Source of the DNA: Actinomycetospora cinnamomea
Lineage (GTDB): Bacteria; Actinomycetota; Actinomycetes; Mycobacteriales; Pseudonocardiaceae
Assembly: GCF_003096675.1 (NCBI RefSeq)
Contig: NZ_QEKW01000021.1
Span: 1 to 64,000, forward strand
Length of the DNA stretch: 64,000 bases
Direction of reading: 5' to 3'
Shown piece by piece: positions 1 through 64,000 of this stretch. The notes below the pieces were generated by a model. The model made no database searches. It was not told the DNA's origin and was given only the letters and a program-made list of their open reading frames with translations. The translations under genes and the position numbers were made by a program. The first letter of the stretch is position 1. Each line of letters begins with the position of its first letter.

Positions 1-1523
1 TTGGAGGCGGGGCGGGTGTCGTTGTCGCATGTGCGGGTGGTGATCGAGCAGACCGAGCAGTGCTCGCCGGGCTCGGCGCGGGAGGTGGATGCGGCGTTGT
101 GGTCGCGGCCGGGGCGGGAGCGTACGCCGGCGCAGTTGCGGGAGACGGTGCGTCGGCTGGTGGCGCGGGTGGATCCGGAGGCGGTGCGGCGGCGTGTGGA
201 GCGGGCGCGGCGGTCCCGGGAGTTCCGGTACTGGTCGGAGGACGACGGGGCGATCGGGGTGATCCAGATGCGGATGCCCGCCGATCAGGCCCGTGGGGTG
301 GTCGCGGTGGTGGATGCGCTGGCCCGGGGTGCGGGGGACGCCCCGGGCGGGGAGCGGCGCAGCCTGGCCCAGAGGCGGGTCGACACCGCCCGGGACCTGA
401 TCCTCGACGGCGCCACCACCGGCCAGGACGGGGCCTGCTGCTGCGCACCCCAGGGCCACGACGGCCACGACGGCCACGACGTGTCGGTGACCGGCGGCGG
501 GAGCGCCCGGGACGACCTCGGCGAGGACGCGACACCCGCCGACACCACCGGAGAACACGCCACCGAGGACGCCGCTGGTGAGGACGCCGCCACCGAGGAC
601 GCCGCTGGTGAGGACGCCGGCGGTGAGGACGCCGGCGGTGAGGACGCCGGCGGTGAGGACGCCGGCGGTGAGGACGCCGGCGGTGAGGACGCCGGCGGTG
701 AGGACGCCGGCGGTGAGGACGCCGTGGCGTCGGGTCGTGACGCGTTGCGTGGGGTGCGGGTGGGGGTGGGGTCGCCGGTGCGGGCGGATGTGCGGATCAC
801 GATCGGGTGGATGTGCTGGCGGGGCTCTCGCAGCGTCCGGCGGAGTTGGAGGGCCATGGTCCGGTCCCGGCGTTGCTGGCCCGGCGGCTGGCCGCTGACC
901 CGGACGCCACCTGGCGGCGGTTGATCACGGATCCGGTCAGCGGGGTCGCCACCCAGCTGGAGAGTCACCGTTACCGGCCGCCGGTGGCGTTGCAGGAGTT
1001 GGTGCGCTCGCGGGATCTGACGTGCGTGGCGCCGGGGTGTCGTGTGCCCGCGGCGCGCTGCGACCTCGACCATGTCGTGCCCCTACGACCACGGTCACCC
1101 CGACCGCCGCGGCGGGCCGGGCGCACCCGCAAGGACAACCTCAAGCCCGGCTGCCGGCGCCACCACCGGATCAAGACCCTCACCGGCTGGACCTGTCACC
1201 CCGCCCCCGCCCCCGACCCCGACGGCGACCCGAACGGCGGCGACAGCCAGGTAGTGGTGTGGACCTCCCCGTCCGGGCACCGCTGGTGGGTCCCCGCACC
1301 CCGACTCGAGCCCCCACCCTGGGAACGCCACCTCGACCTCGACCCCGAGGCGGCCGACGCCCAGCTCGCCGAGCTGCGCGACACCGCCGACCGCGAACCC
1401 ACCGACCAGCACGTCGACCGGCAGAACGACCACCACGACACCGACGACCTCGGCGACCTCGACTGGCGCCGCGACGGCACACCCTGGGGGCGCCGACCCC
1501 GCGCCGAGGGACCAGCCGCGTGA
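1..1523 (+). pseudogene. 13E12/DUF222 family HNH endonuclease-like gene, frameshifted and cut by the window edge
   Basis: The DUF222 part reads in frame 1 from base 1 without a real start, so the gene begins upstream. After the residues VRITIG the expected continuation DVLAGLS is in frame 3; one missing G in the G run near 805 explains this. The HNH part (CDLDHVVP, then DNLKPGCRRHHRIKT, near 1060-1175) is in frame 3, but the conserved YDHGHPDR between them is in frame 1, so two more compensating indels lie at about 1081-1084 (extra C) and 1100-1118. In this family DUF222 is followed by a C-terminal HNH nuclease motif; the copies are numerous in actinobacteria and their role is unclear. At least three indels suggest a decayed copy, although sequencing error in G/C runs could mimic this. 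The upstream pafBC genes found at this place in mycobacteria are not visible. Confidence 0.8.
571..720 (+). repeat. 15-bp tandem repeat encoding Gly-Glu-Asp-Ala-Gly
   Basis: Ten 15-bp units lie head to tail inside the broken DUF222 gene. The last seven (616-720) are identical, gccggcggtgaggac; the first three vary. The repeat encodes an acidic linker between the DUF222 and HNH parts. Identical units imply recent slippage expansion. Confidence 0.95.
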
Positions 1524-1546
1524 GAGCCTCGCTCGTCCACGCCCAC

Positions 1547-1569
1547 CTCACGGCCGGGGCGGCCGTGAG
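1547..1569 (+). terminator. Hairpin downstream of the HNH pseudogene
   Basis: A perfect 9-bp stem (CTCACGGCC and GGCCGTGAG) with a 5-base loop. No T tract follows, as is common for G+C-rich actinobacteria. It ends the interval before the tat genes. Confidence 0.45.
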
Positions 1570-1663
1570 CGCCCGCTGCCGGGGCCGGGCACCCACTGCC
1601 ATGGCCGGGCGTCGCACCACCGCCCCGCGCACGGGCGTTCACCGCCCGGTCACCCCGGCGGGC

Positions 1664-1669
1664 TAGGGT
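1664..1669 (+). promoter_or_regulatory. -10 element TAGGGT, predicted leaderless start
   Basis: TAGGGT lies exactly 7 bases before the GTG at 1677, which puts transcription start at or next to the start codon. No convincing -35 is visible. Confidence 0.45.
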
Positions 1670-1676
1670 CCGGGGC

Positions 1677-1874
1677 GTGCCGTACCTCTGGAGCGTCGTG
1701 GCCGTAGTGGCCGCCCTGGTCGGGCTGGGGCTCACGGTCGCGGCGCTGCTGGGCCCCGTGCGCCGGTTCAGCACCGTCGCGGGGGTCGCGCGCCAGCAGA
1801 TCGGTGACGAGGTCGGCATGCTGAAGGCCCGGGTGGCCGCGCTGCGGGTCCGGCTCGCGCAGCGTCGCGCGTAG
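1677..1874 (+). CDS. Small single-span membrane protein upstream of tatA
   Basis: A 65-residue protein with one hydrophobic helix at about residues 4-27 (WSVVAVVAALVGLGLTVAALL), followed by a short basic and amphipathic tail (RQQIGDEVGMLKARVAALRVRLAQRRA) that could form a coiled helix. The GTG start is chosen because a -10 element sits 7 bases upstream. It ends 30 bp before tatA and is probably co-transcribed with it. I know no function; such short proteins next to tatA recur in actinobacteria. It could be a Tat accessory protein or an unrelated membrane peptide; the sequence alone does not decide. Confidence 0.65.
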   Translation: MPYLWSVVAVVAALVGLGLTVAALLGPVRRFSTVAGVARQQIGDEVGMLKARVAALRVRLAQRRA

Positions 1875-1904
1875 CATCGAGCACACCGTGGAAGGAGCCA
1901 CACC

Positions 1905-2192
1905 GTGAGCGAATGGGTCATCATCGCGATCGTCGGCGTGGTGCTGTTGTTCAGCGCCAAGAAGCTGCCTGACATGGCGCGGGGGCTGGGCCAGTCCATG
2001 CGCATCTTCAAGGCCGAGACCCGCGGGCTCCGCGAGGACGAGCAGAGCTCGAAGGGCGGTCAGGCGTCGGGCGAGCCGCAGGCACCGGGACGCCAGATCG
2101 ACGGGGGCTCCGCGGTGAACGGCCAGCAGCCCCACCAGGACGGCCAGCAGGACACCGCCCAGCCCACGCGGCCGGGCCCCACCGCGTCCTGA
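1905..2192 (+). CDS. tatA: Sec-independent protein translocase subunit TatA
   Basis: TatA forms the membrane pore of the twin-arginine translocase, which exports folded proteins carrying an RR signal peptide. The 95-residue protein has the family layout: a short N-terminal transmembrane helix ([35 protein letters not shown], with the [14 protein letters not shown] hinge and amphipathic helix) and a long, polar, disordered C-terminal tail. The GTG start has a strong ribosome site, GGAAGGAG at 1890-1897, 7 bases upstream. tatC begins 8 bases after the stop, so the two form an operon. No tatB is in the window, as usual in actinobacteria, where tatB is elsewhere. Confidence 0.95.
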
Positions 2193-2199
2193 TCCGCCG

Positions 2200-3255
2200 G
2201 TGACGTCGGGGAGCGCGCAGCCGACCGGAGCCGTCCCGTCCCGCACCCGGTGGTGGCGCGGTCTGCGCCGACCGGGGGCGCGTCGTCGCGCCAACCCCGA
2301 CGGCACGATGACGCTCGTCGAGCACGTCTACGAGCTGCGTCGGCGCCTCGCGATCGCGCTGCTCGCCGTCGCTCTGGGCACGGCGCTCGGGTTCTTCTGG
2401 TACACCGCCTACCCGTTCGGGCTGCCGTCGCTGGGCCAGATCCTGACCGAGCCCTACTGCGCCCTTCCCCCTCAGAACCGGGTACAGCTCGGCGGCGGTG
2501 ACGAGTGCCGCCTGGTCGCCTTCGGTGTGTTCGAGCAGTTCACCCTGCGCCTCAAGGTCGCGGCGACCGCGGGTGTCCTGTTGTCGAGCCCGGTCTGGTT
2601 CGCCCAGCTGTGGGGCTTCATCACGCCGGGGCTGTACACGAAGGAGAAGCGCTTCGCGTACACCTTCGTGTCCCTCGCGGTCGTGCTCTTCACCGCCGGC
2701 GCGGTCCTCGCCTACTTCGTCGTGACCCAGGCCCTGCAGTTCCTGTTCACCATCGGTGGTGACATCCAGACAACCGTCCTGCGCGGCTCGGACTACTTCA
2801 GCCTGCTGCTGGCCCTGCTCGTGATCTTCGGGGTGAGCTTCGAGCTGCCCCTGCTGATCATCATGCTCAACCGGGTCGGGGTCGTGTCGTACGACCAGCT
2901 CAAGCGGTGGCGCCGCGGGCTCATCTTCGGGCTGTTCGTCTTCGCCGCGGTGGCCACGCCCGGCCAGGACCCGATCTCGATGCTCGCGCTCGGTGTCTCC
3001 CTGGTGCTGCTGCTCGAGCTCGCCATCCAGGTCGCGCGCGTCCACGACAAGCGCGTGGCCCGGCGGCGCCTGGAGGAAGGCTGGAGCCAGAACACGGACT
3101 GGAGGGGCCTCGACCCCGACCGGCCGTCGCCGCTCGACGACCGGCTCGGCGCCCCGACCCCGGCCGCGGGCCCCGCACCGCGCATCGAGCCGGTGCGCCC
3201 ACCGGCCGCCGATCGGGCGAGCGACACCTCGTCCGACCGGTGGGACGCCACCTGA
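2200..3255 (+). CDS. tatC: Sec-independent protein translocase subunit TatC
   Basis: TatC is the polytopic receptor of the Tat system that binds twin-arginine signal peptides. The 351-residue product carries the family hallmarks: MTLVEHVYELRRRLAIALLAV just before the first membrane helix, a periplasmic loop, FEQFTLRLKVA, SSPVWFAQLWGFITPGLYTKEKR, and later helices with GVSFELPLLIIMLNRVGVV and FAAVATPGQDPISM. Extra basic residues precede the first helix, and a polar, proline-rich tail of about 80 residues follows the last one; similar extensions occur in other actinobacterial TatC proteins. It directly follows tatA. A hairpin after the stop probably separates it from helY. Confidence 0.96.
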   Translation: MTSGSAQPTGAVPSRTRWWRGLRRPGARRRANPDGTMTLVEHVYELRRRLAIALLAVALGTALGFFWYTAYPFGLPSLGQILTEPYCALPPQNRVQLGGGDECRLVAFGVFEQFTLRLKVAATAGVLLSSPVWFAQLWGFITPGLYTKEKRFAYTFVSLAVVLFTAGAVLAYFVVTQALQFLFTIGGDIQTTVLRGSDYFSLLLALLVIFGVSFELPLLIIMLNRVGVVSYDQLKRWRRGLIFGLFVFAAVATPGQDPISMLALGVSLVLLLELAIQVARVHDKRVARRRLEEGWSQNTDWRGLDPDRPSPLDDRLGAPTPAAGPAPRIEPVRPPAADRASDTSSDRWDAT

Positions 3256-3284
3256 CCCTTACCGAGGAGTGGTGTGACGTCCGC

Positions 3285-3311
3285 CGGGGGGTCTCGGGGG
3301 CGGACCCCCCG
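3285..3311 (+). terminator. Hairpin between tatC and helY
   Basis: A perfect 9-bp stem (CGGGGGGTC and GACCCCCCG) with a 9-base loop, 30 bp after the tatC stop and 22 bp before the helY start. It may be a terminator or attenuator separating the two. Confidence 0.5.
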
Positions 3312-3333
3312 AGTCTTGTGACACTGTGGTGGG

Positions 3334-6198
3334 GTGGCCACTCGCTCTCCCGCCGAGGCCTACGAGCAGGCTCGCACCCGTGCCGCACATCCCCAGCTCG
3401 GCCGGTTCGCCGCGGGGCTGTCCTTCGAGCTCGACGACTTCCAGCGCCGGTCCTGCCTCGCCCTCGAGGAGGGCCACGGCGTGCTGGTCTGCGCGCCCAC
3501 GGGCGCGGGGAAGACGGTGGTCGGTGAGTTCGCGGTGCACCTGGCGCTGGCCCGGGGCCAGAAGTGCTTCTACACGACCCCGATCAAGGCGCTGTCGAAC
3601 CAGAAGTACGCCGACCTCGTCGAGCGCCACGGTGCCGACGCCGTCGGCCTGCTGACTGGCGACGCGGCGATCAACGGCTCGGCGCCCGTGGTGGTCATGA
3701 CCACCGAGGTGCTGCGCAACATGCTCTACGCCGAGTCGGGGGCGCTCGAGGGCCTCGCGTACGTCGTGATGGACGAGGTGCACTACCTCGCCGACCGCTT
3801 CCGCGGCGCCGTGTGGGAGGAGGTCATCCTCCACCTGCCCGAGCACGTCCAGCTCGCCTCCCTGTCGGCGACGGTGAGCAACGCCGAGGAGTTCGGCGAC
3901 TGGCTCGTGACCGTCCGCGGCGACACCACCGTCGTCGTCGACGAGACCCGGCCCGTGCCGTTGTGGCAGCACATGGTGGTCGGGCACCGCATGTTCGACC
4001 TCTTCGCCGAGGAGCGCCGGGGCGGGTCGACGGCGCTGAAGGTCGACCCCACGCTGGTGCGGGCCGTCGCCGAGGTCGACCGCGGTCCGGCCGTGCACGG
4101 CGGCCGTGCACGCGGCGGACCCCGCTCCGGCCCGCCCGGACGCAACGGCCGGGGGTATGACCGGCGCGGGGGGCCGGGACGGTCCGGCCCACCGGGACGC
4201 TCCGGGTTCCGGCCGCCCTCGCGGGTCGACGTCATCGAGCGGCTCGACGCCGCCGGGCTCCTGCCGGCGATCACGTTCATCTTCAGCCGGGCCGGGTGCG
4301 ACGCGGCCGTGACGCAGTGCGTGCGCTCCGGCCTACGTCTGACCGGGCCCGACGACGTGACGGCGATCCGCGAGGTCGTCGAGCGGCGCACCTCGGGGCT
4401 GCCCGACGCCGACCTCGAGGTCCTGGGCTTCTGGGAGTGGCGCGAGGGCCTGGAGCGCGGGGTCGCGGCCCACCACGCCGGACTGCTGCCCGCGTTCAAG
4501 GAGACCGTCGAGGAGCTGTTCGTCCGCGGGCTCGTGCGGGCCGTGTTCGCGACCGAGACCCTGGCGCTGGGCATCAACATGCCCGCGCGCACCGTCGTGC
4601 TCGAGAAGCTCGTCAAGTACAACGGCGAGGCCCACGTCGAGCTGACCCCGGGGGAGTACACGCAGCTCACCGGGCGGGCGGGGCGCCGCGGCATCGACGT
4701 CGAGGGCCACGCGGTGGTCATCTGGTCGCCGGGCGTCGACCCCGAGCAGGTCGCCGGCCTCGCCTCGACGCGCACCTACCCGCTGCGCTCGTCGTTCCGG
4801 CCCGGCTACAACATGGCCGTCAACCTCGTCGATCGGCTCGGGGTGGAGGATGCGCGGGAGCTGCTGGAGCAGTCGTTCGCGCAGTTCCAGGCCGACCGCA
4901 GCGTCGTCGGGCTGGCGAAGCGCCTCGAACGCAACCGCGAGGCCCTCTCCGGGTACGCCGAGGCCGCCGGGGGGCGTCAGGGCTCGGACTCCGGCAGCGA
5001 GACCGACTTCCGCGCGTTCGCGGAGTACATGGACCTGCGCCGGCGGGTCTCCGAGCGCGAGAAGATGCTCTCGCGCCAGGGCCGCTCGGCGCAGAAGGCC
5101 GAGGCCGCCGCGTCGCTGGAGGCCCTGCGGCCCGGCGACGTCATCGCCGTGCACGGCGGCAAGCGGGCGGGACTGGCCGTCGTGCTCGACCCGGGCGTCG
5201 ACCGCAGCCCGCGCGGGATGGAACCGCGTCCGCTCGTGCTCACCGAGGACCGGTGGGCGGGACGGCTGTCGCTGTCCGACTTCCCCGAGCCCGTCGCCGC
5301 GCTGGGGCAGATGAAGCTGCCGCGCAAGCTCGACCACCGCGTCCCGCGCCTGCGCCGCGACCTGGCCAACGCGCTGCGCGAGACGGGCATCGAGCCGCCG
5401 CTGCGCACGGGGTCGAGCCGGCGGCGCCGGGGGTCGGAGAACGAGGACGCCGAGCTCGCGTCGCTGCGGCGCGCGCTGCGGGCCCACCCCTGCCACGGGC
5501 TCGCCGACCGCGACGACCGAGCCCGCTGGTACGAGCGCTACCAGCGCCTCGAGCGCGAGACCGAGCAGCTCCAGCAGCGGGTGCGCTCGACGACGCACTC
5601 GCTGGCGCGCACGTTCGACCGCATCCGCGGGCTGCTGGGGGAGCGGGGCTACCTCGACGACGCGCCCGACGCCCAGCAGGACGTCACCGAGCACGGGCGG
5701 AGGCTCTCCCGGCTGTGGGGTGAGTCCGACCTGCTCGTGGCCGAGTGCCTGCGCCACGGCGTCTGGCGCGGGCTGGGCCCGGCCGAGATCGCCGCGGTCG
5801 CCTCGTCGCTGGTCTACGACAGCCGCCGCGACGACGGCGGCGTGCCGAGGGTGCCCGACGACGCGGCGACGGCGGTCGAGCAGACCGTGGCGCTGTGGCA
5901 GGACCTCGTCGCCGACGAGCGTCGCCACGACCTCGACCGCACCCGCGAGCCCGACCTGGGCTTCGCCTGGCCGGTGCACCGCTGGGTGCGCGGCGACACG
6001 CTCGCCGTCGTCCTCGACGGCGCCCGCGCGCACGGCCTCGAGCTGTCCGCGGGAGACTTCGTGCGCTGGTGCCGGCAGGTCGTCGACCTGCTCGACCAGA
6101 TCCGCGCCGTCGCCGGCACCGGCGACACCGTGGGCCGCGCCGCCGCCGACGCCGTCCGCATGATCCGGCGCGGGGTCGTCGCCGTCGGGGAGGCCTAG
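3334..6198 (+). CDS. helY: DEVH-box (Ski2/Mtr4-like) RNA helicase HelY
   Basis: A cytoplasmic ATP-dependent helicase of superfamily 2, thought to act on RNA. The 954-residue protein has Walker A APTGAGKT at about residues 54-61, the DEVH box near 147-150 (VVMDEVHYL), the SAT motif in LASLSATVSN, and motif VI QLTGRAGRRGID near 443-455. After the helicase core come the Ski2-type C-terminal domains. Between the two RecA-like lobes (about residues 250-295) is an insertion very rich in Gly, Arg and Pro with RGG-like repeats, which looks disordered and could bind RNA. The GTG start begins VATRSPAEAYEQAR. Position directly after tatAC matches Rv2092c. Confidence 0.95.
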   Translation: MATRSPAEAYEQARTRAAHPQLGRFAAGLSFELDDFQRRSCLALEEGHGVLVCAPTGAGKTVVGEFAVHLALARGQKCFYTTPIKALSNQKYADLVERHGADAVGLLTGDAAINGSAPVVVMTTEVLRNMLYAESGALEGLAYVVMDEVHYLADRFRGAVWEEVILHLPEHVQLASLSATVSNAEEFGDWLVTVRGDTTVVVDETRPVPLWQHMVVGHRMFDLFAEERRGGSTALKVDPTLVRAVAEVDRGPAVHGGRARGGPRSGPPGRNGRGYDRRGGPGRSGPPGRSGFRPPSRVDVIERLDAAGLLPAITFIFSRAGCDAAVTQCVRSGLRLTGPDDVTAIREVVERRTSGLPDADLEVLGFWEWREGLERGVAAHHAGLLPAFKETVEELFVRGLVRAVFATETLALGINMPARTVVLEKLVKYNGEAHVELTPGEYTQLTGRAGRRGIDVEGHAVVIWSPGVDPEQVAGLASTRTYPLRSSFRPGYNMAVNLVDRLGVEDARELLEQSFAQFQADRSVVGLAKRLERNREALSGYAEAAGGRQGSDSGSETDFRAFAEYMDLRRRVSEREKMLSRQGRSAQKAEAAASLEALRPGDVIAVHGGKRAGLAVVLDPGVDRSPRGMEPRPLVLTEDRWAGRLSLSDFPEPVAALGQMKLPRKLDHRVPRLRRDLANALRETGIEPPLRTGSSRRRRGSENEDAELASLRRALRAHPCHGLADRDDRARWYERYQRLERETEQLQQRVRSTTHSLARTFDRIRGLLGERGYLDDAPDAQQDVTEHGRRLSRLWGESDLLVAECLRHGVWRGLGPAEIAAVASSLVYDSRRDDGGVPRVPDDAATAVEQTVALWQDLVADERRHDLDRTREPDLGFAWPVHRWVRGDTLAVVLDGARAHGLELSAGDFVRWCRQVVDLLDQIRAVAGTGDTVGRAAADAVRMIRRGVVAVGEA

Positions 6199-6200
6199 TC

Positions 6201-6809
6201 GTGACCGGGCGGGGCCAACCCAGCGTCGGACCCGGCTCGCCCTGGGCGCCGCCGGGGTACGGCGGCCCGCCGCCGGCGTACGGCCGGCCCGGGTACGGGA
6301 CGCCGCCCGGGTACGGGACGCCGCCCGGGTACGGCGCCACGCCGCCGGGCCACGGTCCTGCGCCGGGCCACGGTCCTGCGCCGGGGTGGGGTCAGCCGGG
6401 GCACGGCCAGCCCGGCTACGGCCAGCCCGGCTACGGCCGGCCCCACGGCCACCCCGGCTGGGCCCCGCCGCCGCGACCTCCGCGCAGGTCCCCGTGGAAG
6501 GTGCTCGGCCTGGTGGCCGGGATCCTCGCGGTGATCGCCGCGGTCGTCGTGCTCCTGCTGGCGTTCGTCGTCGGCCCCCGCTTCGCCCGGGTCGACGTGC
6601 TGGACCCGGATGCCGTGGCCCAGGGCGTCACACGGGTGGTCACCGAGGACTGGCGGCGCCAGATCACCGACGTCACCTGCCCGGCCGACCAGGAGGCCCG
6701 CGCGGGCGTGCGGTTCGCGTGCGGGGCCACGGTGGACGGGCGCCCCGCGCAGGTGCCGGTGGCGGTGGTGGACGCGAACGGCACCTACTCGGTGGGCCAG
6801 CCGCGCTGA
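6201..6809 (+). CDS. DUF4333-type membrane protein with Pro/Gly/Tyr-rich N-terminus
   Basis: A 202-residue protein. Residues 1-90 are low-complexity repeats rich in GYG and PGHG; a single membrane helix follows (VLGLVAGILAVIAAVVVLLLAFVVG), then an outside domain of about 75 residues with two cysteines (VTCPADQEA and RFACGATVDGRP), typical of DUF4333. The GTG start follows the helY stop by 2 bases. The place corresponds to Rv2091c, also a membrane protein with a proline-rich N-terminus. The topology puts the repeat region in the cytoplasm. Function unknown; DUF4333 domains are common on actinobacterial surface proteins. Confidence 0.8.
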   Translation: MTGRGQPSVGPGSPWAPPGYGGPPPAYGRPGYGTPPGYGTPPGYGATPPGHGPAPGHGPAPGWGQPGHGQPGYGQPGYGRPHGHPGWAPPPRPPRRSPWKVLGLVAGILAVIAAVVVLLLAFVVGPRFARVDVLDPDAVAQGVTRVVTEDWRRQITDVTCPADQEARAGVRFACGATVDGRPAQVPVAVVDANGTYSVGQPR

Positions 6810-7210
6810 TGGCCACGCTCGACGACGTCCGCCGGCTCGCGCTGGCCCTGCCGCGCACCGACGAGAAGGTGTCGTGGGGGTCGGCGTGCTGGGTGGTGTC
6901 GGGGAAGGGCTTCGTCTGGGAGCGCCCGCTGCGCCGCGCCGACGAGGCCGCGCTCACCGCGGCGGGGATCCCGCTGCCCGAGGGCGACGTCCTCGGTGTG
7001 CGGGTGGCGGACGAGGGCGTCAAGCAGGCGCTCGTCACCGACGACCCGGATGTCTACTTCACGACGCCGCACTTCGACGGCTACCCCGCGGTGCTCGTGC
7101 GCCTCGAGCGGATCGCGCTCGACGAGCTGCGCGAACTCGTGGAGGACGCCTGGGTGCAGCGCGCCCCGAAGACCGTCGCCCGCGCCTGGCTGGCCGAGCA
7201 GGGCCGCTGA
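6809..7210 (+). CDS. MmcQ/YjbR family DNA-binding-like protein
   Basis: A 133-residue protein of the MmcQ/YjbR (CyaY-like fold) family: it opens with TLDDVRRLALALPRTDEKVSWG and ends with the family pattern of Tyr-Phe-containing strands (DVYFTTPHFDGYPAVLVRLERI) and a final helix (ELRELVEDAWVQRAPKTVARAW). The ATG overlaps the previous stop by one base (TGATG), so translation is probably coupled. Members are called DNA-binding because of their fold; the real role is not established. It meets the exonuclease gene tail to tail with no gap. Confidence 0.85.
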   Translation: MATLDDVRRLALALPRTDEKVSWGSACWVVSGKGFVWERPLRRADEAALTAAGIPLPEGDVLGVRVADEGVKQALVTDDPDVYFTTPHFDGYPAVLVRLERIALDELRELVEDAWVQRAPKTVARAWLAEQGR

Positions 7211-8182
7211 CTACTCGCCCTTCAGCGCCGTCACCAGGCGGTCGACCGAGCCGGTGAGGTTCCACCGCTCGGCCAGAGCAGCCAGCCGGTCGGGGTCGAC
7301 GGGCTCGTGGGGCAGGGCGCGGCGCTCGCCGGTCCAGTCGACGGGGGCGTCCGGGGCGACGCGGACCACCTCGGGCGCGGCGACCAGGTACTCGCCCGCA
7401 CGGGCCAGCTTGGCCCGCACGGCCGAGGACATGCGGCTGTCCGAGCGATCCAGGACCGCCTGGATCATCTCGTCCCACGAGCCGAACTTCGACACCACCT
7501 GCGCCGCGGTCTTCTCGCCGATGCCCGCCACACCCGGCAGGCCGTCGGACGGGTCGCCGCGCAGCATCGCCATCTCCGCGTAGCCCTCGCCGGCTCGCGC
7601 GACCGGGACGCCGTAGCGGGCGGCGACGTCCTCGGGGCCGTAGAGCTCGTACTTGGACACGCCGCGGGCGATGTAGACGACCCGCACCGACGCCGGCTCG
7701 TCGCGCACCAGCTGCAGCAGGTCGCGGTCGCCGCTGACGACCTCGATCGCGTCGGTGCGCTCGGTGGCGCACAGGGTGCCGATGACGTCGTCGGCCTCGT
7801 ACCCCTCGGCGCCCGCGGTGGGGATGCCGACGGCGTCGAGCACGTCGAGGATGATCTCCACCTGGGGGCCCAGCTCGGGCGGCGCGGCCTCGGCGTCGGG
7901 CGCGCCCCCGACCGGCGAGGAGGGGTCGCCGGCCGTGGGATCCACCCGGTGGGCCTTGTAGGACGGCAGGGCGCGCACACGGAACGCGGGTCGCCAGTCG
8001 CGGTCGAGGCACGCCACGACGGCACCGGGACGACGCTCGCGGACCAGGCGGGCGACCATGTCGCAGAACCCGCGCGCCGCGTTGACCGGTGTCCCGTCCT
8101 CGGCGGTCAGCGTGGCCGGCACCCCGTAGAAGGCGCGGAACCAGAGGCTGGCCGAGTCGAGCAGCATCACCGGCGCGTCCAT
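7211..8182 (-). CDS. 5'-3' exonuclease (FEN-like, PolA N-terminal type)
   Basis: A stand-alone flap/5'-3' exonuclease that resembles the N-terminal domain of DNA polymerase I and removes RNA primers or flaps. The 323-residue product has the acidic metal-binding sites of the family (MLLDSASLWFRAFYG, ACLDRDWRPAFR, EGYEADDVIGT, VVSGDRDLLQL) and the helix-three-turn-helix DNA-binding segment (GDPSDGLPGVAGIGEKTAAQVV). The ATG at 8182 starts MDAPVMLLDS; longer upstream reading has no family similarity. It matches Rv2090, also next to the helY-pepE block. It is divergent from the FAD oxidoreductase at 8321. Confidence 0.93.
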   Translation of the reverse strand: MDAPVMLLDSASLWFRAFYGVPATLTAEDGTPVNAARGFCDMVARLVRERRPGAVVACLDRDWRPAFRVRALPSYKAHRVDPTAGDPSSPVGGAPDAEAAPPELGPQVEIILDVLDAVGIPTAGAEGYEADDVIGTLCATERTDAIEVVSGDRDLLQLVRDEPASVRVVYIARGVSKYELYGPEDVAARYGVPVARAGEGYAEMAMLRGDPSDGLPGVAGIGEKTAAQVVSKFGSWDEMIQAVLDRSDSRMSSAVRAKLARAGEYLVAAPEVVRVAPDAPVDWTGERRALPHEPVDPDRLAALAERWNLTGSVDRLVTALKGE

Positions 8183-8320
8183 GGGCGAGAGCTTCCCACT
8201 CCACCCCGACACCGGGGACGCCGGACGCTGCGGACACGACCGGGCGCCGAGGGTGACGGTCCTTGACGGCCCGTCGGGCCGGGCGTCCCCTGGGGCGGAG
8301 CAGCGGGCCGGGAGGTCGCC

Positions 8321-9691
8321 ATGGACACCCTCGACGCGGTCGTGGTCGGCGCGGGACCCACGGGGCTGGTCAGCGCCGTCGGCCTGGCCCGGCGCGGCCA
8401 CCGCGTCCGGCTCGTCGACGACGACCCCGGTCCGGAGCACGACGGTCGGTGGGCCCGCCGGGGCGTGATGCAGTTCCACCACCCGCACGCGTTCCGTCCC
8501 CAGGCCGTCGACGTCCTGCGCGCCGAGGTGCCGGAGGCGCTCGACACCCTGCTCACCCTCGGGGCGCAGCCGATGGTCCCGGGGCCGCCCGGGGGGACCG
8601 CGTCGGGTGACCTGCCGCCGGGCACGGGACTGCGCTGCCGGCGGATGGTCGTCGAGCGGGAGCTGCGCCGGGTCGCCGAGCGCGAGCCGGGCGTGACCCT
8701 CGTGCGGGGACGTGCCGCCGCCGTCCTGGCCGAGCGTGGCCGCGCCGTCGGGGTGCGGGTGGCGGGCGGGCGCCTCGACGCCGACCTCGTCGTCGCCGCC
8801 ACCGGGCGCGCCGGGCGCCTCGCCGCCGAGCTCCGGGGCCCCGAGGAGTCCTCCGACTGCGGCATGGCCTACGTCTCGCGGCAGTACCGGCTGCGGCCCG
8901 GCGCCGAGCCGGGGCCGGTCAACTCGCCGCTCGGGGCGGTGGAGGCGCACGACGGCTACGTGGTGATCGTGTTCGTGCACGACGCCGGGGTCTTCACCGC
9001 TCTCGTCGCGCGCCCCACCGCTGAGCGCCGGCTCACGGCGCTGCGCCACGAGCCGGCGTGGGAGGCGGCGGCCGGCGCGATCCCGCTGCTCGCGACGTGG
9101 ACCGATCCCGCGCGCGCCGCCCCCCTGACGCCCGTCCTGCCGGGCGGGCGACTGCGCAACACCTGGCGCGGCCAGCTCGACGCCGCGGGGCGCCTGCCGC
9201 TGCCCGGCCTGATGTTCCTCGGCGACGGCGTCTGCACCACCAACCCCGTCGCGGGCCGGGGTGTCGCGACGTCGTTGATGCAGGTCGAGCGGTTCCTGGC
9301 CCTGCTGGCCGAGCACGGCGACGACCACGCCGCCACGGCGCTCGCGCTCGACGCCTGGTGCACCGCGGCGCTGCGCCCCTGGTTCCTCGACCACGTCGCG
9401 GTCGACGACGCCCAGGTCGAGCGGTGGGCCGGGCGGGACGTCGATCCCACCCGGCCGCCGCCCTCCGACCTCGTCGTGTCGGCCACCGCGGTCGACCCGA
9501 CGCTGATGGAGGTCGTCGGGCCCTACCTGGGCATGGCGGCGCTGCCGTCCTCGCTCGCGGCGGTGCACCCGCGGGTCCAGGAGATCTACGCCTCGGGGTG
9601 GCGCCCGCCGTTCGCCGAGGGCCCGACCCGCGAGGAGCTCGTCGAGCTCGTGCTGTCGGCCTCCCCGGAGGCGGTCACGGCCTTCGCGTAG
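8321..9691 (+). CDS. FAD-dependent oxidoreductase (monooxygenase-like)
   Basis: A 456-residue flavoprotein. The N-terminus has a Rossmann nucleotide-binding motif, VVVGAGPTGL (GxGxxG at about residues 10-15) ending in the acidic ribose-binding residues RLVDDDPG; the second FAD motif is FLGDGVCTTNPVAGRG near residue 301. This layout fits the p-hydroxybenzoate hydroxylase/geranylgeranyl reductase superfamily, but the substrate cannot be inferred. An ATG start with GGGAGG eight bases before it was chosen. The last 106 bp overlap, on the opposite strand, the end of the DUF2339 gene. Confidence 0.85.
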   Translation: MDTLDAVVVGAGPTGLVSAVGLARRGHRVRLVDDDPGPEHDGRWARRGVMQFHHPHAFRPQAVDVLRAEVPEALDTLLTLGAQPMVPGPPGGTASGDLPPGTGLRCRRMVVERELRRVAEREPGVTLVRGRAAAVLAERGRAVGVRVAGGRLDADLVVAATGRAGRLAAELRGPEESSDCGMAYVSRQYRLRPGAEPGPVNSPLGAVEAHDGYVVIVFVHDAGVFTALVARPTAERRLTALRHEPAWEAAAGAIPLLATWTDPARAAPLTPVLPGGRLRNTWRGQLDAAGRLPLPGLMFLGDGVCTTNPVAGRGVATSLMQVERFLALLAEHGDDHAATALALDAWCTAALRPWFLDHVAVDDAQVERWAGRDVDPTRPPPSDLVVSATAVDPTLMEVVGPYLGMAALPSSLAAVHPRVQEIYASGWRPPFAEGPTREELVELVLSASPEAVTAFA

Positions 9692-11529
9692 CGCGTGCCC
9701 GCGGCCAGCAGCACCAGCCCTGCGCCCAGGAACGCCGCGACGCGGGCGAGGCCGTCGAGGGCGGTGAGGTCGAAGGTCACCAGCTTGATCACCGCGGCGA
9801 CCACCAGGACGCCGCCGAGGATGCGCGGCAGCGAGGCCTGCAGGCCGCGGGCCAGCAGCACCAGGGCCACGGCCGTCCAGGAGACGGTGACCAGGACGTG
9901 GCCGACGAGGAAGGCGCCGCGGGTGGGGGAGACCAGCAGCGATGCGGCGACGACGGCTCCGGTCGCCCCGTAGAGCCCGACGACCCCGAGGGCGCTGACC
10001 AGGACCGCGGCTCGGGTGCGGTCGCGCAGCGCGCCGAGGCGGGCGAGCGCGACGAGGCCGACGGCGGCGACGGCGGTGAGCACCAGCGACGTGGCCACGG
10101 CGGCGGCGAGCTCGCCGACCGCGCCGGCCGTGGCCGTCCCGCCCGGGGCGGTGACGACGAACGGGCGGGCGGGGAAGTCGGCGACGAGGTCGACCGGCGC
10201 GTCCCGGCCCAGCGCGATCGCCCCGCCGACCAGCGCGAGCGCCCCGCCGGCGACCAGCGGGCCGGGACGGCGCGTCACCACGGCCACCAGGCCGAGCAGC
10301 GCGGCTTCGGCCAGCAGCGGGAGCGCCACCGGGCCGCCGCCCACAGCGATGACGGTGGCCACCAGCAACGCGGCGGTCCCGGCGGCGCCTGCCACGACGG
10401 CGAGGCCACGGTGGCCGGCCGGCGCGGCGGCGCGGTCGAGCACGACGACGGCGAGGAGCAGGGCGACCGCGACGACGCCCGCGACGAGGGCGCCGGCGAG
10501 GCGGGGGAGGCCGAGGCAGGTGACCAGGACGGGCAGCACGGGCGCGCCGAGCAGGGCGGCGGGCGTCGCCCGACCGGGGGCGCCGACGACCACGGCCGCC
10601 ACCGCACCGAGGACCAGCACGGCGAGGACAGCAGCGGCGGTGGCGAGGTCCTCGGCCGGTGCGCCGATCAGCAGCCGGATCGCCGCCCCGAGCGCGCCGA
10701 CGGTCGCGGCGGCCGCACCCACGGCCGCGACGAGGGGCCAGTCGCGACGCCGGGACACCGGGACGGCGGCGACCTGGGCGCCGGCCAGCAGGGCGACGAG
10801 CGTGGGGGTGAACCCGCCGACCACGAGGGGCGCGGCCAGCCCGCTCGCCACGAGGACGCCGACCGCGAGGCCGCGGTGCCGCCAGCGGTCGGCCAGGGCC
10901 AGCCCGCCCGCGGTCACGAGCAGGGCGAGCGGCACGGCGACGGCGAGGGGGAGGAAGCCGTAGAGCGAGACGGCGGCGGCCACGGCGAGGAAGAGGGTCG
11001 CGACGCCGGTCGCGACGAGCGCGACCGCCGCGGTCGGCGCGGCCTCCCCGCCCGCCCCGCGGCGGACCCGGGCCCCGACGGCCACGAGGACCAGGCCCAG
11101 CACGGCGCCGCCGATCACCCGGGCCTCCGGGCCGAACCACCCGCGGTTGGCGGCCAGGACCAGCAGCATGACCACGCCGAGCACGGTCGTCGCCGCGCCG
11201 GTCACCGCCAGCAGCCGGGCCGGGGACCACGCCACGCGGGGCCGGCGCTCGGGTCGGGGCGCGGGCGGCGCGGCGGCGGGTGCCGGGCCCGCCCACGGCG
11301 GCACGGGTCCGGGCGGCGGCGCCCAGGGGCCGGGCGACGGCCAGGCGCCACGGGGCGGCGCGGGCGGCACCGGCACCGGTGCCGACGGAAGCGACGGCGC
11401 CGCGTCGGTGGGGCGTGCGGTGCGCAGGGTCATGAGGGACGCGCGGATACGCTCGATCTCGCGGGTCACGCCCGCGAGGTCGTCACCGAGACGGGCGACG
11501 AGCACGTCCTGCGGGAGCGGGGTGGTCAT
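9586..11529 (-). CDS. DUF2339 polytopic membrane protein
   Basis: A 647-residue membrane protein: a cytoplasmic N-terminus (VARLGDDLAGVTREIERIRASL helix, then a proline-rich linker) followed by about 20 or more hydrophobic helices separated by very short loops and rich in Ala, Val, Leu and Gly, as in DUF2339 proteins. ATG at 11529 (MTTPLPQ) is preferred over an upstream start because the family begins near here. The final polar tail of about 30 residues (ASGEADSTSSTSSSR) overlaps the FAD oxidoreductase gene and may have arisen by stop-codon loss. Function unknown. Confidence 0.85.
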   Translation of the reverse strand: MTTPLPQDVLVARLGDDLAGVTREIERIRASLMTLRTARPTDAAPSLPSAPVPVPPAPPRGAWPSPGPWAPPPGPVPPWAGPAPAAAPPAPRPERRPRVAWSPARLLAVTGAATTVLGVVMLLVLAANRGWFGPEARVIGGAVLGLVLVAVGARVRRGAGGEAAPTAAVALVATGVATLFLAVAAAVSLYGFLPLAVAVPLALLVTAGGLALADRWRHRGLAVGVLVASGLAAPLVVGGFTPTLVALLAGAQVAAVPVSRRRDWPLVAAVGAAAATVGALGAAIRLLIGAPAEDLATAAAVLAVLVLGAVAAVVVGAPGRATPAALLGAPVLPVLVTCLGLPRLAGALVAGVVAVALLLAVVVLDRAAAPAGHRGLAVVAGAAGTAALLVATVIAVGGGPVALPLLAEAALLGLVAVVTRRPGPLVAGGALALVGGAIALGRDAPVDLVADFPARPFVVTAPGGTATAGAVGELAAAVATSLVLTAVAAVGLVALARLGALRDRTRAAVLVSALGVVGLYGATGAVVAASLLVSPTRGAFLVGHVLVTVSWTAVALVLLARGLQASLPRILGGVLVVAAVIKLVTFDLTALDGLARVAAFLGAGLVLLAAGTRYAKAVTASGEADSTSSTSSSRVGPSANGGRHPEA

Positions 11530-11648
11530 GGTGACGGAGCCTGGCCCAGCACGGACGCCGCGCCCAGGGGACATCTACTCAGACGGTCCCGCGTGGCGGG
11601 GGGCGCCGGGACCTGCCCGGGGCGCGCCCGTCCCGGGTGCCGCTGACT

Positions 11649-11654
11649 TAGGCT
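11649..11654 (+). promoter_or_regulatory. -10 element TAGGCT before pepE
   Basis: TAGGCT with a 7-base gap to the ATG at 11662 implies a leaderless mRNA for the pepE-lnt-ppm operon. Confidence 0.5.
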
Positions 11655-11661
11655 CGGACCC

Positions 11662-12777
11662 ATGAGCAGCACCCTCGCCGGCGCCACGGACCAGGTGACG
11701 GCCCGGCTCGAGCGGGCCCGGGCCGCCGCGCGACAGGTCGGGGTGGACGCCCTGGTGGTGACGCCGGGACCGGACCTGCAGTACCTCACCGGGGTGGTCA
11801 AGCACTCCCACGAACGGCTGTCCGCCCTGCTCGTGCCCACCGACGGTGAGCCCGCGTTCGTCGTCCCGACGCTCGAGCGCCCCGGCCTCGCCGGGACCGC
11901 GGTCGAGGCCATGGACGTGCTGCCCTGGACCGACGGGATCGACCCGCACGCGCTCGCCGCCTCACGGCTCGGCGGGGCACGGCGCGTCGCCGTCGCCGCC
12001 GACATGCCCGCCCTGCACGTCCTGGGCCTGCGCGACGCCCTGCCCGCGGCCCACCTCGAGCTGGCGACGCCGGTGCTGCGCGAGCTGCGGATGCGCAAGG
12101 ACGCCACCGAGATCGACGCCCTGCGTCGCGCCGGCGCGGCCATCGACGCGGTGCACGCCCAGGTGCCGGGCTGGCTGATCCCCGGGCGGACCGAGGCCGA
12201 GATCGGCGCCGACATCACCGCGGCCATCGTCGAGGCCGGCCACACCGAGGCCGCGTTCGTCATCGTCGGCTCCGGGCCGAACGGGGCGAGCCCGCACCAC
12301 GAGGTGTCCGACCGCGTCATCCAGGCCGGCGACGTCGTCGTCATCGACATCGGTGGTCCGCTGCCCGAGGGCTACCACTCCGACTCGACGCGCACCTACG
12401 TCGTCGGCGAGCCCACCGACGAGGTCCGCGAGGTCTACGCCGTGCTCCAGCGGGCCCAGGAGGCCGCGGTCGCGGCGGCGCGCCCGGGCGTCACCGCGGC
12501 GAGCGTCGACGAGGCGGCCCGCGCGATCATCCGGGACGCCGGCCACGGCGAGTACTTCGTGCACCGCACGGGCCACGGCATCGGGCTCGAGGTGCACGAG
12601 GAGCCCTACATCGTCGACGGCAACGACCTCGTGCTCGAGCCGGGGATGGCCTTCAGCGTCGAGCCCGGCATCTACTTCCCGGGCCGCTGGGGCGCTCGCA
12701 TCGAGGACATCGTGGTGGTCACCGAGTCCGGCTGCGAGGCCGTCAACCGGCGTCCCCACGACCTGCTCTCGTGCTGA
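11662..12777 (+). CDS. pepE: Xaa-Pro dipeptidase/aminopeptidase PepE (M24B)
   Basis: A cytoplasmic metallopeptidase that cleaves the bond before proline in dipeptides or at N-termini. The 371-residue protein has the creatinase-like N-terminal domain (about 1-145) and the pita-bread M24 domain. All five metal ligands are visible: D229 (VIDIGG), D241 (HSDST), H305 (RTGHGIG), E334 (SVEPG) and E348 (RIED). It is the ortholog of Rv2089c pepE by place and sequence. The ATG sits 7 bases after a TAGGCT element. The next gene, lnt, overlaps its last 7 bases. Confidence 0.94.
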   Translation: MSSTLAGATDQVTARLERARAAARQVGVDALVVTPGPDLQYLTGVVKHSHERLSALLVPTDGEPAFVVPTLERPGLAGTAVEAMDVLPWTDGIDPHALAASRLGGARRVAVAADMPALHVLGLRDALPAAHLELATPVLRELRMRKDATEIDALRRAGAAIDAVHAQVPGWLIPGRTEAEIGADITAAIVEAGHTEAAFVIVGSGPNGASPHHEVSDRVIQAGDVVVIDIGGPLPEGYHSDSTRTYVVGEPTDEVREVYAVLQRAQEAAVAAARPGVTAASVDEAARAIIRDAGHGEYFVHRTGHGIGLEVHEEPYIVDGNDLVLEPGMAFSVEPGIYFPGRWGARIEDIVVVTESGCEAVNRRPHDLLSC

Positions 12778-14354
12778 TCGCCGACACCGCGTCCGGCGAC
12801 ACCTCCACCGCGCCCGGCCGGCGCCGGCCCTCGCGCGCGACCTGGCTGCGTCTGGCGGGCGCGGCCGTCGCGGGCCTCGCGCTCTACGTCGCGTTCCCGC
12901 CGCTGGGGGCCTGGTGGGGGGCGCCGCTGGGCATCGCCCTGCTCGTCGCCGTCGTCGACGGGCGCCGGGCGCGGTCCGCGTTCGCGCTCGGCCTCGTCGC
13001 CGGGGTCGCCTACCAGTGGCCGCTGCTGCACTGGACCGGCGAGTACGTCGGCGCGGTGTGGCTCCTGCTGCTCGTGGCCCTGACGGTGCTCCTGGCGGTG
13101 CCCGTCGCGTTGTTGCCGCTGGTCACGCGCCTGCCCGGCGCCCCGGTGTGGGTGGCGTGCGTGTGGGTCGCCGGCGAGGCGGTGATCGAGCGGTGGCCGT
13201 TCCACGGCTTCCCCTGGGCCAAGCTCGCGTTCGGTCAGCCGGGCGGACCGTGGGCCCCGCTGGCCTCGCTCGGCGGCGCGCCGCTGGTGAGCTTCGCCGT
13301 GGTGCTCACCGGCGCCGGGCTGTGGGCGCTCGTCCGGGCGCTGCGGGCCCGGCGGCCGCGGGCGGTCGCCGGTGCGCTCGTCGCCGCGCTGGTCGGGCCG
13401 GTGACGGGGCTCGCGACGTGGCCGTCGGTCGCCGCGCCGGTGCCCGGCCCGTCGATCACGGTGGCCGCGGTGCAGGGCGACGTCCCCCGGGCGGGCCTGG
13501 ACTTCAACGCCCAGCGCCGCGCGGTGCTCGACAACCACGTGACGCAGAGCCGCCGGCTCGTGCAGGACGTGCGGGCCGGGCGCGTCCCGCCGCCCGACCT
13601 CGTGATCTGGCCGGAGAACGCCTCGGACATCGACCCGCTGCGCAACGCCGACGCGGGCGCGGAGATCCAGGCGGTGACCGACGAGCTCGGCGTGCCTGTC
13701 GTCGTCGGCGCCGTGCTGTCCGGGAGCCGCGCCGCGGACGGCACCCTGGTGCAGGGGCCGCGCAACGCGGCGGTGGTCTGGCTGCCCGGGACCGGGCCGG
13801 ACGCGACGTACGTGAAGCGCCACATCCTCCCGTTCGGCGAGTACATCCCGCTGCGCCCGGTCGCCCGCCAGGTGTCGCCGCTGGTCGACCGCGTCACCGA
13901 CTTCGAGCCGGGCACCGGCACGGGCGTCCTGCCCGCGGGGCCCGCTCGGTTGGGCGTCGTGACCTGCTACGAGGTCGTCTTCGACGACGCCGTCCGCGAC
14001 GCCGTGCGCGGCGGCGCGGACCTGCTGACCGTGCCCACGAACAACGCCACCTTCGGGTACAGCGACATGACCTACCAGCAGCAGGGGATGTCGCGGCTGC
14101 GCGCGATCGAGCACGACCGCGCCGTCGTCATCGCGGCCACCAGCGGCCAGAGCGCGATCGTCGCCCCCGACGGGTCGGTGGTCGCGCGGACCGGTGCGCT
14201 GTACACGCCGGGCCTGCTCGTCGAGACCGTGCCGCTGCGCACGACGACGACGCTCGCGACACGGCTCGGGCCCGCGCCGGAGCTCGTGCTGGCGGGGCTC
14301 GGGCTCGCGGCCGTGGTGATGGGGCTCGTCCGGCGGCGACGGGGGACGGGGTGA
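12771..14354 (+). CDS. lnt: Apolipoprotein N-acyltransferase Lnt
   Basis: Transfers an acyl chain from phospholipid to the N-terminal cysteine of lipoproteins at the outer face of the membrane. The 527-residue protein has about seven membrane helices and an extracellular nitrilase-fold domain. The catalytic triad is complete: E282 (WPENAS), K349 (YVKRHILPFGEY) and C399 (VTCYEVVF), with spacings close to E. coli E267/K335/C387. The GTG start overlaps the pepE stop, and ppm overlaps the lnt stop by 4 bases. In mycobacteria Lnt and Ppm1 are fused or adjacent; here they are separate, overlapping genes, which supports coupled lipoprotein and lipoglycan maturation. Confidence 0.95.
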   Translation: MLIADTASGDTSTAPGRRRPSRATWLRLAGAAVAGLALYVAFPPLGAWWGAPLGIALLVAVVDGRRARSAFALGLVAGVAYQWPLLHWTGEYVGAVWLLLLVALTVLLAVPVALLPLVTRLPGAPVWVACVWVAGEAVIERWPFHGFPWAKLAFGQPGGPWAPLASLGGAPLVSFAVVLTGAGLWALVRALRARRPRAVAGALVAALVGPVTGLATWPSVAAPVPGPSITVAAVQGDVPRAGLDFNAQRRAVLDNHVTQSRRLVQDVRAGRVPPPDLVIWPENASDIDPLRNADAGAEIQAVTDELGVPVVVGAVLSGSRAADGTLVQGPRNAAVVWLPGTGPDATYVKRHILPFGEYIPLRPVARQVSPLVDRVTDFEPGTGTGVLPAGPARLGVVTCYEVVFDDAVRDAVRGGADLLTVPTNNATFGYSDMTYQQQGMSRLRAIEHDRAVVIAATSGQSAIVAPDGSVVARTGALYTPGLLVETVPLRTTTTLATRLGPAPELVLAGLGLAAVVMGLVRRRRGTG

Positions 14355-15124
14355 GCGGGCCGGCCCCCGACGGGTCCGACGTCCTCGTGGTGGTCCCCAC
14401 CTACGACGAGCGTGAGAGCCTGCCCGGGCTCGTGCGGCGCCTGCTGGACACCCTGCCCGGCCTGCGGATCCTCGTCGTCGACGACGGCAGCCCGGACGGC
14501 ACGGGCGCGCTGGCGGAGACGATGGCGGCGGTCGACCCGCGGGTCGGCGTGCACCACCACGCCCCGCGTGCCGGGCTCGGCGCGGCGTACGTCGACGCGT
14601 TCTGCCGGGTGCTCGACGGCGGGCTCGACGCCGACGGAATCGGGTGGATCGTGCAGATGGACGCCGACGGCTCGCACGCCCCCGAGGAGCTGCCCCGCCT
14701 GCTCGCGGCCGCGGACGAGGCCGACGTGGTGATCGGCTCGCGGTACGTGCGCGGTGGCGCCACCGAGGGCTGGCCGGCGCACCGGCGGCTGCTCTCGCGG
14801 GCGGGCAACGTCTACTCGCGGCGGTTGCTGGGTCTCTCGCTGCACGACGTCACCGGCGGCTTCCGCTGCTTCCGCCGCGCCGCTCTCGCGGAGCTGGGCA
14901 TGGCGACGGTCGCGTCGCAGGGCTACTGCTTCCAGGTCGACGTCGCGTTCCGTGTGCAGCGGGCCGGGCTACGGGTGCGCGAGGTGCCGATCACCTTCGT
15001 CGAGCGGGAGCACGGCGAGTCGAAGATGAGCGGCGCGGTGGTGCGCGAGGCTCTGTGGCGGATCACGTCGTGGGGCGTGCGCGACCAGGTCCGCCGGCGG
15101 CGCGCCCGCCCGCGACGCCGGTGA
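14351..15124 (+). CDS. ppm1: Polyprenol monophosphomannose synthase (GT2)
   Basis: Makes polyprenyl-phosphate-mannose from GDP-mannose, the mannose donor for lipoarabinomannan-type glycolipids and glycoproteins. The 257-residue GT-A enzyme shows VVVPTYDERESLPGLV, VVDDGSPDGTG, the metal-binding DAD in VQMDADGSH, IGSRYVRGG and the C-terminal FVEREHGESKMS typical of dolichol-phosphate-mannose synthases. It has no membrane helices of its own, so it should work with the preceding Lnt, as in the Ppm1 two-domain protein. The GTG overlaps the lnt stop (GTGA). Confidence 0.93.
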   Translation: MSGPAPDGSDVLVVVPTYDERESLPGLVRRLLDTLPGLRILVVDDGSPDGTGALAETMAAVDPRVGVHHHAPRAGLGAAYVDAFCRVLDGGLDADGIGWIVQMDADGSHAPEELPRLLAAADEADVVIGSRYVRGGATEGWPAHRRLLSRAGNVYSRRLLGLSLHDVTGGFRCFRRAALAELGMATVASQGYCFQVDVAFRVQRAGLRVREVPITFVEREHGESKMSGAVVREALWRITSWGVRDQVRRRRARPRRR

Positions 15125-15188
15125 GCGTGTGGCGATACGGACACTCAGTGTCTGCGATGGCCCACCGCTGACATCCCGGGCACACGAA

Positions 15189-15217
15189 AGGCCGCCCCGG
15201 CCGGGCCGGGACGGCCT
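15189..15217 (-). terminator. Terminator of rbpA
   Basis: A G+C-rich hairpin with a stem of about 12 bp, followed on the minus strand by TTTCG. It lies 16 bp past the rbpA stop and between two convergent genes, so it may also stop ppm1 transcription. Confidence 0.7.
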
Positions 15218-15232
15218 CCTCGTCGGTCTGGC

Positions 15233-15577
15233 TCAGGCGCTCTCGGAGCGGCGCTGCTTGAGCAGGCCCAGGCGCTCGTCGAGCAGCTCCTCCAGCTCGG
15301 GCACCGAACGCCGCTCGAGCAGCATGTCCCAGTGGGTGCGCGGCGGCTTCGACTTCTTCTGCTCGGGCTCGGTGCCGTCGATGCGCTTGCCCTCGTCGCC
15401 GTGCAGACGGCACTCCCAGGTCACGGGCGCCTCGGCGTCGTCCGAGAACGGCACCTCGAAGTCGTGGCCCTTGGGGCAGCGGTAGGCGAAGGAACGGCGG
15501 GGGGCGAGGTCGTGGTCGCGATCGGTCTCGTAGCTCACGGCTCCGAGCCGGCTACCACGGAGGACGCGGTCGGCCAT
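15233..15577 (-). CDS. rbpA: RNA polymerase-binding protein RbpA
   Basis: RbpA binds the primary sigma factor and core polymerase and stabilises open promoter complexes in actinobacteria. The 114-residue protein matches from end to end: the N-terminal tail and MADRVLRGSRLGAVSYE, a core with a zinc-type cysteine pattern that is partly kept (YRCPKGHDFEVPF and WECRLHG), the basic linker KKSKPPRTHWDMLLERRS, and the sigma-interaction helix PELEELLDERLGLLKQRR. A GGAAC/GTT promoter upstream fits thiol-stress control as known in Streptomyces. ATG start with AAAGGA nearby. Confidence 0.97.
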   Translation of the reverse strand: MADRVLRGSRLGAVSYETDRDHDLAPRRSFAYRCPKGHDFEVPFSDDAEAPVTWECRLHGDEGKRIDGTEPEQKKSKPPRTHWDMLLERRSVPELEELLDERLGLLKQRRSESA

Positions 15578-15642
15578 GATGGTGTCCTTTCCTCGACTGC
15601 GAGTGCACCCGAGGGCACACGGCCGCCGGGCACGGGTGGGTC

Positions 15643-15668
15643 AACGCCGGACCGTCGGTGTTCGTTCC
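15643..15668 (-). promoter_or_regulatory. SigR/SigH-type promoter of rbpA
   Basis: On the minus strand GGAAC (15668-15664) and GTT (15645-15643) are separated by exactly 18 bases, the layout of SigR-family promoters. It lies about 65 bp before the rbpA start. rbpA is a known SigR target in Streptomyces coelicolor. Confidence 0.6.
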
Positions 15669-15789
15669 CGCGGCGCCCGGTGTTCACCCACTCCGTGACC
15701 GGACTCACCCGGCCCGGGTCACGGGGTGTGGCTACCCCTGCGGTGCAACGTCCATGCCGGCCTGGTTGTGCCCGTCCGTTCCGGATTCC

Positions 15790-16605
15790 TCAGCCGGTGC
15801 CGTCCGCCGGAGCGGTCCAGGTGCCGCGGCCCACGAGGACGTCGCGCAGCAGGTCGGGGCGGTCGGTCATCAGGCCGTCGACCCCGAGGTCGAGCAGGCG
15901 GTGCATCTCCGACGTGCGGTCGACGGTCCACACGTGCACCTCGACGCCCAGCTCACGTGCCGCGGCGAGCATCGCGTCGTCGATGACGGTCAGCGCGCCG
16001 AGGCGTACCGGCAGCTGCGCGAGGTCGCCGCGCACCGGCAGCGCGCGCCCCAGCGGGCGGCGCAGCAGCGACGGCGACACCGCCCGGGCGCGCAGGCGCA
16101 ACGCCGAGCGCGAGGCGATGCCGGTGACGACGCGGTCGCCGAAGCGGGCGCGCACGGCGTCGACGCGCCGCTCGTCCATGCTGGCGACGGCCACGCGCGC
16201 GGCGACGTCGTCGCGCTCGAGCAGGCGCAGCATCGGCGCCACCGTGCCCGGAGCCTTGAGGTCGACGTTGAAGCGCGTCGTGGGCAGCGCCTCGAGCACC
16301 TCCTCGAGGCGGGGGAGCGGCTCGCGCCCGCGCAGCCGCACCCCCGCGAGGTCGGCCCAGGGCATGCTCCGCAGCACCCCGGGGTGGCCGGCGACCCGGC
16401 GCAGGGTGGCGTCGTGGTGGACGACGAGCACGCCGTCGGCCGTGGCGTGGACGTCCGTCTCGAGGTGGGTGTAGCCCTCGTCGACGGCCCGGCGGAAGGC
16501 GGCCAGGGAGTTCTCGAGGCCCGCGAGGTCGCCGATGTGCCACCCGCGGTGCGCGAACGCACGGGGCCGCCGTCCGGTGAGGAACGGGTGCGGTTCCCGG
16601 GTCAC
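15790..16605 (-). CDS. Glycerophosphodiester phosphodiesterase family protein
   Basis: Hydrolyses glycerophosphodiesters to glycerol-3-phosphate and an alcohol. The 271-residue TIM-barrel protein has the HRG signature (FAHRGWHIGDLAGLENSLAAF), the metal and catalytic residues in LETDVHATADGVLVVHHDATLRR, and the C-terminal VWTVDRTSEMHRLLDLGVDGLMTDRPDLL. The GTG at 16605 (VTREPHPF) is preferred because longer versions add only a low-complexity tail. No signal peptide is seen, so it is probably cytoplasmic. Convergent with nothing nearby; 212 bases separate it from rbpA. Confidence 0.9.
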   Translation of the reverse strand: MTREPHPFLTGRRPRAFAHRGWHIGDLAGLENSLAAFRRAVDEGYTHLETDVHATADGVLVVHHDATLRRVAGHPGVLRSMPWADLAGVRLRGREPLPRLEEVLEALPTTRFNVDLKAPGTVAPMLRLLERDDVAARVAVASMDERRVDAVRARFGDRVVTGIASRSALRLRARAVSPSLLRRPLGRALPVRGDLAQLPVRLGALTVIDDAMLAAARELGVEVHVWTVDRTSEMHRLLDLGVDGLMTDRPDLLRDVLVGRGTWTAPADGTG

Positions 16606-16707
16606 GGGCCCCGAGTGTGCCCGGTCCGCGAGTGAGCCGCGCGGGGCCGTGCGCGTTGCTGCACTGAGCGGTGAGCGATGGCACGTTTCGGGGAACGCAG
16701 GACCACC

Positions 16708-16737
16708 TTGGGGGTCCGCATGCACGTGCCGTAGTCT
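16708..16737 (+). promoter_or_regulatory. Predicted promoter of the 16771 gene
   Basis: TTGGGG (16708-16713), an 18-base spacer and TAGTCT (16732-16737). Start would be near 16744, with a leader of about 27 bases holding a GAGGGG ribosome site. Confidence 0.4.
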
Positions 16738-16770
16738 CCACGATCACACTGGGCTGAGGGGAGCGCAGGG

Positions 16771-17607
16771 ATGTCACAGGGGCGAGGGGGTGAGCCCTCA
16801 TGGTGGTCGTCGGGCTCGGTTCCCGACGGCCTCCCCGGCTGGGCCCGTCGCGGTCTCGACGAGTCCCCGACCGAGCTCGCGCCCTCGGCGCCCGCACCCG
16901 ACACGGGACGCCACCGGCGGCGGCGACGCATCGGCGCGGCAGCCGGCGGCGGGCACGGGCTGCGCGGATGGGGTCTCGCCGCGGCCTCGGTCGCGGCGGC
17001 GGCGGCCGTCGTCCCGGTCGCGGTGTCGACGATCGCGAACGACGACGACGCCACGGCCCTGCCACGCGTCGGCACCTTCCCCGTCGTCGCGCCCGGCACG
17101 CTGCCCGACGGCACGGCCCCCGGCGCCGCGTCGCGCGCCCCCGCCGCTGCGCCCGACGCGAACGTGCTGCCGCCGCTGGAGGACCCGACGGTCGCGATCG
17201 CCCCGCCCCCGCGCACCATCACCCTCGCCCCCCGCACCGTTCCGCGGGCGGACGACGACGAGATCTCGACCACCACCCCCCGCCCCACGACCACCACCTC
17301 GACCCGCGACGACGACGAGACCGACACGACGCGGGACGGCGACGACGACGAGCGCGGCGGGTCGGGTTCCGGGGGCTCGGGGCGCGGCTCGGGCGGGTCG
17401 GGTGGCTCCGGTGACTCCGCGGGCGGGTCCGGTGGCTCGGCCGGGTCCGGTGGCTCGGGCGGGTCCGGTGGCTCGGGCGGGTCCGGTGAGTCGGGCGGGT
17501 CCCGTGACTCGGCGTCCGGTCGTGGGTCGGACGAAGGTCTGGTCGGCGGTGTCGTCGGCGGCCTCGGCCGGACGGTCGGCGGCGTCACCGACTCGCTCCT
17601 GGGCTGA
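16771..17607 (+). CDS. Single-pass membrane protein with Thr/Pro and Gly-Ser repeat exterior
   Basis: A 278-residue protein I do not recognise. Residues 1-62 are polar with a basic patch (GRHRRRRRIG); one hydrophobic helix follows (GWGLAAASVAAAAAVVPVAVSTIA), then an exterior rich in Pro, Thr and Asp (STTTPRPTTTTSTRDDDETDTT), then a GGS-type repeat (about 180-245), and a short hydrophobic end (GLVGGVVGGLGRTVGGVTDSLLG). The layout suggests a wall-spanning stalk, and Thr-Pro stretches are typical sites of O-mannosylation. ATG start with GAGGGGAGCGCAGGG just upstream. No domain gives a function. Confidence 0.65.
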   Translation: MSQGRGGEPSWWSSGSVPDGLPGWARRGLDESPTELAPSAPAPDTGRHRRRRRIGAAAGGGHGLRGWGLAAASVAAAAAVVPVAVSTIANDDDATALPRVGTFPVVAPGTLPDGTAPGAASRAPAAAPDANVLPPLEDPTVAIAPPPRTITLAPRTVPRADDDEISTTTPRPTTTTSTRDDDETDTTRDGDDDERGGSGSGGSGRGSGGSGGSGDSAGGSGGSAGSGGSGGSGGSGGSGESGGSRDSASGRGSDEGLVGGVVGGLGRTVGGVTDSLLG

Positions 17608-17612
17608 CGGCC

Positions 17613-19031
17613 TCAGGTCCCCGACGGCCGCTCCGGCAGCTCCGGACGGTCGACCCCCTCGCCGAGGGCCGCGGCGTACAGGTCACCCCGGTCCCCGATG
17701 CGGGCCAGCACGTCGGCCGGCGAGAACGTCAGCTCCCGCACGGTGCCGGCCGCGGCCACCTCGTCCCAGGTCAGCGGGGTCGACACCGTCGGCGCGCCGT
17801 GCGCGGCCCGCGCGCGCAGCGAGTACGGCGCGACCGTGGTCTTCGACGGGTTGTTCTGGCTCCAGTCGACGAACACCTTGCCCCGCCGGCGCTCCTTGGC
17901 CATGACCGCGGTCACCCCCCGCGGGGTCTCGCGGGCGAGGTGCTCGGCGACGGACCTGGCGTAGGCCGAGGTCCGCGCCGGGTCGTCCACCCGGATCGCC
18001 GCGCTGACCTGCATGCCCTTGCTGCCGCTGGTCTTGGGGCAGAGCACGAGGCCGTCGGCCGCCACGAGGTCGCGCACGCGCTCGGCGACGCGCGCACAGT
18101 CGAGGACGGTGCTGCCCTCGCCCGGGTCGAGGTCGAACACCAGCTCGTCGGGTGGCTGCACGCGGCCCTCGTCGTCGACCCTCCACTGGGGCACGTGCAG
18201 CTCGAGCACCGCGAGGTTCGCCAGATACACGAGCGTGGCGAGCTCCTCGACCACCACGAACGTCGCGGTCGCGGACCCACGGCTGCTGCCAGGGGTCGGC
18301 ACCCTGACCGTCCGCAGCCAGTCCGGGGCCTTGGCGCCCGCGTTCTTCTCGTAGAACGAGGGCGCCGCGATGCCGTCGGGGAACCGGCGCAAGGTGAGGG
18401 GCCGACCCGCGAGGTGGGGGAGCAGCGTGTCGGCGACGCGGGCGTAGTAGTCGACGACGGCGGCCTTGGGCACGCCGGGGTAGAGCTCCTTGTCGAGGTT
18501 CGACAGCCGCAGTGCCCGCCCGCCGACGTTCACCCGCGGTGCCTGGGCGTCCCTCGGGGCCGGTGGGGTGTCGGTCCTGCGACGCTGGACCAGCCAGTCC
18601 TTCGCGTCCTGGTCGTCCCGGTCGGGCCGGAAGAAGACGAACCGGCCCTGGACCCGCTCGCCGTGCAGGGTCACCGCGACCTCGTCGTCGGACCACTTCT
18701 CGGTCTCGTAGCGGCCGTGGTCCCAGATGGACATCGACCCGCCGCCGTACTCGCCGGCCGGGATCTCCCCGTGGAAGTCGAGGTAGGACAGCGGGTGGTC
18801 CTCGGTGTGCACGGCCAGCCGGGGCGCGCCCGGCTCCTCGGGCAGCCCCCGCGGCACCGCCCACGAGACGAGCACGCCGTCGCGCTCCAGGCGCACGTCG
18901 TAGTGCAGCCGCCGCGCGTGGTGCTCCTGCACGACGAAGCGGTTGCCCGAGACGTCCGGGGCCCCCTCCCCGAACGGCTCGGGCGTGCGCGCCGGGTCGC
19001 GCTTGGCGCGGTACTCCGACAGGTCGGGCAT
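17613..19031 (-). CDS. LigD-like 3'-phosphoesterase + polymerase/primase fusion, no ligase domain
   Basis: A 472-residue protein joining two of the three LigD domains of bacterial non-homologous end joining. Residues about 20-135 are the 3'-phosphoesterase (HHARRLHYDVRLE, VHTEDHPLSYLDFHGEIPAGEYGGG), which trims 3' ends. Residues about 170-460 are the PrimPol-type polymerase: GVPKAAVVDYYARV, RFPDGI, the metal-binding DLD near 298-300 (FDLDPGEG), SGSKGMQV, and VFVDWSQN. The nucleotidyltransferase (ligase) domain is absent. M. tuberculosis LigD has the order polymerase-phosphoesterase-ligase; here phosphoesterase precedes polymerase. A ligase partner and Ku would have to be encoded elsewhere. 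Downstream of the esterase gene, 10 bp apart, same strand. Confidence 0.9.
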   Translation of the reverse strand: MPDLSEYRAKRDPARTPEPFGEGAPDVSGNRFVVQEHHARRLHYDVRLERDGVLVSWAVPRGLPEEPGAPRLAVHTEDHPLSYLDFHGEIPAGEYGGGSMSIWDHGRYETEKWSDDEVAVTLHGERVQGRFVFFRPDRDDQDAKDWLVQRRRTDTPPAPRDAQAPRVNVGGRALRLSNLDKELYPGVPKAAVVDYYARVADTLLPHLAGRPLTLRRFPDGIAAPSFYEKNAGAKAPDWLRTVRVPTPGSSRGSATATFVVVEELATLVYLANLAVLELHVPQWRVDDEGRVQPPDELVFDLDPGEGSTVLDCARVAERVRDLVAADGLVLCPKTSGSKGMQVSAAIRVDDPARTSAYARSVAEHLARETPRGVTAVMAKERRRGKVFVDWSQNNPSKTTVAPYSLRARAAHGAPTVSTPLTWDEVAAAGTVRELTFSPADVLARIGDRGDLYAAALGEGVDRPELPERPSGT

Positions 19032-19041
19032 GGCCCGAGGT

Positions 19042-20109
19042 CTACCGCACCCGCCCGTCGTCGGTGAAGCCGAAGAACGCGAGCATGGCGGCGCCGGCGT
19101 CGGGGCCGCTCGGGTCGGCGTAGGAGGCGCCGGCGCGGCCGCCGGACCAGGCGTGGCCCAGGCCGTGCACCGTCCACGACTCGGCGAGCACCCGCCCGCC
19201 GGGCTCCGCCCAGCGCTCGCGGGTCCAGGCGCGCCCGCCCTCGACCCGCCCGGGCGCGCGCTCGTGCGCCACCCCGCCGGCCCCGGTCAGCGCCGAGCGC
19301 ACGACCGCCTCGCCGTTGCCGACCGCCACGGTGCGGTCGGCGTCGCCGTGCACGACGACCAGCGGGACCGGGCCGGCGCCGGTCACCGTCGCGGGCGGGT
19401 TCGACATCGCCGCGAACGCCGAGCCCACGTCGCGCGCGGCCCCGTACGCGAGCCCCGAGTGCACGCCCGCGCCGCAGAACAGGTCGGGGTACGTCGCGGC
19501 CATCACCGCCGCCATCGCCCCGCCCGCGGAGAAGCCGGCGACGGCGACCCGGCCCGGGTCGGCCTCGTGGCGGGCGGTGACCTCGCGGGCCACGGCGGCG
19601 ATCATCGCGGGCTCGCCGGCGTCGCGGCGCTGGTCGCCGGGGCGGAACCAGTTCCAGTAGCCCATCGGGTTCGCCGACCGTGACTGCTCGGGGTAGGCGA
19701 CGATCACCCCGGCCCGCTCGGCCGCCTCGTCCGTGCCCGTCGAGGCGGCGAACCCGTCGGCGTCCTGGGTGCCGCCGTGCAGCATGAGCAGCAGGGGCGC
19801 GCCGTCCCGCACCGTCGTGGGCACGTAGAGCCGGTAGGCCAGGCCGCCGGCCGAGCCGCGGGTGACGGTGCCGGGCGCCCGGTCCGAGCCGCCCGCGGCG
19901 CCGTGGGACCCCGGCATGCCCGGCACCCCCGGCATGTCCGGCGCGCCGGTCACCCCGCCCGCGGGACCTCCGGGCAGCCCACCCAGCCGCTCCTGGATCT
20001 TCGCCGTGGCCTCCATCAGCCGGCCTTCGCGGACCAGCCGCGTGGCCTCGGACGGTCCTGCCGCTCCTGCGCGCAGCGTCTCGCGCAGCATCCTGCCGGT
20101 CCGGAACAC
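19042..20109 (-). CDS. PHB depolymerase-family esterase (alpha/beta hydrolase)
   Basis: A 355-residue serine hydrolase of the LpqC/PHB depolymerase esterase type. After an N-terminal region (1-85) with a Gly/Pro-rich MPGVPGMPG linker comes the hydrolase: YRLYVPTTVRDGAPLLLMLHGGTQDADGFA (oxyanion region), the nucleophile in VAGFSAGGAMAA, the acid near VVVHGDADRTVAVGN, and the His in HGLGHAWSGG. There is no clear signal peptide, so it may act inside the cell. Substrate unproven: short-chain polyesters or aromatic esters are both possible. The CopG regulator 15 bp upstream is probably in the same transcript. Confidence 0.87.
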   Translation of the reverse strand: MFRTGRMLRETLRAGAAGPSEATRLVREGRLMEATAKIQERLGGLPGGPAGGVTGAPDMPGVPGMPGSHGAAGGSDRAPGTVTRGSAGGLAYRLYVPTTVRDGAPLLLMLHGGTQDADGFAASTGTDEAAERAGVIVAYPEQSRSANPMGYWNWFRPGDQRRDAGEPAMIAAVAREVTARHEADPGRVAVAGFSAGGAMAAVMAATYPDLFCGAGVHSGLAYGAARDVGSAFAAMSNPPATVTGAGPVPLVVVHGDADRTVAVGNGEAVVRSALTGAGGVAHERAPGRVEGGRAWTRERWAEPGGRVLAESWTVHGLGHAWSGGRAGASYADPSGPDAGAAMLAFFGFTDDGRVR

Positions 20110-20124
20110 GGTGACCTCCTGGGG

Positions 20125-20523
20125 TCAGACGATGCGCGGGCCGAGTGCGGCCTTGACGGCCCGGCTCGCGCGGAACGCCCCGAGCACCTCGACCGAGGCG
20201 ATCGTGGCCGTCGCGAGCTCGGGCGGGACGTCGTCGGCGACGGTGGCCAGCCCGAGCACGCGGATGTGCACCTGCTCGCCCCGGTCCCGCAGCGCCTCGA
20301 GGTCGTGCCGCGAGAAGTGCTGGGTGCCGAGGACGAGCGTGCGACGTGCGACCGTCTGCTCGATCGCGCGCTCGCTGGTCGCGAGCTGGTTGCGCACGGC
20401 GGTGCGGATGAAGTCGGTGCGCGTGGTGAAGAAGCCCTCCTGCACGAGGAGGTCGATCCGGCCGAGGTCGACCGGACCGAGGTTCACGGTGATCTTCTCG
20501 GTCCGCTCCGGCTCCGCCACCAT
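20125..20523 (-). CDS. CopG/ribbon-helix-helix family transcriptional regulator
   Basis: A 132-residue protein. Residues about 8-50 form a ribbon-helix-helix domain: EKITVNLGPVDLGRIDLLVQEGFFTTRTDFIRTAVRNQLA, with the beta strand followed by two helices. The C-terminal 80 residues (RRTLVLGTQHFSRHDLEALRDRGEQVHIRVLGLATVADD) may sense a ligand or oligomerise. The ATG at 20523 follows GGGAGGGC by 3-8 bases. It lies upstream of the esterase and is divergent from the selenoprotein operon, with a palindrome between them, so it could control both sides. Confidence 0.8.
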   Translation of the reverse strand: MVAEPERTEKITVNLGPVDLGRIDLLVQEGFFTTRTDFIRTAVRNQLATSERAIEQTVARRTLVLGTQHFSRHDLEALRDRGEQVHIRVLGLATVADDVPPELATATIASVEVLGAFRASRAVKAALGPRIV

Positions 20524-20537
20524 CTGCCCTCCCGACG

Positions 20538-20553
20538 CCATCCACCTGGATGG
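20538..20553. promoter_or_regulatory. Palindrome CCATCC-N4-GGATGG, candidate CopG operator
   Basis: A perfect 6+4+6 inverted repeat in the 84-bp gap between the divergent copG-like gene and the thioredoxin/UGSC operon, 15 bp from the regulator start. Ribbon-helix-helix dimers often bind such sites and control their own gene. Confidence 0.45.
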
Positions 20554-20594
20554 TGCACAGAAGGTGAGCCGTTCCGCAACCGCAGCGCGTCGGC

Positions 20595-20600
20595 TACCGT
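20595..20600 (+). promoter_or_regulatory. -10 element TACCGT of the selenoprotein operon
   Basis: TACCGT ends 7 bases before the GTG at 20608, so the operon mRNA is predicted to be leaderless. No clear -35. Confidence 0.45.
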
Positions 20601-20607
20601 GCAGTCC

Positions 20608-22068
20608 GTGACCACGACGGCGTCCTCCCCGTCCGCGGCCGCGCAGGACCTCCCGGCCGACGGGCTCGTCGTGGTGGTCAAGCAGGACTGCCCCACGTGC
20701 CGGCTGGTCGCCCCGGTGCTGGGCGCCCTGGACGCCGTCGACGCCGTGGTCTACAGCCAGGACGACCCGGCCTTCCCGGACGGCGTCGCGGTGCGCGACG
20801 ACACCGCCCTGGACGCGAGCACCGCGCTGGGCATCGACGTCGTCCCGACCCTGCTGCACCGCGCGGGCGGCGCGGAGACGGCGCGCGTCGAGGGCTGGGA
20901 CCGCGACCGGTGGCGGGAGCTCTCGGGCGTCGCCGACCTCGGCGCGGAGCTGCCGGAATGGCGCCCGGGCTGCGGCTCGCGCACCCACGACCCCGCGGTG
21001 GCCGACGAGCTGCTCGTGCGCGCCCGCGGGCACCTGCTCGCCGCCCGCCGCGTCGAGCTCGCCGGCCTGGAGGACGAGGCCGAGGCGCTGTACGACCGCG
21101 GCTGGACCGACGGCCTGCCCGTCGTCGCGCCGACCCCGCCGCGGGTGCTGCGGATGCTGGCCGGCACCACTCGCGCCCCCGACGAGATCGTCGCCGTGGT
21201 GCCGCCCAACCTCGTGCCGGCGACCGTCGAGAAGGTCGCGATCAACGCCGTCCTGGCGGGCTGCCGGCCCGAGTACCTCCCGGTCGTCCTGGCCGCGATG
21301 GAGGCGGCGTGCACGCCGGAGTTCAACGCCCACGGCCTGACCGCCACGACGTGGGGCGCCGGCCCGGCGGTGCTGGTCCACGGGCCGATCGCGCGACGGA
21401 TCGGGGTCAACGCCGGCGGCAATGCGCTCGGGCAGGGCACCCGCGCCAACGCCACGATCGGGCGCGCGCTGCAGCTGGTGATCCGCAACGTCGGCGGCGG
21501 GCGGCCCGGCGAGGTCGACCGCGCGACCCTCGGCCAGCCCGGCAAGGTGGGGCTCTGCTTCGCCGAGGACGAGGAGGGCTCGCCCTGGGAGCCCCTGTCG
21601 GCCTCGCGGGGCGTGCCGCCCGGGGCGTCGGCGGTCACGGTCTTCGCCGCCGAGGGCCCGCGCGGCGTGGTCGACCAGATCTCACGCAGCCCCGAGTCGC
21701 TGGCGCGGTCGCTGGCCCGCGCGCTGCTGGGCGTCGGCCATCCGAAGCTCGCCCCCGGCTTCGACGCGATGCTGGTGCTCGCGCCCGAGCACGTCGCGGT
21801 GTTCGCCGAGGCCGGGTGGGACCGGGCGCGGTTCGGCGCCGAGCTCGACGCGCTGCTGCTCCGACCGCCCGAGGAGCTCGCCCGCGGAGCCGACGGCATC
21901 GACGAGGGCCTGGCCGGGCCGACGCAGCCGCAGCCGAAGTTCCGTCCCGGCGGGCTGCTGGTGGCCGTCGCCGGCGGGGGAGCGGGCAAGTTCTCCGCCG
22001 TGCTCGGCGGCTGGGTCGGCGGCCGCGGCGGCAGCAGCCCCGTCACCCGCGTCATCGAGGAGGCCTGA
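20608..22068 (+). CDS. Thioredoxin-domain protein partnered with the UGSC selenoprotein
   Basis: A 486-residue protein. Residues about 15-105 look like a thioredoxin fold: VVVVKQDCPTCRLVAPVL holds a CPTC redox motif, and the cis-proline region is IDVVPTLLHR. A further cysteine follows in RPGCGSRTHDP. Residues about 145-480 form a conserved domain that I cannot name, with WTDGLPVVAPTPPRVLRMLAGT, VPPNLVPATVEKVAINAVLAGCRPEYLPVVLAA, TRANATIGRALQLV and VTVFAAEGPRGV. As I recall, proteins of this kind usually sit beside UGSC-family genes, but I cannot verify that here. The stop is followed one base later by the selenoprotein start, so the two are translated together. A role as redox partner of the selenoprotein is inference. 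Confidence 0.75.
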   Translation: MTTTASSPSAAAQDLPADGLVVVVKQDCPTCRLVAPVLGALDAVDAVVYSQDDPAFPDGVAVRDDTALDASTALGIDVVPTLLHRAGGAETARVEGWDRDRWRELSGVADLGAELPEWRPGCGSRTHDPAVADELLVRARGHLLAARRVELAGLEDEAEALYDRGWTDGLPVVAPTPPRVLRMLAGTTRAPDEIVAVVPPNLVPATVEKVAINAVLAGCRPEYLPVVLAAMEAACTPEFNAHGLTATTWGAGPAVLVHGPIARRIGVNAGGNALGQGTRANATIGRALQLVIRNVGGGRPGEVDRATLGQPGKVGLCFAEDEEGSPWEPLSASRGVPPGASAVTVFAAEGPRGVVDQISRSPESLARSLARALLGVGHPKLAPGFDAMLVLAPEHVAVFAEAGWDRARFGAELDALLLRPPEELARGADGIDEGLAGPTQPQPKFRPGGLLVAVAGGGAGKFSAVLGGWVGGRGGSSPVTRVIEEA

Positions 22069-22069
22069 C

Positions 22070-22600
22070 GTGACCACCGTCCTGGACCCCACCGACGAGT
22101 CCCGCCCCGCCGCCCGCACGGTCGGCTCCCGCCCCGAGGACCTCACCGGGCGCACCGTCGGCCTGCTCGACATCGCCAAGCCCCGCGGCGAGGTGTTCCT
22201 CGACCGGCTGGCCGCTCTGCTCGCCGAGCGCGGGGTGACGGTGCGCCGCTACGCCAAGCCGACGTTCACGCGGCCGATGCCCGCCGACCTGCGGGCCGAG
22301 ATCGCGGCCGAGTGCGACGTGGTGATCTCCGCGCTCGCCGATTGAGGCTCGTGCACGTCGTGCAGTGTGCACGACCTCGCCGCCCTCGAGGCCGACGGCG
22401 TGACGGCCACCTTCGTCGCGTCCACCGAGTTCGTCGCGGCCACCGACGCCCAGGCCCGCGCGCTCGGCTTCGCCGCGGTGCCCGCCGTCTACGTCGCCCA
22501 CCCGATCCAGGACCGCACCGACGCCGAGATGGCGGCGCTCGCCGACGAGGCGCTGCCACGGGTCCTGGCGGCCGTCACGAGGGGTTCCTCCGAGAGCTGA
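22070..22600 (+). CDS. UGSC family selenoprotein (TGA at 22343-22345 read as selenocysteine)
   Basis: One reading frame runs 22070-22600 if the TGA at 22343-22345 is decoded as selenocysteine, giving 176 residues with Sec at 92. The first part (TGRTVGLLDIAKPRGEVFLDRLAALLAERGVTVRRYAKP, then AECDVVISALAD) and the second part (GSCTSCSVHDLAALEADGVTATFVASTEF, then VAHPIQDRTDAEMAALADEALPRVLAAV) are both typical of the UGSC family, and the motif across the TGA is D-Sec-Gly-Ser-Cys-Thr-Ser-Cys. Cys replaces Sec in many relatives. The second half has no plausible independent start. A SECIS-like hairpin overlaps the TGA, and selD is present at 59016. The family is a predicted thiol/selenol redox protein of unknown substrate. 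It begins 1 base after the thioredoxin-domain gene. If TGA were a stop, the protein would end at 91 residues without its active site. Confidence 0.88.
22343..22379 (+). promoter_or_regulatory. Predicted bacterial SECIS hairpin overlapping the UGA codon
   Basis: Stem pairs 22344-22347 with 22375-22378 and 22349-22356 with 22367-22374 (12 base pairs), with one bulged C at 22348 and a possible extra T-G pair at 22343/22379. The 10-base apical loop (22357-22366) begins with G, and 11 bases separate the UGA from the loop, as expected for SelB-binding elements placed right after the codon. The loop is GTCGTGCAGT. SelB binding is inferred. Confidence 0.7.
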
Positions 22601-22695
22601 CCAGCGCCCCGGGTGGCCCAACGCACGGGCGAACGGCGGTGACCGAGACGCACCGCGGGCATACCCTCACGTCACAAGCGGGAGGAGGCCCCCAG

Positions 22696-24072
22696 ATGAC
22701 CGTCGGCGCCGACGCCGGGCTCGCGCACCGGCAGGCGGTGGACGCGGTGCGCCGCGGGCTCGCCGAGCTGCCGCCCGACGCTCCCGTGCGACTGCGCAAG
22801 AGGACGTCGAACCTCTTCCGCTTCCGCGACGGGACGGGCGGCCTGTCCGTCGAGGGCCTCGACCGGGTGCTGGCGGTCGACGCGGACGCCCGCACGGCCG
22901 ACGTCGCGGGGATGACCACGTACTCCGACCTCGTCGCGGCCACCCTGCCCCACGGGCTGATGCCGCTGGTGGTGCCGCAGCTCAAGACGATCACGCTCGG
23001 AGGCGCGGTCGTCGGGCTCGGGATCGAGTCGACGTCGTTCCGCGACGGGCTGCCGCACGAGTCGGTGCTCGAGGCCGACGTCCTCACCGGCACCGGCGAC
23101 ATCCTCTCCACCCGGGACCACCCCGATCTGCTCTCCGGGCTCCCCAACTCCTACGGCACGCTCGGCTACGCGCTGCGCCTGCGCATCGAGCTGGCACCGG
23201 TGAAGCCCTTCGTCCGGCTGCGGCACCTGCGCTTCGACACCGCGGAGGAGACCGCGAAGGCCCTGGCCGAGGTCACGGCGACGCGGGAGTGGGCGGGGGA
23301 GCGGGTCGACTTCTGCGACGGCGTCGTGTTCTCCGCCGACGAGCACTACGTGACGCTCGGCGAGATGGTCGACACCGCGCCGTACCTCTCCGACTACACC
23401 GGCCAGCGGATCTACTACCGGTCGATCCAGGAACTGGCCGAGGTCTCCGGGGTGGGAGTCGACTTCCTGACCATCCACGACTACCTGTGGCGCTGGGACA
23501 CCGACTGGTTCTGGTGCTCGCGCGCGCTCGGCGTGCAGCACCCGGTGGTGCGGCGGCTGTGGCCGTCGCGCTACCGCCGCTCCGACGTCTACCGTCGGCT
23601 GGTCGCGCTCGACCGGCGCCTCGGGCTCTCGCAGGCCCTCGCTCGGCGCGGCGGAGCGGCCGGCGTCGAGCCGATCATCCAGGACGTCGAGGTGCCGGTG
23701 GACCGGCTGCCGGAGTTCCTCGCGTTCTTCCACGACGAGATCGGGATCAGCCCGGTGTGGCTGTGCCCGCTGCGCCAGCGCGACCGACGCTCGTGGCCGC
23801 TCTACCCGCTCGACCCCGACACCACCTACGTCAACGTCGGGTTCTGGTCGGACGCCGAGCTCGCCCCGGGCCAGGCGCCGGACCACCACAACCGCCGCAT
23901 CGAGCAGGTGCTGCTCACGATGGACGGACACAAGTCGCTGTACTCCACGGCGAGCTACCCGCGGGAGGAGTTCGACGCGTTGTACGGGGGAGAGGCCTAC
24001 CGCGAGCTCAAGGCCCGCTACGACCCCGACGGCCGCCTCCCCGACCTCTACACCAAGACCGTGACGGGTTAG
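22696..24072 (+). CDS. tmsA: FAD-binding oxidoreductase TmsA (10-methylene fatty acid reductase)
   Basis: Reduces the 10-methylene intermediate to the 10-methyl branched fatty acid (tuberculostearic acid type) in membrane phospholipids; known from mycobacteria and other actinobacteria as TmsA/BfaA (Rv0449c). The 458-residue protein is a VAO/PCMH-type flavoprotein: RTSNLFRFRDG, then DVAGMTTYSDLVAATLPHGLMPLVVPQLKTITLGGAVVGLGIESTSFRDGLPHESVLEADVLTGTG, the FAD-binding core, and a C-terminal substrate domain. ATG start with GGAGGAGG 7 bases upstream. tmsB follows 11 bases later; no tmsC is seen. It starts 95 bp after the selenoprotein and probably has its own promoter. Confidence 0.88.
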   Translation: MTVGADAGLAHRQAVDAVRRGLAELPPDAPVRLRKRTSNLFRFRDGTGGLSVEGLDRVLAVDADARTADVAGMTTYSDLVAATLPHGLMPLVVPQLKTITLGGAVVGLGIESTSFRDGLPHESVLEADVLTGTGDILSTRDHPDLLSGLPNSYGTLGYALRLRIELAPVKPFVRLRHLRFDTAEETAKALAEVTATREWAGERVDFCDGVVFSADEHYVTLGEMVDTAPYLSDYTGQRIYYRSIQELAEVSGVGVDFLTIHDYLWRWDTDWFWCSRALGVQHPVVRRLWPSRYRRSDVYRRLVALDRRLGLSQALARRGGAAGVEPIIQDVEVPVDRLPEFLAFFHDEIGISPVWLCPLRQRDRRSWPLYPLDPDTTYVNVGFWSDAELAPGQAPDHHNRRIEQVLLTMDGHKSLYSTASYPREEFDALYGGEAYRELKARYDPDGRLPDLYTKTVTG

Positions 24073-24083
24073 GGAGGATCGTC

Positions 24084-25322
24084 ATGCAGGTCGCCGAGAT
24101 GTTCCGGCCGGTGGTGGGGGACGAGGCCCCCGTCGCCATCCGCGCCTACGACGGCAGCGAGTCCGCCCCCGCGGGCGCGGCGCCCGTCGCCACCGTCGAC
24201 GTGCGCAGCGAGGTCGCACTGGCCTACCTCGCGGGCTCGCCCAACACCCTCGGGCTCGCCCGCGCCTACGTGTCCGGGCACCTCGACGTCGACGGCGACA
24301 TCTACGAGGCGCTGACGGCGATGAGCGAGCTGACCATCTCCGACGTGCCGCCGTCGACGCTGCTCAAGGTGGCCGCGCGCCTGGCCCCGGTGCGCCTGCG
24401 CCACCGCGTCGCCCCGCCGCCCGAGGAGCACCGCCAGCACGGCCGGCGGCACTCCAAGGAGCGGGACTCGTCGGCGATCGAGCACCACTACGACGTGTCG
24501 AACCGCTTCTACGAGATGGTCCTCGGCCCGTCGATGGCCTACACCTGCGCGGTCTACCCCTCGGCGGACGCCACGCTGGAGGACGCGCAGTTCACCAAGC
24601 ACGCCCTGGTGGCCGAGAAGCTGGCCCTGGAGCCGGGGATGCGCCTGCTCGACGTCGGGTGCGGCTGGGGCCAGATGGCGATGCACGCCGCCGAGCACCA
24701 CGACGTGCACGCCCTCGGTGTGACCCTCTCGCGCGACCAGGCGACGTGGGCGCAGAAGGAGGTCGCCCGCCGCGGCCTCGGCGACCGCGTGGAGATCCGC
24801 CACGGCGACTACCGCGACGTCCCCGAGACCGACTTCGACGCGGTCAGCTCGATCGGGCTCACCGAGCACATCGGGCGGCGCAACATCCCGTCGTACTTCC
24901 GCTTCCTCCACGGCAGGCTGCGCCCCGGCGGGCGGCTGCTCAACCACTGCATCACCCGGCCCGACCACCACCACCGCGCCGCGGCCGACCCGTTCATCGA
25001 CCGCTACGTCTTCCCGGACGGCGAGCTGCTGCCCATCGGCTGGCTGATCTCGCAGATGAACGCGGCGGGCTTCGAGATCCGGCACGAGGAGAACCTGCGC
25101 GAGCACTACGCGAGGACGCTCGCGGGCTGGTCGGCCAACCTCGAGGCGAACTGGGACGCCTGCGTGGCCGAGGCGGGCGAGGGCCGGGCGCGGGTGTGGC
25201 GGCTCTACATGCCCGCGTGCCAGGTCGGGTTCGACCTGAACAACATCCAGCTCCACCAGGTGCTGGGGGTCAAGCTCGGCCCCGACGCCCGCTCCGGGTT
25301 CCCGCTGCGCCCCGCGTACTGA
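24084..25322 (+). CDS. tmsB: Fatty acid methyltransferase TmsB (cyclopropane synthase family)
   Basis: Uses S-adenosylmethionine to methylate the double bond of an oleoyl chain in phospholipids and leave a 10-methylene group, the first step to 10-methylstearate. The 412-residue protein belongs to the cyclopropane fatty acid synthase family: N-terminal lipid-binding part (VALAYLAGSPNTLGLARAYVSGHLDVDGDIYEAL), SAIEHHYDVSNRFYEMVLGPSMAYTCAVY, the SAM motif LLDVGCGWGQMAMHAA, and SSIGLTEHIG. ATG with AGGGAGG 6 bases before. Its last 53 bases overlap the end of the opposing sigma factor gene. CFA synthase activity instead is possible, but tmsA next to it argues for the methyl-branch pathway. Confidence 0.88.
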   Translation: MQVAEMFRPVVGDEAPVAIRAYDGSESAPAGAAPVATVDVRSEVALAYLAGSPNTLGLARAYVSGHLDVDGDIYEALTAMSELTISDVPPSTLLKVAARLAPVRLRHRVAPPPEEHRQHGRRHSKERDSSAIEHHYDVSNRFYEMVLGPSMAYTCAVYPSADATLEDAQFTKHALVAEKLALEPGMRLLDVGCGWGQMAMHAAEHHDVHALGVTLSRDQATWAQKEVARRGLGDRVEIRHGDYRDVPETDFDAVSSIGLTEHIGRRNIPSYFRFLHGRLRPGGRLLNHCITRPDHHHRAAADPFIDRYVFPDGELLPIGWLISQMNAAGFEIRHEENLREHYARTLAGWSANLEANWDACVAEAGEGRARVWRLYMPACQVGFDLNNIQLHQVLGVKLGPDARSGFPLRPAY

Positions 25323-25953
25323 CCGCGGGGTCCCAGCGCGAGTCACCGCGCAGCAGCCCGCGCGGCGGCGTGTCGTCGGGTCCCGGTGGCTCGGCGGGAT
25401 CGCCCAGCACGCCGCGCAGCTTCGCCACGGCGCGGTGCTGCGCGACCCGCACCGCGCCGGGAGTCGACCCCACGGCCAGCGCGGTCTCCTCGGCCGACAG
25501 CCCCACCACGACCCGCAGCACCAGGATCTCGCGCTGCTTGGCGGGCAGCTGCGCGAGCAGGGCGCGCATCTCGGCGCTCGCCGAGGACTCCAGGGCGTGC
25601 TGCTCGGGGCCCGCGACGTCGGTGAAGCCCTCCGGCACCTCGTCGGTGGGGTCGGAGCGGTCCCGTCCGGCGTGCCGGTGCGCGTCGACGACCTTGTGCG
25701 CCGCGATGCCGTAGACGAACGCGAGAAAGGGCTTGCCCTGGTCGGTGTAGCTCGGCAGGGCCTTGAGCACGGCCAGGCAGACCTCCTGGGCCACGTCGTC
25801 GGCGGCGACGCCGGCGCGTTCGGTGCCCAACCGGGACCGGCAGTAGCGCACCACGAGGGGACGCAGGATCACGAGCAGCTGGTTGAGCGCGTCCCGGTCG
25901 CCCGCCACGACGGCGGCGACGAGCCGGTCGATCTCGTCGGACTCGTCGGTCAC
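25270..25953 (-). CDS. ECF-like RNA polymerase sigma factor (ShbA/SigD group)
   Basis: A 227-residue sigma factor. Region 2 is RDALNQLLVILRPLVVRYCRSRLG then VAADDVAQEVCLAVLKALPSYTDQGKPFLAFVYGIAAHKVVDAHR; region 4 is LLAQLPAKQREILVLRVVVGLSAEETALAVGSTPGAVRVAQHRAVAKLR. This pattern fits ShbA of Streptomyces and SigD of mycobacteria, which control growth-related promoters. The GTG at 25953 (VTDESDEIDRL) is chosen because upstream residues are low-complexity. A polar tail of about 45 residues follows region 4 and overlaps tmsB. The usual anti-sigma gene (rsdA) and groEL/guaB neighbours are missing, so the gene has moved or the cluster is rearranged. Confidence 0.88.
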   Translation of the reverse strand: MTDESDEIDRLVAAVVAGDRDALNQLLVILRPLVVRYCRSRLGTERAGVAADDVAQEVCLAVLKALPSYTDQGKPFLAFVYGIAAHKVVDAHRHAGRDRSDPTDEVPEGFTDVAGPEQHALESSASAEMRALLAQLPAKQREILVLRVVVGLSAEETALAVGSTPGAVRVAQHRAVAKLRGVLGDPAEPPGPDDTPPRGLLRGDSRWDPAVSTRGAAGTRSGRRGRA

Positions 25954-26281
25954 GGGCCGCCCCGAGTCCTGCGGCGCCGTCCCCGGCGCGGTCCTCCCCG
26001 GCGCTGGGGCGCCCCCGCCCCGTCGCGTCCGCCCACTACCGTCCCCCTGCGCGTGACCGGGGCCGACCTCGTCCGGGCCGGCGCCACCCAGGTCATCCAC
26101 TGTGCGTGCCCGGGTCGTCACACCACGGAGATACCGATGGGGTGGCGCGACCCGGCCGTGACCCCACCGTGCTCGATCCGTCGTCGCCCGGGAAAGAGGC
26201 GCGCGGTCGGCGGCCGGACTGTCCGCTCAGCGGCGCAAACGGTCGTGTGCGATTCAACGACCGACTGCCGTCACCGGTCGG

Positions 26282-26314
26282 CCCGTGTGGACGAACGGAT
26301 CTCGTTCACACGGG
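26282..26314 (-). terminator. Hairpin at the end of the TetR gene
   Basis: An inverted repeat with arms beginning CCCGTGTG and ending CACACGGG, about 12 pairs with one mismatch, covers the TetR stop codon (26306-26308). No T tract. It is next to the 184-bp gap toward the sigma factor gene. Confidence 0.4.
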
Positions 26315-26977
26315 TGGAGCAGGCGGCTCGCGGCGCTCGACGGGGAGCACGGCGTCACACATGGCCTGCCCGACCCACTGCTCGTACTGCTCGCCCGACC
26401 AGCCCCGCGTCACGGTCAGCAGGTGCCACAGCTCGGTGCTGTTGAGGGCCCAGAGCCGGTCACGGGCGACGTCCTGGTCGAGCCCGGGGGAGAGGGCGCC
26501 GAGCTCGACCAGGCGCCGCACGACCATCCCGGTGCCGACCAGCCGCTCCTGGTCCGTGGTCGCCCGGAGCTCCACGAGGTCCGGGTCGCCGGCCAGGGCG
26601 CCCGCGCCGATCTGCACCGCGAGCGCGCCCATGCGATCGAGCAGCGCGCGCCCCAACCGCGCATAGCCGTGCAGGAACGCCGCGGGCTCCGGCTCGGCGT
26701 ACAGCGCGCGCACCTCGGGGCGCTCAGCCAGCGGGACGTCGGCGTCGTCGCCCGCGAGCGCGAGGTCGTAACCCTCCTTGAGCAGCGCGGCCTTGGTCCC
26801 GAACCCGTTGTAGACCGTCTGGGCGGACACCCCCGCCGCCCTGGCGATCGAGGCCACCGACGTCGTCGCGTACCCGCGCTCCACGAACTGCGCGACGGCC
26901 ACCCGCGCGATCTGCCGGCGGGTGAGGGCCGCCTGGTGCTCACGGCTCGAGGTGTCGTAGCGGCGCCGTTCGGCCAT
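26306..26977 (-). CDS. TetR family transcriptional regulator
   Basis: A 223-residue regulator. The N-terminal DNA-binding domain is clear: RRQIARVAVAQFVERGYATTSVASIARAAGVSAQTVYNGFGTKAALLKEGYDLAL. The C-terminal ligand domain is not assignable. The ATG at 26977 has AGGAG about 10 bases upstream; a TTG 21 bases earlier is less likely. It is divergent from the membrane protein gene at 27049, with a strong AT-rich promoter between, so it probably represses that gene; a ligand is unknown. Confidence 0.9.
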   Translation of the reverse strand: MAERRRYDTSSREHQAALTRRQIARVAVAQFVERGYATTSVASIARAAGVSAQTVYNGFGTKAALLKEGYDLALAGDDADVPLAERPEVRALYAEPEPAAFLHGYARLGRALLDRMGALAVQIGAGALAGDPDLVELRATTDQERLVGTGMVVRRLVELGALSPGLDQDVARDRLWALNSTELWHLLTVTRGWSGEQYEQWVGQAMCDAVLPVERREPPAPPV

Positions 26978-26983
26978 ATCGAC

Positions 26984-27011
26984 TTGACTCCTACTCAAAC
27001 AGATTTAGTAT
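26984..27011 (+). promoter_or_regulatory. Sigma-70 type promoter in the TetR/membrane-protein gap
   Basis: TTGACT (26984-26989), a 16-base spacer and TAGTAT (27006-27011), the closest match to the housekeeping consensus in this region and unusually AT-rich. It points to the gene at 27049 with a leader of about 30 bases. A TetR site probably overlaps it. Confidence 0.6.
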
Positions 27012-27048
27012 CACTCTATCCGATTCGTTCGACGCAGGGGAGCGGCAC

Positions 27049-27564
27049 GTGACCACCCGGACCTCGATCATCGACCGCCCGCGCCCGACCCGACCCGGCT
27101 GGCGGCGCTGGCACCTGGTGGGCCTGACCGCGCTGACGGCCTGGTCGACGGGCATCGGCTGGCAGGCGCAGGCCGTGTCGTACCCGCTGTACCGCGCCGT
27201 GCCGGCGGCCGACTTCCTCGCGTACCACGCGGCGTACAACGCGGCGATCCCGACCGTGGTGATCGTGCCGGGGTTCGCGAGCTTCCTCGCGTGCGCCGCG
27301 TTCCCGTGGACGCGGCCGCCCGACGTCCCGCGCGGCCTGGCCGCCGTGGTCGCCGCCGGCGGGCTGGGTGCGCTGGTGTCGACGCTCGCGTGGGCGATCC
27401 CGAGGCACGACCGGCTGGACCGCATCGGACGGGACGCGGCGACCATCGACAGCCTGCTCCAGGCGAATCTCGTGCGTTCGCTCGTGCTCAGCGCCGCGAC
27501 GGTCGCGCTCGTCGTCGCGACGGCGCACTCCAGCCGCTCGCCCACGTCCGGCGCGATCCGATAA
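27049..27564 (+). CDS. DUF1772-like membrane protein
   Basis: A 171-residue protein with about four membrane helices (WHLVGLTALTAWSTGIGWQAQAV, IPTVVIVPGFASFLACAAFPW, GLAAVVAAGGLGALVSTLAWAIP, LVRSLVLSAATVALVVATA). The segment QAVSYPLYRAVPAADFLAYHAAYNAAIPTVVIVPG resembles DUF1772 proteins, which include anthrone-oxygenase-like members, but the match is by eye. GTG start with GGGGAGCGG before it. Probable target of the divergent TetR regulator. Function unknown. Confidence 0.75.
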   Translation: MTTRTSIIDRPRPTRPGWRRWHLVGLTALTAWSTGIGWQAQAVSYPLYRAVPAADFLAYHAAYNAAIPTVVIVPGFASFLACAAFPWTRPPDVPRGLAAVVAAGGLGALVSTLAWAIPRHDRLDRIGRDAATIDSLLQANLVRSLVLSAATVALVVATAHSSRSPTSGAIR

Positions 27565-27643
27565 TCGACATTATGTCATTACGGGAGGAGGCGGTGCGCC
27601 TGCCCGTTCTCCCTCGTCGAGCGATCGAGATCGGCGCGCCGGC

Positions 27644-27990
27644 TCACCGGCGCAGCCCGTCCAGCAATCGCGCCGGCGAGACGGCGACCGGGAACGGGCG
27701 CTCCCGCTGGACGGTCTCGTCGCCGGCGGCCGCGGCGGCGATGACGTACCGACCGTCGGCGTCGAGCTCGAGCACCTCCAGGGCGCCCTCCCCCTCCGGG
27801 TCCAGCAACCAGTAGGCCGGGACGCCGAGGCGTTCGTAGTGCGCCTTCTTGGTGTTGCGGTCGTGCAGCCGTGTGGTGCGCGAGGCCACCTCGGCCCCCG
27901 AGGACCGGAGCGACCGGGAGGTTCGCGCGCGTGAGGTCGGCGTAGCGCGCGACGATCACAATGGGCTGGACCTCGTCGACGGTGCTGGTG
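27644..27990 (-). pseudogene. Uma2 family endonuclease remnant, frameshifted and N-terminally truncated
   Basis: The C-terminal half of a Uma2/DUF820 restriction-fold protein: TRANLPVAPVL is followed in another frame by VASRTTRLHDRNTKKAHYERLGVPAYWLLDPEG. The break near 27890-27905 needs one indel, and the usual N-terminal 60-80 residues are missing; upstream sequence already belongs to the next gene. In the 80 bp beyond its 3' end there is an AT-rich palindrome, GACATTATGTC (27567-27577), unlike its surroundings, perhaps an old operator. Uma2 genes are frequent accessory genes of unproven function. Confidence 0.65.
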
Positions 27991-28011
27991 GTCACGGCGA
28001 ACGGGGCAGCG

Positions 28012-28800
28012 TCAGGAGTGCTGGCCGGTCCGAGCCCGGGCGAGCTGGTCGACCAGCAGGACGACGAACACCGCCGAGGCCGGGTCGAGGTCGTCGGGCA
28101 GCTCCGCCCGGCTGCGCTCCCGCACCCACCACGCCGCGCCGAGCTCGTCGAGCAGGGTGACCTGCACCGGCACCGGTGCGGCCGGCCGGTGCCGCAGCCG
28201 CAGGACGGGACCCCGGGCGGGCCGCACCGTCCAGTCGACGGGCGCCCGGACGGACGCGGCACCGGGACACCGCGCGGCGTCGGCGCGGGCGACGGTGTAC
28301 CCGGCGTCGTCGACGAGCGTGTACCAGTCGGGCGCCGCAGGGCCCGGGGTGCTCTGGACCAGCAGGTCGTGCCCGCCCAGGCGCACGGTCACGTGCGGCG
28401 CCTGGCCCTCTCGGGGCAGCGCCACGACCTCTCCCCGACCCACGTCCTCGACCTCGACCGTGCCCCGCTCGTGGCCGCGCGACGCCCACGCCACCTCGAC
28501 GCGACGGCCCGCCCCGTAGCCCGACATGCCGTCGCCCGGGCCCTGTCCGGCCGCCGCGGCGAGAAGGAAGAGCGCGACGCACGCCGCCGCCGTCGCCAGC
28601 AGGACCACCGCGAGCAGCGCCAGGACGACGCCGTTCGTGTCGTTCTCCCCCGCCCACCGTCCGGCGACGATCGCGAGCGCACCGAGCACACCGGACACCG
28701 CCGCCCAGGCGAAGGCGCTGCGCGCCCTCCGGAGGAACGGCACCGGCGCCCACACGGGCCGCGAGGGGGCGGCGCGCGGAATCGTCGACATGCGCACCAT
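28012..28800 (-). CDS. Two-helix membrane protein of unknown function
   Basis: A 262-residue protein. Two hydrophobic helices lie near the N-terminus (SAFAWAAVSGVLGALAIVAG and GVVLALLAVVLLATAAACVALFLLAAAAG), followed by a soluble part of about 170 residues, beta-rich by eye (RRVEVAWASRGHERGTVEVEDVG, HVTVRLGGHDLLVQSTPG, DWYTLVDDAGYTVARAD). I recognise no domain. ATG at 28800 has AGG five bases before; another ATG at 28791 is possible. It overlaps nothing and lies between the Uma2 remnant and the cyclo-ligase-like gene on the same strand. Confidence 0.6.
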   Translation of the reverse strand: MVRMSTIPRAAPSRPVWAPVPFLRRARSAFAWAAVSGVLGALAIVAGRWAGENDTNGVVLALLAVVLLATAAACVALFLLAAAAGQGPGDGMSGYGAGRRVEVAWASRGHERGTVEVEDVGRGEVVALPREGQAPHVTVRLGGHDLLVQSTPGPAAPDWYTLVDDAGYTVARADAARCPGAASVRAPVDWTVRPARGPVLRLRHRPAAPVPVQVTLLDELGAAWWVRERSRAELPDDLDPASAVFVVLLVDQLARARTGQHS

Positions 28801-28875
28801 CGTGCCTGCTCGTCACCGACCGTGACACGGAGAGCGCCCGTTTGGCCCAACATCGTCGCTCTACCGCCGCAGTCG

Positions 28876-29667
28876 TCACTCCGCGTCGGCCGCTCGCAGA
28901 CGGCGCAGCAACGGGATCGTCGCGATCTTCTCCTCGGTGAGCTCGTCCCAGTCGATCCGGCCGGGGTGGCGGGGCTCGCGCGTGCAGGTGACGACGCGGT
29001 CGGGGGTGACGAGGAGATCGAGGCGCACGTCGTGGTCGGTCACCGGGATCTCGCCCGGCGCCACGATCTGCTGCTCGTGCACCGTCGTCACCACGGGCGT
29101 GTCCGCGGCGACGAGGCCGGCCCGGCTGGCCACCGCGAACTCGAGGTCGCTGAAGCCGCCGCCCTTGCCCAGACGGGCCCCGTCCTCGGCGACGGCGACG
29201 CAGCCGGTGACGACGAGGTCGACGGGCTCGAGGTCCTCGACGGGGACCGGATGCGCCGAGCGCGAGGCACCCTTGATCGACGAGGCCTTCCGTGGCGTGT
29301 CGGCGAGGTGCTCGGGGTCGAGCAGGAAGAACGGGTGCTCCTCGGCGAGGCGCGGCACGGCCATGTAGACCGTCTTGCCGTCGGAGAGCGCGCGCTGGCG
29401 CACCGGCCACTGGGCCGCGTCCGGATTGCACTTCAGCGTGCGGGCCCGCTGCCAGACCTCGGTCCCCCGCAGGCGCTCGGCCGCCGCCTCGGCGCCCACG
29501 ACGTTCGGGATGCGCCCGTGGGCGCCCGGGAACCGCGCCAGCTTCTGCTCGCGCAGCGCGTCCCACACGCGCTGCCGCACGGCCGCCTTGGCCTCGACCA
29601 GCTCCGCCGGTCCCCCGGCGTCGGCGTCGTGCCGCGGTGCTCTCGGTGCCCTCGGTGCCCGTGCCAC
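28876..29667 (-). CDS. 5-formyltetrahydrofolate cyclo-ligase-like (MTHFSD type) protein
   Basis: A 263-residue member of the 5-formyl-THF cyclo-ligase superfamily. It has the NagB-like fold pattern with KAAVRQRVWDALREQKLARFPGAHGRIPNVVGAEAA, TLKCNPDAAQWPVRQRAL, and GKGGGFSDLEFAVA, where canonical enzymes have GKGGGYYDR. The length and these differences fit the MTHFSD-like branch more than classic MTHFS, so catalysis on folate is uncertain. The GTG at 29667 is chosen because TACGGT ends exactly 7 bases before it. Confidence 0.75.
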   Translation of the reverse strand: MARAPRAPRAPRHDADAGGPAELVEAKAAVRQRVWDALREQKLARFPGAHGRIPNVVGAEAAAERLRGTEVWQRARTLKCNPDAAQWPVRQRALSDGKTVYMAVPRLAEEHPFFLLDPEHLADTPRKASSIKGASRSAHPVPVEDLEPVDLVVTGCVAVAEDGARLGKGGGFSDLEFAVASRAGLVAADTPVVTTVHEQQIVAPGEIPVTDHDVRLDLLVTPDRVVTCTREPRHPGRIDWDELTEEKIATIPLLRRLRAADAE

Positions 29668-29674
29668 GGCCGAC

Positions 29675-29680
29675 ACCGTA
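29675..29680 (-). promoter_or_regulatory. -10 element TACGGT of the cyclo-ligase-like gene
   Basis: On the minus strand TACGGT lies 7 bases before the GTG at 29667, predicting a leaderless mRNA and deciding the start codon. Confidence 0.45.
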
Positions 29681-29729
29681 CGAGCCGCCGTTGACGAGCA
29701 CGCTTCGCCGCCGCGCGGGTGTGCGCGAC

Positions 29730-30623
29730 TCAGATGCCGGCGGCCCGCCACCGCCCGGGCGGGACCCCGTGCTCGGCGCGGAAGCGGCGCACGAAGTACC
29801 CGGCGTCGCGGAAGCCGACCCGGGCCGCCACGCCGGCCACGGTCAGGTCCGTGTCGTGCAGGAGCCGCCGGGCCTCGCGCAGGCGCCGCTCGGTGATCCA
29901 CTGCTGGACGGTGCGCCCGGTGCGCCGGCCGACCACGGTCGTGACGTGGCCGGGCGTCCGGCCGACGGCGGCGGCGACGTCGCGCAGGGAGAGCGGCTCG
30001 CGGAAACGCTGCTCGACCACGTCGAAGACGGCCGCGAGCAGGGGCTCGTCGCGGTCGCGGAGCTCCTCGGTGACCGCCGACTCGAGGCGGGTGAGCGCGA
30101 TCAGCAGCAGGGTCAGGTACGCCCGGACCGCGGCCGCGGCGCCGTCACGGCGCGCCCGGATCTCGTCGTCGAGGGCGCGGACGTGCTCGAGCCACCAGCC
30201 CCGCTCCCCCGGCGGCACCGTGAACCGCTGCCCGCCGGCCCGGCCGCGCCCGAGGAGCGGCGCGAGCAGCGGGTGCGAGCGCCACGACACCAGCGAGCCC
30301 GTGGTCCGTGGATCGACGACGTCGACGGGGAAGGAGACCATCCACACGTCGGTCGCCGGGGACAGGGCGTCCGGCGACGGCGCGACGACGGCTCCCGGCG
30401 CCACGACGAGGACGTCGCCCGGGGTGAGCGGGACGTCGCGGTCGTCCACGCGCAACCCGCCGTGGCCGTCCGCCACCAGCACGAGGACGAGGAAGTCGTG
30501 CGCGTGGGGCCCGTGGACGGGGAGCCGGTCGAACGAGGCCGGGCCCACCCACTGGTCCACGGTGACGTCGACCCCGTCGGCGGCGCGGGCGTAGGCGACG
30601 AGCGGGACCGAAGAACGTCCCAT
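29730..30623 (-). CDS. AraC family transcriptional regulator
   Basis: A 297-residue regulator with an N-terminal cupin sensor (HGPHAHDFLVLVLVADGHGGLRVDDRDVPLTPGDVLVVAPG) and a C-terminal double helix-turn-helix: EPLSLRDVAAAVGRTPGHVTTVVGRRTGRTVQQWITERRLREARRLLHDTDLTVAGVAARVGFRDAGYFVRRFRAEHGVPPGRWR. ATG at 30623 (MGRSSVPLVAY) is preferred to a longer start with no family similarity. It is divergent from the methyltransferase at 30713 across 89 bp, so regulation of that gene is plausible. The sensed ligand is unknown. Confidence 0.92.
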   Translation of the reverse strand: MGRSSVPLVAYARAADGVDVTVDQWVGPASFDRLPVHGPHAHDFLVLVLVADGHGGLRVDDRDVPLTPGDVLVVAPGAVVAPSPDALSPATDVWMVSFPVDVVDPRTTGSLVSWRSHPLLAPLLGRGRAGGQRFTVPPGERGWWLEHVRALDDEIRARRDGAAAAVRAYLTLLLIALTRLESAVTEELRDRDEPLLAAVFDVVEQRFREPLSLRDVAAAVGRTPGHVTTVVGRRTGRTVQQWITERRLREARRLLHDTDLTVAGVAARVGFRDAGYFVRRFRAEHGVPPGRWRAAGI

Positions 30624-30712
30624 CGTGACCGTGTCCGGTCCCTTGTCCGCAGCTCGCGTGGAACGGAACGTGGACCTCGTCCCCGCATCCCGTCCCACGA
30701 GGAGAGCACACC

Positions 30713-31429
30713 ATGACCGGACCCGAGCCCGCCAGCAGCGGTGAGCGGGCGTTCCTGCCCGCGATGGCCCGGGACTCGCTGCTGCCCTTCTACGACCTCA
30801 CGAGCCGGCTCCTCGGCGCGGGGCCGGCCCACGGTCGCCTCGTCGCGCAGGCCGATCCGCCCCGGGGCGGGCGGGTGCTCGAGATCGGCTGCGGTACCGG
30901 GAGCGTCCTCGCCGCGATGACGCGGACCCGCCCGGACGTCACCCTGATCGGGCTGGACCCCGACGCCGCCGCCCTGGAGCGCGCGCGCAGGAAGCTGCCC
31001 GAGGGCGTGCGCCTGGAGCAGGGCTACGCCGACGACCTGCCGCTGCCCGACGCCTCCGTCGACCGCGTCCTCTCGGCGTTCATGTTCCACCACCTGCCGC
31101 CCGACGAGCAGCCGGGAGCGCTGCGGGAGGTCCGCCGCGTCCTCGCGCCGGGCGGGTCGCTGCACCTGGTCGACCTGGAGAGCGGCGGGCCGCACGGACC
31201 GGTCGCCCGTGGCCTGGGAGCGCTCCTGCGCCGGCTGGGCCGGGGCCACGGTCACGGGCACGGTCACGGTCACGGTCACGGGCAGGAGCCCCCGCGGCCC
31301 CACCTGCAGGGCGCGGACGACCTCCTCGCCTCGATCACCGATGCCGGGCTCGTCGACGCGACGGTCGTGCGCCGGCACCGGTGGGTGATGGGGACGCTCA
31401 GCTACCTCCGGGCCACGGCGCCGGCGTGA
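30713..31429 (+). CDS. Class I SAM-dependent methyltransferase with His-rich insert
   Basis: A 238-residue methyltransferase. SAM motifs are clear: GRVLEIGCGTGSVLAAM (motif I), LIGLDPDAAALERAR (acidic residue), LPLPDASVDRVLSAFMFHHLPP, and APGGSLHLVDLE. Between the core and the last helix is a GH repeat (RGHGHGHGHGHGHGQ) that could bind metal. Methyl acceptor unknown. ATG with GAGGAGAG before it. Probably controlled by the divergent AraC regulator. Confidence 0.88.
   Translation: MTGPEPASSGERAFLPAMARDSLLPFYDLTSRLLGAGPAHGRLVAQADPPRGGRVLEIGCGTGSVLAAMTRTRPDVTLIGLDPDAAALERARRKLPEGVRLEQGYADDLPLPDASVDRVLSAFMFHHLPPDEQPGALREVRRVLAPGGSLHLVDLESGGPHGPVARGLGALLRRLGRGHGHGHGHGHGHGQEPPRPHLQGADDLLASITDAGLVDATVVRRHRWVMGTLSYLRATAPA
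31243..31284 (+). repeat. Short tandem repeat coding for (Gly-His)n
   Basis: Six-base units of the ggtcac type run through the methyltransferase gene and encode about seven Gly-His pairs. The count is likely to vary between strains by slippage. Confidence 0.85.
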
Positions 31430-32794
31430 TCACGCCAACCGATCGACCAGCGCGGTGATCGCCGCCGTCGACCGGGTGACGTCGGCGGGCGTCGTCGACC
31501 AGTTGGACACCGAGAGCCGCAGGGCCGGGCGGCCGTGCCACGCCGACGTGCCGACCCAGCAGGTGCCGTCACGGGCGATCGCCTGCGACAGTTCGCCGGG
31601 GTCGACGCCGCGCGGGGCGAAGAGGACCTGGTTGAGCACCACCTCGTTGAGGACCTCGATGCCGGGGTGGCGCGCGAGCTCGTCGGCGGCCTGGCGCGCG
31701 AGGGTGCAGCAGCGCTCGACGAGGTCGGCGACCCCCTGACGCCCGAGGTGGCGCAGCGCCGCGTGCACCGGGAGCGCGCGGGCCCGCCGCGAGCTCTCCG
31801 GGGTGCGGCCGGAGGGGTCGGAGCCGCCGAGCGTCAGGTAGGCCGCGGTCGTCGAGTGCGCGGCGACGAGCGCCTCGGGGTCGCGGACGATCGCCATGGC
31901 GCAGTCGTAGGGCACGTTGAGCCACTTGTGGGCGTCGACGGCCCACGAGTCCGCGCGCTCCACACCCGCGACGAGGTGGCGTCGCGCCGGGGCGGCGGCC
32001 GCCCACAGCCCGAACGCCCCGTCGACGTGCAGCCACGCCCGCGGCCGGGCGGCCACCAGGTCGGCGACGGCGTCGAACGGGTCGCCGGCCCCGGTGTCGA
32101 CCTGCCCCGCCTGGGCGCAGACGAGCACCGGACCGTCGATCGCGGCGAGGGCCTCGCGCAGCCGCTCGGGCCGCATCCGCCCCTGGTCGTCGGCGCCGAC
32201 GCGCACCGCCCGGCCGGACCCGAGCCCGAGCAGGCGCAGGGCCCGCAGTACCGTGGAGTGCACGGCCTCGCCGACGACGACGGTGGGCACCGGCGCCCCG
32301 GCCAGCCCGTCGCCCTCGACGTCCCAGCCCTCGGCGGCCAGCAGGGCATGGCGTGCGGCGGCCAGGCAGGACACGTTCGCCATCTGGGCGCCGGTGACGA
32401 ACCCGACCGCGGCCTCGGCCGGGAGCCCGAGCAGGTCGAGCACCCAGCCGCCCGTGACCTCCTCGACCGCGGCCGCGGCCGGCGACATGACGCGGGCGGC
32501 GGCGTTCTGGTCGGCCGCCGCGACCATCCAGTCCGCGCCGAGCGCGACCGGCAGGGCGCCGCCGGTGACGAAGCCGAAGTACCGCGGTCCCCCGCTCGCC
32601 ACGAGCCCGGGCTCGAGGGCCGACGCCAGCTCGTCGAGGACCCGGGCGGCCGGCCGGCCCTCCTCGGGCAGGCGGTCGTCGAGCCGGGCCCGCATCTCGG
32701 CGTCCGCGACCGGGACGCCCACGGGGCGCTCGGGCAGCGACGCGAGCCAGCCGTCGGCGAACCGCCGCGCCCGGTCGAGCGCCTCGTCCCACAC
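31430..32794 (-). CDS. PLP-dependent decarboxylase (group II, aromatic amino acid decarboxylase-like)
   Basis: A 454-residue fold-type I enzyme. It opens with an N-terminal substrate domain, then PRYFGFVTGGALPVALGADWMVAAADQNAA, GFVTGAQMANVSCLAAARHALL, the aspartate in WLHVDGAFGLWAA, and the PLP-binding lysine in WAVDAHKWLNVPYDCAMA. The layout matches DOPA/tyrosine/glutamate-type decarboxylases. The substrate cannot be read from sequence. The GTG at 32794 is supported by TAGCGT eight bases upstream. It is convergent with the methyltransferase, with no gap. Confidence 0.9.
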   Translation of the reverse strand: MWDEALDRARRFADGWLASLPERPVGVPVADAEMRARLDDRLPEEGRPAARVLDELASALEPGLVASGGPRYFGFVTGGALPVALGADWMVAAADQNAAARVMSPAAAAVEEVTGGWVLDLLGLPAEAAVGFVTGAQMANVSCLAAARHALLAAEGWDVEGDGLAGAPVPTVVVGEAVHSTVLRALRLLGLGSGRAVRVGADDQGRMRPERLREALAAIDGPVLVCAQAGQVDTGAGDPFDAVADLVAARPRAWLHVDGAFGLWAAAAPARRHLVAGVERADSWAVDAHKWLNVPYDCAMAIVRDPEALVAAHSTTAAYLTLGGSDPSGRTPESSRRARALPVHAALRHLGRQGVADLVERCCTLARQAADELARHPGIEVLNEVVLNQVLFAPRGVDPGELSQAIARDGTCWVGTSAWHGRPALRLSVSNWSTTPADVTRSTAAITALVDRLA

Positions 32795-32802
32795 GGCTGC
32801 CG

Positions 32803-32808
32803 ACGCTA
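32803..32808 (-). promoter_or_regulatory. -10 element TAGCGT of the PLP decarboxylase gene
   Basis: Minus-strand TAGCGT, 8 bases before the GTG at 32794; predicted leaderless. Confidence 0.4.
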
Positions 32809-32832
32809 GTGGCCCGTCCCCCGGTGGCGCAG

Positions 32833-33546
32833 TCAGGCGACGGGGACGGCCGCCGCCGAGCGGCGGGCGTGCGCCAGCGCCCACGCGCCGAGCAGGGCCA
32901 CGACCAGCACCTCGGCCAGCGCGAGCCCGCGTTCGAGCAGGCCCAGCGGGACCGCCCGCCACCATGGCACGCCGGTCACGCTCCGCAGCGCGATCGCCGC
33001 GACGATCGGCAGGAACGACGCCAGCGCCAGCCACGACCCCCACCGCACCCCGACCCGGTAGGGCCGGGCGGCCGGGTCGTCGCGGTGACGCCGGGCGAGC
33101 AGCAGCGCCGCCACCGGCAGCGCGAGGAACGCGACGAGGCTCGCGTAGCGGTGGATGTAGCCCGAGACGCTCGGGCCGATGGACCAGTTCGTCTTCTCGA
33201 AGGCCACGACGAGCAGCAGGCCCCCGCACCACGTGCCGAGCATGACCGCGGACAGCGACCGCAACGGGGTGAGCCGGGCCGCGACCAGGGCCGCGAGCAC
33301 GCCCGCCGACCCGACCGCGAGCCCCACGACGGCCACGTCGAACAGCCACCCGCCCTCGACCACCGCGTACTCGCTGATCGTGCGGCGCACCGGGTCGATG
33401 CGCGACGAGGGCCCGACGAGGTGCATCGCGCCGATGATCACCAGCGCGAGCGTCACCGCGGCGGTGCCCGCCCGCGCGCCGGTCGCCACGAGACGCGCCG
33501 GGACGGGCGCCGCCGAGGTCGTCACGCCCGGCTCAACGTCGATCAC
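32833..33546 (-). CDS. DUF998 family membrane protein
   Basis: A 237-residue protein with six or so membrane helices. The pattern fits DUF998: TLALVIIGAMHLVGPSSRIDPVRRTISEYAVVEGGWLFDVAVVGLAVGSAGVLAALV, then VMLGTWCGGLLLVVAFEKTNWS, and SVSGYIHRYASLVAFLALPVAALLLARR. The conserved polar residues in ISEYA and YIHR are kept. GTG at 33546 is the likely start; another GTG lies 24 bases inside. Function unknown. Followed 38 bp later by the decarboxylase gene. Confidence 0.8.
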   Translation of the reverse strand: MIDVEPGVTTSAAPVPARLVATGARAGTAAVTLALVIIGAMHLVGPSSRIDPVRRTISEYAVVEGGWLFDVAVVGLAVGSAGVLAALVAARLTPLRSLSAVMLGTWCGGLLLVVAFEKTNWSIGPSVSGYIHRYASLVAFLALPVAALLLARRHRDDPAARPYRVGVRWGSWLALASFLPIVAAIALRSVTGVPWWRAVPLGLLERGLALAEVLVVALLGAWALAHARRSAAAVPVA

Positions 33547-33577
33547 GCGCGCGGCGTTCCGGGGATCGTTCCGGGGA

Positions 33578-34444
33578 TCACCGCAGCCCGTCGGTGGGCT
33601 CGAGGGGGCCTGCGGCGCCGAACCCGTCGGCGAGGCCCACGCACCGCTCCCCCGCGAACAGGCCGGCCCGGTAGTGCAGCCCGTCGGGCACGGGATCGAC
33701 GGCGAGGGCGACGTCGTAGGTGCGCGGGTGCGCGACCTCGTCGACGTACTGGACCTCCCAGGCGCTCGGCGCCAGCTCCTCGGGCGGCCCGCCGTCCGGG
33801 TCGCCGAGCCGCGCCGCCTGCCACGCCGCCACCGCGTCGGCGTACCAGGACAGGACGGCGACGTTGTTGACGTGCCGGTTGGTGTCGACGTCGCCGATGC
33901 GCGTGGTGATCCGGTGGGCCAGCGGGTAGCGGGCGCGCTCGCGGCGCGTGGACTCCGGACGCGGTGGGCCGTCGGCGGGCTCGTCGAGCGCCAACGCCGC
34001 CAGGTCCGCGCGCAGCGCGTCGGGCAGCTCGCTCGGCCCGGACCCGGTGGCCAGCACCGTCACCGAGTCGGCGACGGCGACGCACCGGTCGCCGGCGAAC
34101 ACTGCGTGGCCGTAGGAGAACGACGACCGGCCGACGCGCCGCGCGCCCGTGGCGACCCGGTACTCGGTCCCGAGCGTGATCGGGGCCAGCACCCGGATCC
34201 GCTGCGCCGCCAGCAGGATGCGGAACGCGCCGCCGCCGTCCTCGGCGCGGCGGCGGAACCGTGGCAGCGCGGCGTGCACCCGCGCCTCCTCGAACCAGCG
34301 TCCGAGCGACACGGTCGTCACCCGGCCGTCACCGCCGAGGTCGGCGTAGCGCGGGGTCAGCGGCCGTGCGGAGGGGAACGCTCCCGGGTCGGTGAGGCCC
34401 GTGAGGGTCGGGCCGGCGGCCAGGACCGGGGCGTCGTGGGTCAT
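33578..34444 (-). CDS. Acyl-CoA thioesterase with two hotdog domains
   Basis: A 288-residue protein made of two 4-hydroxybenzoyl-CoA thioesterase-like halves. The first has LTPRYADLGGDGRVTTVSLGRWFEEARVHAAL, the second THRI-type ITTRIGDVDTNRHVNNVAVLSWYADAVAAW, with the conserved D-N-H-N residues (DTNRHVNN). Such pairs act on acyl-CoA or acyl-ACP. The first half has a degenerate active site. ATG at 34444 (MTHDAPVLAAGPTLTGL) is preferred to the ATG 57 bases upstream. Product and partner unknown. Confidence 0.85.
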   Translation of the reverse strand: MTHDAPVLAAGPTLTGLTDPGAFPSARPLTPRYADLGGDGRVTTVSLGRWFEEARVHAALPRFRRRAEDGGGAFRILLAAQRIRVLAPITLGTEYRVATGARRVGRSSFSYGHAVFAGDRCVAVADSVTVLATGSGPSELPDALRADLAALALDEPADGPPRPESTRRERARYPLAHRITTRIGDVDTNRHVNNVAVLSWYADAVAAWQAARLGDPDGGPPEELAPSAWEVQYVDEVAHPRTYDVALAVDPVPDGLHYRAGLFAGERCVGLADGFGAAGPLEPTDGLR

Positions 34445-34543
34445 GCCCGCCATCGTCGGGGACCACCCGGCGCCCGGACCGCGCTCCGCCGGACGGATCA
34501 CATGTGACGGCCGCCGTGCGGGCGATCCGCGGCGACCCGCTCC

Positions 34544-35341
34544 CTAGCGCACCGCCAGCCCGTCGAGCACCGCGCGGGTGGCGGGGTCGGCGGGCACGAA
34601 CGACTCCAGCGACAGCTCGTCGAGCGTGACGTCCCAGGCCGCGCCGAAGTGGGTGATCGTCGAGTACAGCCGCAGCTCCCCCGCCGGGTGGTCGAGGTGC
34701 AGCGGCAGCATGACGTGCGCGACGCGGGCCGCCGGTCCCCCGGGCGCGGGCGGCGCGTACCCGGCGAGCTCGCCGCGCAGGGCCGCGAGGCGCGGGTCGC
34801 CGGTGAGGTCGGCGAGGCGCTCGAGGCGGTGCAGCAGGTGTCCGGCCCACTCGGCGAGGTTGCGCACGTGGGGCGCGATCCCGTCGGGGTGCAGGCTGAG
34901 GCGGTAGATGTTCACCGGCGGCGTGAGCAGGGCCGGGTCGATGGCCGCGATCAACGCCCCGACCGCGCGGTTGGCCATGACGACGTCGCCGCAGCGGTCG
35001 ACGACCAGCGCGGGGAACGGCTCGTGGCCGGCGAGCAGGTGCTCCAGCGCGCCGCGCACCGCCTCGAGTGCGTCCGCGTCGAGCCGTGACTCGCTGTACG
35101 TCGGCGCGAAGCCCGCGGCGAGCAGCAGCGTGTTGCGCTCGCGCAGCGGGACGTCGAGGTGCTCGCACAGGTCGACCAGGAGCTCGCGGCTCGCCCGGGC
35201 CCGCCCGGTCTCGACGAAGCTCAGGTGGCGGGTCGACACGCCCACGTCGAGGGCGAGGTCCATCTGGCTGCGCCGCCGGCGGGTCCGCCACCCGCGCAGC
35301 AGCTCCCCGGGGGTGGGGCGGGCGTCGAGCGTGCTGGTCAC
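34544..35341 (-). CDS. XRE/MmyB-type transcriptional regulator
   Basis: A 265-residue regulator. Residues about 10-70 form the helix-turn-helix: GELLRGWRTRRRRSQMDLALDVGVSTRHLSFVETGRARASRELLVDLCEHLDVPLRERNTLL. The rest matches MmyB-like ligand domains (FPALVVDRCGDVVMANRAVGALI, NIYRLSLHPDGIAPHVRNLAEWAGHLLHRLERL, HFGAAWDVTLDELSLESFVPAD), which can bind fatty acids. The GTG at 35341 has TACGGT six bases upstream. It is divergent from the membrane protein at 35462 and may control it. Confidence 0.9.
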   Translation of the reverse strand: MTSTLDARPTPGELLRGWRTRRRRSQMDLALDVGVSTRHLSFVETGRARASRELLVDLCEHLDVPLRERNTLLLAAGFAPTYSESRLDADALEAVRGALEHLLAGHEPFPALVVDRCGDVVMANRAVGALIAAIDPALLTPPVNIYRLSLHPDGIAPHVRNLAEWAGHLLHRLERLADLTGDPRLAALRGELAGYAPPAPGGPAARVAHVMLPLHLDHPAGELRLYSTITHFGAAWDVTLDELSLESFVPADPATRAVLDGLAVR

Positions 35342-35461
35342 GAACCGACCGTAGGGCGCCGACGGCGCGCCGACCATGACCTACGAGGTCATCGACGCCG
35401 TTACCCGGTGGGTCGCAGGGTTCTCGGCAGACCGCACCAGCCCCGACCCCAGGAGGCCCTG

Positions 35462-35878
35462 ATGACCACGACCGCCCGCACGACCGCCACCACCACCTCC
35501 GCCGACACCCAGCGCGGCCTGCGCGCCGTCCTGCGGCTCGACGCCGTCGCGTCCGGTGCCCTGGGCGTCGCCGCCGCGGCCGGCGCCGGCGTCCTCGACA
35601 CCCTGCTCGGGCTGCCCGCCGCCCTGCTCGTCGGCGTCGGGATCTTCCTCGTCGTCTACGCGACCGGGCTGGTCGTGCTCGCGGCCCGCCCGGCGATCCC
35701 CCGGCCGGCGACCTGGATCGTCGTGCTCGGCAACAGCGCCTGGGTGCTGATGAGCCTCGGCCTGGTCGCCGGCGCCTGGGAACGGCTGACCGTCCTGGGC
35801 GTCGTGGTCGTGCTCGCCCAGGCCGCGGCCGTCGCGGTGTTCGCCGACCTGCAGTACGCGGGCCTGCGGCGCCGCTGA
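35462..35878 (+). CDS. Small four-helix membrane protein
   Basis: A 138-residue protein with four hydrophobic helices: LDAVASGALGVAAAAGAGVLDTLLG, ALLVGVGIFLVVYATGLVVLA, ATWIVVLGNSAWVLMSLGLVAGA, and LTVLGVVVVLAQAAAVAVFADL. N-terminus rich in Thr. I know similar hypothetical proteins beside MmyB-type regulators, but no function. ATG start with AGGAGG 7 bases before. Likely under the divergent regulator. Confidence 0.7.
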   Translation: MTTTARTTATTTSADTQRGLRAVLRLDAVASGALGVAAAAGAGVLDTLLGLPAALLVGVGIFLVVYATGLVVLAARPAIPRPATWIVVLGNSAWVLMSLGLVAGAWERLTVLGVVVVLAQAAAVAVFADLQYAGLRRR

Positions 35879-35888
35879 CCCCCCGCGG

Positions 35889-36638
35889 TCAACCCCGGCG
35901 CCGGCCCACCGCGGGCCGGCGCCAGGGTCGTGGGAAGCCGAAGCGCACGGACGCCCCGGGCGAGGCGACCACGTGGTCGGGCGGGCGCCCGGTGAGCTCG
36001 GGGAACCCGGCCGCGGCGACGAGGGTGTCGTCCAGCTCGAGCACCTCGGCGGCGTGCAGCGGCCAGGGCTCGTGGACGTTGGGCACGTACCAGTCGACAC
36101 CGAGGTGCCGCTCGTGGAGGCCCCAGCGGGCGGTGAGGAACTCCTCGAGCGGGCCGGAGGCCATCGGCTCCCCCACCCGCACGCGGACCCGGCTCCGATG
36201 GGGGCGCCGGGTGACGTAGGTCCTGGATCCGTCGCCGTCGTCGATCTCCATCCGCGCCCACCGGTACGGCAGCCCGAACGCCGCGCGGGCCCCGGCCACC
36301 ACCGCGAGGCGGGAGGCGTCGAGGCTGCGGAAGACGATGCCGCGCACACCGCGCTCGTCGACGGTGTAGAGCCGGACGTTGGTCTCGGGGAACGTGCCCA
36401 GCCACGGGATCGACGGCGCCCGCAGGACGCCGGCGCCCACCATCCGGAACGGCACCAGCCCCACCCACGTCACGCCCTCGTGCACGTCGGGCCGCACCCC
36501 CGGCGGGAGCAGCGGGGCCACGCGTTCGGGGGGGACCGCCCAGTGCAGGAACGCGATGTCGCACCACGACTGGGTCATCATCGTCGGGCCCGTGTAGTCC
36601 GGGGCCTCGCGACGCACGGGCTCGGCTCGCTCGCTCAC
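35889..36638 (-). CDS. DUF2071 (YqjF-like) protein
   Basis: A 249-residue protein with the DUF2071 pattern: MMTQSWCDIAFLHWAVPPERVAPLLPPGVRPDVHEGVTWVGLVPFRMVGAGVL, then SIPWLGTFPETNVRLYTVDERGVRGIVFRSLDASRLAVVAGARAAFGLPYRWARM. Structure-based reports relate the fold to acetoacetate decarboxylase, but activity is unknown. GTG at 36638 (VSERAEPVRREAPDY). Divergent from the GPP34 gene 83 bp away; convergent with the small membrane protein. Confidence 0.85.
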   Translation of the reverse strand: MSERAEPVRREAPDYTGPTMMTQSWCDIAFLHWAVPPERVAPLLPPGVRPDVHEGVTWVGLVPFRMVGAGVLRAPSIPWLGTFPETNVRLYTVDERGVRGIVFRSLDASRLAVVAGARAAFGLPYRWARMEIDDGDGSRTYVTRRPHRSRVRVRVGEPMASGPLEEFLTARWGLHERHLGVDWYVPNVHEPWPLHAAEVLELDDTLVAAAGFPELTGRPPDHVVASPGASVRFGFPRPWRRPAVGRRRG

Positions 36639-36720
36639 GGGACGGTCATCCCCCGTGCGCGGGCGGGTCACGCGCGATCTCCGCCTCGGGGAGGGCGCCG
36701 CTCGCGGCGCCCACGTCACG

Positions 36721-37392
36721 ATGGACCGCATGCGCACCGCCGAGGACCTGGCCCTGCTGCTGCACGACCCCGCGACCGGGAAGGGGCTGGTGGACTCGAC
36801 CTCGCTGCCCCGGGCGCTGGCCGGCGCCGTCGTGCTCGAGCTCGTGCTCACCGGGCGCGCCCACCTCGTCGAGGGCCGCTGGCGGACGCGCCTCGTGGTC
36901 GACGACCGTCGCTCCGGCGGCGACCGTGTCATCGACCCCGTCCTCGACCTCGCCCTGGACCGCCTGCCCGACGAGGCCACGCCGAAGTCGGCGGTCGAGA
37001 AGCTGCACCGCCGTGTCCGCGACCCCCTCATGGCCGGGCTGGTCCACGACGGCGTGGTGCGCGTGCAGGAGCGCTCGTTCCTCGGCCTCCCGCTCACCCC
37101 GCGCTGGCCGGCCGGGGACACCACCCGCCGCGACGCGGCCCTCGCCCGGCTGCGGGCGGTCCTGGTGGACGGCGCGACGCCCACGCCGGAGGACGCGTCG
37201 CTGGTGGCGCTCGTGCGGGCGGTCAAGGCCGAGCACAGACTGCTCGACGCCCCACGCCGGCAGCTGCGTGCCCGCAGCCGGGAGATCGCCGAGGGCGCGT
37301 GGGCGGGCGAGGCGGTGCGCAAGGCCGTCGCGGACATCCACGCCGCGGTCGCCGCCACCGCCGCGGTGGGGGCCACGACGGGCTCGGGGTGA
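36721..37392 (+). CDS. GPP34 (GOLPH3-like) family protein
   Basis: A 223-residue protein of the family that includes the eukaryotic Golgi phosphoprotein 3, a phosphatidylinositol-4-phosphate binder. Recognisable parts: RTAEDLALLLHDPATGKGLVDSTSLPRALAGAVVLELVLTGRAHL, a central helical bundle, and AEHRLLDAPRRQLRARSREIAEGAWAGEAVRKAVADIHAAV. Bacterial members are soluble or membrane-associated; their role is unknown. ATG at 36721; a TTG- or GTG-based longer start is less likely. The palindromic repeat array begins 12 bases after the stop. Confidence 0.85.
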   Translation: MDRMRTAEDLALLLHDPATGKGLVDSTSLPRALAGAVVLELVLTGRAHLVEGRWRTRLVVDDRRSGGDRVIDPVLDLALDRLPDEATPKSAVEKLHRRVRDPLMAGLVHDGVVRVQERSFLGLPLTPRWPAGDTTRRDAALARLRAVLVDGATPTPEDASLVALVRAVKAEHRLLDAPRRQLRARSREIAEGAWAGEAVRKAVADIHAAVAATAAVGATTGSG

Positions 37393-37403
37393 GGCCGTGA
37401 TGG

Positions 37404-37486
37404 CAGCGAGGGGCGCCTGCGCTGCGTGGGGTGGAGCGAGGGGCGCCCTCGCTGCGTGGGGTGCAGCGAGGGGTGCCTTCGCTGCT
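37404..37486. repeat. Array of three 30-bp spaced palindromes
   Basis: Three units start at 37404, 37434 and 37464, exactly 30 bp apart. Each begins AGCGAGGGG and ends with a TGCGCTG, CTCGCTG or TTCGCTG arm, so each unit is itself an imperfect palindrome. The spacers repeat CGTGGGGT. The array fills the gap between GPP34 and DUF427; a related array lies at 62327-62457. Confidence 0.85.
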
Positions 37487-37560
37487 CGGGCACAACGCCG
37501 CTCGGGAACAACGACGTCGATCGCGGGAGTTGCAGCGAATGGAGAGCCGAGGAGGTCGTC

Positions 37561-38361
37561 GTGGCGTTGACCATGTTCGGGGGCCCGCTGTCGCGGCGGG
37601 TGCCGGAGACCCGCACGTTCACCGTCGAGGGGCCGGCGCACTCGCTGCTGCTCGAACCCTTCACGCGGCGCGTGCGCGCCGAGGTCGACGGGGTGACCGT
37701 GCTCGACACCACCCGGGGCGCCCTGCTCTACGAGACCGGCCTGCCCCCGCAGCTCTACGTCCCCGAGGAGGACTTCCGGGCCGACCTGCTCGAGCCCAGC
37801 GACACCACCACGCACTGCCCGTTCAAGGGCGACGCGACCTACCGCTCGCTGCGCGTGGGCGACCGCGTCGTGCCCGACGCCGTGTGGGCCTACATCGACC
37901 CGAAGCCGGAGACGTCGTGGCTGGCCGGCCGCGCGGTGCTGGTCCCCGCGGCCGCCGACCGCTGGCTGGACGAGGACGACGAGGTCATCGGCCACCTGCC
38001 CGACCCCTACCACCGGGTCGACCTGCGGCAGACCAGCCGGCGGATCACCGTCACCACCACCGACGGGGTGCCCGTGGCCGACGCGGCGGGCGGGGTCCTG
38101 CTGGGCGAGACCGGCCTGGTCGACCGCTTCTACGTCGCCCGCGACGCCGTCTCGGCCACGCTCGAGCGCACCGACACCCGCACCGTCTGCCCCTACAAGG
38201 GCGTGGCGTCGTGGTTCTCGGTGCGCCTCGACGGCGGGCGCGTGCTCACCGACGCGGCGTGGTCCTACGAGGAGCCCACCGACGAGTCACGCGCCATCGC
38301 CGGGCTCGTGTGCTTCGCCCACGACGAGCTCGCCGTGCGCGCGGAGGTCACGGCGAGCTGA
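37561..38361 (+). CDS. DUF427 protein, two-domain form
   Basis: A 266-residue protein with two tandem DUF427 domains. Domain 1: VRAEVDGVTVLDTTRGALLYETGLPPQLYVPEEDFRADLLEPSDTTTHCPFKGDATY; domain 2: ITVTTTDGVPVADAAGGVLLGETGLVDRFYVARDAVSATLERTDTRTVCPYKGVASWFSV. Each has the Cys-Pro-(Phe/Tyr)-Lys-Gly signature. Function unknown. GTG at 37561 with GAGGAGG upstream. The last 14 bases overlap the end of the DinB-like gene on the other strand. Confidence 0.88.
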   Translation: MALTMFGGPLSRRVPETRTFTVEGPAHSLLLEPFTRRVRAEVDGVTVLDTTRGALLYETGLPPQLYVPEEDFRADLLEPSDTTTHCPFKGDATYRSLRVGDRVVPDAVWAYIDPKPETSWLAGRAVLVPAAADRWLDEDDEVIGHLPDPYHRVDLRQTSRRITVTTTDGVPVADAAGGVLLGETGLVDRFYVARDAVSATLERTDTRTVCPYKGVASWFSVRLDGGRVLTDAAWSYEEPTDESRAIAGLVCFAHDELAVRAEVTAS

Positions 38362-38911
38362 GGTCCTCCGGCTCCGGCAGGGCCGCGGCGCCGCGCAGCA
38401 CCTCGGCCTGCCCGGCGTAGCGCGCCGTCTCCGTGACGAGGTGCAGCAGGATCCAGCGCAGCTCGATGTGCCCGCGGCGGTCGTCGCGCACGGCGTCGTC
38501 CAGCGACTCGGCGCCGGCCAGCGCGTCCCGGCCGCGCTCGCACACCTCGAGGTAGGCGCCGACGACCTCCTCGGGGAGCTCGACACCGGCCAGCCGGATC
38601 CCGGCGTCGGGATCGTCGACGTAGCTCGGCGCGTGCCGCCCGCCCCGCTCCCCCCAGCGCTCCACGAGCCACGTGCGCTCCAGCTCGGTGAGGTGCTTGA
38701 CGATCCCCAGCAGGCTCGGCCCGGTGCCGGCGGGCACGCGGCGGCGCAGCACCGACTCGTCCAGCCCGTCGAGGGCCAGCACCACCAGCGCGCGGAAGTA
38801 GTCGAGCCACCCCTCGAGCGCCTCGCGCTCGTCGGCCACCTCGGGCGGCGCGGGACGACGTCGCAGGGGTGCCTGGAAAACCACCAGCGCTCCCGGGGTC
38901 GCTTCGCTCAC
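38348..38911 (-). CDS. DinB family protein (DUF664)
   Basis: A 187-residue four-helix-bundle protein of the DinB/YfiT superfamily, whose members often work as thiol-dependent S-transferases (mycothiol, bacillithiol). Visible: EREALEGWLDYFRALVVLALDGLDESVLRRR, the first metal His in GIVKHLTELERTWLVERW, and the later HIELRWILLHLVTETARYAGQAEVLRG with further His residues. The GTG at 38911 (VSEATPGALVVFQAPL) is chosen; a start 36 bases upstream is possible. Convergent with DUF427. A mycothiol role is inference. Confidence 0.87.
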   Translation of the reverse strand: MSEATPGALVVFQAPLRRRPAPPEVADEREALEGWLDYFRALVVLALDGLDESVLRRRVPAGTGPSLLGIVKHLTELERTWLVERWGERGGRHAPSYVDDPDAGIRLAGVELPEEVVGAYLEVCERGRDALAGAESLDDAVRDDRRGHIELRWILLHLVTETARYAGQAEVLRGAAALPEPEDLSSP

Positions 38912-38990
38912 ACCTGACACACCGTGCGTCGTCGCGCGGACGCACAACGTTACACCCTCTGTCTCTGGGTGACGTACGCCCGCGGCGCCG

Positions 38991-39470
38991 CTACTCCTCC
39001 ACCAGACGCTCCAACGCCGGCAGGGCGGCCTCCAGCGCCGCCCGCTGCTCGGGGTCGAGACGGTCCAGTCGCTGGGCGATCGAGGCCGTGCGCTCGGTGC
39101 GGATGCGCCGGATGGCCTCGTGTCCGGCGTCCGACAGTTCGATCAGCGCCGACCGCGCGTCCTGCGGGTCGGGTGTGCGCACGAGCAGGCCGGCGTCGTC
39201 GAGCGCTGCGAGCACGCGGCTCATCGTCGGCGGCGTCACCGCCTCGCGCCGCGCGAGCTCGGAGAGGCGCAGCGGCGCCTGGTCCTCCAGGGTCGCGAGC
39301 ACCGACGTCTGCAGTGGCGGCAGGTGCGCGGCCGAGTCGACCCGGATGCGCCGGTTGAGCCGGCCGACGGCCAGCCGCAGGCGGGACGGGAGGTCGGCGC
39401 CGGACCAGCCGGCCGACCCGGCGGCGCCGGCCCCGGACCCGCCGGCGGTCCCGGTGGCGGAACTGGACAT
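38991..39470 (-). CDS. MarR family transcriptional regulator
   Basis: A 159-residue winged-helix regulator: LPSRLRLAVGRLNRRIRVDSAAHLPPLQTSVLATLEDQAPLRLSELARREAVTPPTMSRVLAALDDAGLLVRTPDPQDARSALIELSDAGHEAIRRIRTER, then a C-terminal dimer helix. The first 25 residues are Gly/Ala-rich and disordered. Ligand and targets unknown; the coaA gene is 48 bp upstream on the same strand, but nothing proves co-regulation. Confidence 0.92.
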   Translation of the reverse strand: MSSSATGTAGGSGAGAAGSAGWSGADLPSRLRLAVGRLNRRIRVDSAAHLPPLQTSVLATLEDQAPLRLSELARREAVTPPTMSRVLAALDDAGLLVRTPDPQDARSALIELSDAGHEAIRRIRTERTASIAQRLDRLDPEQRAALEAALPALERLVEE

Positions 39471-39518
39471 ACCGCCATGGTCCCACCCGGGGGCACCGCG
39501 CAGGTCGGGGTGTGGTCC

Positions 39519-40484
39519 CTACAACCGGCGCAGGCGGATGCGGCGCACCGAGTGGTCGCCGCCCTTGGTCAGCACGAGCCCGGCGCGCGAGCGGGTGGGT
39601 GCGATGTTCTCCCGCAGGTTCGGCCCGTTGATCTCGTCCCAGATCTGCGCGGCCCGCTCCCGGGCCGCCGCCTCGTCCATCTCCGCGTAGCGCCGGAAGT
39701 ACGACGCCGGATCGCGGAACGCCGTCTCGCGCAGGGAGAGGAAGCGCTCGACGTACCAGCGGCGGACGTCGGTGGGGTGCGCGTCCACGTAGATCGAGAA
39801 GTCGATGAGGTCGGACACCGCCAGCGCGCTGGCCCGCTCGCCGGTCTGCGGCGCCGGCTGGAGCACGTTGAGGCCCTCGAGGACGAGGATGTCGGGACGC
39901 GACACCACACGCTGCTCGTCGAGGACGTCGTAGACCAGGTGCGAGTACACCGGCACCGGCACCTCGGGCTTGCCGGCCTTGATGTCGGCGACGAACCGCA
40001 GCAGCGCGCGCCGGTCGTAGGACTCCGGGAAGCCCTTGCGCGTCATGATCCCCCGCCGCTCCAGCTCGGCGTTGGGGTACAGGAACCCGTCGGTCGTCAC
40101 CAGGGCGACGTTCGGGTGGTCGGACCAGCGCGCGAGCAGCAGCCGCAGCAGGCGGGCGGTGGTCGACTTGCCCACCGACACCGAGCCCGCGATCCCGACG
40201 ACGAACGGCGTCGCCTGCTCGTCCTGGCGCAGGAAGGTGCGGTAGGCCTCGAGGAGGCCCGCGTTCGCCCGCACGTGCAGGTCGAGCAGCCGGGACACCG
40301 GCAGATAGACGTCGCGGACCTCGTCGAGGTCGACGGGATCGCCCAGCGAGCGCAGCTCCTCGAGCTCCTCGGCGGTCAGCGGCACCGCGCTGGTGTCGCT
40401 GAGCTGCGCCCAGGACTCCCGGTCGAAGTCGACGAACGGGCTGCCGTTGACTGCTCCGGCTCCGTTGCGCGTCGCACCGCTCAC
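39519..40484 (-). CDS. coaA: Type I pantothenate kinase CoaA
   Basis: Phosphorylates pantothenate, the first step of coenzyme A synthesis. The 321-residue P-loop kinase shows DSWAQL-type [25 protein letters not shown], Walker [62 protein letters not shown], and [11 protein letters not shown]-terminal [12 protein letters not shown] fits the family end. GTG at 40484 is preferred; codons further upstream lack similarity. CoaA (type I) activity is feedback-inhibited by CoA in E. coli. Confidence 0.96.
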
Positions 40485-40588
40485 GACACGATCCGCCCGG
40501 CCCGCACCGGCCCTGCGCTCATGGCGGGCCATTCTCGCGCTCCGCGCGCACAGCGCCACCGCGTGGGGCGCACGTCACCGGGAGCGAT

Positions 40589-41329
40589 TCAGCTGCCGCG
40601 TAGCTGCGCGACCGACGTCAGCGCGTACTCCACCACGCACACCTCGGGCGGCAGGGCGAGCACGTGCACCACGGCGGCGGCGACGTGCTCGGGGGCGAGG
40701 CCCTGGGCGTGCATGCGCTCGCGGAACGCCGCGACGTCGTCCTCGGCGACGTCGGCGGCCATGAGGTCGGTGGCCACGAACCCCGGCGCGACCGTGGTGA
40801 CCCGCACCCCGCGGGAGCCGGCCTCGCGACGCAGCGTCTCGTCGACGGCGTGCGCGGCGTGCTTGCTCGCGGCGTAGACCCCGCCGGCGGCCGAGGGCAC
40901 CCGGCGTCCGGACATCGAGGAGATCGTCACCCAGCTGCCGCCCTCCCCGAGGTGGGGCAGCGCCGCCCGGGCGGTGGCGAGCAGCCCGTGGACGTTGACG
41001 TCGAACACCTCGCGCCACCGCTGCGGGTCGGTCTCCCCCACCGCGCCGAGGTGCATCGTGCCCGCCGCGGCGACCACGGCGTCGAGGCCGCCGAGTGCTC
41101 CGGCCAGCCGGTCGACGGCGTCACCGACCGCCGCCACGTCGGTGACGTCGGCGGCCGCCGCGTGCCCGCCGATCTCGCCGGCCAATGCGTCCAGACGGTC
41201 GGCCCGCCGCGCCAGCACGCCCACCCGGGCACCCTCCGCCGCGGCGGCCCGGGCCACCGCCTCCCCGATCCCCGAGGACGCCCCGGTGACCACGACCCGC
41301 CGTCCGTCCAGCCCGTCCCGTGTTCCCAC
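40589..41329 (-). CDS. Short-chain dehydrogenase/reductase
   Basis: A 246-residue Rossmann enzyme: VVVTGASSGIGEAVARAAAAEGARVGVLARRADRL (NADP-type binding with Arg after the loop), the Ser-Tyr-Lys catalytic set in ISSMSGRRVPSAAGGVYAASKHA, and VAPGFVATDL. The substrate is unknown. The start is placed at GTG 41329 because the minus-strand TACGGT (41342-41337) lies 7 bases before it; the upstream GTG at 41338 would overlap that element. It is divergent from the F420-type gene at 41379, with -10 elements 23 bases apart. Confidence 0.88.
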   Translation of the reverse strand: MGTRDGLDGRRVVVTGASSGIGEAVARAAAAEGARVGVLARRADRLDALAGEIGGHAAAADVTDVAAVGDAVDRLAGALGGLDAVVAAAGTMHLGAVGETDPQRWREVFDVNVHGLLATARAALPHLGEGGSWVTISSMSGRRVPSAAGGVYAASKHAAHAVDETLRREAGSRGVRVTTVAPGFVATDLMAADVAEDDVAAFRERMHAQGLAPEHVAAAVVHVLALPPEVCVVEYALTSVAQLRGS

Positions 41330-41336
41330 GACGATC

Positions 41337-41371
41337 ACCGTAGGGGCGGCGTCGTGGCGCGTCGCTACGCT
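41337..41371. promoter_or_regulatory. Divergent -10 elements for the SDR and PPOX genes
   Basis: Minus strand TACGGT at 41342-41337 and plus strand TACGCT at 41366-41371. Each lies 7 bases before its start codon (GTG 41329 and GTG 41379), so both mRNAs should be leaderless and each -35 region falls on the other's -10. Confidence 0.5.
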
Positions 41372-41378
41372 CGTCCGC

Positions 41379-41843
41379 GTGGCGACCGTGGCGACGAACG
41401 ACCGGGTGGGACGCGAGGAGCTCGACGCGTTCCTGCGGACCAGGCACAGGGCGGTCGTGGTGACGCGGCGCTCCGACGGGGGTGATCAGACCTCACCGGT
41501 CACCCTGGGCATCGACGCGGAGGGCCGGCTGCTCGTCTCGACCTACCCCGAGCGGGCGAAGGTGACCAACGTGCGCCGCGATCCCCGGGTCGCGATGTGC
41601 GTGCTCTCCGACGACTTCGACGGCCCCTGGGTGCACGTCGAGGGCGACGCCGAGGTGCTCGACCTGCCCGACGCGCTCGAGCCGCTGTGCGAGTACTTCC
41701 GCTCGATCTCCGGGGAGCACCCCAACTGGGAGGAGTACCGCGAGGCGATGGGCCGCCAGGGCAAGTGCCTGATCCGCCTGGAGGTGCAGCGCTGGGGACC
41801 GATCGCCACGGGCGGGTTCCCGGCCCGGTTGGCCGGCAGCTGA
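41379..41843 (+). CDS. PPOX-class, probably F420-dependent, oxidoreductase
   Basis: A 154-residue split-beta-barrel protein of the pyridoxamine-phosphate-oxidase-like class, in which many actinobacterial members use cofactor F420. Visible: REELDAFLRTRHRAVVVTRRSDGGDQTSPVTLGIDAEGRLLVSTYPERAKVTNVRRDPRVAMCVLSDDFDGPWVHVEGDAEVLDLPDALEPL. The substrate is unknown. GTG at 41379 has TACGCT seven bases before. Confidence 0.87.
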   Translation: MATVATNDRVGREELDAFLRTRHRAVVVTRRSDGGDQTSPVTLGIDAEGRLLVSTYPERAKVTNVRRDPRVAMCVLSDDFDGPWVHVEGDAEVLDLPDALEPLCEYFRSISGEHPNWEEYREAMGRQGKCLIRLEVQRWGPIATGGFPARLAGS

Positions 41844-41862
41844 GGCGGGGACTCGAACGATC

Positions 41863-43275
41863 GTGGACGTCCTCCTGTCGGTGCTCGGCCTCGTGGGGTT
41901 CGTGGCCGTCACCTGCACCACGGCCATCTTCGTGGCCGCGGAGTTCTCCCTGACCAGCCTCGAGCGCAGCCAGATCGAGAACCACGTCGCCGAGGCCGAC
42001 GACCGGCGCTCGAAGATCGTGCAGCGCGCCCACCGGAACCTGTCGTTCGAGCTGTCGGGCGCGCAGCTGGGCATCACGATCACCACGCTGATCACCGGTT
42101 ACCTCTCCGAGCCGGCGATCGCGACGCTGATCTCGCCGCTGCTCGAGGACCTGGGCCTGCCCGCGGGCGCCGCGGGCGGCACCGCGGCGATCATCGCCCT
42201 GGTCGTCGCCACCGCGTTGTCCATGACCTTCGGCGAGCTGGTGCCGAAGAACCTGGCCATCGCCCGGCCCCTGGGCACCGCCCGGATGGTGGCCGGCCTC
42301 CAGGCCGGGTTCTCGCGGGTCCTGTCGTTCTTCATCACCGGGCTCAACGGCTCGGCCAACTGGATCGTGCGCCGCCTCGGCGTCGAGCCCGCCGAGGAGC
42401 TGCGTTCGGCGCGCTCGCCCCAGGAGCTCGGTTCGCTGGTCACCACCAGCGCCCAGCAGGGCACCCTGGACGAGGGCACCGCCGAGGTGATGGCGCGCTC
42501 GCTGCGGGTCGCCGAGCGCCGCGCCGACGAGCTGATGACCCCGCGGGTGCGGGTCGAGTCGCTCTCCCAGGACGACACCATCGACGACCTGCTGGCCGCC
42601 ACGGTGCGCACCGGCTTCTCGCGCTTCCCCGTCGTCGACCGCGACCTCGACGACATCCGCGGCGTCGTGCACGTCAAGCAGGCGTTCTCCGAGCCGCGGG
42701 CCCGTCGCGCGACCACCAAGCTGCGCAACCTCATGCGCACCGCCACCACCGTGCCCGACTCCCTCGACGGCGACGAGCTGCTCGACCGCCTGCGCGGCGC
42801 CGGGCTGCAGATGGCGCTGGTGGTCGACGAGTACGGCGGCACCGCGGGCATCGTCACGCTCGAGGACCTCGTCGAGGAGATCGTCGGCGACGTCCGCGAC
42901 GAGCACGACCGCGGCGAGGCCGCCCGCGTGCGCGGCGCCGGGGAGAACACCTGGATCGTGTCGGGGATGCTGCGCCCCGACGAGCTCGAGGAGGTCGTGG
43001 GCTGGTCGTTCCCGGAGAGCGAGGTCTACGAGACGTTGGCCGGCTTCCTGCTCGCCGAGCTCGGCCGCATCCCCTCGGTCGGTGACACGGTCACCACCGA
43101 CGACGGCACCACGCTGGTGGTCACCCGCATGGTGCGCCGCCGTGTCGCCGACGTGCGCATCGACCGGCCCGCGGGCTCCGGTCCGGACGAGGCGGACCAC
43201 GACGCCGCCGGGCGGGACCTCACCGTGCGCGACAGGGACGCCCGCCGTGAGCAGCGGACGGGGGTGGGCTCGTGA
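41863..43275 (+). CDS. CNNM/CorC-type membrane protein (DUF21-CBS-CorC_HlyC)
   Basis: A 470-residue protein of the hemolysin-like/CNNM family, linked to magnesium and cobalt export. An N-terminal DUF21 domain with about four helices (VTCTTAIFVAAEFSLTSLERSQIE, LSFELSGAQLGITITTLITGYLSEPAIATLI) is followed by two CBS domains (ERRADELMTPRVRVESLSQDDTIDDLLAATVRTGFSRFPVV; VPDSLDGDELLDRLRGAGLQMALVVDEYGGTAGIVTLEDLVEEIVGDVRDEHD) and a C-terminal CorC_HlyC domain. GTG at 41863. The paralogous gene overlaps its last 4 bases. Confidence 0.93.
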   Translation: MDVLLSVLGLVGFVAVTCTTAIFVAAEFSLTSLERSQIENHVAEADDRRSKIVQRAHRNLSFELSGAQLGITITTLITGYLSEPAIATLISPLLEDLGLPAGAAGGTAAIIALVVATALSMTFGELVPKNLAIARPLGTARMVAGLQAGFSRVLSFFITGLNGSANWIVRRLGVEPAEELRSARSPQELGSLVTTSAQQGTLDEGTAEVMARSLRVAERRADELMTPRVRVESLSQDDTIDDLLAATVRTGFSRFPVVDRDLDDIRGVVHVKQAFSEPRARRATTKLRNLMRTATTVPDSLDGDELLDRLRGAGLQMALVVDEYGGTAGIVTLEDLVEEIVGDVRDEHDRGEAARVRGAGENTWIVSGMLRPDELEEVVGWSFPESEVYETLAGFLLAELGRIPSVGDTVTTDDGTTLVVTRMVRRRVADVRIDRPAGSGPDEADHDAAGRDLTVRDRDARREQRTGVGS

Positions 43276-44441
43276 ACGACTACGTCGCCCTGCTGTTGAT
43301 GATCGCGCTGCTGCTGGCCAACGCGTTCTTCGTCGGCGCCGAGTTCTCCCTGATCTCCGCGCGCCGCGACCGTCTCGAGGCGCTGCTGGCCGAGGGCACC
43401 GCCGGGGCGGGCACCGTGCTGCGGGCCTCCGAGCACCTGTCGATGATGCTCGCCGCCGCCCAGCTCGGGATCACGATCTGCTCGCTGGCACTCGGCTCGC
43501 TCGGCGAGCCGGCCGTCGCGCACCAGCTCGAGGCCGTCCTCGAGCCCCTCGGCGTGCCGACGGTGCTGACACGCACGATCTCCTTCGTCATCGCGCTGAT
43601 CATCGTGACCATCCTGCACATCGTCATCGGCGAGATGGTGCCCAAGAACATCGCGATCGCCGGGCCCGAGCGCACGTCGCTGTGGCTGGTGCCGCCGCTC
43701 GTCGCGTTCCTCAAGGTGACGCGGCCGGTCATCACGGTCCTGAACTGGGTCGCCAACCACTTCCTGCGCCTGTTCGGCGTGACGCCGGTCGACGAGCGCG
43801 AGTCGGCCTACACCCCGCAGGAGATCGCCGAGATGCTCTCGGAGTCGCGCCGCGAGGGGCTGCTCGACGCGTCGCAGACCCGGCGGCTGACCCAGGCGCT
43901 CAGCTCGGCGGAGCACACCGTGGCCGACGTGATGATCCCGCTCGAGCGGGTCACGGTGCTGCCGCCGAACCCCACGGTCGGCGCGGTGGAGGAAGCCGTC
44001 GCCCGCACGGGGTTCTCGCGGTTCCCGGTGCAGGCCCCCGAGGCGCCCGACGCCCACCCGCGCCTCGACACCCACGCCACGGAGCCGGGCACCACCCCGA
44101 TCACGCCGTCGGACGACGCCCCCGACCACGCGCCGGTGGTCGCGCTCGACGGGTACCTGCACGTCAAGGACGTCCTGGACCTGGGCGACGACGGGGACGA
44201 CGGCGACGACGGGGACCACGCGGTGCCCGCCGACCGGGTGCGCGCGCTGCCCGAGCTGGCGCTCACCGCGCCGGTGGACGAGGCGCTGGCCGCCCTGCGC
44301 CGCGAGGGCTCGCACCTGGCCCGCGCCGTCGACGACCAGGGCGCGACCGTCGGCCTGGTGGCCATGGAGGACCTCGTGGAGGAGTACGTCGGCACCGTGC
44401 GGGACAGCACCCACGTGACGCGGCCGGTAGCGCGCACGTGA
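43272..44441 (+). CDS. CNNM-like membrane protein, paralog lacking CorC_HlyC
   Basis: A 389-residue paralog of the preceding gene: DUF21 (ANAFFVGAEFSLISARRDRLEALLAE, AAQLGITICSLALGSLGEPAVAHQLEAVLEPLG, LHIVIGEMVPKNIAIAGPE) and CBS domains (HTVADVMIPLERVTVLPPNPTVGAVEEAVARTGFSRFPVQ; LTAPVDEALAALRREGSHLARAVDDQGATVGLVAMEDLVEEYVG). It ends right after the second CBS, without the C-terminal domain. A long acidic insert (GDDGDDGDDGDH) lies between the CBS halves. Overlap of 4 bases on both sides suggests an operon; the pair may form a heteromer. Confidence 0.93.
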   Translation: MNDYVALLLMIALLLANAFFVGAEFSLISARRDRLEALLAEGTAGAGTVLRASEHLSMMLAAAQLGITICSLALGSLGEPAVAHQLEAVLEPLGVPTVLTRTISFVIALIIVTILHIVIGEMVPKNIAIAGPERTSLWLVPPLVAFLKVTRPVITVLNWVANHFLRLFGVTPVDERESAYTPQEIAEMLSESRREGLLDASQTRRLTQALSSAEHTVADVMIPLERVTVLPPNPTVGAVEEAVARTGFSRFPVQAPEAPDAHPRLDTHATEPGTTPITPSDDAPDHAPVVALDGYLHVKDVLDLGDDGDDGDDGDHAVPADRVRALPELALTAPVDEALAALRREGSHLARAVDDQGATVGLVAMEDLVEEYVGTVRDSTHVTRPVART

Positions 44442-45427
44442 GCTCGCGAGGGCCCGCCCTGCGCCGGGAGGTGCTGGTCGTCGGCGGCGGCATGAGCGGC
44501 ATCGCCTGCGCCCGTGCCCTGGCCGACGCCGGCACGCCGGTGAGGGTGCTCGAGCGCTCGCGGCACGTCGGCGGGCGGATGGCCAGCCGCCCGATGCCCG
44601 AGGGCGCAGGGAACCAGGCCCACGTCGTCGACCTCGGCGCGGCCTACTTCACGGTGCGCGACGAGGAGTTCGCCGCCGTGGCGCAGGGCTGGCTGGAGCG
44701 GGGTCTGGCCATGCCGTGGACCGACACGCTGGCCAGCCGCGAGCCCGACGGCTCGTGGAGGTCCACGCAGGGCCCGGACCGGTGGTGCGCGCCCTCGGGC
44801 CTGCGCTCGCTCGTGGCCGACCTCGCCGTGGGTCTGCCGATCCGGTTCGGGCACGCGGTGTCGGCCGTCGAGCCCGGCCCCGCGGTCGACGGGCTGCCGG
44901 CGTGCGCGGTCGCGCTCGCGATGCCCGACCCGCAGGCCGCGCGCCTGCTGCACCCCGCGCTGCGCGCCGGGCCGGTCGTCGCCGATCGGGAGTGGCACCC
45001 GGTGATCACGGTGGTGCTGGCCTACGCGCACAGGAGCTGGGGGCCCCTGTCGGCGGCCTTCGTCAACGGCCACCCCGACGTCGACCTCGTCGCCGACGAC
45101 GGCGATCGCCGCGGCGACCTCGCCCCCGTGCTGGTCGCGCACACCACCGCGGAGCGGGCGCGGAAACACCTCGACGACCCCGACGGGGCGATCGCGCCGG
45201 TGGCCGCCGCGGTCGGCGAGCTGCTGGGCCTGCCCGACGCGCCGGCGTGGACGCACGCCCACCGGTGGTCGTACGCGAGCCCCGCGCAGCCCCGCGACGA
45301 GGAGTTCCGGCTCGACGACGACCTGATCGGGCTGTGCGGCGACGGCTGGGGCAGCCCGAAGGTCGAGACGGCATGGCGCTCGGGCACCCTGCTCGGCCGG
45401 GCGATCGCCGCGCGCGTCAGCTGCTGA
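44438..45427 (+). CDS. FAD-dependent amine-oxidase-like protein (renalase type)
   Basis: A 329-residue flavoprotein: VLVVGGGMSGIACARALADAGTPVRVLERSRHVGGRMASR at the N-terminus, then DLGAAYFTVRDEEFAAVAQGWLERGLAMPW, typical of renalase/NAD(P)-alpha-dihydropyridine oxidase relatives, and a closing FAD contact LIGLCGDGWGSPKVETAWRSGTLLG. Substrate unknown. GTG overlaps the preceding stop by 4 bases, so it is the last gene of the CNNM operon. Confidence 0.88.
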   Translation: MSSRGPALRREVLVVGGGMSGIACARALADAGTPVRVLERSRHVGGRMASRPMPEGAGNQAHVVDLGAAYFTVRDEEFAAVAQGWLERGLAMPWTDTLASREPDGSWRSTQGPDRWCAPSGLRSLVADLAVGLPIRFGHAVSAVEPGPAVDGLPACAVALAMPDPQAARLLHPALRAGPVVADREWHPVITVVLAYAHRSWGPLSAAFVNGHPDVDLVADDGDRRGDLAPVLVAHTTAERARKHLDDPDGAIAPVAAAVGELLGLPDAPAWTHAHRWSYASPAQPRDEEFRLDDDLIGLCGDGWGSPKVETAWRSGTLLGRAIAARVSC

Positions 45428-45576
45428 GCGTCTGCCCGGCGGCTCCTCCCCACCGCTCGTCCCACCGCCGCTGCGGTCCGCCGGCGGGTCGTCGCGGCCG
45501 GTGACCGTCGACCGCGTCCGGCCTCCCGCCCGCCGTCACGGGAGCAACCCGGCCTGGTCCCGGCGTCCGGCTCGTC

Positions 45577-45582
45577 TACTGT
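45577..45582 (+). promoter_or_regulatory. -10 element TACTGT upstream of the secreted protein gene
   Basis: TACTGT in the gap after the flavoprotein gene; it would give a leader of about 115 bases for the gene at 45703. No good -35 is visible. Confidence 0.35.
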
Positions 45583-45678
45583 CGCTCACGGAACGGTCAC
45601 GAGCAGGTCACGGCTCCCCACCTCCGACCTTGCTCACCCCGACCGGCGACGACCGACCCCGACGGCGTCGCCAGGCCG

Positions 45679-45694
45679 TTCCACGTGAGTGGAA
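45679..45694 (+). promoter_or_regulatory. Palindrome TTCCAC-GTGA-GTGGAA covering the ribosome site
   Basis: A perfect 6+4+6 inverted repeat. In RNA it forms a 6-bp stem closed by GUGA, a GNRA tetraloop. Its right arm contains the GGAAGG ribosome site of the gene at 45703. It may hide that site, or act as a DNA operator with a CACGTG core. Confidence 0.45.
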
Positions 45695-45702
45695 GGCAGA
45701 AC

Positions 45703-46572
45703 GTGACACGGCAACGCTCCCCCTGGGGCCGTGACGCGCACGCAGGAACGCGCCGACGCGAGCCCCGCACCGTCCCCTTCGTCCTGCCCGAGGGCGCCCC
45801 ACGCGGCGCCGCGCGGCACCGCTCCCCCGGTCGCGCCGCGGCGCGGCACGGCGCGGTGGCCGCCGGGCTGACCGGCAGCGCCCTGGCGCTCGTGGGACCG
45901 GCGGTCATCGCCCTGCCCGAGCAGGACGCCGCGACCACCCTCGAGCTCTCGGCCCAGGGTGCCGCCCTGGCCGACACCGCCGCCGCGCCCTCGGGCAACG
46001 CCGTGGGCTCCGCCGGCGCGGTCAGCCCGGTGGCCAGCGCCGGTGGCGGCGCCGCCTCGGCCGACCTGATCAAGGCCGCCGAGCGCGACCGCGCCGCCGA
46101 CGCGGCCGCTGCCGCGGCGACGCGCCAGGCCGAGGAGGAGGCCGCCGAGCAGCGGCGTTCGGAGCAGGCCGCCGAGGAGGAGGAACGGTCCTCGTCCCTC
46201 GACTGCGGCGCCTCGGGCTCCTACGGCGGCGTCGCCGACGCGGTGCAGGAGGTCGGCAACGCGATGGAGTGCGTCTTCCCCGGCCACGACGTGCTCGGCG
46301 TCGGCAGCCGCGGCGGGCAGTCCGACCACCCCGACGGCTACGCACTGGACTTCATGACGACCAGCGGCGACGCCATCGCCGACTGCGTGGTCGAGAACAA
46401 GGACGCCCTCGGGGTCTCGTACGTCATCTGGGACCAGCGCATCAACACCGGCTCCGGCTGGGAGGGCATGGAGGACCGCGGCGGCGCCACGGCCAACCAC
46501 GAGGACCACGTCCACATCTCCTTCGAGCGCAGCGGCTCCCCCGACGTCTCGGCGCTGCGGAGCTGCGGCTGA
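45703..46572 (+). CDS. Exported protein with coiled helix and ARB_07466/M15-like C-terminal domain
   Basis: A 289-residue exported protein. A basic N-terminus precedes one hydrophobic helix (GAVAAGLTGSALALVGPAVIALP, about 45-68). Then an Ala/Ser-rich segment, a charged helix (AADLIKAAERDRAADAAAAAATRQAEEEAAEQRRSEQAAEEEE) and a C-terminal domain from about 175: GNAMECVFPGHDVLGVGSRGGQSDHPDGYALDFM and HEDHVHISFE. The two His-Asp motifs resemble D-Ala-D-Ala carboxypeptidase-like (M15-fold) extracellular domains, so action on peptidoglycan is possible. GTG at 45703 follows GGAAGG; another GTG at 45685 is less likely. I infer an RpfB-like, wall-associated role only loosely. Confidence 0.75.
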   Translation: MTRQRSPWGRDAHAGTRRREPRTVPFVLPEGAPRGAARHRSPGRAAARHGAVAAGLTGSALALVGPAVIALPEQDAATTLELSAQGAALADTAAAPSGNAVGSAGAVSPVASAGGGAASADLIKAAERDRAADAAAAAATRQAEEEAAEQRRSEQAAEEEERSSSLDCGASGSYGGVADAVQEVGNAMECVFPGHDVLGVGSRGGQSDHPDGYALDFMTTSGDAIADCVVENKDALGVSYVIWDQRINTGSGWEGMEDRGGATANHEDHVHISFERSGSPDVSALRSCG

Positions 46573-46592
46573 CGTCTTCCGCCGCCGCGGGC

Positions 46593-46598
46593 TAGGCT
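46593..46598 (+). promoter_or_regulatory. -10 element TAGGCT upstream of the permease gene
   Basis: TAGGCT, with a leader of about 50 bases that ends in GAGGAGAGG before the GTG at 46656. Confidence 0.4.
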
Positions 46599-46655
46599 CC
46601 CCCGTCACCCGCTCGACGACGAGGGGCCAGCCCCGGCGAGCGAGGAGAGGCACGA

Positions 46656-48098
46656 GTGGGCGCACCCGGACCCGCCGCATGGCTGCGGCGCAAGCCCGTG
46701 ACCGCGATGGCCGCGGAGACCGGCGCCGACGCCACACCCGGCCACGAGGGGGGCGAGCTCCAGCGGTCGATCGGCCTCGGCCAGCTCGCGGCGATCGGCA
46801 TCGGCGCCACGGTGGGCACCGGCATCTTCTTCGTGCTCTCCGAGGCGACGCCCGAGGCCGGCCCGGCCGTCGTCGTGTCGTTCGTGCTCGCCGCGATCAC
46901 GGCAGGGCTCACGGCTCTGTGCTACGCCGAGCTCGCGTCGGCGGTGCCGGTCTCCGGCTCGTCGTACTCCTACGCCTACGCGACCCTCGGCGAGGCCGCG
47001 GCCATGGGCGTGGCCGCGTGCCTCATCCTCGAATACCTCGTGTCCTCGGCGGCGGTGTCGGTGGGCTGGTCGGAGTACCTCAACGCCCTGCTCGAGAGCA
47101 CCGTCGGAATCCGGTTCCCCGAGGCGCTGTCCGGCGCGCCGGGCGCGGGTGGGGTGTTCAACCTCCCGGCCGTCGTCCTGGTGCTGCTGTGCACGGTGCT
47201 GCTGGTGCGCGGGGTCCGCGAGTCCGCGACCGCCAACGCGATCATGGTCGTGATCAAGCTCGCGGTGCTGCTGCTGTTCGTCGGCCTCGCCTTCACGGCG
47301 TTCTCGGTCGACAACTTCGCGGATTTCGCCCCGCTGGGCGTCGGGGGCGTCGGTGCCGCCGCGGGCACGGTGTTCTTCTCGTTCATCGGTCTCGACGCCG
47401 TGTCCACCGCGGGCGAGGAGGTGTACGACCCGCGCCGCACGCTGCCCCGGGCCCTCGTGCTCGCGCTCGTCGTCGTGACCGCGGTCTACCTGCTGGTGGC
47501 CGTGTCCGCGCTCGGCGCGCAGCCGTGGCCGGAGTTCGAGGGCCAGGAGGCGGGCCTGGCGGCGATCATGACCGAGGTGACGGGCTCGGCCTGGCCCGCG
47601 ATCGTCATCGCCGCCGGCGCCGTGATCTCGATCTTCAGCGTCACGCTGGTGACGATGTACGCGCAGACCCGCATCCTGTTCTCGATGAGCCGTGACGGGA
47701 TGCTGCCCCCGGTGCTGTCCCGGGTGAGTCCCCGGACACTGACGCCGGTGCCCACGACGCTCATCGTCGGGACGGGGGTCGCGGTGCTCGCCGGCCTCGT
47801 GCCGCTCGACGTGCTCGCCGACCTGGTCAGCATCGGCACGCTCGTGGCGTTCACGGTCGTCTCGATCGGCGTGATCGTCCTGCGCCGGACCGCTCCCGAC
47901 CTCCCGCGCGGCTTCCGCGTCCCCGGCTATCCCGTGACGCCGATCCTCTCGATCGTGGCGTGCCTCTACCTCGTGTCGGGCCTGTCCTGGATCACCTGGA
48001 TCGTCTTCGTGGCGTGGGTGGCCGTGGTCCTGCTGTTCTGGGCGTTCTACGGCGCCCGGCACTCGCGCCTCGCGCGCACCGCCGGGGAGGTGTCGTGA
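46656..48098 (+). CDS. APC family (cationic) amino acid permease
   Basis: A 480-residue transporter with about 12 to 13 membrane helices. It has the APC signature in helix 1, GLGQLAAIGIGATVGTGIFFVLSEAT, and FFSFIGLDAVSTAGEEVYDPRRTLPRALVLAL in the helix 6-7 region; both fit the CAT (cationic amino acid) subgroup. The cytoplasmic N-terminus is about 40 residues. Substrate unproven. GTG start with GAGGAGAGGC before it. The stop overlaps the universal stress protein gene by 4 bases, so that protein may bind or regulate the transporter, a linkage known for other CAT-like permeases. Confidence 0.93.
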   Translation: MGAPGPAAWLRRKPVTAMAAETGADATPGHEGGELQRSIGLGQLAAIGIGATVGTGIFFVLSEATPEAGPAVVVSFVLAAITAGLTALCYAELASAVPVSGSSYSYAYATLGEAAAMGVAACLILEYLVSSAAVSVGWSEYLNALLESTVGIRFPEALSGAPGAGGVFNLPAVVLVLLCTVLLVRGVRESATANAIMVVIKLAVLLLFVGLAFTAFSVDNFADFAPLGVGGVGAAAGTVFFSFIGLDAVSTAGEEVYDPRRTLPRALVLALVVVTAVYLLVAVSALGAQPWPEFEGQEAGLAAIMTEVTGSAWPAIVIAAGAVISIFSVTLVTMYAQTRILFSMSRDGMLPPVLSRVSPRTLTPVPTTLIVGTGVAVLAGLVPLDVLADLVSIGTLVAFTVVSIGVIVLRRTAPDLPRGFRVPGYPVTPILSIVACLYLVSGLSWITWIVFVAWVAVVLLFWAFYGARHSRLARTAGEVS

Positions 48099-48877
48099 CG
48101 GTCGTGGTCGGCCGCCGACCCCGCGAGGTCGCCGACGGCGCCGAGCGGTTCGGAACGCGCCTGGCCCGCGCGCTGGGTGCCCGGGTGGTGCTCTGCACCG
48201 TCTCGCCGCCGGGCGAGGACGCCCCCGTCGAGCTGCCCCCCGTGATCGACGGCGTGCCGGTGGAGGTCGTGCACGTCGTCGACCGTTCGGTGCCCGGCGG
48301 CCTCGCCCGCGCCGCGCACACCCACCAGGCCGAGGTGATCGTCCTCGGTGACGGCCCGCCCGTCGCCGGCACGGTCGGCGCCCGCCTGGCCCGGGCCGCG
48401 GACGTCGCGGTCGCCCTGGCCGGCACCTCGGGGGCCGACGGCCCGATCACCCGCGTGACCTGTGCTTTCGGTGCCGGCCGGGACGCCGGGGGTGTGTTGG
48501 CGGCCGCCGCCTCACTGGCCCGGCGCACCGGGGCGTCCCTGCGCGTCGCGTCCTTCGGCCCCCAGCGCGGGCCGACCGTCCCGCCCGAAGCGGGGCTGCA
48601 CGCCGAGCGCGTGGTGGTCGAGCAGTGGCGGGAGCAGGTACTCGCCGCCCAGCGCGAGGTACTCGCCGCGCAGGAGCTGGAGGCCGAGACCCTCGCCGCG
48701 GCCGACACGACGGTCGAGGACGCCGTGGCGAGCATCGGGTGGGACGACGGTGACGTCCTCGTCGTCGGCACCGCCGCGGCCAGCGCCGCCGCGCGGCTGC
48801 TGCTGGGCGACCCGGGCGCCGCGGTGCTGCGCGCCGCTCCGGTGCCGGTGATCCTGGCGCCGAGCCACCACTCGTGA
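48095..48877 (+). CDS. Universal stress protein family protein
   Basis: A 260-residue protein with two UspA-like halves. The first: TVVVGRRPREVADGAERFGTRLARALGARVVLCTVSPPG and AAHTHQAEVIVLGDGPPVAGTVGARLARAADVAVAL. The second: RVTCAFGAGRDAGGVLAAAASLARRTGASLRVASFGP and IGWDDGDVLVVGTAAASAAARLLLGDPGAAVLRAAPVPVILAP. The ATP-binding G-x2-G-x9-G(S/T) is only partly kept in the second half. GTG overlaps the permease stop. Its role with the transporter is inferred from the coupling. Confidence 0.85.
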   Translation: MTVVVGRRPREVADGAERFGTRLARALGARVVLCTVSPPGEDAPVELPPVIDGVPVEVVHVVDRSVPGGLARAAHTHQAEVIVLGDGPPVAGTVGARLARAADVAVALAGTSGADGPITRVTCAFGAGRDAGGVLAAAASLARRTGASLRVASFGPQRGPTVPPEAGLHAERVVVEQWREQVLAAQREVLAAQELEAETLAAADTTVEDAVASIGWDDGDVLVVGTAAASAAARLLLGDPGAAVLRAAPVPVILAPSHHS

Positions 48878-48879
48878 CC

Positions 48880-48895
48880 GTCAACGCTCGTTGAC
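48880..48895. promoter_or_regulatory. Operator 1, GTCAAC-GCTC-GTTGAC
   Basis: A perfect 6+4+6 palindrome, starting 3 bases after the universal stress gene stop and covering the TTGACA -35 hexamer (48891-48896). Its twin lies 28 bp downstream. Confidence 0.6.
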
Positions 48896-48920
48896 ACGGG
48901 CCCGTGCGTCAACGTAAGTT
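48891..48920 (+). promoter_or_regulatory. Promoter of the HTH-ClpN genes, predicted leaderless
   Basis: TTGACA (48891-48896), an 18-base spacer and TAAGTT (48915-48920). The expected start point is at or next to the ATG at 48926. Both operators overlap the promoter. Confidence 0.6.
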
Positions 48921-48923
48921 GAC
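48908..48923. promoter_or_regulatory. Operator 2, GTCAAC-GTAA-GTTGAC
   Basis: A second perfect 6+4+6 palindrome with the same arms, centred 28 bp from the first and covering the -10 element, only 2 bases before the ATG. Confidence 0.6.
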
Positions 48924-48925
48924 AC

Positions 48926-49141
48926 ATGGCTGATGCGACGGCGGTGGCGGCAGCGGCGTCCTCGCGCGACCCGGCGACGGGGCTCGCGGCGGTGGCGTCG
49001 CTGCGCAACCTGCTCGAGTCCCTCGAGGAACTGCAGGTGCGCAACGCGCGGGACCAGGGCTGGTCCTGGCAGCAGATCGCCGACGGGCTGTCGGTCAGCC
49101 GGCAGGCGGTGCACAAGAAGTACCGCCGCCACGTGTCCTGA
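48926..49141 (+). CDS. Small helix-turn-helix DNA-binding protein
   Basis: A 71-residue protein: LRNLLESLEELQVRNARDQGWSWQQIADGLSVSRQAVHKKYRRHV, a clear helix-turn-helix in the second half (WSWQQIADGLSVSRQAVHKKY) preceded by a helix that can dimerise. It belongs to a set of small actinobacterial HTH proteins placed before ClpN-domain genes. The twin palindromes at its promoter are its most likely binding sites, so it probably represses its own transcription. ATG with no ribosome site upstream, in line with a leaderless mRNA. Confidence 0.85.
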   Translation: MADATAVAAAASSRDPATGLAAVASLRNLLESLEELQVRNARDQGWSWQQIADGLSVSRQAVHKKYRRHVS

Positions 49142-49166
49142 TCTCCACCGACGGCGGGAGGCCGAC

Positions 49167-49721
49167 GTGTTCGAACGGTTCACCGACCCGGCGCGCCGGG
49201 TCGTGGTGATGGCCCAGGAGGACGCGCGCGAGCGCGCGGACGACCGGATCCGCAGCGAGCACCTGCTGCTTGCGATGTGCCGGGCCGGGGACACCCGCGG
49301 CGCGGCGCTGCTGGCGGAGCGCGGGGTGACCCGGCAGGTCGTCGAGGACGATCTCCGCACCCCCACGGTCCCCGACCGCGACGCCCTCGCCAGCGTCGGC
49401 ATCGACCTCGACGAGGTCCGTGGCCGCGTCGAGGACGCCTTCGGTCCCGGCGCGCTGGAGAACACACGCGCGGCGGGGATGCGGCGTCGTCGGCGCTTCG
49501 GGCACATCCCCTTCGACCGAGGCGCGAAGAAGGTGCTCGAGCTCGCGCTGCGCGAGGCGATCCACCGCGGCGACCGGGCACTCGGGACCGAGCACGTCCT
49601 GCTCGGCATGCTGCACCGCGAGACCGGGCGCGCGGCGACGATCCTGCACGCCCGCGGCCTCGCGCTGCGCGACCTGCGCGCCGCCCTCGACGACGGCGCG
49701 CCGGGGGCCGCGAGCGGGTGA
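49167..49721 (+). CDS. Clp N-terminal (ClpN) repeat protein
   Basis: A 184-residue protein with two Clp-N repeats, the domain that lets ClpC/ClpA chaperones hold adaptors and substrates: FERFTDPARRVVVMAQEDARERADDRIRSEHLLLAMCRAG and the second FDRGAKKVLELALREAIHRGDRALGTEHVLLGMLHRETGRAATILHARGLALRDLRAAL. No ATPase part follows, so it could be a competitor or adaptor of ClpC. GTG with GGGAGG upstream, 25 bases after the HTH gene; the two form an operon. Confidence 0.88.
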   Translation: MFERFTDPARRVVVMAQEDARERADDRIRSEHLLLAMCRAGDTRGAALLAERGVTRQVVEDDLRTPTVPDRDALASVGIDLDEVRGRVEDAFGPGALENTRAAGMRRRRRFGHIPFDRGAKKVLELALREAIHRGDRALGTEHVLLGMLHRETGRAATILHARGLALRDLRAALDDGAPGAASG

Positions 49722-49796
49722 CCGTGTGGTCTCCGGCCACGTGAGCAGTGCGGAGTGTCAGAGCACTCCGAACCGCTCACGTGCGCGAAGCGCACC

Positions 49797-52730
<2,934 letters not shown>

Positions 52731-52794
52731 GACGCCTCCGGCAGCAGGGCGATCAGGGGCCTCACGCGCTGCGGACGTCACCGTCCGTCGCGCG

Positions 52795-53020
52795 GCCTCC
52801 CCCTCTGCCACTGCCCGCCCGTGCGAGCGCCTGAGAGCTTCGCCGGCTGGGCGGGCTCGCCACCGGCTTGCACCATCGGCGGGTGGTCACTCCGGGGAGC
52901 GGCCACCACTTTCCAGAGGTCGTCTCCTCCGCGCGGTCGGGTTGCCTGAGAGGTTCCGGGGAGGAGTTGCTCCTTCGGCGCCTGCGCCCAGAGGCTTCTG
53001 TGTGCAGGTCTCTCCCGCGC
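52795..53020 (-). promoter_or_regulatory. Tandem glycine riboswitch upstream of gcvP
   Basis: On the minus strand two glycine aptamers lie in series. Aptamer 1 (about 53020-52909) has GGGAGAGACC, GCCGAAGGAGCAA, CTCTCAGGCAA and ends CCTCTGGAAAG. Aptamer 2 (about 52905-52795) has GCCGATGGTGCAAGCC, GCTCTCAGGC and GGCAGAGGGGGAGG. Both contain the conserved CTCTCAGGC. It leads to gcvP about 65 bases further on; no clear terminator stem is seen, so control may be at translation or by Rho. Confidence 0.93.
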
Positions 53021-53042
53021 GGTGTCCAAGAACGACGCGCTG

Positions 53043-53048
53043 AGGATA
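53043..53048 (-). promoter_or_regulatory. -10 element TATCCT of the gcvP riboswitch transcript
   Basis: Minus-strand TATCCT with a start point near 53036, about 15 bases before aptamer 1. The -35 region is not clear. Confidence 0.45.
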
Positions 53049-53100
53049 GCGCAGCGACCGGCCCGGCCCCAGGACCTGAGTGGCCCCGGTCACGCCCGCG

Positions 53101-53718
53101 TCAGCCGGCGGACCGGGCTCCCCGGGCACGGCGGGACGCGAGCTCGTCCTCCGGCGCGTGGTCGACCACGGCGGCGTCGGCCCGCTCGGCCGGGAACCGG
53201 GAGATGGTGCCGGAGATCTCGCGCATGGCGCCGCCGACCGCGATGCCGAACACACCCTGGCCGCCCTGGAGCAGGTCGACGACCTCCTCGGGCGAGGTGC
53301 ACTCGTAGACCGTGACGCCGTCGGAGAACAAGGTGATGCGCGCGAGGTCGCGCACGCCGTGGCGACGCAGCTGCTCGACGGCGACGCGGATGTTGTTCAG
53401 CGAGACGCCGGTGTCGAGGAGGTTCTTGACCACCTTGAGCACCGCGAGGTCCTTGAAGGAGTACAGCCGCTGGGAGCCCGATCCGGTGGCGGTGCGGATG
53501 CTGGGGACGACGAGCTTCGTGCGCGCCCAGTAGTCGAGCTGCCGGTAGGTGATGCCGACGATCTGGCAGGCGGCCGGGCCGCGGTAGCCGACGACCTCGT
53601 CCATGCCCGGGACCGCGTCACCGAAGACCTGGTCGTCGAACAGCGATCCCTGCTCACCCTCGGGGCCGAGGGGGTCGAGCTCGGGGCCGGGGGGACCGCC
53701 GTCCTGACCACCGCTCAC
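53101..53718 (-). CDS. MerR family regulator (Rv1830-like)
   Basis: A 205-residue MerR-like regulator: VGYRGPAACQIVGITYRQLDYWARTKLVVPSIRTATGSGSQRLYSFKDLAVLKVVKNLLDTGVSLNNIRVAVEQLRRHGV gives the winged HTH and dimer helix, followed by a small domain VYECTSPEEVVDLLQGGQGVFGIAVGGAMREI. Order with the bifunctional nuclease and FtsR matches Rv1828-Rv1830. GTG at 53718 (VSGGQDGG) is chosen; an earlier start is possible. A 23-bp palindrome lies 78 bp before it. Targets in this organism unknown. Confidence 0.88.
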   Translation of the reverse strand: MSGGQDGGPPGPELDPLGPEGEQGSLFDDQVFGDAVPGMDEVVGYRGPAACQIVGITYRQLDYWARTKLVVPSIRTATGSGSQRLYSFKDLAVLKVVKNLLDTGVSLNNIRVAVEQLRRHGVRDLARITLFSDGVTVYECTSPEEVVDLLQGGQGVFGIAVGGAMREISGTISRFPAERADAAVVDHAPEDELASRRARGARSAG

Positions 53719-53795
53719 CGATTGCCTCCCTCGTGCCGTTGTGACGCCGACGGTACGAGCGGCGGAGATGGGGGTCAACGCGACGCGCGGCGACT

Positions 53796-53818
53796 CTCGA
53801 CCTCAACTTGAGGCTGAG
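53796..53818. promoter_or_regulatory. 23-bp palindrome with CCTCAA-C-TTGAGG core, MerR-type operator
   Basis: An inverted repeat with arms CTCgaCCTCAA and TTGAGGctGAG (two mismatched positions) in the 119-bp gap between the MerR gene and the bifunctional nuclease. It is the best candidate for autoregulation by the Rv1830-like protein. Confidence 0.5.
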
Positions 53819-53837
53819 ACTAGCGAACGCTGCGTGA

Positions 53838-54311
53838 CTAGGTGTCGGCACCCCGGAAGTCCTCGGGAGAGACGCTGTCGAGGAACTCGCGGAACTTCTC
53901 GACCTCGTCCTCCTGCTCGTCGGGGATGACGAGCCCGGCCTCGGAGAGCACGCCCTCCTCGGCGTGGATGGGCACGCCGACGCGCAGGGCGAGGGCCACC
54001 GAGTCGCTGGGGCGGGCGGAGACGCGCACGTCGCCGTCGAACACCAGCTCGGCGTAGAAGGTGCCCTCCTGCAGGTCGATGATCCGGACCTGCTCGAGAC
54101 GGCGGTCGAGCGCGCCGAGCACGTCCTTGAGCAGGTCGTGCGTCAGGGGACGGGCCGGCTTGACGCCCTGCTGCTCGAGGGCGATGGCGGTGGCCTCGAC
54201 CGAGCCGATCCAGATCGGCAGGTAGCGGTCTCCCTCGGCCTCCCGCAGGAGGAGGATCGGCTGGTTCGCGGGGAGCTCGACCCGAACACCCACGACACGC
54301 ATCTCGCTCAT
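53838..54311 (-). CDS. Bifunctional nuclease family protein (DUF151)
   Basis: A 157-residue protein of the BFN family, reported to have DNase and RNase activity in plants and bacteria: MRVVGVRVELPANQPILLLREAEGDRYLPIWIGSVEATAIALEQQGVKPARPLTHDLLKDVLGALDRRLEQVRIIDLQEGTFYAELVFDG and ARPSDSVALALRVGVPIHAEEGVL. In M. tuberculosis the ortholog is Rv1829. ATG at 54311. A TAGCGT -10 lies near 54357-54362. Biological role unclear. Confidence 0.92.
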   Translation of the reverse strand: MSEMRVVGVRVELPANQPILLLREAEGDRYLPIWIGSVEATAIALEQQGVKPARPLTHDLLKDVLGALDRRLEQVRIIDLQEGTFYAELVFDGDVRVSARPSDSVALALRVGVPIHAEEGVLSEAGLVIPDEQEDEVEKFREFLDSVSPEDFRGADT

Positions 54312-54356
54312 GCGACTCGCCCTCCTCGTGTGGTCGAGCTCGGCCGACGGATCGAG

Positions 54357-54362
54357 ACGCTA
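54357..54362 (-). promoter_or_regulatory. -10 element TAGCGT of the bifunctional nuclease gene
   Basis: Minus-strand TAGCGT, about 45 bases before the ATG at 54311. Confidence 0.35.
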
Positions 54363-54480
54363 CACGCTCGGCACCCCCCGTGCGCGCGGCCGAAAGGGCT
54401 CCCGCGGGCGCGTCGCCCAGCGGCCGCGGGCGTGCGTGAAGGGTGCGTGACGCGGCCGGGTCGGCGGTGTTCCGGGCGCG

Positions 54481-55359
54481 TCAGCGGCGCAGGCCGTGGC
54501 GCAGCCCGGCGCCGACGAGCAGGGCGTGCAGTCGCCCCGAGAGCGCGGCGAGCTCGGCGGACAGCTCCTCGGCCCGGCGCGCCGCCTCCGGCCCGCGGCT
54601 GCGGGCGACGGGGGTGACGAGCTGGGCGAGCAGCCCGACCTCGCGGTCCGCGCTGGCCCGGGCCGAGCGCAGCAGCCGCGGCTCGACACCGAGGCGCGCC
54701 AGGGACGCCGCGGTGCGGGCGACGAGCACGTCCTCGGGCTCGAAGCGCCCGTCGGCGTCGGGGCGCAGGATGCCGTGGTGCTCGAGGCCGTCGAGCAGCG
54801 CGGCGTCCACACCGTCCTCGGCGAGCAGCACGTCGCGCCCGACCGTGTCGGCGCGGTCGCCCCGCGCCCCGTCGGGGTCGTCGTCGGGCTCGACGCGATC
54901 GGCCACCGAGGCCAGGCTGCGCACCCGCGCGGTCGCCGCCGCCGACGGCCCGCCGGCCCCCGGACGGGGACCCGACGGCCCGCCCGGACCCCCGGGGCCA
55001 CCGGTGTCGGCCGCGGGCCCGCCGGGGAGGACGGCGTCCGCCCCCTCCCCCGGCAGCGCCGGCGCACCGCCCGCGGAGCCCGAGGGGTCGCGGTCGAACT
55101 CCTCGAGCTTGGCCCGGATGACCTTGAGCGGCAGGTAGTGGTCGCGCTGCGCGGAGAGCACGAAGCGCAGGCGTGCGACGTCGGCGTGGGAGAACTGGCG
55201 GTAGCCCGCCGGGGTACGGGCCGGCCGGATCAGGCCCTCGGACTCGAGGAACCGGATCTTGGAGATCGTGATCTCCGGGAAGTCGGCCCGCAGCGCGTCG
55301 AGCACCGAGCCGATCGAGAGGGGGGATCCCCCCGGCTCCGACAGCCCGGCCGCGGTCAC
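54481..55359 (-). CDS. ftsR: FtsR-like MerR transcription factor (Rv1828 type)
   Basis: A 292-residue regulator: LSIGSVLDALRADFPEITISKIRFLESEGLIRPARTPAGYRQFSHADVARLRFVLSAQRDHYLPLKVIRAKLEEFDRD, the winged HTH found in Rv1828/FtsR, which in corynebacteria activates ftsZ. A Gly/Pro-rich linker of about 60 residues separates it from a C-terminal domain that is distantly MerR-like. The GTG overlaps the end of garA by 4 bases. The unusually long linker is specific to this copy. Its control of cell division here is inferred from orthologs. Confidence 0.87.
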   Translation of the reverse strand: MTAAGLSEPGGSPLSIGSVLDALRADFPEITISKIRFLESEGLIRPARTPAGYRQFSHADVARLRFVLSAQRDHYLPLKVIRAKLEEFDRDPSGSAGGAPALPGEGADAVLPGGPAADTGGPGGPGGPSGPRPGAGGPSAAATARVRSLASVADRVEPDDDPDGARGDRADTVGRDVLLAEDGVDAALLDGLEHHGILRPDADGRFEPEDVLVARTAASLARLGVEPRLLRSARASADREVGLLAQLVTPVARSRGPEAARRAEELSAELAALSGRLHALLVGAGLRHGLRR

Positions 55360-55817
55360 TCCAGCCCCGCCCCCGCGGACCCGCCTTCGCGCGGGCCGGT
55401 GAGGAAGACGAGACGGAACTTGCCGATCTGCACCTCGTCGCCGTTGGCGAGCACCGCGGTGTCGACGGGCTCGCGGTTGACGTAGGTGCCGTTGAGGCTG
55501 CCGACGTCGACGACCACGAACTCCGCACCGTCACGGCGGAACTCCGCGTGCCGGCGGGAGACGGTGACGTCGTCGAGGAAGATGTCCGAGTCGGGGTGCC
55601 GGCCGGCGCTCGTGGTGTCGCGGTCGAGCAGGAAGCGCGATCCCGCGTTCGGGCCGCGCTTGACCACCAGCAGCGCCGAGCCGGCGGGCAGCGAGTCGAC
55701 ACCGGAGACCGGGGCGCCGCGCGACTCCGTCTCGGACTCGGCCAGGAAGTCGGCCCGGAAGACCGACGTCGTCTCGCCCTGACGCTCGGGGGGGACCGGG
55801 GGACCGCCTGTGCTCAC
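55356..55817 (-). CDS. garA: FHA-domain regulator GarA/OdhI
   Basis: A small phosphoprotein that, when unphosphorylated, inhibits 2-oxoglutarate dehydrogenase and glutamate dehydrogenase in actinobacteria. The 153-residue protein has the phosphorylation motif ETTSVF with T16 and T17 (targets of PknB/PknG-type kinases), then an FHA domain: GSRFLLDRDTTSAGRHPDSDIFLDDVTVSRRHAEFRRDG...VVDVGSLNGTYVNREPVDTAVLANGDEVQIGKFRLVF, with the phosphothreonine-binding Arg, Ser and Asn. The link to gcvH and gcvP nearby fits nitrogen and glutamate control. Confidence 0.95.
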   Translation of the reverse strand: MSTGGPPVPPERQGETTSVFRADFLAESETESRGAPVSGVDSLPAGSALLVVKRGPNAGSRFLLDRDTTSAGRHPDSDIFLDDVTVSRRHAEFRRDGAEFVVVDVGSLNGTYVNREPVDTAVLANGDEVQIGKFRLVFLTGPREGGSAGAGLE

Positions 55818-56064
55818 CGTGCTCCTCCGTCGTGTCGTGCTCGGTCTCGTGCTCGGTCGAGGCGTCCCGTCCGCCCCGTCGGACCCGCGGGGCCCGGTCC
55901 CGGGCCCCGCTCGCCGACCGCGGTGACGGATCGTCGCGAGGTGGCCGTCACGGTACCGGTCCCCGTCACGGGGTCGAGGCCCTCCCCACCCACCGTGAGC
56001 GGGGCGGCCCGTGCCGTGGCGGAGCGTGTGGACACGCCCTCACGACGGGCTCGGGCGGCGACCC

Positions 56065-56454
56065 TCAGGAACCCTCGACGAGCTGCTGGTACGCGTCGGC
56101 GTCGAGCAGCTCGGACACCGCGTCCGCCCGCGGCACCCGGATCTCCATCATCCAGCCCGAGCCGTACGGGTCGGAGTTGATGAGCTCGGGAGTCTCGCTG
56201 AGCGCGTCGTTGACCCCGATGACCTCCCCGTCGAGCGGGGCGTAGATCTCGGAGACCGACTTCGTCGACTCGACCTCGGCGATCGACTCGCCGGAGGTGA
56301 TCGACGCGCCGACCGTCGGCAGCGCGACGTACACGACGTCGCCGAGCTGGTCCTGGGCGTAGTCGGTGATGCCGACCCGGACGACCGTCGGGTCGCCCTC
56401 GCGGGCCGTGACCCACTCGTGCTCGGCGGTGTAGCGCAGGCCCTCGGGGACCAC
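56065..56454 (-). CDS. gcvH: Glycine cleavage system H protein GcvH
   Basis: The lipoyl carrier of the glycine cleavage system. The 129-residue protein has the standard lipoyl fold: LRYTAEHEWV, VRVGITDYAQDQLGDVVYVALPTVGASI, and the lipoylated lysine K65 in VESTKSVSEIYAPLDGEVIGVN. GTG at 56454 follows the promoter region. It lies 4 kb from gcvP, next to pgsA and 247 bp after garA, as in Rv1826. The 247-bp gap to garA holds nothing I can identify. Confidence 0.96.
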   Translation of the reverse strand: MVPEGLRYTAEHEWVTAREGDPTVVRVGITDYAQDQLGDVVYVALPTVGASITSGESIAEVESTKSVSEIYAPLDGEVIGVNDALSETPELINSDPYGSGWMMEIRVPRADAVSELLDADAYQQLVEGS

Positions 56455-56504
56455 GGGCGGCTCCTCACGTCGTTGAGTTACTGCTGCGTTCGGGCGGCGG
56501 CAGG

Positions 56505-57089
56505 CTAGCGGGCCGGTGCCGCGACCGGCGAGCGCACGAGCTGGATCAGGTAGAGCGTGCCCGACCACAGGTGCAGCGCGATCCCCCACGCCGTGAAGGC
56601 GTAGGCGAACGGGCGGGCGAGGTCGGCGCCCGCCCAGTCCATCTGGGCGAGCAGGAGCAGCGGGAACGCGTAGAGCAGGTTCAGCGTCGCCGCCTTGCCG
56701 ATGTAGAGCACCGGGAACGCGAGGTAGCCCTTGCGCCGCAGCAGCGGCAGCGCCGCAGAGACCACGACGTCCCGACCGATGATCAGGACGACCACCCACC
56801 ACGGCACGATCCCGCGGACGAGGAACGCGGCGAGCGCGGCGACGGTGTAGAGCCGGTCGGCGAGCGGGTCGAGCAGCTCGCCGAGCCGGCTGTACTGATC
56901 GAGGGCGCGGGCGATGCGCCCGTCGAGCCAGTCGGTGACTCCGCTCGCGACCAGCACGATCAGCGCCCAGCCGTCGGCCCGCGGGCCGAGCAGCAGCCAC
57001 AGGAACAGCGGCACGCCGGCGAGGCGCACGAGGCTCAGCGCGTTGGGCACGGTGAGCCAGCGCTCGCCGGCGAGCTCGCGGAGGGTCAC
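56505..57089 (-). CDS. pgsA: CDP-alcohol phosphatidyltransferase (PgsA-like)
   Basis: Transfers a phosphatidyl group from CDP-diacylglycerol to an alcohol, such as glycerol-3-phosphate, in the membrane. The 194-residue protein has the family motif DG(x)2AR(x)8G(x)3D(x)3D in SGVTDWLDGRIARALDQYSRLGELLDPLADR, and about five to six membrane helices. The N-terminus VPNALSLVRLAGVPLFLWLL is typical. It matches Rv1822 (pgsA2) in place; the intervening Rv1823-1825 genes are missing here. Exact acceptor alcohol is inferred from the family. Confidence 0.9.
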   Translation of the reverse strand: MTLRELAGERWLTVPNALSLVRLAGVPLFLWLLLGPRADGWALIVLVASGVTDWLDGRIARALDQYSRLGELLDPLADRLYTVAALAAFLVRGIVPWWVVVLIIGRDVVVSAALPLLRRKGYLAFPVLYIGKAATLNLLYAFPLLLLAQMDWAGADLARPFAYAFTAWGIALHLWSGTLYLIQLVRSPVAAPAR

Positions 57090-57118
57090 GGCGGGCAGTA
57101 TCCCCGCCCGCCGTGGGC

Positions 57119-57868
57119 TCAGCGCGCCGTCCAGCCCATGTCCATCGTCACCGGCGAGCCGGTGAACGTGGAGCCGGCGGGGGTGTTGAGGAACGCGACG
57201 ACGTCGGCGACCTCCGACGGCTCGATCAGCCGCTTGCGGGCGTGCGGGGTGAGGATGACCTCCTCGATCACCCGGTCCTCACTGATCCCGTGGGCGCGCG
57301 CCTGGTCGGCGATCTGCTTCTCCACCAACGGGGTGCGGACGTAACCCGGGCACACCGCGGTCGCGGTGATCCCGTCCTCGGCGCCCTCGAGCGCGAGCGT
57401 CTTCACCAGCCCCAGCACGCCGTGCTTGGCCGAGACGTAGCCGGCCTTGTACGGCGAGGCGGCGAGCGCGTGCGCCGAGGCGATCGCGATGAACCGCCCG
57501 CCCTCCGGCGCCGCGCGCAGGGACGGCCAGGCGTACTTCGCCAGGAGGAACGGGCTGCTCAGCAGGATGGCGAGCAGGGCGTCCCACCGGTCCTCGTCGA
57601 AGTCGGCCACCGGCGAGACGTGCTGGAAGCCGGCGTTGGCCACGACCAGGTCGAGGCGCCCGAAGTGCTCCAGCGCCGTGTCGACGGCCGCCCTGTTGCC
57701 CTCGCGCGTGGTCAGGTCGGCGCCCAGAGAAGGTCCGGGAAGCGTCTCATCGGCCTTGAGGTCCACGCCCAGCACCGACCACCCGTCGCCGTGGAGCCGG
57801 TCCACGATCGCCCGGCCGATCCCGCTGCCCGATCCGGTCACCACCGCTGCTCGCTGCTCGTTCGCCAT
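57119..57868 (-). CDS. 3-hydroxybutyrate dehydrogenase (SDR)
   Basis: Oxidises 3-hydroxybutyrate to acetoacetate with NAD. The 249-residue SDR has VVTGSGSGIGRAIVDRLHGDGWSVLGVDLKAD (NAD-binding with Asp), NAGFQHVSPVADFDEDRWDALLAILLSSPFLLAKYAWPSL, the catalytic Ser-Tyr-Lys in ASAHALAASPYKAGYVSAKHG, and VCPGYVRTPLVEKQI, as in D-3-hydroxybutyrate dehydrogenases. ATG at 57868 has TACGGT six bases upstream. It links in theory to the PHB-depolymerase-type esterase far away, but the two are not neighbours. Confidence 0.88.
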   Translation of the reverse strand: MANEQRAAVVTGSGSGIGRAIVDRLHGDGWSVLGVDLKADETLPGPSLGADLTTREGNRAAVDTALEHFGRLDLVVANAGFQHVSPVADFDEDRWDALLAILLSSPFLLAKYAWPSLRAAPEGGRFIAIASAHALAASPYKAGYVSAKHGVLGLVKTLALEGAEDGITATAVCPGYVRTPLVEKQIADQARAHGISEDRVIEEVILTPHARKRLIEPSEVADVVAFLNTPAGSTFTGSPVTMDMGWTAR

Positions 57869-57874
57869 GCCCCG

Positions 57875-57884
57875 ACCGTAGGCT
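57875..57884. promoter_or_regulatory. Overlapping divergent -10 elements (ACCGTAGGCT)
   Basis: The plus strand reads TAGGCT (57879-57884), 8 bases before GTG 57893. The minus strand reads TACGGT (57880-57875), 6 bases before ATG 57868. Both share the central TA, so polymerase cannot open both at once. Confidence 0.55.
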
Positions 57885-57892
57885 CTCCCGCC

Positions 57893-59023
57893 GTGATCGC
57901 ACCTGTCAGCGGCCCCGCCCTGGGGCTGCCGGCCCACCCCGCTCCCCCGGTGTCCGACGTCCGGCGCCTCGCCGTGCTGCGCGCGAACGGGCTCGGCGAC
58001 TACGTCGTCGCCGAGCCGGCCCTGTCCGCGCTGCGCGCGGCCTACCCGGACGCGGAGCTGACGCTGCTCGGCGCCAAGCACCACGTCGGCCTGCTCGAGG
58101 GCCGGCCGTCGCCGGTGGACCGCGTCGTCACCGTGCCCCTCGTCCCCGGGGTGCGGGTCGGCCCCGAACCGGACGCGAGCGAGGACGAGGTCGAGGCCTG
58201 GTGCGCGCAGCGGCGTGCGGAGCGCTACGACCTGGCCGTGCAGCTGCACGGCGGCGGGCGGAACTCCAACAAGCTGCTGCTGCGCCTCGGCGCCCGGGTC
58301 ACGGTGGGCGCCGCGACCCCCGACGCGCCCCGCCCCGACCGCTGGGTGCCCTACTGGCCCTACCAGCACGACACCATCCGCTGGCTGGAGGTCGCCGCCG
58401 CGGCCGGGGCCACGCCGACACGGGTGGAGCCTCGGGTGGAGGTGACGCCCGCCGACCTCGAGGCCTCGCACGCCGTGGTGCCCCCCGGGGACGCGCCGCT
58501 GCTCGTCGTCCACCCCGGTGCCACCGACGCCCGCCGCTGCTACCCCGAGGAGCGCCTGGGCGACATCGCGCAGGACCTCGCCGGCCGCGGCGCCCGCGTC
58601 GTCGTCGCGGGTGGGCCGAGCGAGGCCGAGCGCGTCGCCCGGGTGGTCGCGGGGATGCGCGCCGAGCCGGAGACCGCGGTCGGCACGCTCGACCTGCCCG
58701 CCCTGGTCGGGCTGCTCTCCCGGGCGACGATGGTGCTGGGCAACGACTCGGGGCCCCGGCACCTCGCGGCCGCGGTCGGCACGCCGACGGTCGCCGTGTT
58801 CACCTATGCCAACCTCGCCGACGTCGCCCCGCTGACCCGCGTGTGGCACCGCGTGCTCGTCTCGTGGCGCGGCGGCTGCCAGGTGTGCGGGCTGCGCGTG
58901 CTCGAGGGCTGGTGCGGCCACGGGGCGAGCGCCACCCACGACGTGGACCTCGAGGAGGTCCGCGATGCGGCCGTCGACCTGTGGGGGCAATCGATAGGGA
59001 GCACGCCGATAGGGCTCACGTGA
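57893..59023 (+). CDS. Glycosyltransferase family 9 (heptosyltransferase-like)
   Basis: A 376-residue GT-B enzyme: VRRLAVLRANGLGDYVVAEPALSALRAAYPDAELTLLGAKHHVGLLEG at the start, LAVQLHGGGRNSNKLLLRLGAR, HPGATDARRCYPEERLGDIAQDLAGRGARVVVAGGPSEAERV, and LVGLLSRATMVLGNDSGPRHLAAAVGTPTVAVFTYANLADVAPL. These match ADP-heptose-type transferases. In Gram-positive actinobacteria the acceptor is not LPS and is unknown. A TAGGCT lies 8 bases before the GTG. Overlaps the end of selD by 8 bases, convergent. Confidence 0.9.
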   Translation: MIAPVSGPALGLPAHPAPPVSDVRRLAVLRANGLGDYVVAEPALSALRAAYPDAELTLLGAKHHVGLLEGRPSPVDRVVTVPLVPGVRVGPEPDASEDEVEAWCAQRRAERYDLAVQLHGGGRNSNKLLLRLGARVTVGAATPDAPRPDRWVPYWPYQHDTIRWLEVAAAAGATPTRVEPRVEVTPADLEASHAVVPPGDAPLLVVHPGATDARRCYPEERLGDIAQDLAGRGARVVVAGGPSEAERVARVVAGMRAEPETAVGTLDLPALVGLLSRATMVLGNDSGPRHLAAAVGTPTVAVFTYANLADVAPLTRVWHRVLVSWRGGCQVCGLRVLEGWCGHGASATHDVDLEEVRDAAVDLWGQSIGSTPIGLT

Positions 59024-60029
59024 CGCGGAGCGTCATCCCGTCCTCGGCGGCCACCAGCTCGCCGATCACGGGGTGGCCGGGGATCTCGCCGGCCAGCAGC
59101 AACCCGCCCGAGGTCTGGGCGTCGGCGAGCAGCAGCGCGGTGTCCTCGTCGACGTCGAGCCGGGCGTGCGGGCGCACCCAGTCGAGGTTGCGCCGCGATC
59201 CCCCGGGGACGTAGCCGTCCCGTGCCGCCTCGCGAGCCCCGTCGAGGAACGGCACGGCGCCGCCGTCGATCACCGCGGTCACCCCGGACGCGCGCGCGAG
59301 CTTGTGCGCGTGGCCGAGCAGCCCGAAGCCGGTGACGTCGGTGCCGGCGCGGACGCCCGCGGCGACGGCGGCGCGCGAGGCCTCGGCGTTGAGCGTCGTC
59401 ATCACCGCGATCGCCGCGTCGAACGCCTCCCCCGTGGCCTTGTGGCGGTTGTTGAGCACGCCGAGGCCCAGGGGCTTGGTCAGCGTGAGCGGGGTGCCGG
59501 GGCGGGCGGCGTCGTTGCGGATGAGCTGCCCGGGGTCGGCCGTGCCCGTGACGGCCATGCCGTACTTCGGCTCGGGGTCGTCGACCGAGTGCCCGCCGGC
59601 GACGTGGCAGCCGGCGAGGTCGGCGACGTCCAGGCCTCCGCGCAGCACCTCGGCGGCGAGGTCGTAGGGCAGCACGTCGCGCGGCCAGCAGAGCAGGTTG
59701 AGCGCGATCACCGGCCGCCCGCCCATGGCGTAGACGTCGGAGAGCGCGTTGGTCGCGGCGATGCGGCCCCAGTCGTAGGGGTCGTCGACGACCGGGGTGA
59801 AGAAGTCGGTGGTGGCGATGAGCGCGAGCCCGTCGCGAATGCGCACGGCCGCCGCGTCGTCGCCGTCCTCGAGCCCGACCAGCAGCTCGCCCTCGCGCGG
59901 GGTCGACGCCGACGGCATCAGCCCGCGGACCACGTCCTCCAGCTCGCCGGGCGGGATCTTGCAGGCGCAGCCGCCGCCGTGGGCGTACCCGGTGAGACGG
60001 ACGGCAGGTGCAGCGGTCATGGTCCCCAT
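59016..60029 (-). CDS. selD: Selenide, water dikinase (selenophosphate synthetase) SelD
   Basis: Makes monoselenophosphate from selenide and ATP, the selenium donor for selenocysteinyl-tRNA(Sec). The protein (337 residues from 60029, or 334 from the next ATG at 60020) shows YAHGGGCACKIP with the catalytic Cys and Lys (C18 and K21 if numbered from 60020; E. coli C17/K20), then ATTDFFTPVVDDPYDWGRIAATNALSDVYAMGGRPVIALNLLCWP, GGHSVDDPEPKYGMAVTG and ADAQTSGGLLLA. Active-site Cys, not Sec. selA, selB and selC are not in this window. It provides independent support for selenocysteine decoding at 22343. Confidence 0.96.
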   Translation of the reverse strand: MGTMTAAPAVRLTGYAHGGGCACKIPPGELEDVVRGLMPSASTPREGELLVGLEDGDDAAAVRIRDGLALIATTDFFTPVVDDPYDWGRIAATNALSDVYAMGGRPVIALNLLCWPRDVLPYDLAAEVLRGGLDVADLAGCHVAGGHSVDDPEPKYGMAVTGTADPGQLIRNDAARPGTPLTLTKPLGLGVLNNRHKATGEAFDAAIAVMTTLNAEASRAAVAAGVRAGTDVTGFGLLGHAHKLARASGVTAVIDGGAVPFLDGAREAARDGYVPGGSRRNLDWVRPHARLDVDEDTALLLADAQTSGGLLLAGEIPGHPVIGELVAAEDGMTLRVT

Positions 60030-60037
60030 CCTGCCCC

Positions 60038-60718
60038 TCAGAGACGATGCAGACCGTCCAGCACCCGCTGCATCATCTCCCGCGAGGGGGCGCCGGTGGC
60101 GGCGACGGCGCGGGGGTGGACGAGCAGCAGGCCGGCGCCGGCCATGTCGTCGATGATCACCCGCGCGACGCCCAGCGGCACCGCGAGCAGCGCGGCGACC
60201 TCGGCCACCGAGCGCGGGTCGTCGACGACGTCGCCGAGGGCCACGTGCTCGGGGTCCTCCAGCGGCGGGCGCGGCGACGGGATCGACACCAGGGTCTCGA
60301 CCGCCAGGTCCGCCCGCGTCCGTGTGCGCCCGCGCGTGCGCACGTAGGGACGGACGCGGGTGCGCGTGCTCTCGGGCGGCTCCGGCGACGCGACGAGCAC
60401 CGGGAGGGTCGGCGGGTCGTCGGCCTCGGGCCGGCGCTCGAGCGGCGCTGCCTGCGCGGGTGCCGCGGCGTCCTCGGCCGCGGTCCGCTCGGCCTCGCGA
60501 CGCGCCCGTCGGGTGCGCGAGCCGAAGCGTGCCCCGGTGCGTCCGACAGCGTCGTCCTGGTGCTCCTCGGCCGGCGGCGCGGTCTGCAGCGCGGTCTGCG
60601 GTGGGGGCTCGGCCGGCTCCTCGGCCACGTCGTCGGCCGGCCGCGGGAATCGGGCGCCGGTGCGCCCGACGCGGGGTGTGCGACGGCGGCGCCGCTCGTC
60701 GCCGTCGGCCTCGCTCAC
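60038..60718 (-). CDS. DUF742 protein, orphan member
   Basis: A 226-residue protein with a charged, disordered N-terminal two thirds (repeats of VGRTGARF and Arg/Pro-rich stretches) and a C-terminal DUF742 domain: ADLAVETLVSIPSPRPPLEDPEHVALGDVVDDPRSVAEVAALLAVPLGVARVIIDDMAGAGLLLVHPRAVAATG. DUF742 proteins normally sit in a conservon with a sensor kinase, a Roadblock/LC7 protein and a small GTPase; none of these flanks it here. VGRTGARF occurs twice (near residues 20 and 52). GTG at 60718. A possible TATCGT -10 is at 60816-60821. Confidence 0.78.
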   Translation of the reverse strand: MSEADGDERRRRRTPRVGRTGARFPRPADDVAEEPAEPPPQTALQTAPPAEEHQDDAVGRTGARFGSRTRRARREAERTAAEDAAAPAQAAPLERRPEADDPPTLPVLVASPEPPESTRTRVRPYVRTRGRTRTRADLAVETLVSIPSPRPPLEDPEHVALGDVVDDPRSVAEVAALLAVPLGVARVIIDDMAGAGLLLVHPRAVAATGAPSREMMQRVLDGLHRL

Positions 60719-61031
60719 ACTCCGCTCCTCACGGCCGGCCCCGATCGGCGGACGTCGGCCCGCGTGCGCCGTCCTTCCGAGGCCGCCCACGTGCCCGGAT
60801 GACCGGCTGCGCGTCACGATAGAGCAGGTCCGCAGGGCCCACACGGCCACACGAGACCTCTCACTCTGCGTCACGAGGTCGTTACACGGTGACGAAGTGG
60901 TCACGCCGCCGGGACGACCCGGTGTCGGCTTCCACGCAGGCCGTGTCCAGCGACGACGACCCCGCGACGGGGGGCTAAGCTTCATGTCAGCCCCACCTTG
61001 ACCTCTCTCCGTGGGGCTGTTCCCACCGAGG
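60719..61031. other. Intergenic region upstream of the DUF742 gene
   Basis: A gap without genes. It holds a possible minus-strand -10 (TATCGT, 60821-60816) and an inverted repeat GTGAC-N6-GTCAC near 60891-60906. I see no tRNA here: neither a CCA-ending acceptor stem nor a T-loop GGTTCGAA motif. The right end runs into two hairpins. Confidence 0.5.
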
Positions 61032-61080
61032 CTCGGGGTCGTCGTCGTTCCACCCGGTTCGCCGGGACGGCGACCCCGAG
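61032..61080 (-). terminator. Strong hairpin after the S4-domain gene
   Basis: Ten perfect base pairs at the base (61032-61041 with 61071-61080), then an inner CCCGG/CCGGG stem with a TTCG loop. It lies 18 bp beyond the S4 stop on the minus strand. A second hairpin of about 6 pairs precedes it at about 61009-61031. No T tract; T-loop and acceptor features of a tRNA are absent. Confidence 0.6.
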
Positions 61081-61098
61081 TCTCGTTGCATGTACGAA

Positions 61099-61338
61099 TC
61101 AATCACCCGTGCGGGAGACCCGCACGCGCACCCGTTCGCCCCCGAGCGCCACCACGTCGCCGGCGCCGAGCTGGCGGCCCCGGCGGCTCTCCGGACTCCC
61201 GTTGACGGTCACCGCGCCGGCCTCGAGGACCTCCCGCGCGGCCGCGCCGTGCTCGACGAGGCCGGCGAGCTTGAGCAGCTGGCCGAGACGGATCGCGTCG
61301 TCGCGGATCTCGACGTCGCGGACGGGTGTGCGCTCCAC
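61099..61338 (-). CDS. S4-domain RNA-binding protein
   Basis: A 79-residue protein consisting of one S4 domain: EIRDDAIRLGQLLKLAGLVEHGAAAREVLEAGAVTVNGSPESRRGRQLGAGDVVALGGERVRVRV. It is similar to YbcJ/RqcP-like proteins that bind RNA; some such proteins act in ribosome or tRNA rescue. Role here unknown. GTG at 61338 (VERTPVRDVEIRDDAIRL). It is divergent from the TauE-type exporter with 36 bp between starts; the promoters must overlap. Confidence 0.85.
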   Translation of the reverse strand: MERTPVRDVEIRDDAIRLGQLLKLAGLVEHGAAAREVLEAGAVTVNGSPESRRGRQLGAGDVVALGGERVRVRVSRTGD

Positions 61339-61374
61339 CTCCGCGAGTGTGCCGGGTGGTGCCGCGGTGGTGGG

Positions 61375-62127
61375 ATGGCGCCGATGGGCGGGGTGCTGCT
61401 GGTGCTCGCGGGGGTCGGCGCGGGACTCACCGGTTCCATGGCGGGGCTGGCGTCGCTGTTCTCCTACCCCGCGTTGCTCGCCACCGGCCTCTCCCCCGTG
61501 GTCGCCAACCAGACCAACACCATCGCGCTCGCCGTCTCGAGCGTGGGCTCGATGCTCGGCTCCCGCCCGGAGCTGCGCGGCCAGGTAACGCGCGTGCTGC
61601 GCCTGCTGCCGCTGACGATCCTGGGCGGGGCGGTCGGCGCCCTCCTCGTGCTGCTCACCCCGTCCGACGCCTTCGCGCTGATCGTCCCGTTCCTCGTCGC
61701 GGGCGCCTCGCTGGTCCTGCTCTGGCGCCCGCGGACCGATGCCCGTCCGGTGTCCTCGCGGGCGGGCCGCGCCCTGACCGTCGTCGGGGTCGTCGCCGTG
61801 GGGGTCTACAGCGGCTACTTCGGCGCCGCCGCGGGCGTGGTGATGATGGCGCTGCTGGTGCGGGCGCTCGCCGACACGCTGGTGCGCGTCAACGCCGTGA
61901 AGAACGTGCTGCTCGGGGCGTCGAATGCCGTCGCGGCGGTCGGCTTCGCGGTCGTCGGCGAGGTGTCCTGGTCGGCGGCCCTGCCCCTGACCGCCGGCCT
62001 GCTCGTGGGCAACTACTGCGGCCCCGCGATCGCCCGCCGTCTCCCGCCGACCATCCTGCGCCTCGGGATCGCCGGCGCCGGGCTCGTCCTCGCCGCGGTG
62101 CTGCTCCATCGGGCCGTGACGAGCTGA
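61375..62127 (+). CDS. TauE/SafE family membrane exporter
   Basis: A 250-residue membrane protein of the sulfite/sulfonate exporter family with about eight helices in two halves. The signature is seen in GAGLTGSMAGLASLFSYPALLATGLSPVVANQTNTIAL and the second-half repeat GVYSGYFGAAAGVVMMALLVRALADTLVRVNAVKNVLLGASNAVAAVGFA. Substrate uncertain: sulfite, sulfoacetate or other anions. ATG at 61375 (MAPMGGVLLVLAG) is preferred over a start inside the S4 gene. Confidence 0.88.
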   Translation: MAPMGGVLLVLAGVGAGLTGSMAGLASLFSYPALLATGLSPVVANQTNTIALAVSSVGSMLGSRPELRGQVTRVLRLLPLTILGGAVGALLVLLTPSDAFALIVPFLVAGASLVLLWRPRTDARPVSSRAGRALTVVGVVAVGVYSGYFGAAAGVVMMALLVRALADTLVRVNAVKNVLLGASNAVAAVGFAVVGEVSWSAALPLTAGLLVGNYCGPAIARRLPPTILRLGIAGAGLVLAAVLLHRAVTS

Positions 62128-62158
62128 GCCAGGCTCTCCGGGGGATCCCGGCCGCACA

Positions 62159-62621
62159 TACGCACAAGATCGCGTCGAGATCGACACCCGTCGCGGCCGG
62201 TGCCCGTGGCGGCGGGGTCGTCGGTCGTGGGGTCGTCGGTTCGGGAGCACCGGTCGCCGGCGCGGTACGCCGAGAGCTAGGCGCAAGATCGCGTTCGGAC
62301 CGGCACCGGGAGGTGCTCAGAGCGGGCAGCGAAGGCGCCCCTCGCACACTCCCACGCGGCGAAGGCGCCCCTCGCTGCACCCCGGCGCAAGCCCTCGCAC
62401 CCTGTGCAGCGAACGCGGCGTTCGCTGCATCTCACGCAGCGAGCGCGCCGTTCGCTGCCACCGTCCCCGGGTGCGAGGAGCCGCCTCGCACCCGCGAGCG
62501 GCACCCGCACCGACGCGAGGCTGTCGGTCTCGCTGCGATCTTGTGCGTAGCTCCCGGGAGGACCTCGAGCACCCATCCACGCACGGAGCGCTCGTCGGTC
62601 CGGCTGCGATCTTGTGCACAG
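62159..62621. repeat. Four copies of a 27-bp repeat with the core GCACAAGATCGC, two forward and two inverted
   Basis: Forward copies at 62159-62185 and 62278-62306 (the second has GCGCAAGATCGC); inverted copies at 62523-62549 and 62595-62621. The outer halves also match after the core (variants of CGAGACCGAC). The arrangement, two forward then two inverted, flanks a centre filled by the palindrome array at 62327-62457. The whole 560-bp gap (62128-62688) has no gene. Confidence 0.85.
62327..62457. repeat. Second array of 21-bp palindromes with 30-bp spacing
   Basis: Units at 62327-62347, 62357-62377, 62407-62427 and 62437-62457. The third, CAGCGAACGCGGCGTTCGCTG, is nearly a perfect palindrome. 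Spacing within pairs is 30 bp; a degenerate unit fills the gap between pairs. The same 30-bp spacing and CAGCGA/TCGCTG arms occur at 37404-37486. Confidence 0.85.
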
Positions 62622-62688
62622 GTCGACCGGAACGGCTCGGCGGGCGGGGAGACGGAACCGTCGGCGCGGCGGCCACGTCGAATCCCGT

Positions 62689-63546
62689 GTGACCGACGAA
62701 CAGCCCGCGGAGGGCGCGGAGACCCTGATCGGCCGGTGTCGGGACCTGCTCGAGAACCGACCCGACGCCGTGATCGCCGGGCCCACGGCGGCTGCGTTGT
62801 GGATCGACGCGCTCGGCGGCATCCCGCCCGGCGACGACCGCGAGGCCCACCTCGAGCTCGTACCGGCGCTCGCCGTCGCACCGCTCGAGATGGTCGTGCC
62901 CGGACGCGGGGCGCGCCCGGCACCCGGGACTCGGGTACGAGCCGACCGGCTGGACGCCGGAGAGACCCGCGAGGTGCAGATCGGTGGCGGGACCGTCCGG
63001 CTGACGAGCCCGGTGCGCACGGCATTCGACCTGGCGCGCGGGCTGCCGCTCGACGAGGCCGTGACGGTCGTCGACGCGATCGCGGCCCGGCACGCCGTCC
63101 GGCCCGACGACCTGCGGAGGATGGCGCACCACCACCCCGGCGTCCGCGGTCGGCGGGCGGTCTTCCCGGTCGCCGACCGCGTCGATCACGGAAGCACCTC
63201 CCCCGCCCGCACGCGTGTCCGGCTCGTCCTGCGGCGCGGCGGGGTCGACGCGCCGCTGGCCGGGCGGGCGATCGTCGACCGGCACGGGGCGCTCGCCGGG
63301 CTGCTCGACCTCGCGTGGCTCGACGACGGATGCGGGCTACAGGTCGGGCGGACGCGACCGGAGGCGCTGGCGCGCACCGGACGGCTCGGCGAGCTCGGGT
63401 GGTTCGTGCAGCTCATCCCTGACGAAGGGCCGGCGGACTGGCTGGTGCACCAGGCCCGTGGTCTGCTCGCCCGGCGACGAGGGCGTGTCCCCCCGCCGCT
63501 CGCTGTGGCGTTCGCCCGCCGTCCACGACGACCGTCCGGCCGGTGA
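62689..63546 (+). CDS. AbiEi/DUF559-type hypothetical protein, possibly with degenerate nuclease
   Basis: A 285-residue protein. The N-terminal part resembles the domain of type IV antitoxin-like (AbiEi) and DUF559 proteins of actinobacteria: AVIAGPTAAALWIDALGGIPPG and VRLTSPVRTAFDLARGLPLDEAVTVVDAIAARHAVRPDDLRR. The DUF559 (Vsr-like) part is visible as GALAGLLDLAWLDDGCGLQVGR, but the usual catalytic VEYDG sequence is replaced by LQVGR, so nuclease activity is doubtful. Its end overlaps an SDR remnant on the opposite strand, and its natural stop may be lost. GTG at 62689. No toxin gene is adjacent. Confidence 0.65.
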   Translation: MTDEQPAEGAETLIGRCRDLLENRPDAVIAGPTAAALWIDALGGIPPGDDREAHLELVPALAVAPLEMVVPGRGARPAPGTRVRADRLDAGETREVQIGGGTVRLTSPVRTAFDLARGLPLDEAVTVVDAIAARHAVRPDDLRRMAHHHPGVRGRRAVFPVADRVDHGSTSPARTRVRLVLRRGGVDAPLAGRAIVDRHGALAGLLDLAWLDDGCGLQVGRTRPEALARTGRLGELGWFVQLIPDEGPADWLVHQARGLLARRRGRVPPPLAVAFARRPRRPSGR

Positions 63547-63646
63547 TCGCTCGGCTCCCGACGAGCCCGTGCCCGGCGCGGGCCACGTCCTCGGGCGTCG
63601 TCGTCTCGCGGTCGAGCATCGGCCTCGACCTGACGGTGACCCTCAC
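63500..63646 (-). pseudogene. C-terminal remnant of a short-chain dehydrogenase
   Basis: The minus strand encodes PMLDRETTTPEDVARAGHGLVGSRAITGRTVVVDGGRTP, the last 35-40 residues of an SDR enzyme (ITG-TVVVDGG end motif). The rest of the gene is absent; it would lie inside the YqeY-type gene. It overlaps the end of the AbiEi/DUF559-type gene. Probably debris from a deletion. Confidence 0.45.
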
Positions 63647-64000
63647 GACGCGCTGAGCTGGCGCTTGACCTCGGCCGAGACCCGACGCCCGTCGGCGCGC
63701 CCCGCCACCTGCGGCTGCACCGCCTTCATCACCGGGCCCATCTGCTTCGGACCCGCCGCGCCGGTCTCGGAGATCACCGCCGACACGATCGACGCCAGCT
63801 CCTCGTCCGAGAGCTGCGTCGGCAGGTAGTCGGTGAGCACGGCCTGCTCGGCGCGTTCGCGCTCGGCGAGCTCGGTGCGCCCCGCGCCGTCGAACGCCTC
63901 GGCGGACTCGCGGCGCTTCTTCGACTCGCGCCCGAGGACCGTCACGACCTCGTCGTCGCTGAGCTCACGGTGGCTCTCGCCGGCGGTCTCCTCCGCGCTG
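63643..64000 (-). CDS. GatB/YqeY domain protein, cut by the window edge
   Basis: The C-terminal 118 residues of a YqeY-type protein, reading in from beyond base 64000: SDDEVVTVLGRESKKRRESAEAFDGAGRTELAERERAEQAVLTDYLPTQLSDEELASIVSAVISETGAAGPKQMGPVMKAVQPQVAGRADGRRVSAEVKRQLSA. This matches the GatB/YqeY helical domain that binds tRNA in amidotransferase GatB; stand-alone YqeY proteins have an unclear role. The start lies outside the window. Confidence 0.92.
   Translation of the reverse strand, partial: SAEETAGESHRELSDDEVVTVLGRESKKRRESAEAFDGAGRTELAERERAEQAVLTDYLPTQLSDEELASIVSAVISETGAAGPKQMGPVMKAVQPQVAGRADGRRVSAEVKRQLSAS

Follow-up and report, generated by a model that had tools for sequence, protein, structure and literature searches.

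A UGSC-family selenoprotein gene of Actinomycetospora cinnamomea with a conserved SECIS hairpin, a thioredoxin-fused partner, and a probable remote kinship to GrdB and PrdB

The 64,000-nucleotide stretch of Actinomycetospora cinnamomea DNA analyzed here (the window) carries a selenoprotein gene that routine open reading frame (ORF) calling truncates at its active site. With TGA read as selenocysteine (Sec), positions 22070 to 22597 of the forward strand encode a 176-residue protein of the UGSC family. Its GTG start (22070) lies one base past the stop codon (22066-22068) of a thioredoxin-fused gene, as the earlier note had described, and the two genes are probably cotranslated. The features of the locus, and two further genes of the selenocysteine system, are as follows.

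20608..22068 (+): partner gene, 486 aa, with an N-terminal thioredoxin domain (C28-P-T-C31) followed by a family without a Pfam match; start assigned by eye
22057..22063 (+): GAGGAGG, likely ribosome-binding site of the UGSC gene, recognized by eye
22070..22600 (+): UGSC-family selenoprotein gene, 176 aa, GTG start, stop codon at 22598-22600 (PF24696, NF041046)
22343..22345 (+): TGA read as Sec92 in the motif UGSC, giving U92-C95 and, with C98, UxxCxxC (from the codons of relatives)
22357..22375 (+): SECIS hairpin with an 8-bp stem (22357-22364 with 22368-22375) and loop GUG (22365-22367), from conservation and covariation
59016..60029 (-): selD (selenophosphate synthetase), Cys form, with AIRS and AIRS_C domains and a GGGCACK motif recognized by eye
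L010:6512-9772 (-): Sec formate dehydrogenase (FdhA, U190), sharing its contig stretch with tRNA-Sec, selA, and selB

The earlier note had proposed that reading the TGA as Sec92 joins two pieces of one family, which it named UGSC, into a single 176-residue protein. The codon is in frame, and both the kinship of the pieces and the family name were confirmed by profile searches. The match to PF24696 (E value of 1.1e-45; 156.3 bits versus a curated cut-off of 25 bits) covers residues 3 to 170, on both sides of the TGA, and the protein also matched NF041046 (NCBIfam UGSC_fam; 6e-45; 152.9 versus 125 bits). Both curated cut-offs were thus passed, and Sec92 (context ALADUGSCTSCSVHD) is present in the U/C-G-S-C motif. 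Because these matches exceed the cut-offs, the family is one already known. Judged from its profile matches and codons, 22070-22600 is a true selenoprotein gene, a member of the UGSC family rather than the founder of a new one.

The TGA at the Sec92 codon was found in all 80 nearest relatives kept for comparison (79 by script and one, L161, by eye), which were the best 80 of at least 574 confirmed relatives (at least 592 stretches). None had a second in-frame TGA within the matched part. The closest named relative among the matches listed was Actinomycetospora chibensis, whose UGSC protein is 92% identical, and all 27 in-genus matches (from 13 of 18 genomes) had exactly one TGA. Since the codon is common to close relatives, it is not a read error, which contradicts the suggestion that resequencing might show TGC or TGT. 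A more varied sample comprised 50 UGSC hits on 41 stretches (the window and 40 others): 28 had an in-frame TGA, 18 had Cys in the motif, and 4 had no recognized motif, which in one case (L072) was cut off by the end of the stretch. The Cys homologues align their Cys with the Sec92 column. Homologues with Cys or Sec at position 92 thus run through this codon and do not end there.

In one family of the same order (f69; presumably Geodermatophilaceae, going by PMC5330540), all listed in-frame stops in UGSC matches were TAG, and the other matches were free of in-frame stops. Among 20 chosen regions of other families, 19 had TAG and 1 (family f56) had Cys. All 10 f69 genomes searched encode a tRNA-Sec whose anticodon is CTA and whose body is very similar (ARAGORN labels it Pyl); one of the 10 has a copy with TCA as well. 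Across the genomes compared, the UGSC codon and the tRNA-Sec anticodon switch together (TGA with TCA versus TAG with CTA). In the published passages available, tRNA-Sec with anticodon CUA had already been described together with UGSC-motif selenoproteins (PMC5330540), and the TAG-coded UGSC proteins of Geodermatophilaceae described there belong to the same protein family as the window gene, which differs in having TGA and anticodon TCA. The TAG-coded regions that we fetched were mostly of the window's subfamily, with a SECIS hairpin identical in kind. One genome (G564; L225 and L235) appears to combine a TCA-anticodon and a CTA-anticodon tRNA-Sec gene, or else is contaminated.

A 12-bp hairpin with a 10-base loop overlapping the TGA had been proposed as the SECIS element. 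That hairpin can form, as a 41-nt fold shows; however, it is neither conserved nor the SECIS. Folds of 56 and 76 nt favored other pairings. With the T of the TGA as position 1, 56 of 81 close sequences lack its pairs 7-32 and 8-31, and 71 of 81 lack its pair 4-34; its covariation (0.067) does not differ from that of shuffled alignments (0.069). The conserved hairpin lies inside this stem and begins 11 nt past the UGA. In all 81 close sequences its 8-bp stem (positions 15-22 with 26-33) is fully paired. Seven of the pairs are invariant, and the eighth, 18-30, is G-C in 59 sequences, A-U in 12, and G-U in 10. On 26 sequences including other subfamilies, 92.3% of the cells were paired, versus 77.7 for shuffled alignments. 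Five of the eight pairs vary on both sides (reached by 19 of 500 shuffles), in 25 cells (0 of 500), and the covariation was 0.400, a value reached by 0 of 500 shuffles (mean, 0.144). Two of the five measures of this test are less extreme, being reached by 19 and 36 of 500 shuffles. Slid versions of the stem all scored far lower. The set of 26 leaves out six further Sec sequences with A or C preceding Sec, in which, by eye, both hairpin and loop are shifted upstream by one base.

Of 28 Sec sequences, 22 have the loop bases G23-U24 (the six exceptions being those shifted by one base), versus none of 18 Cys sequences, and the mean folding energy of the segment was -11.1 versus -4.8 kcal/mol for Sec and Cys sequences, respectively. 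In the Escherichia coli fdhF SECIS, the recognized G23-U24 stands at the same distance. The serine codon in the loop is AGT in 81 of 81 close sequences; of the 322 serine codons counted over 15 stretches of window coding sequence, 2 are AGT, one of them the loop codon itself. No SECIS family in Rfam was matched at an E value of ≤10. From this conservation, the hairpin at 22357-22375 is taken to be a conserved SECIS with compensatory changes between subfamilies. It is strongly supported that SelB would bring Sec-tRNA to the UGA at 22343 under the guidance of this hairpin. The earlier warning that standard annotation loses the active site holds, as an ordinary ORF caller stops the gene at 22345; yet that the TGA is a real stop, a pseudogene lesion, or a sequencing error, with the second piece dead or a separate gene, retains virtually no credibility against its presence in 80 of 80 relatives, the conservation of protein and SECIS on either side of it, and the TAG/CTA codon swap.

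The source genome is a 5.97-Mb draft in 50 contigs (97% complete). It encodes a tRNA-Sec (72.1 bits, anticodon TCA), located on one 20-kb stretch (L010) with SelA (PF03841), SelB, and the Sec formate dehydrogenase, and selD lies in the window, as had been noted. All of the components sought (i.e., selA, selB, and tRNA-Sec) are therefore present, and judged by its gene content (selA, selB, selC, and selD) the genome is able to make selenoproteins. In the available parts of a report on A. chiangmaiensis, formate removal was selenite dependent and SelA, SelB, and SelD were detected in the proteome (PMC7176365); a literature text search returned no use of the word UGSC in that report.

The partner gene is nearly constant. 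Its start was set by eye at GTG 20608, as a longer listed ORF from 19777 has an implausible N-terminal stretch of 277 residues. The N-terminal domain is a CxxC thioredoxin domain, with each Cys kept in 97% of 77 sequences. A partner gene adjoins UGSC in 79 of the 80 kept loci. Of the 50 hits in the more varied sample, 48 have a relative of the partner next to them, and UGSC and partner share one open frame in 14 of the 46 adjacent pairs. Adjacency and natural fusion make it well supported that the two proteins would form one enzyme. The C-terminal region matched no Pfam family at an E value of ≤10, and its profile matched no PDB sequence at the same threshold; a model of the whole partner had no Foldseek match below 1e-3, fumarase rows at a root mean square deviation of about 12 to 18 being discounted. 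A relationship of the partner to GrdE was rejected (E value of 0.38), and no partner was found beside GrdB/PrdB-like genes in 30 loci, most of which extended no more than about 1.5 kb to each side. Thioredoxin was fused to the partner in the window's subfamily alone, which makes the domain's role as reductant conjectural.

The AlphaFold2 (AF2) model of the UGSC protein (pLDDT of 90.3) has an alternating beta/alpha, Rossmann/flavodoxin-like architecture, and its listed structure matches were flavodoxins, response regulators, and similar proteins. The arrangement is a common one, with best TM-scores of about 0.4 to 0.5, and the top VIA row was a de novo design. No thioredoxin-fold chain occurred among the best 50 rows of each of two structure searches, which excludes nothing. 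These results bear on the reading of UGSC as a thiol/selenol redox protein of thioredoxin-like fold, serving as an antioxidant or in disulfide exchange, which was supposed in passages of the 2008 metagenomic survey (PMC2398784). The UxxC motif and the thioredoxin domain of the partner favor such a role, but the Rossmann-like model with its flavodoxin and response regulator matches, and a near-constant partner with catabolic neighbors that suggest a substrate-specific enzyme, make it unlikely.

Those neighbors were recorded around UGSC paralogues (ten identified by a domain check and the others by eye). They comprise peptide-type ABC transporters, CoA-transferase III, AMP-binding ligase, an ATP-grasp CoA-ligase-like protein, zinc alcohol dehydrogenase, a luciferase-like monooxygenase, and a citrate synthase-like protein. 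Because they look catabolic and differ by paralogue, the substrates probably differ too. A thioredoxin-reductase-like gene lay within 5 kb of UGSC in three loci (one domain checked). Flavin reductase was rejected as a conserved neighbor, being near UGSC in 27 of 80 loci only and absent from the window. Two genomes (G132 and G148; L045-L048, L070-L073, and L080) have 7 and 9 UGSC matches, respectively, several within about 100 kb, and these paralogues differ in motif (DUGSC, NUGSC, AUGSC, or Cys) and in neighbors. The neighbors that act on CoA esters (CoA-transferase III, the AMP-binding CoA ligase, and the ATP-grasp CoA-ligase-like protein), together with the frequency of Cys forms (18 of 50 hits), would suit a nonredox Sec/Cys transferase or hydrolase formed by UGSC and partner, in which Sec92 would attack an acyl or alkyl group as nucleophile and thioredoxin would merely keep Sec reduced. 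We consider this an improbable account, given the conserved thioredoxin domain and CxxC of the window's subfamily and the reductive cleavage performed by the GrdB/PrdB relatives, as described in the parts of a 2026 review that were available (PMC13188914).

The kinship with GrdB and PrdB, the Sec subunits of glycine and D-proline reductases, emerged from profile comparisons. With hhalign, UGSC matched a pooled profile of GrdB and PrdB-like proteins with a probability of 91.6 (E value of 8.3e-7, 126 columns, score of 48.8), whereas 29 control families scored at most 28.7. When the active-site columns were removed, the probability was 84.7 (E value of 6.7e-6); against GrdB or PrdB singly, the matches were weak (44 to 46; about 2e-4). 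NCBIfam profiles matched 25 UGSC members at an E value of ≤1 in 13 cases for GrdB and 9 for PrdB. As an unrelated geranylgeranyl reductase profile also matched 6 of the 25 (best 0.0038), these weak NCBIfam matches alone prove little. UGSC proteins lie far under the curated GrdB cut-off (TIGR01917; 14.2 versus 602.2 bits), falling short of the family cut-offs, and PF07355 was absent from the Pfam matches of the window protein at an E value of ≤1. The results support a remote homology between UGSC, a Rossmann-like domain, and the GrdB/PrdB Sec domain over most of the UGSC length, with Sec aligned on Sec and UxxC(xxC) in common. GrdB and PrdB need a pyruvoyl subunit (GrdE or PrdA), whereas no such subunit (PF09338) was found in the 97%-complete draft genome, and the UGSC partner is unrelated to GrdE; the same search was positive in nine of nine GrdB-bearing genomes. 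We also observed short PrdB-like proteins with an in-frame TGA (e.g., TPSUPLC) in other Actinomycetota (L093-L110, except L095 and L099), in which the Pfam GRDB match stops just short of Sec.

Taken with gene, SECIS, and kinship, the explanation toward which we lean slightly is that the two proteins, UGSC and its partner, may together constitute a selenoenzyme that is supplied by thioredoxin and cleaves bonds reductively; the chemistry is proposed from the GrdB/PrdB homology, and the substrate likewise by analogy. A small organic substrate would be bound at the UGSC-partner interface, where Sec92, as a selenolate and with Cys95 and Cys98 behind it, would carry out nucleophilic or reductive cleavage. 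Cys95 (and Cys98) would be the resolving residue, and in the window's subfamily the CxxC thioredoxin domain of the partner could reduce the resulting selenenyl-sulfide. In other subfamilies, a separate thioredoxin and thioredoxin reductase may do the recycling. Glycine reductase receives electrons via thioredoxin, according to passages of PMC13188914. As a further difference from GrdB and PrdB, many UGSC bearers are Actinomycetota, which we take to be aerobic. A rather speculative extension, which we think possible but doubtful, is that UGSC proteins could represent a third branch beside the glycine and proline reductases, i.e., pyruvoyl-independent, thioredoxin-fed Sec/Cys enzymes that radiated in oxygen-tolerant bacteria into many substrate-specific paralogues for the reductive cleavage of organic molecules.

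The 2008 Global Ocean Sampling survey featured UGSC prominently, with 255 sequences, and UGSC proteins rank with the commonest selenoproteins in aquatic metagenomes; that survey also reported fusion of UGSC to "Unknown_1" (PMC2398784, in the parts available). The window protein shares the sequence family and UGSC motif of that family (PMC2398784, NF041046, and PF24696), and no feature sets it apart. UGSC is named in reviews of 2022 (PMC9312934) and 2026 (PMC13188914), the latter stating in the available text that the selenoproteins of a list including UGSC remain largely uncharacterized functionally. Neither a GrdB/PrdB relation nor a reaction is stated in the passages of the open-access UGSC literature that we consulted. 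The location of the SECIS, the near-constant partner, and the GrdB/PrdB relation are what the present analysis adds to the known family, the latter two having escaped the earlier note. With the fixed partner and the probable GrdB/PrdB kinship, what was an "unknown redox protein" becomes an enzyme that can be tested.

Several minor observations were made around the operon and beyond it. Among viral contigs, 17 pattern matches (one pattern assumed Cys) yielded no confirmed UGSC relative. Metagenome bins titled "Bifidobacterium breve" (L127 and L160) contain a UGSC operon 55 to 57% identical; the titles are probably wrong. A divergent RHH_8 regulator gene (20128-20526, reverse strand) adjoins the operon in the window and was found in 1 of 80 related loci; the inverted repeat CCATCCA-CC-TGGATGG (20538-20553), between it and the operon, is a possible operator, recognized by eye. 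Directly downstream of UGSC lies a FAD-linked oxidase gene (FAD_binding_4; 22696-24069, forward strand), which in the clustering of neighboring genes was shared by only one other locus (L041). Elsewhere in the window, a glycine riboswitch (RF00504, 67.9 bits; 52924-53027, reverse strand) was detected just upstream of a 1,004-aa ORF (49797-52811, reverse strand) that by eye resembles glycine dehydrogenase.
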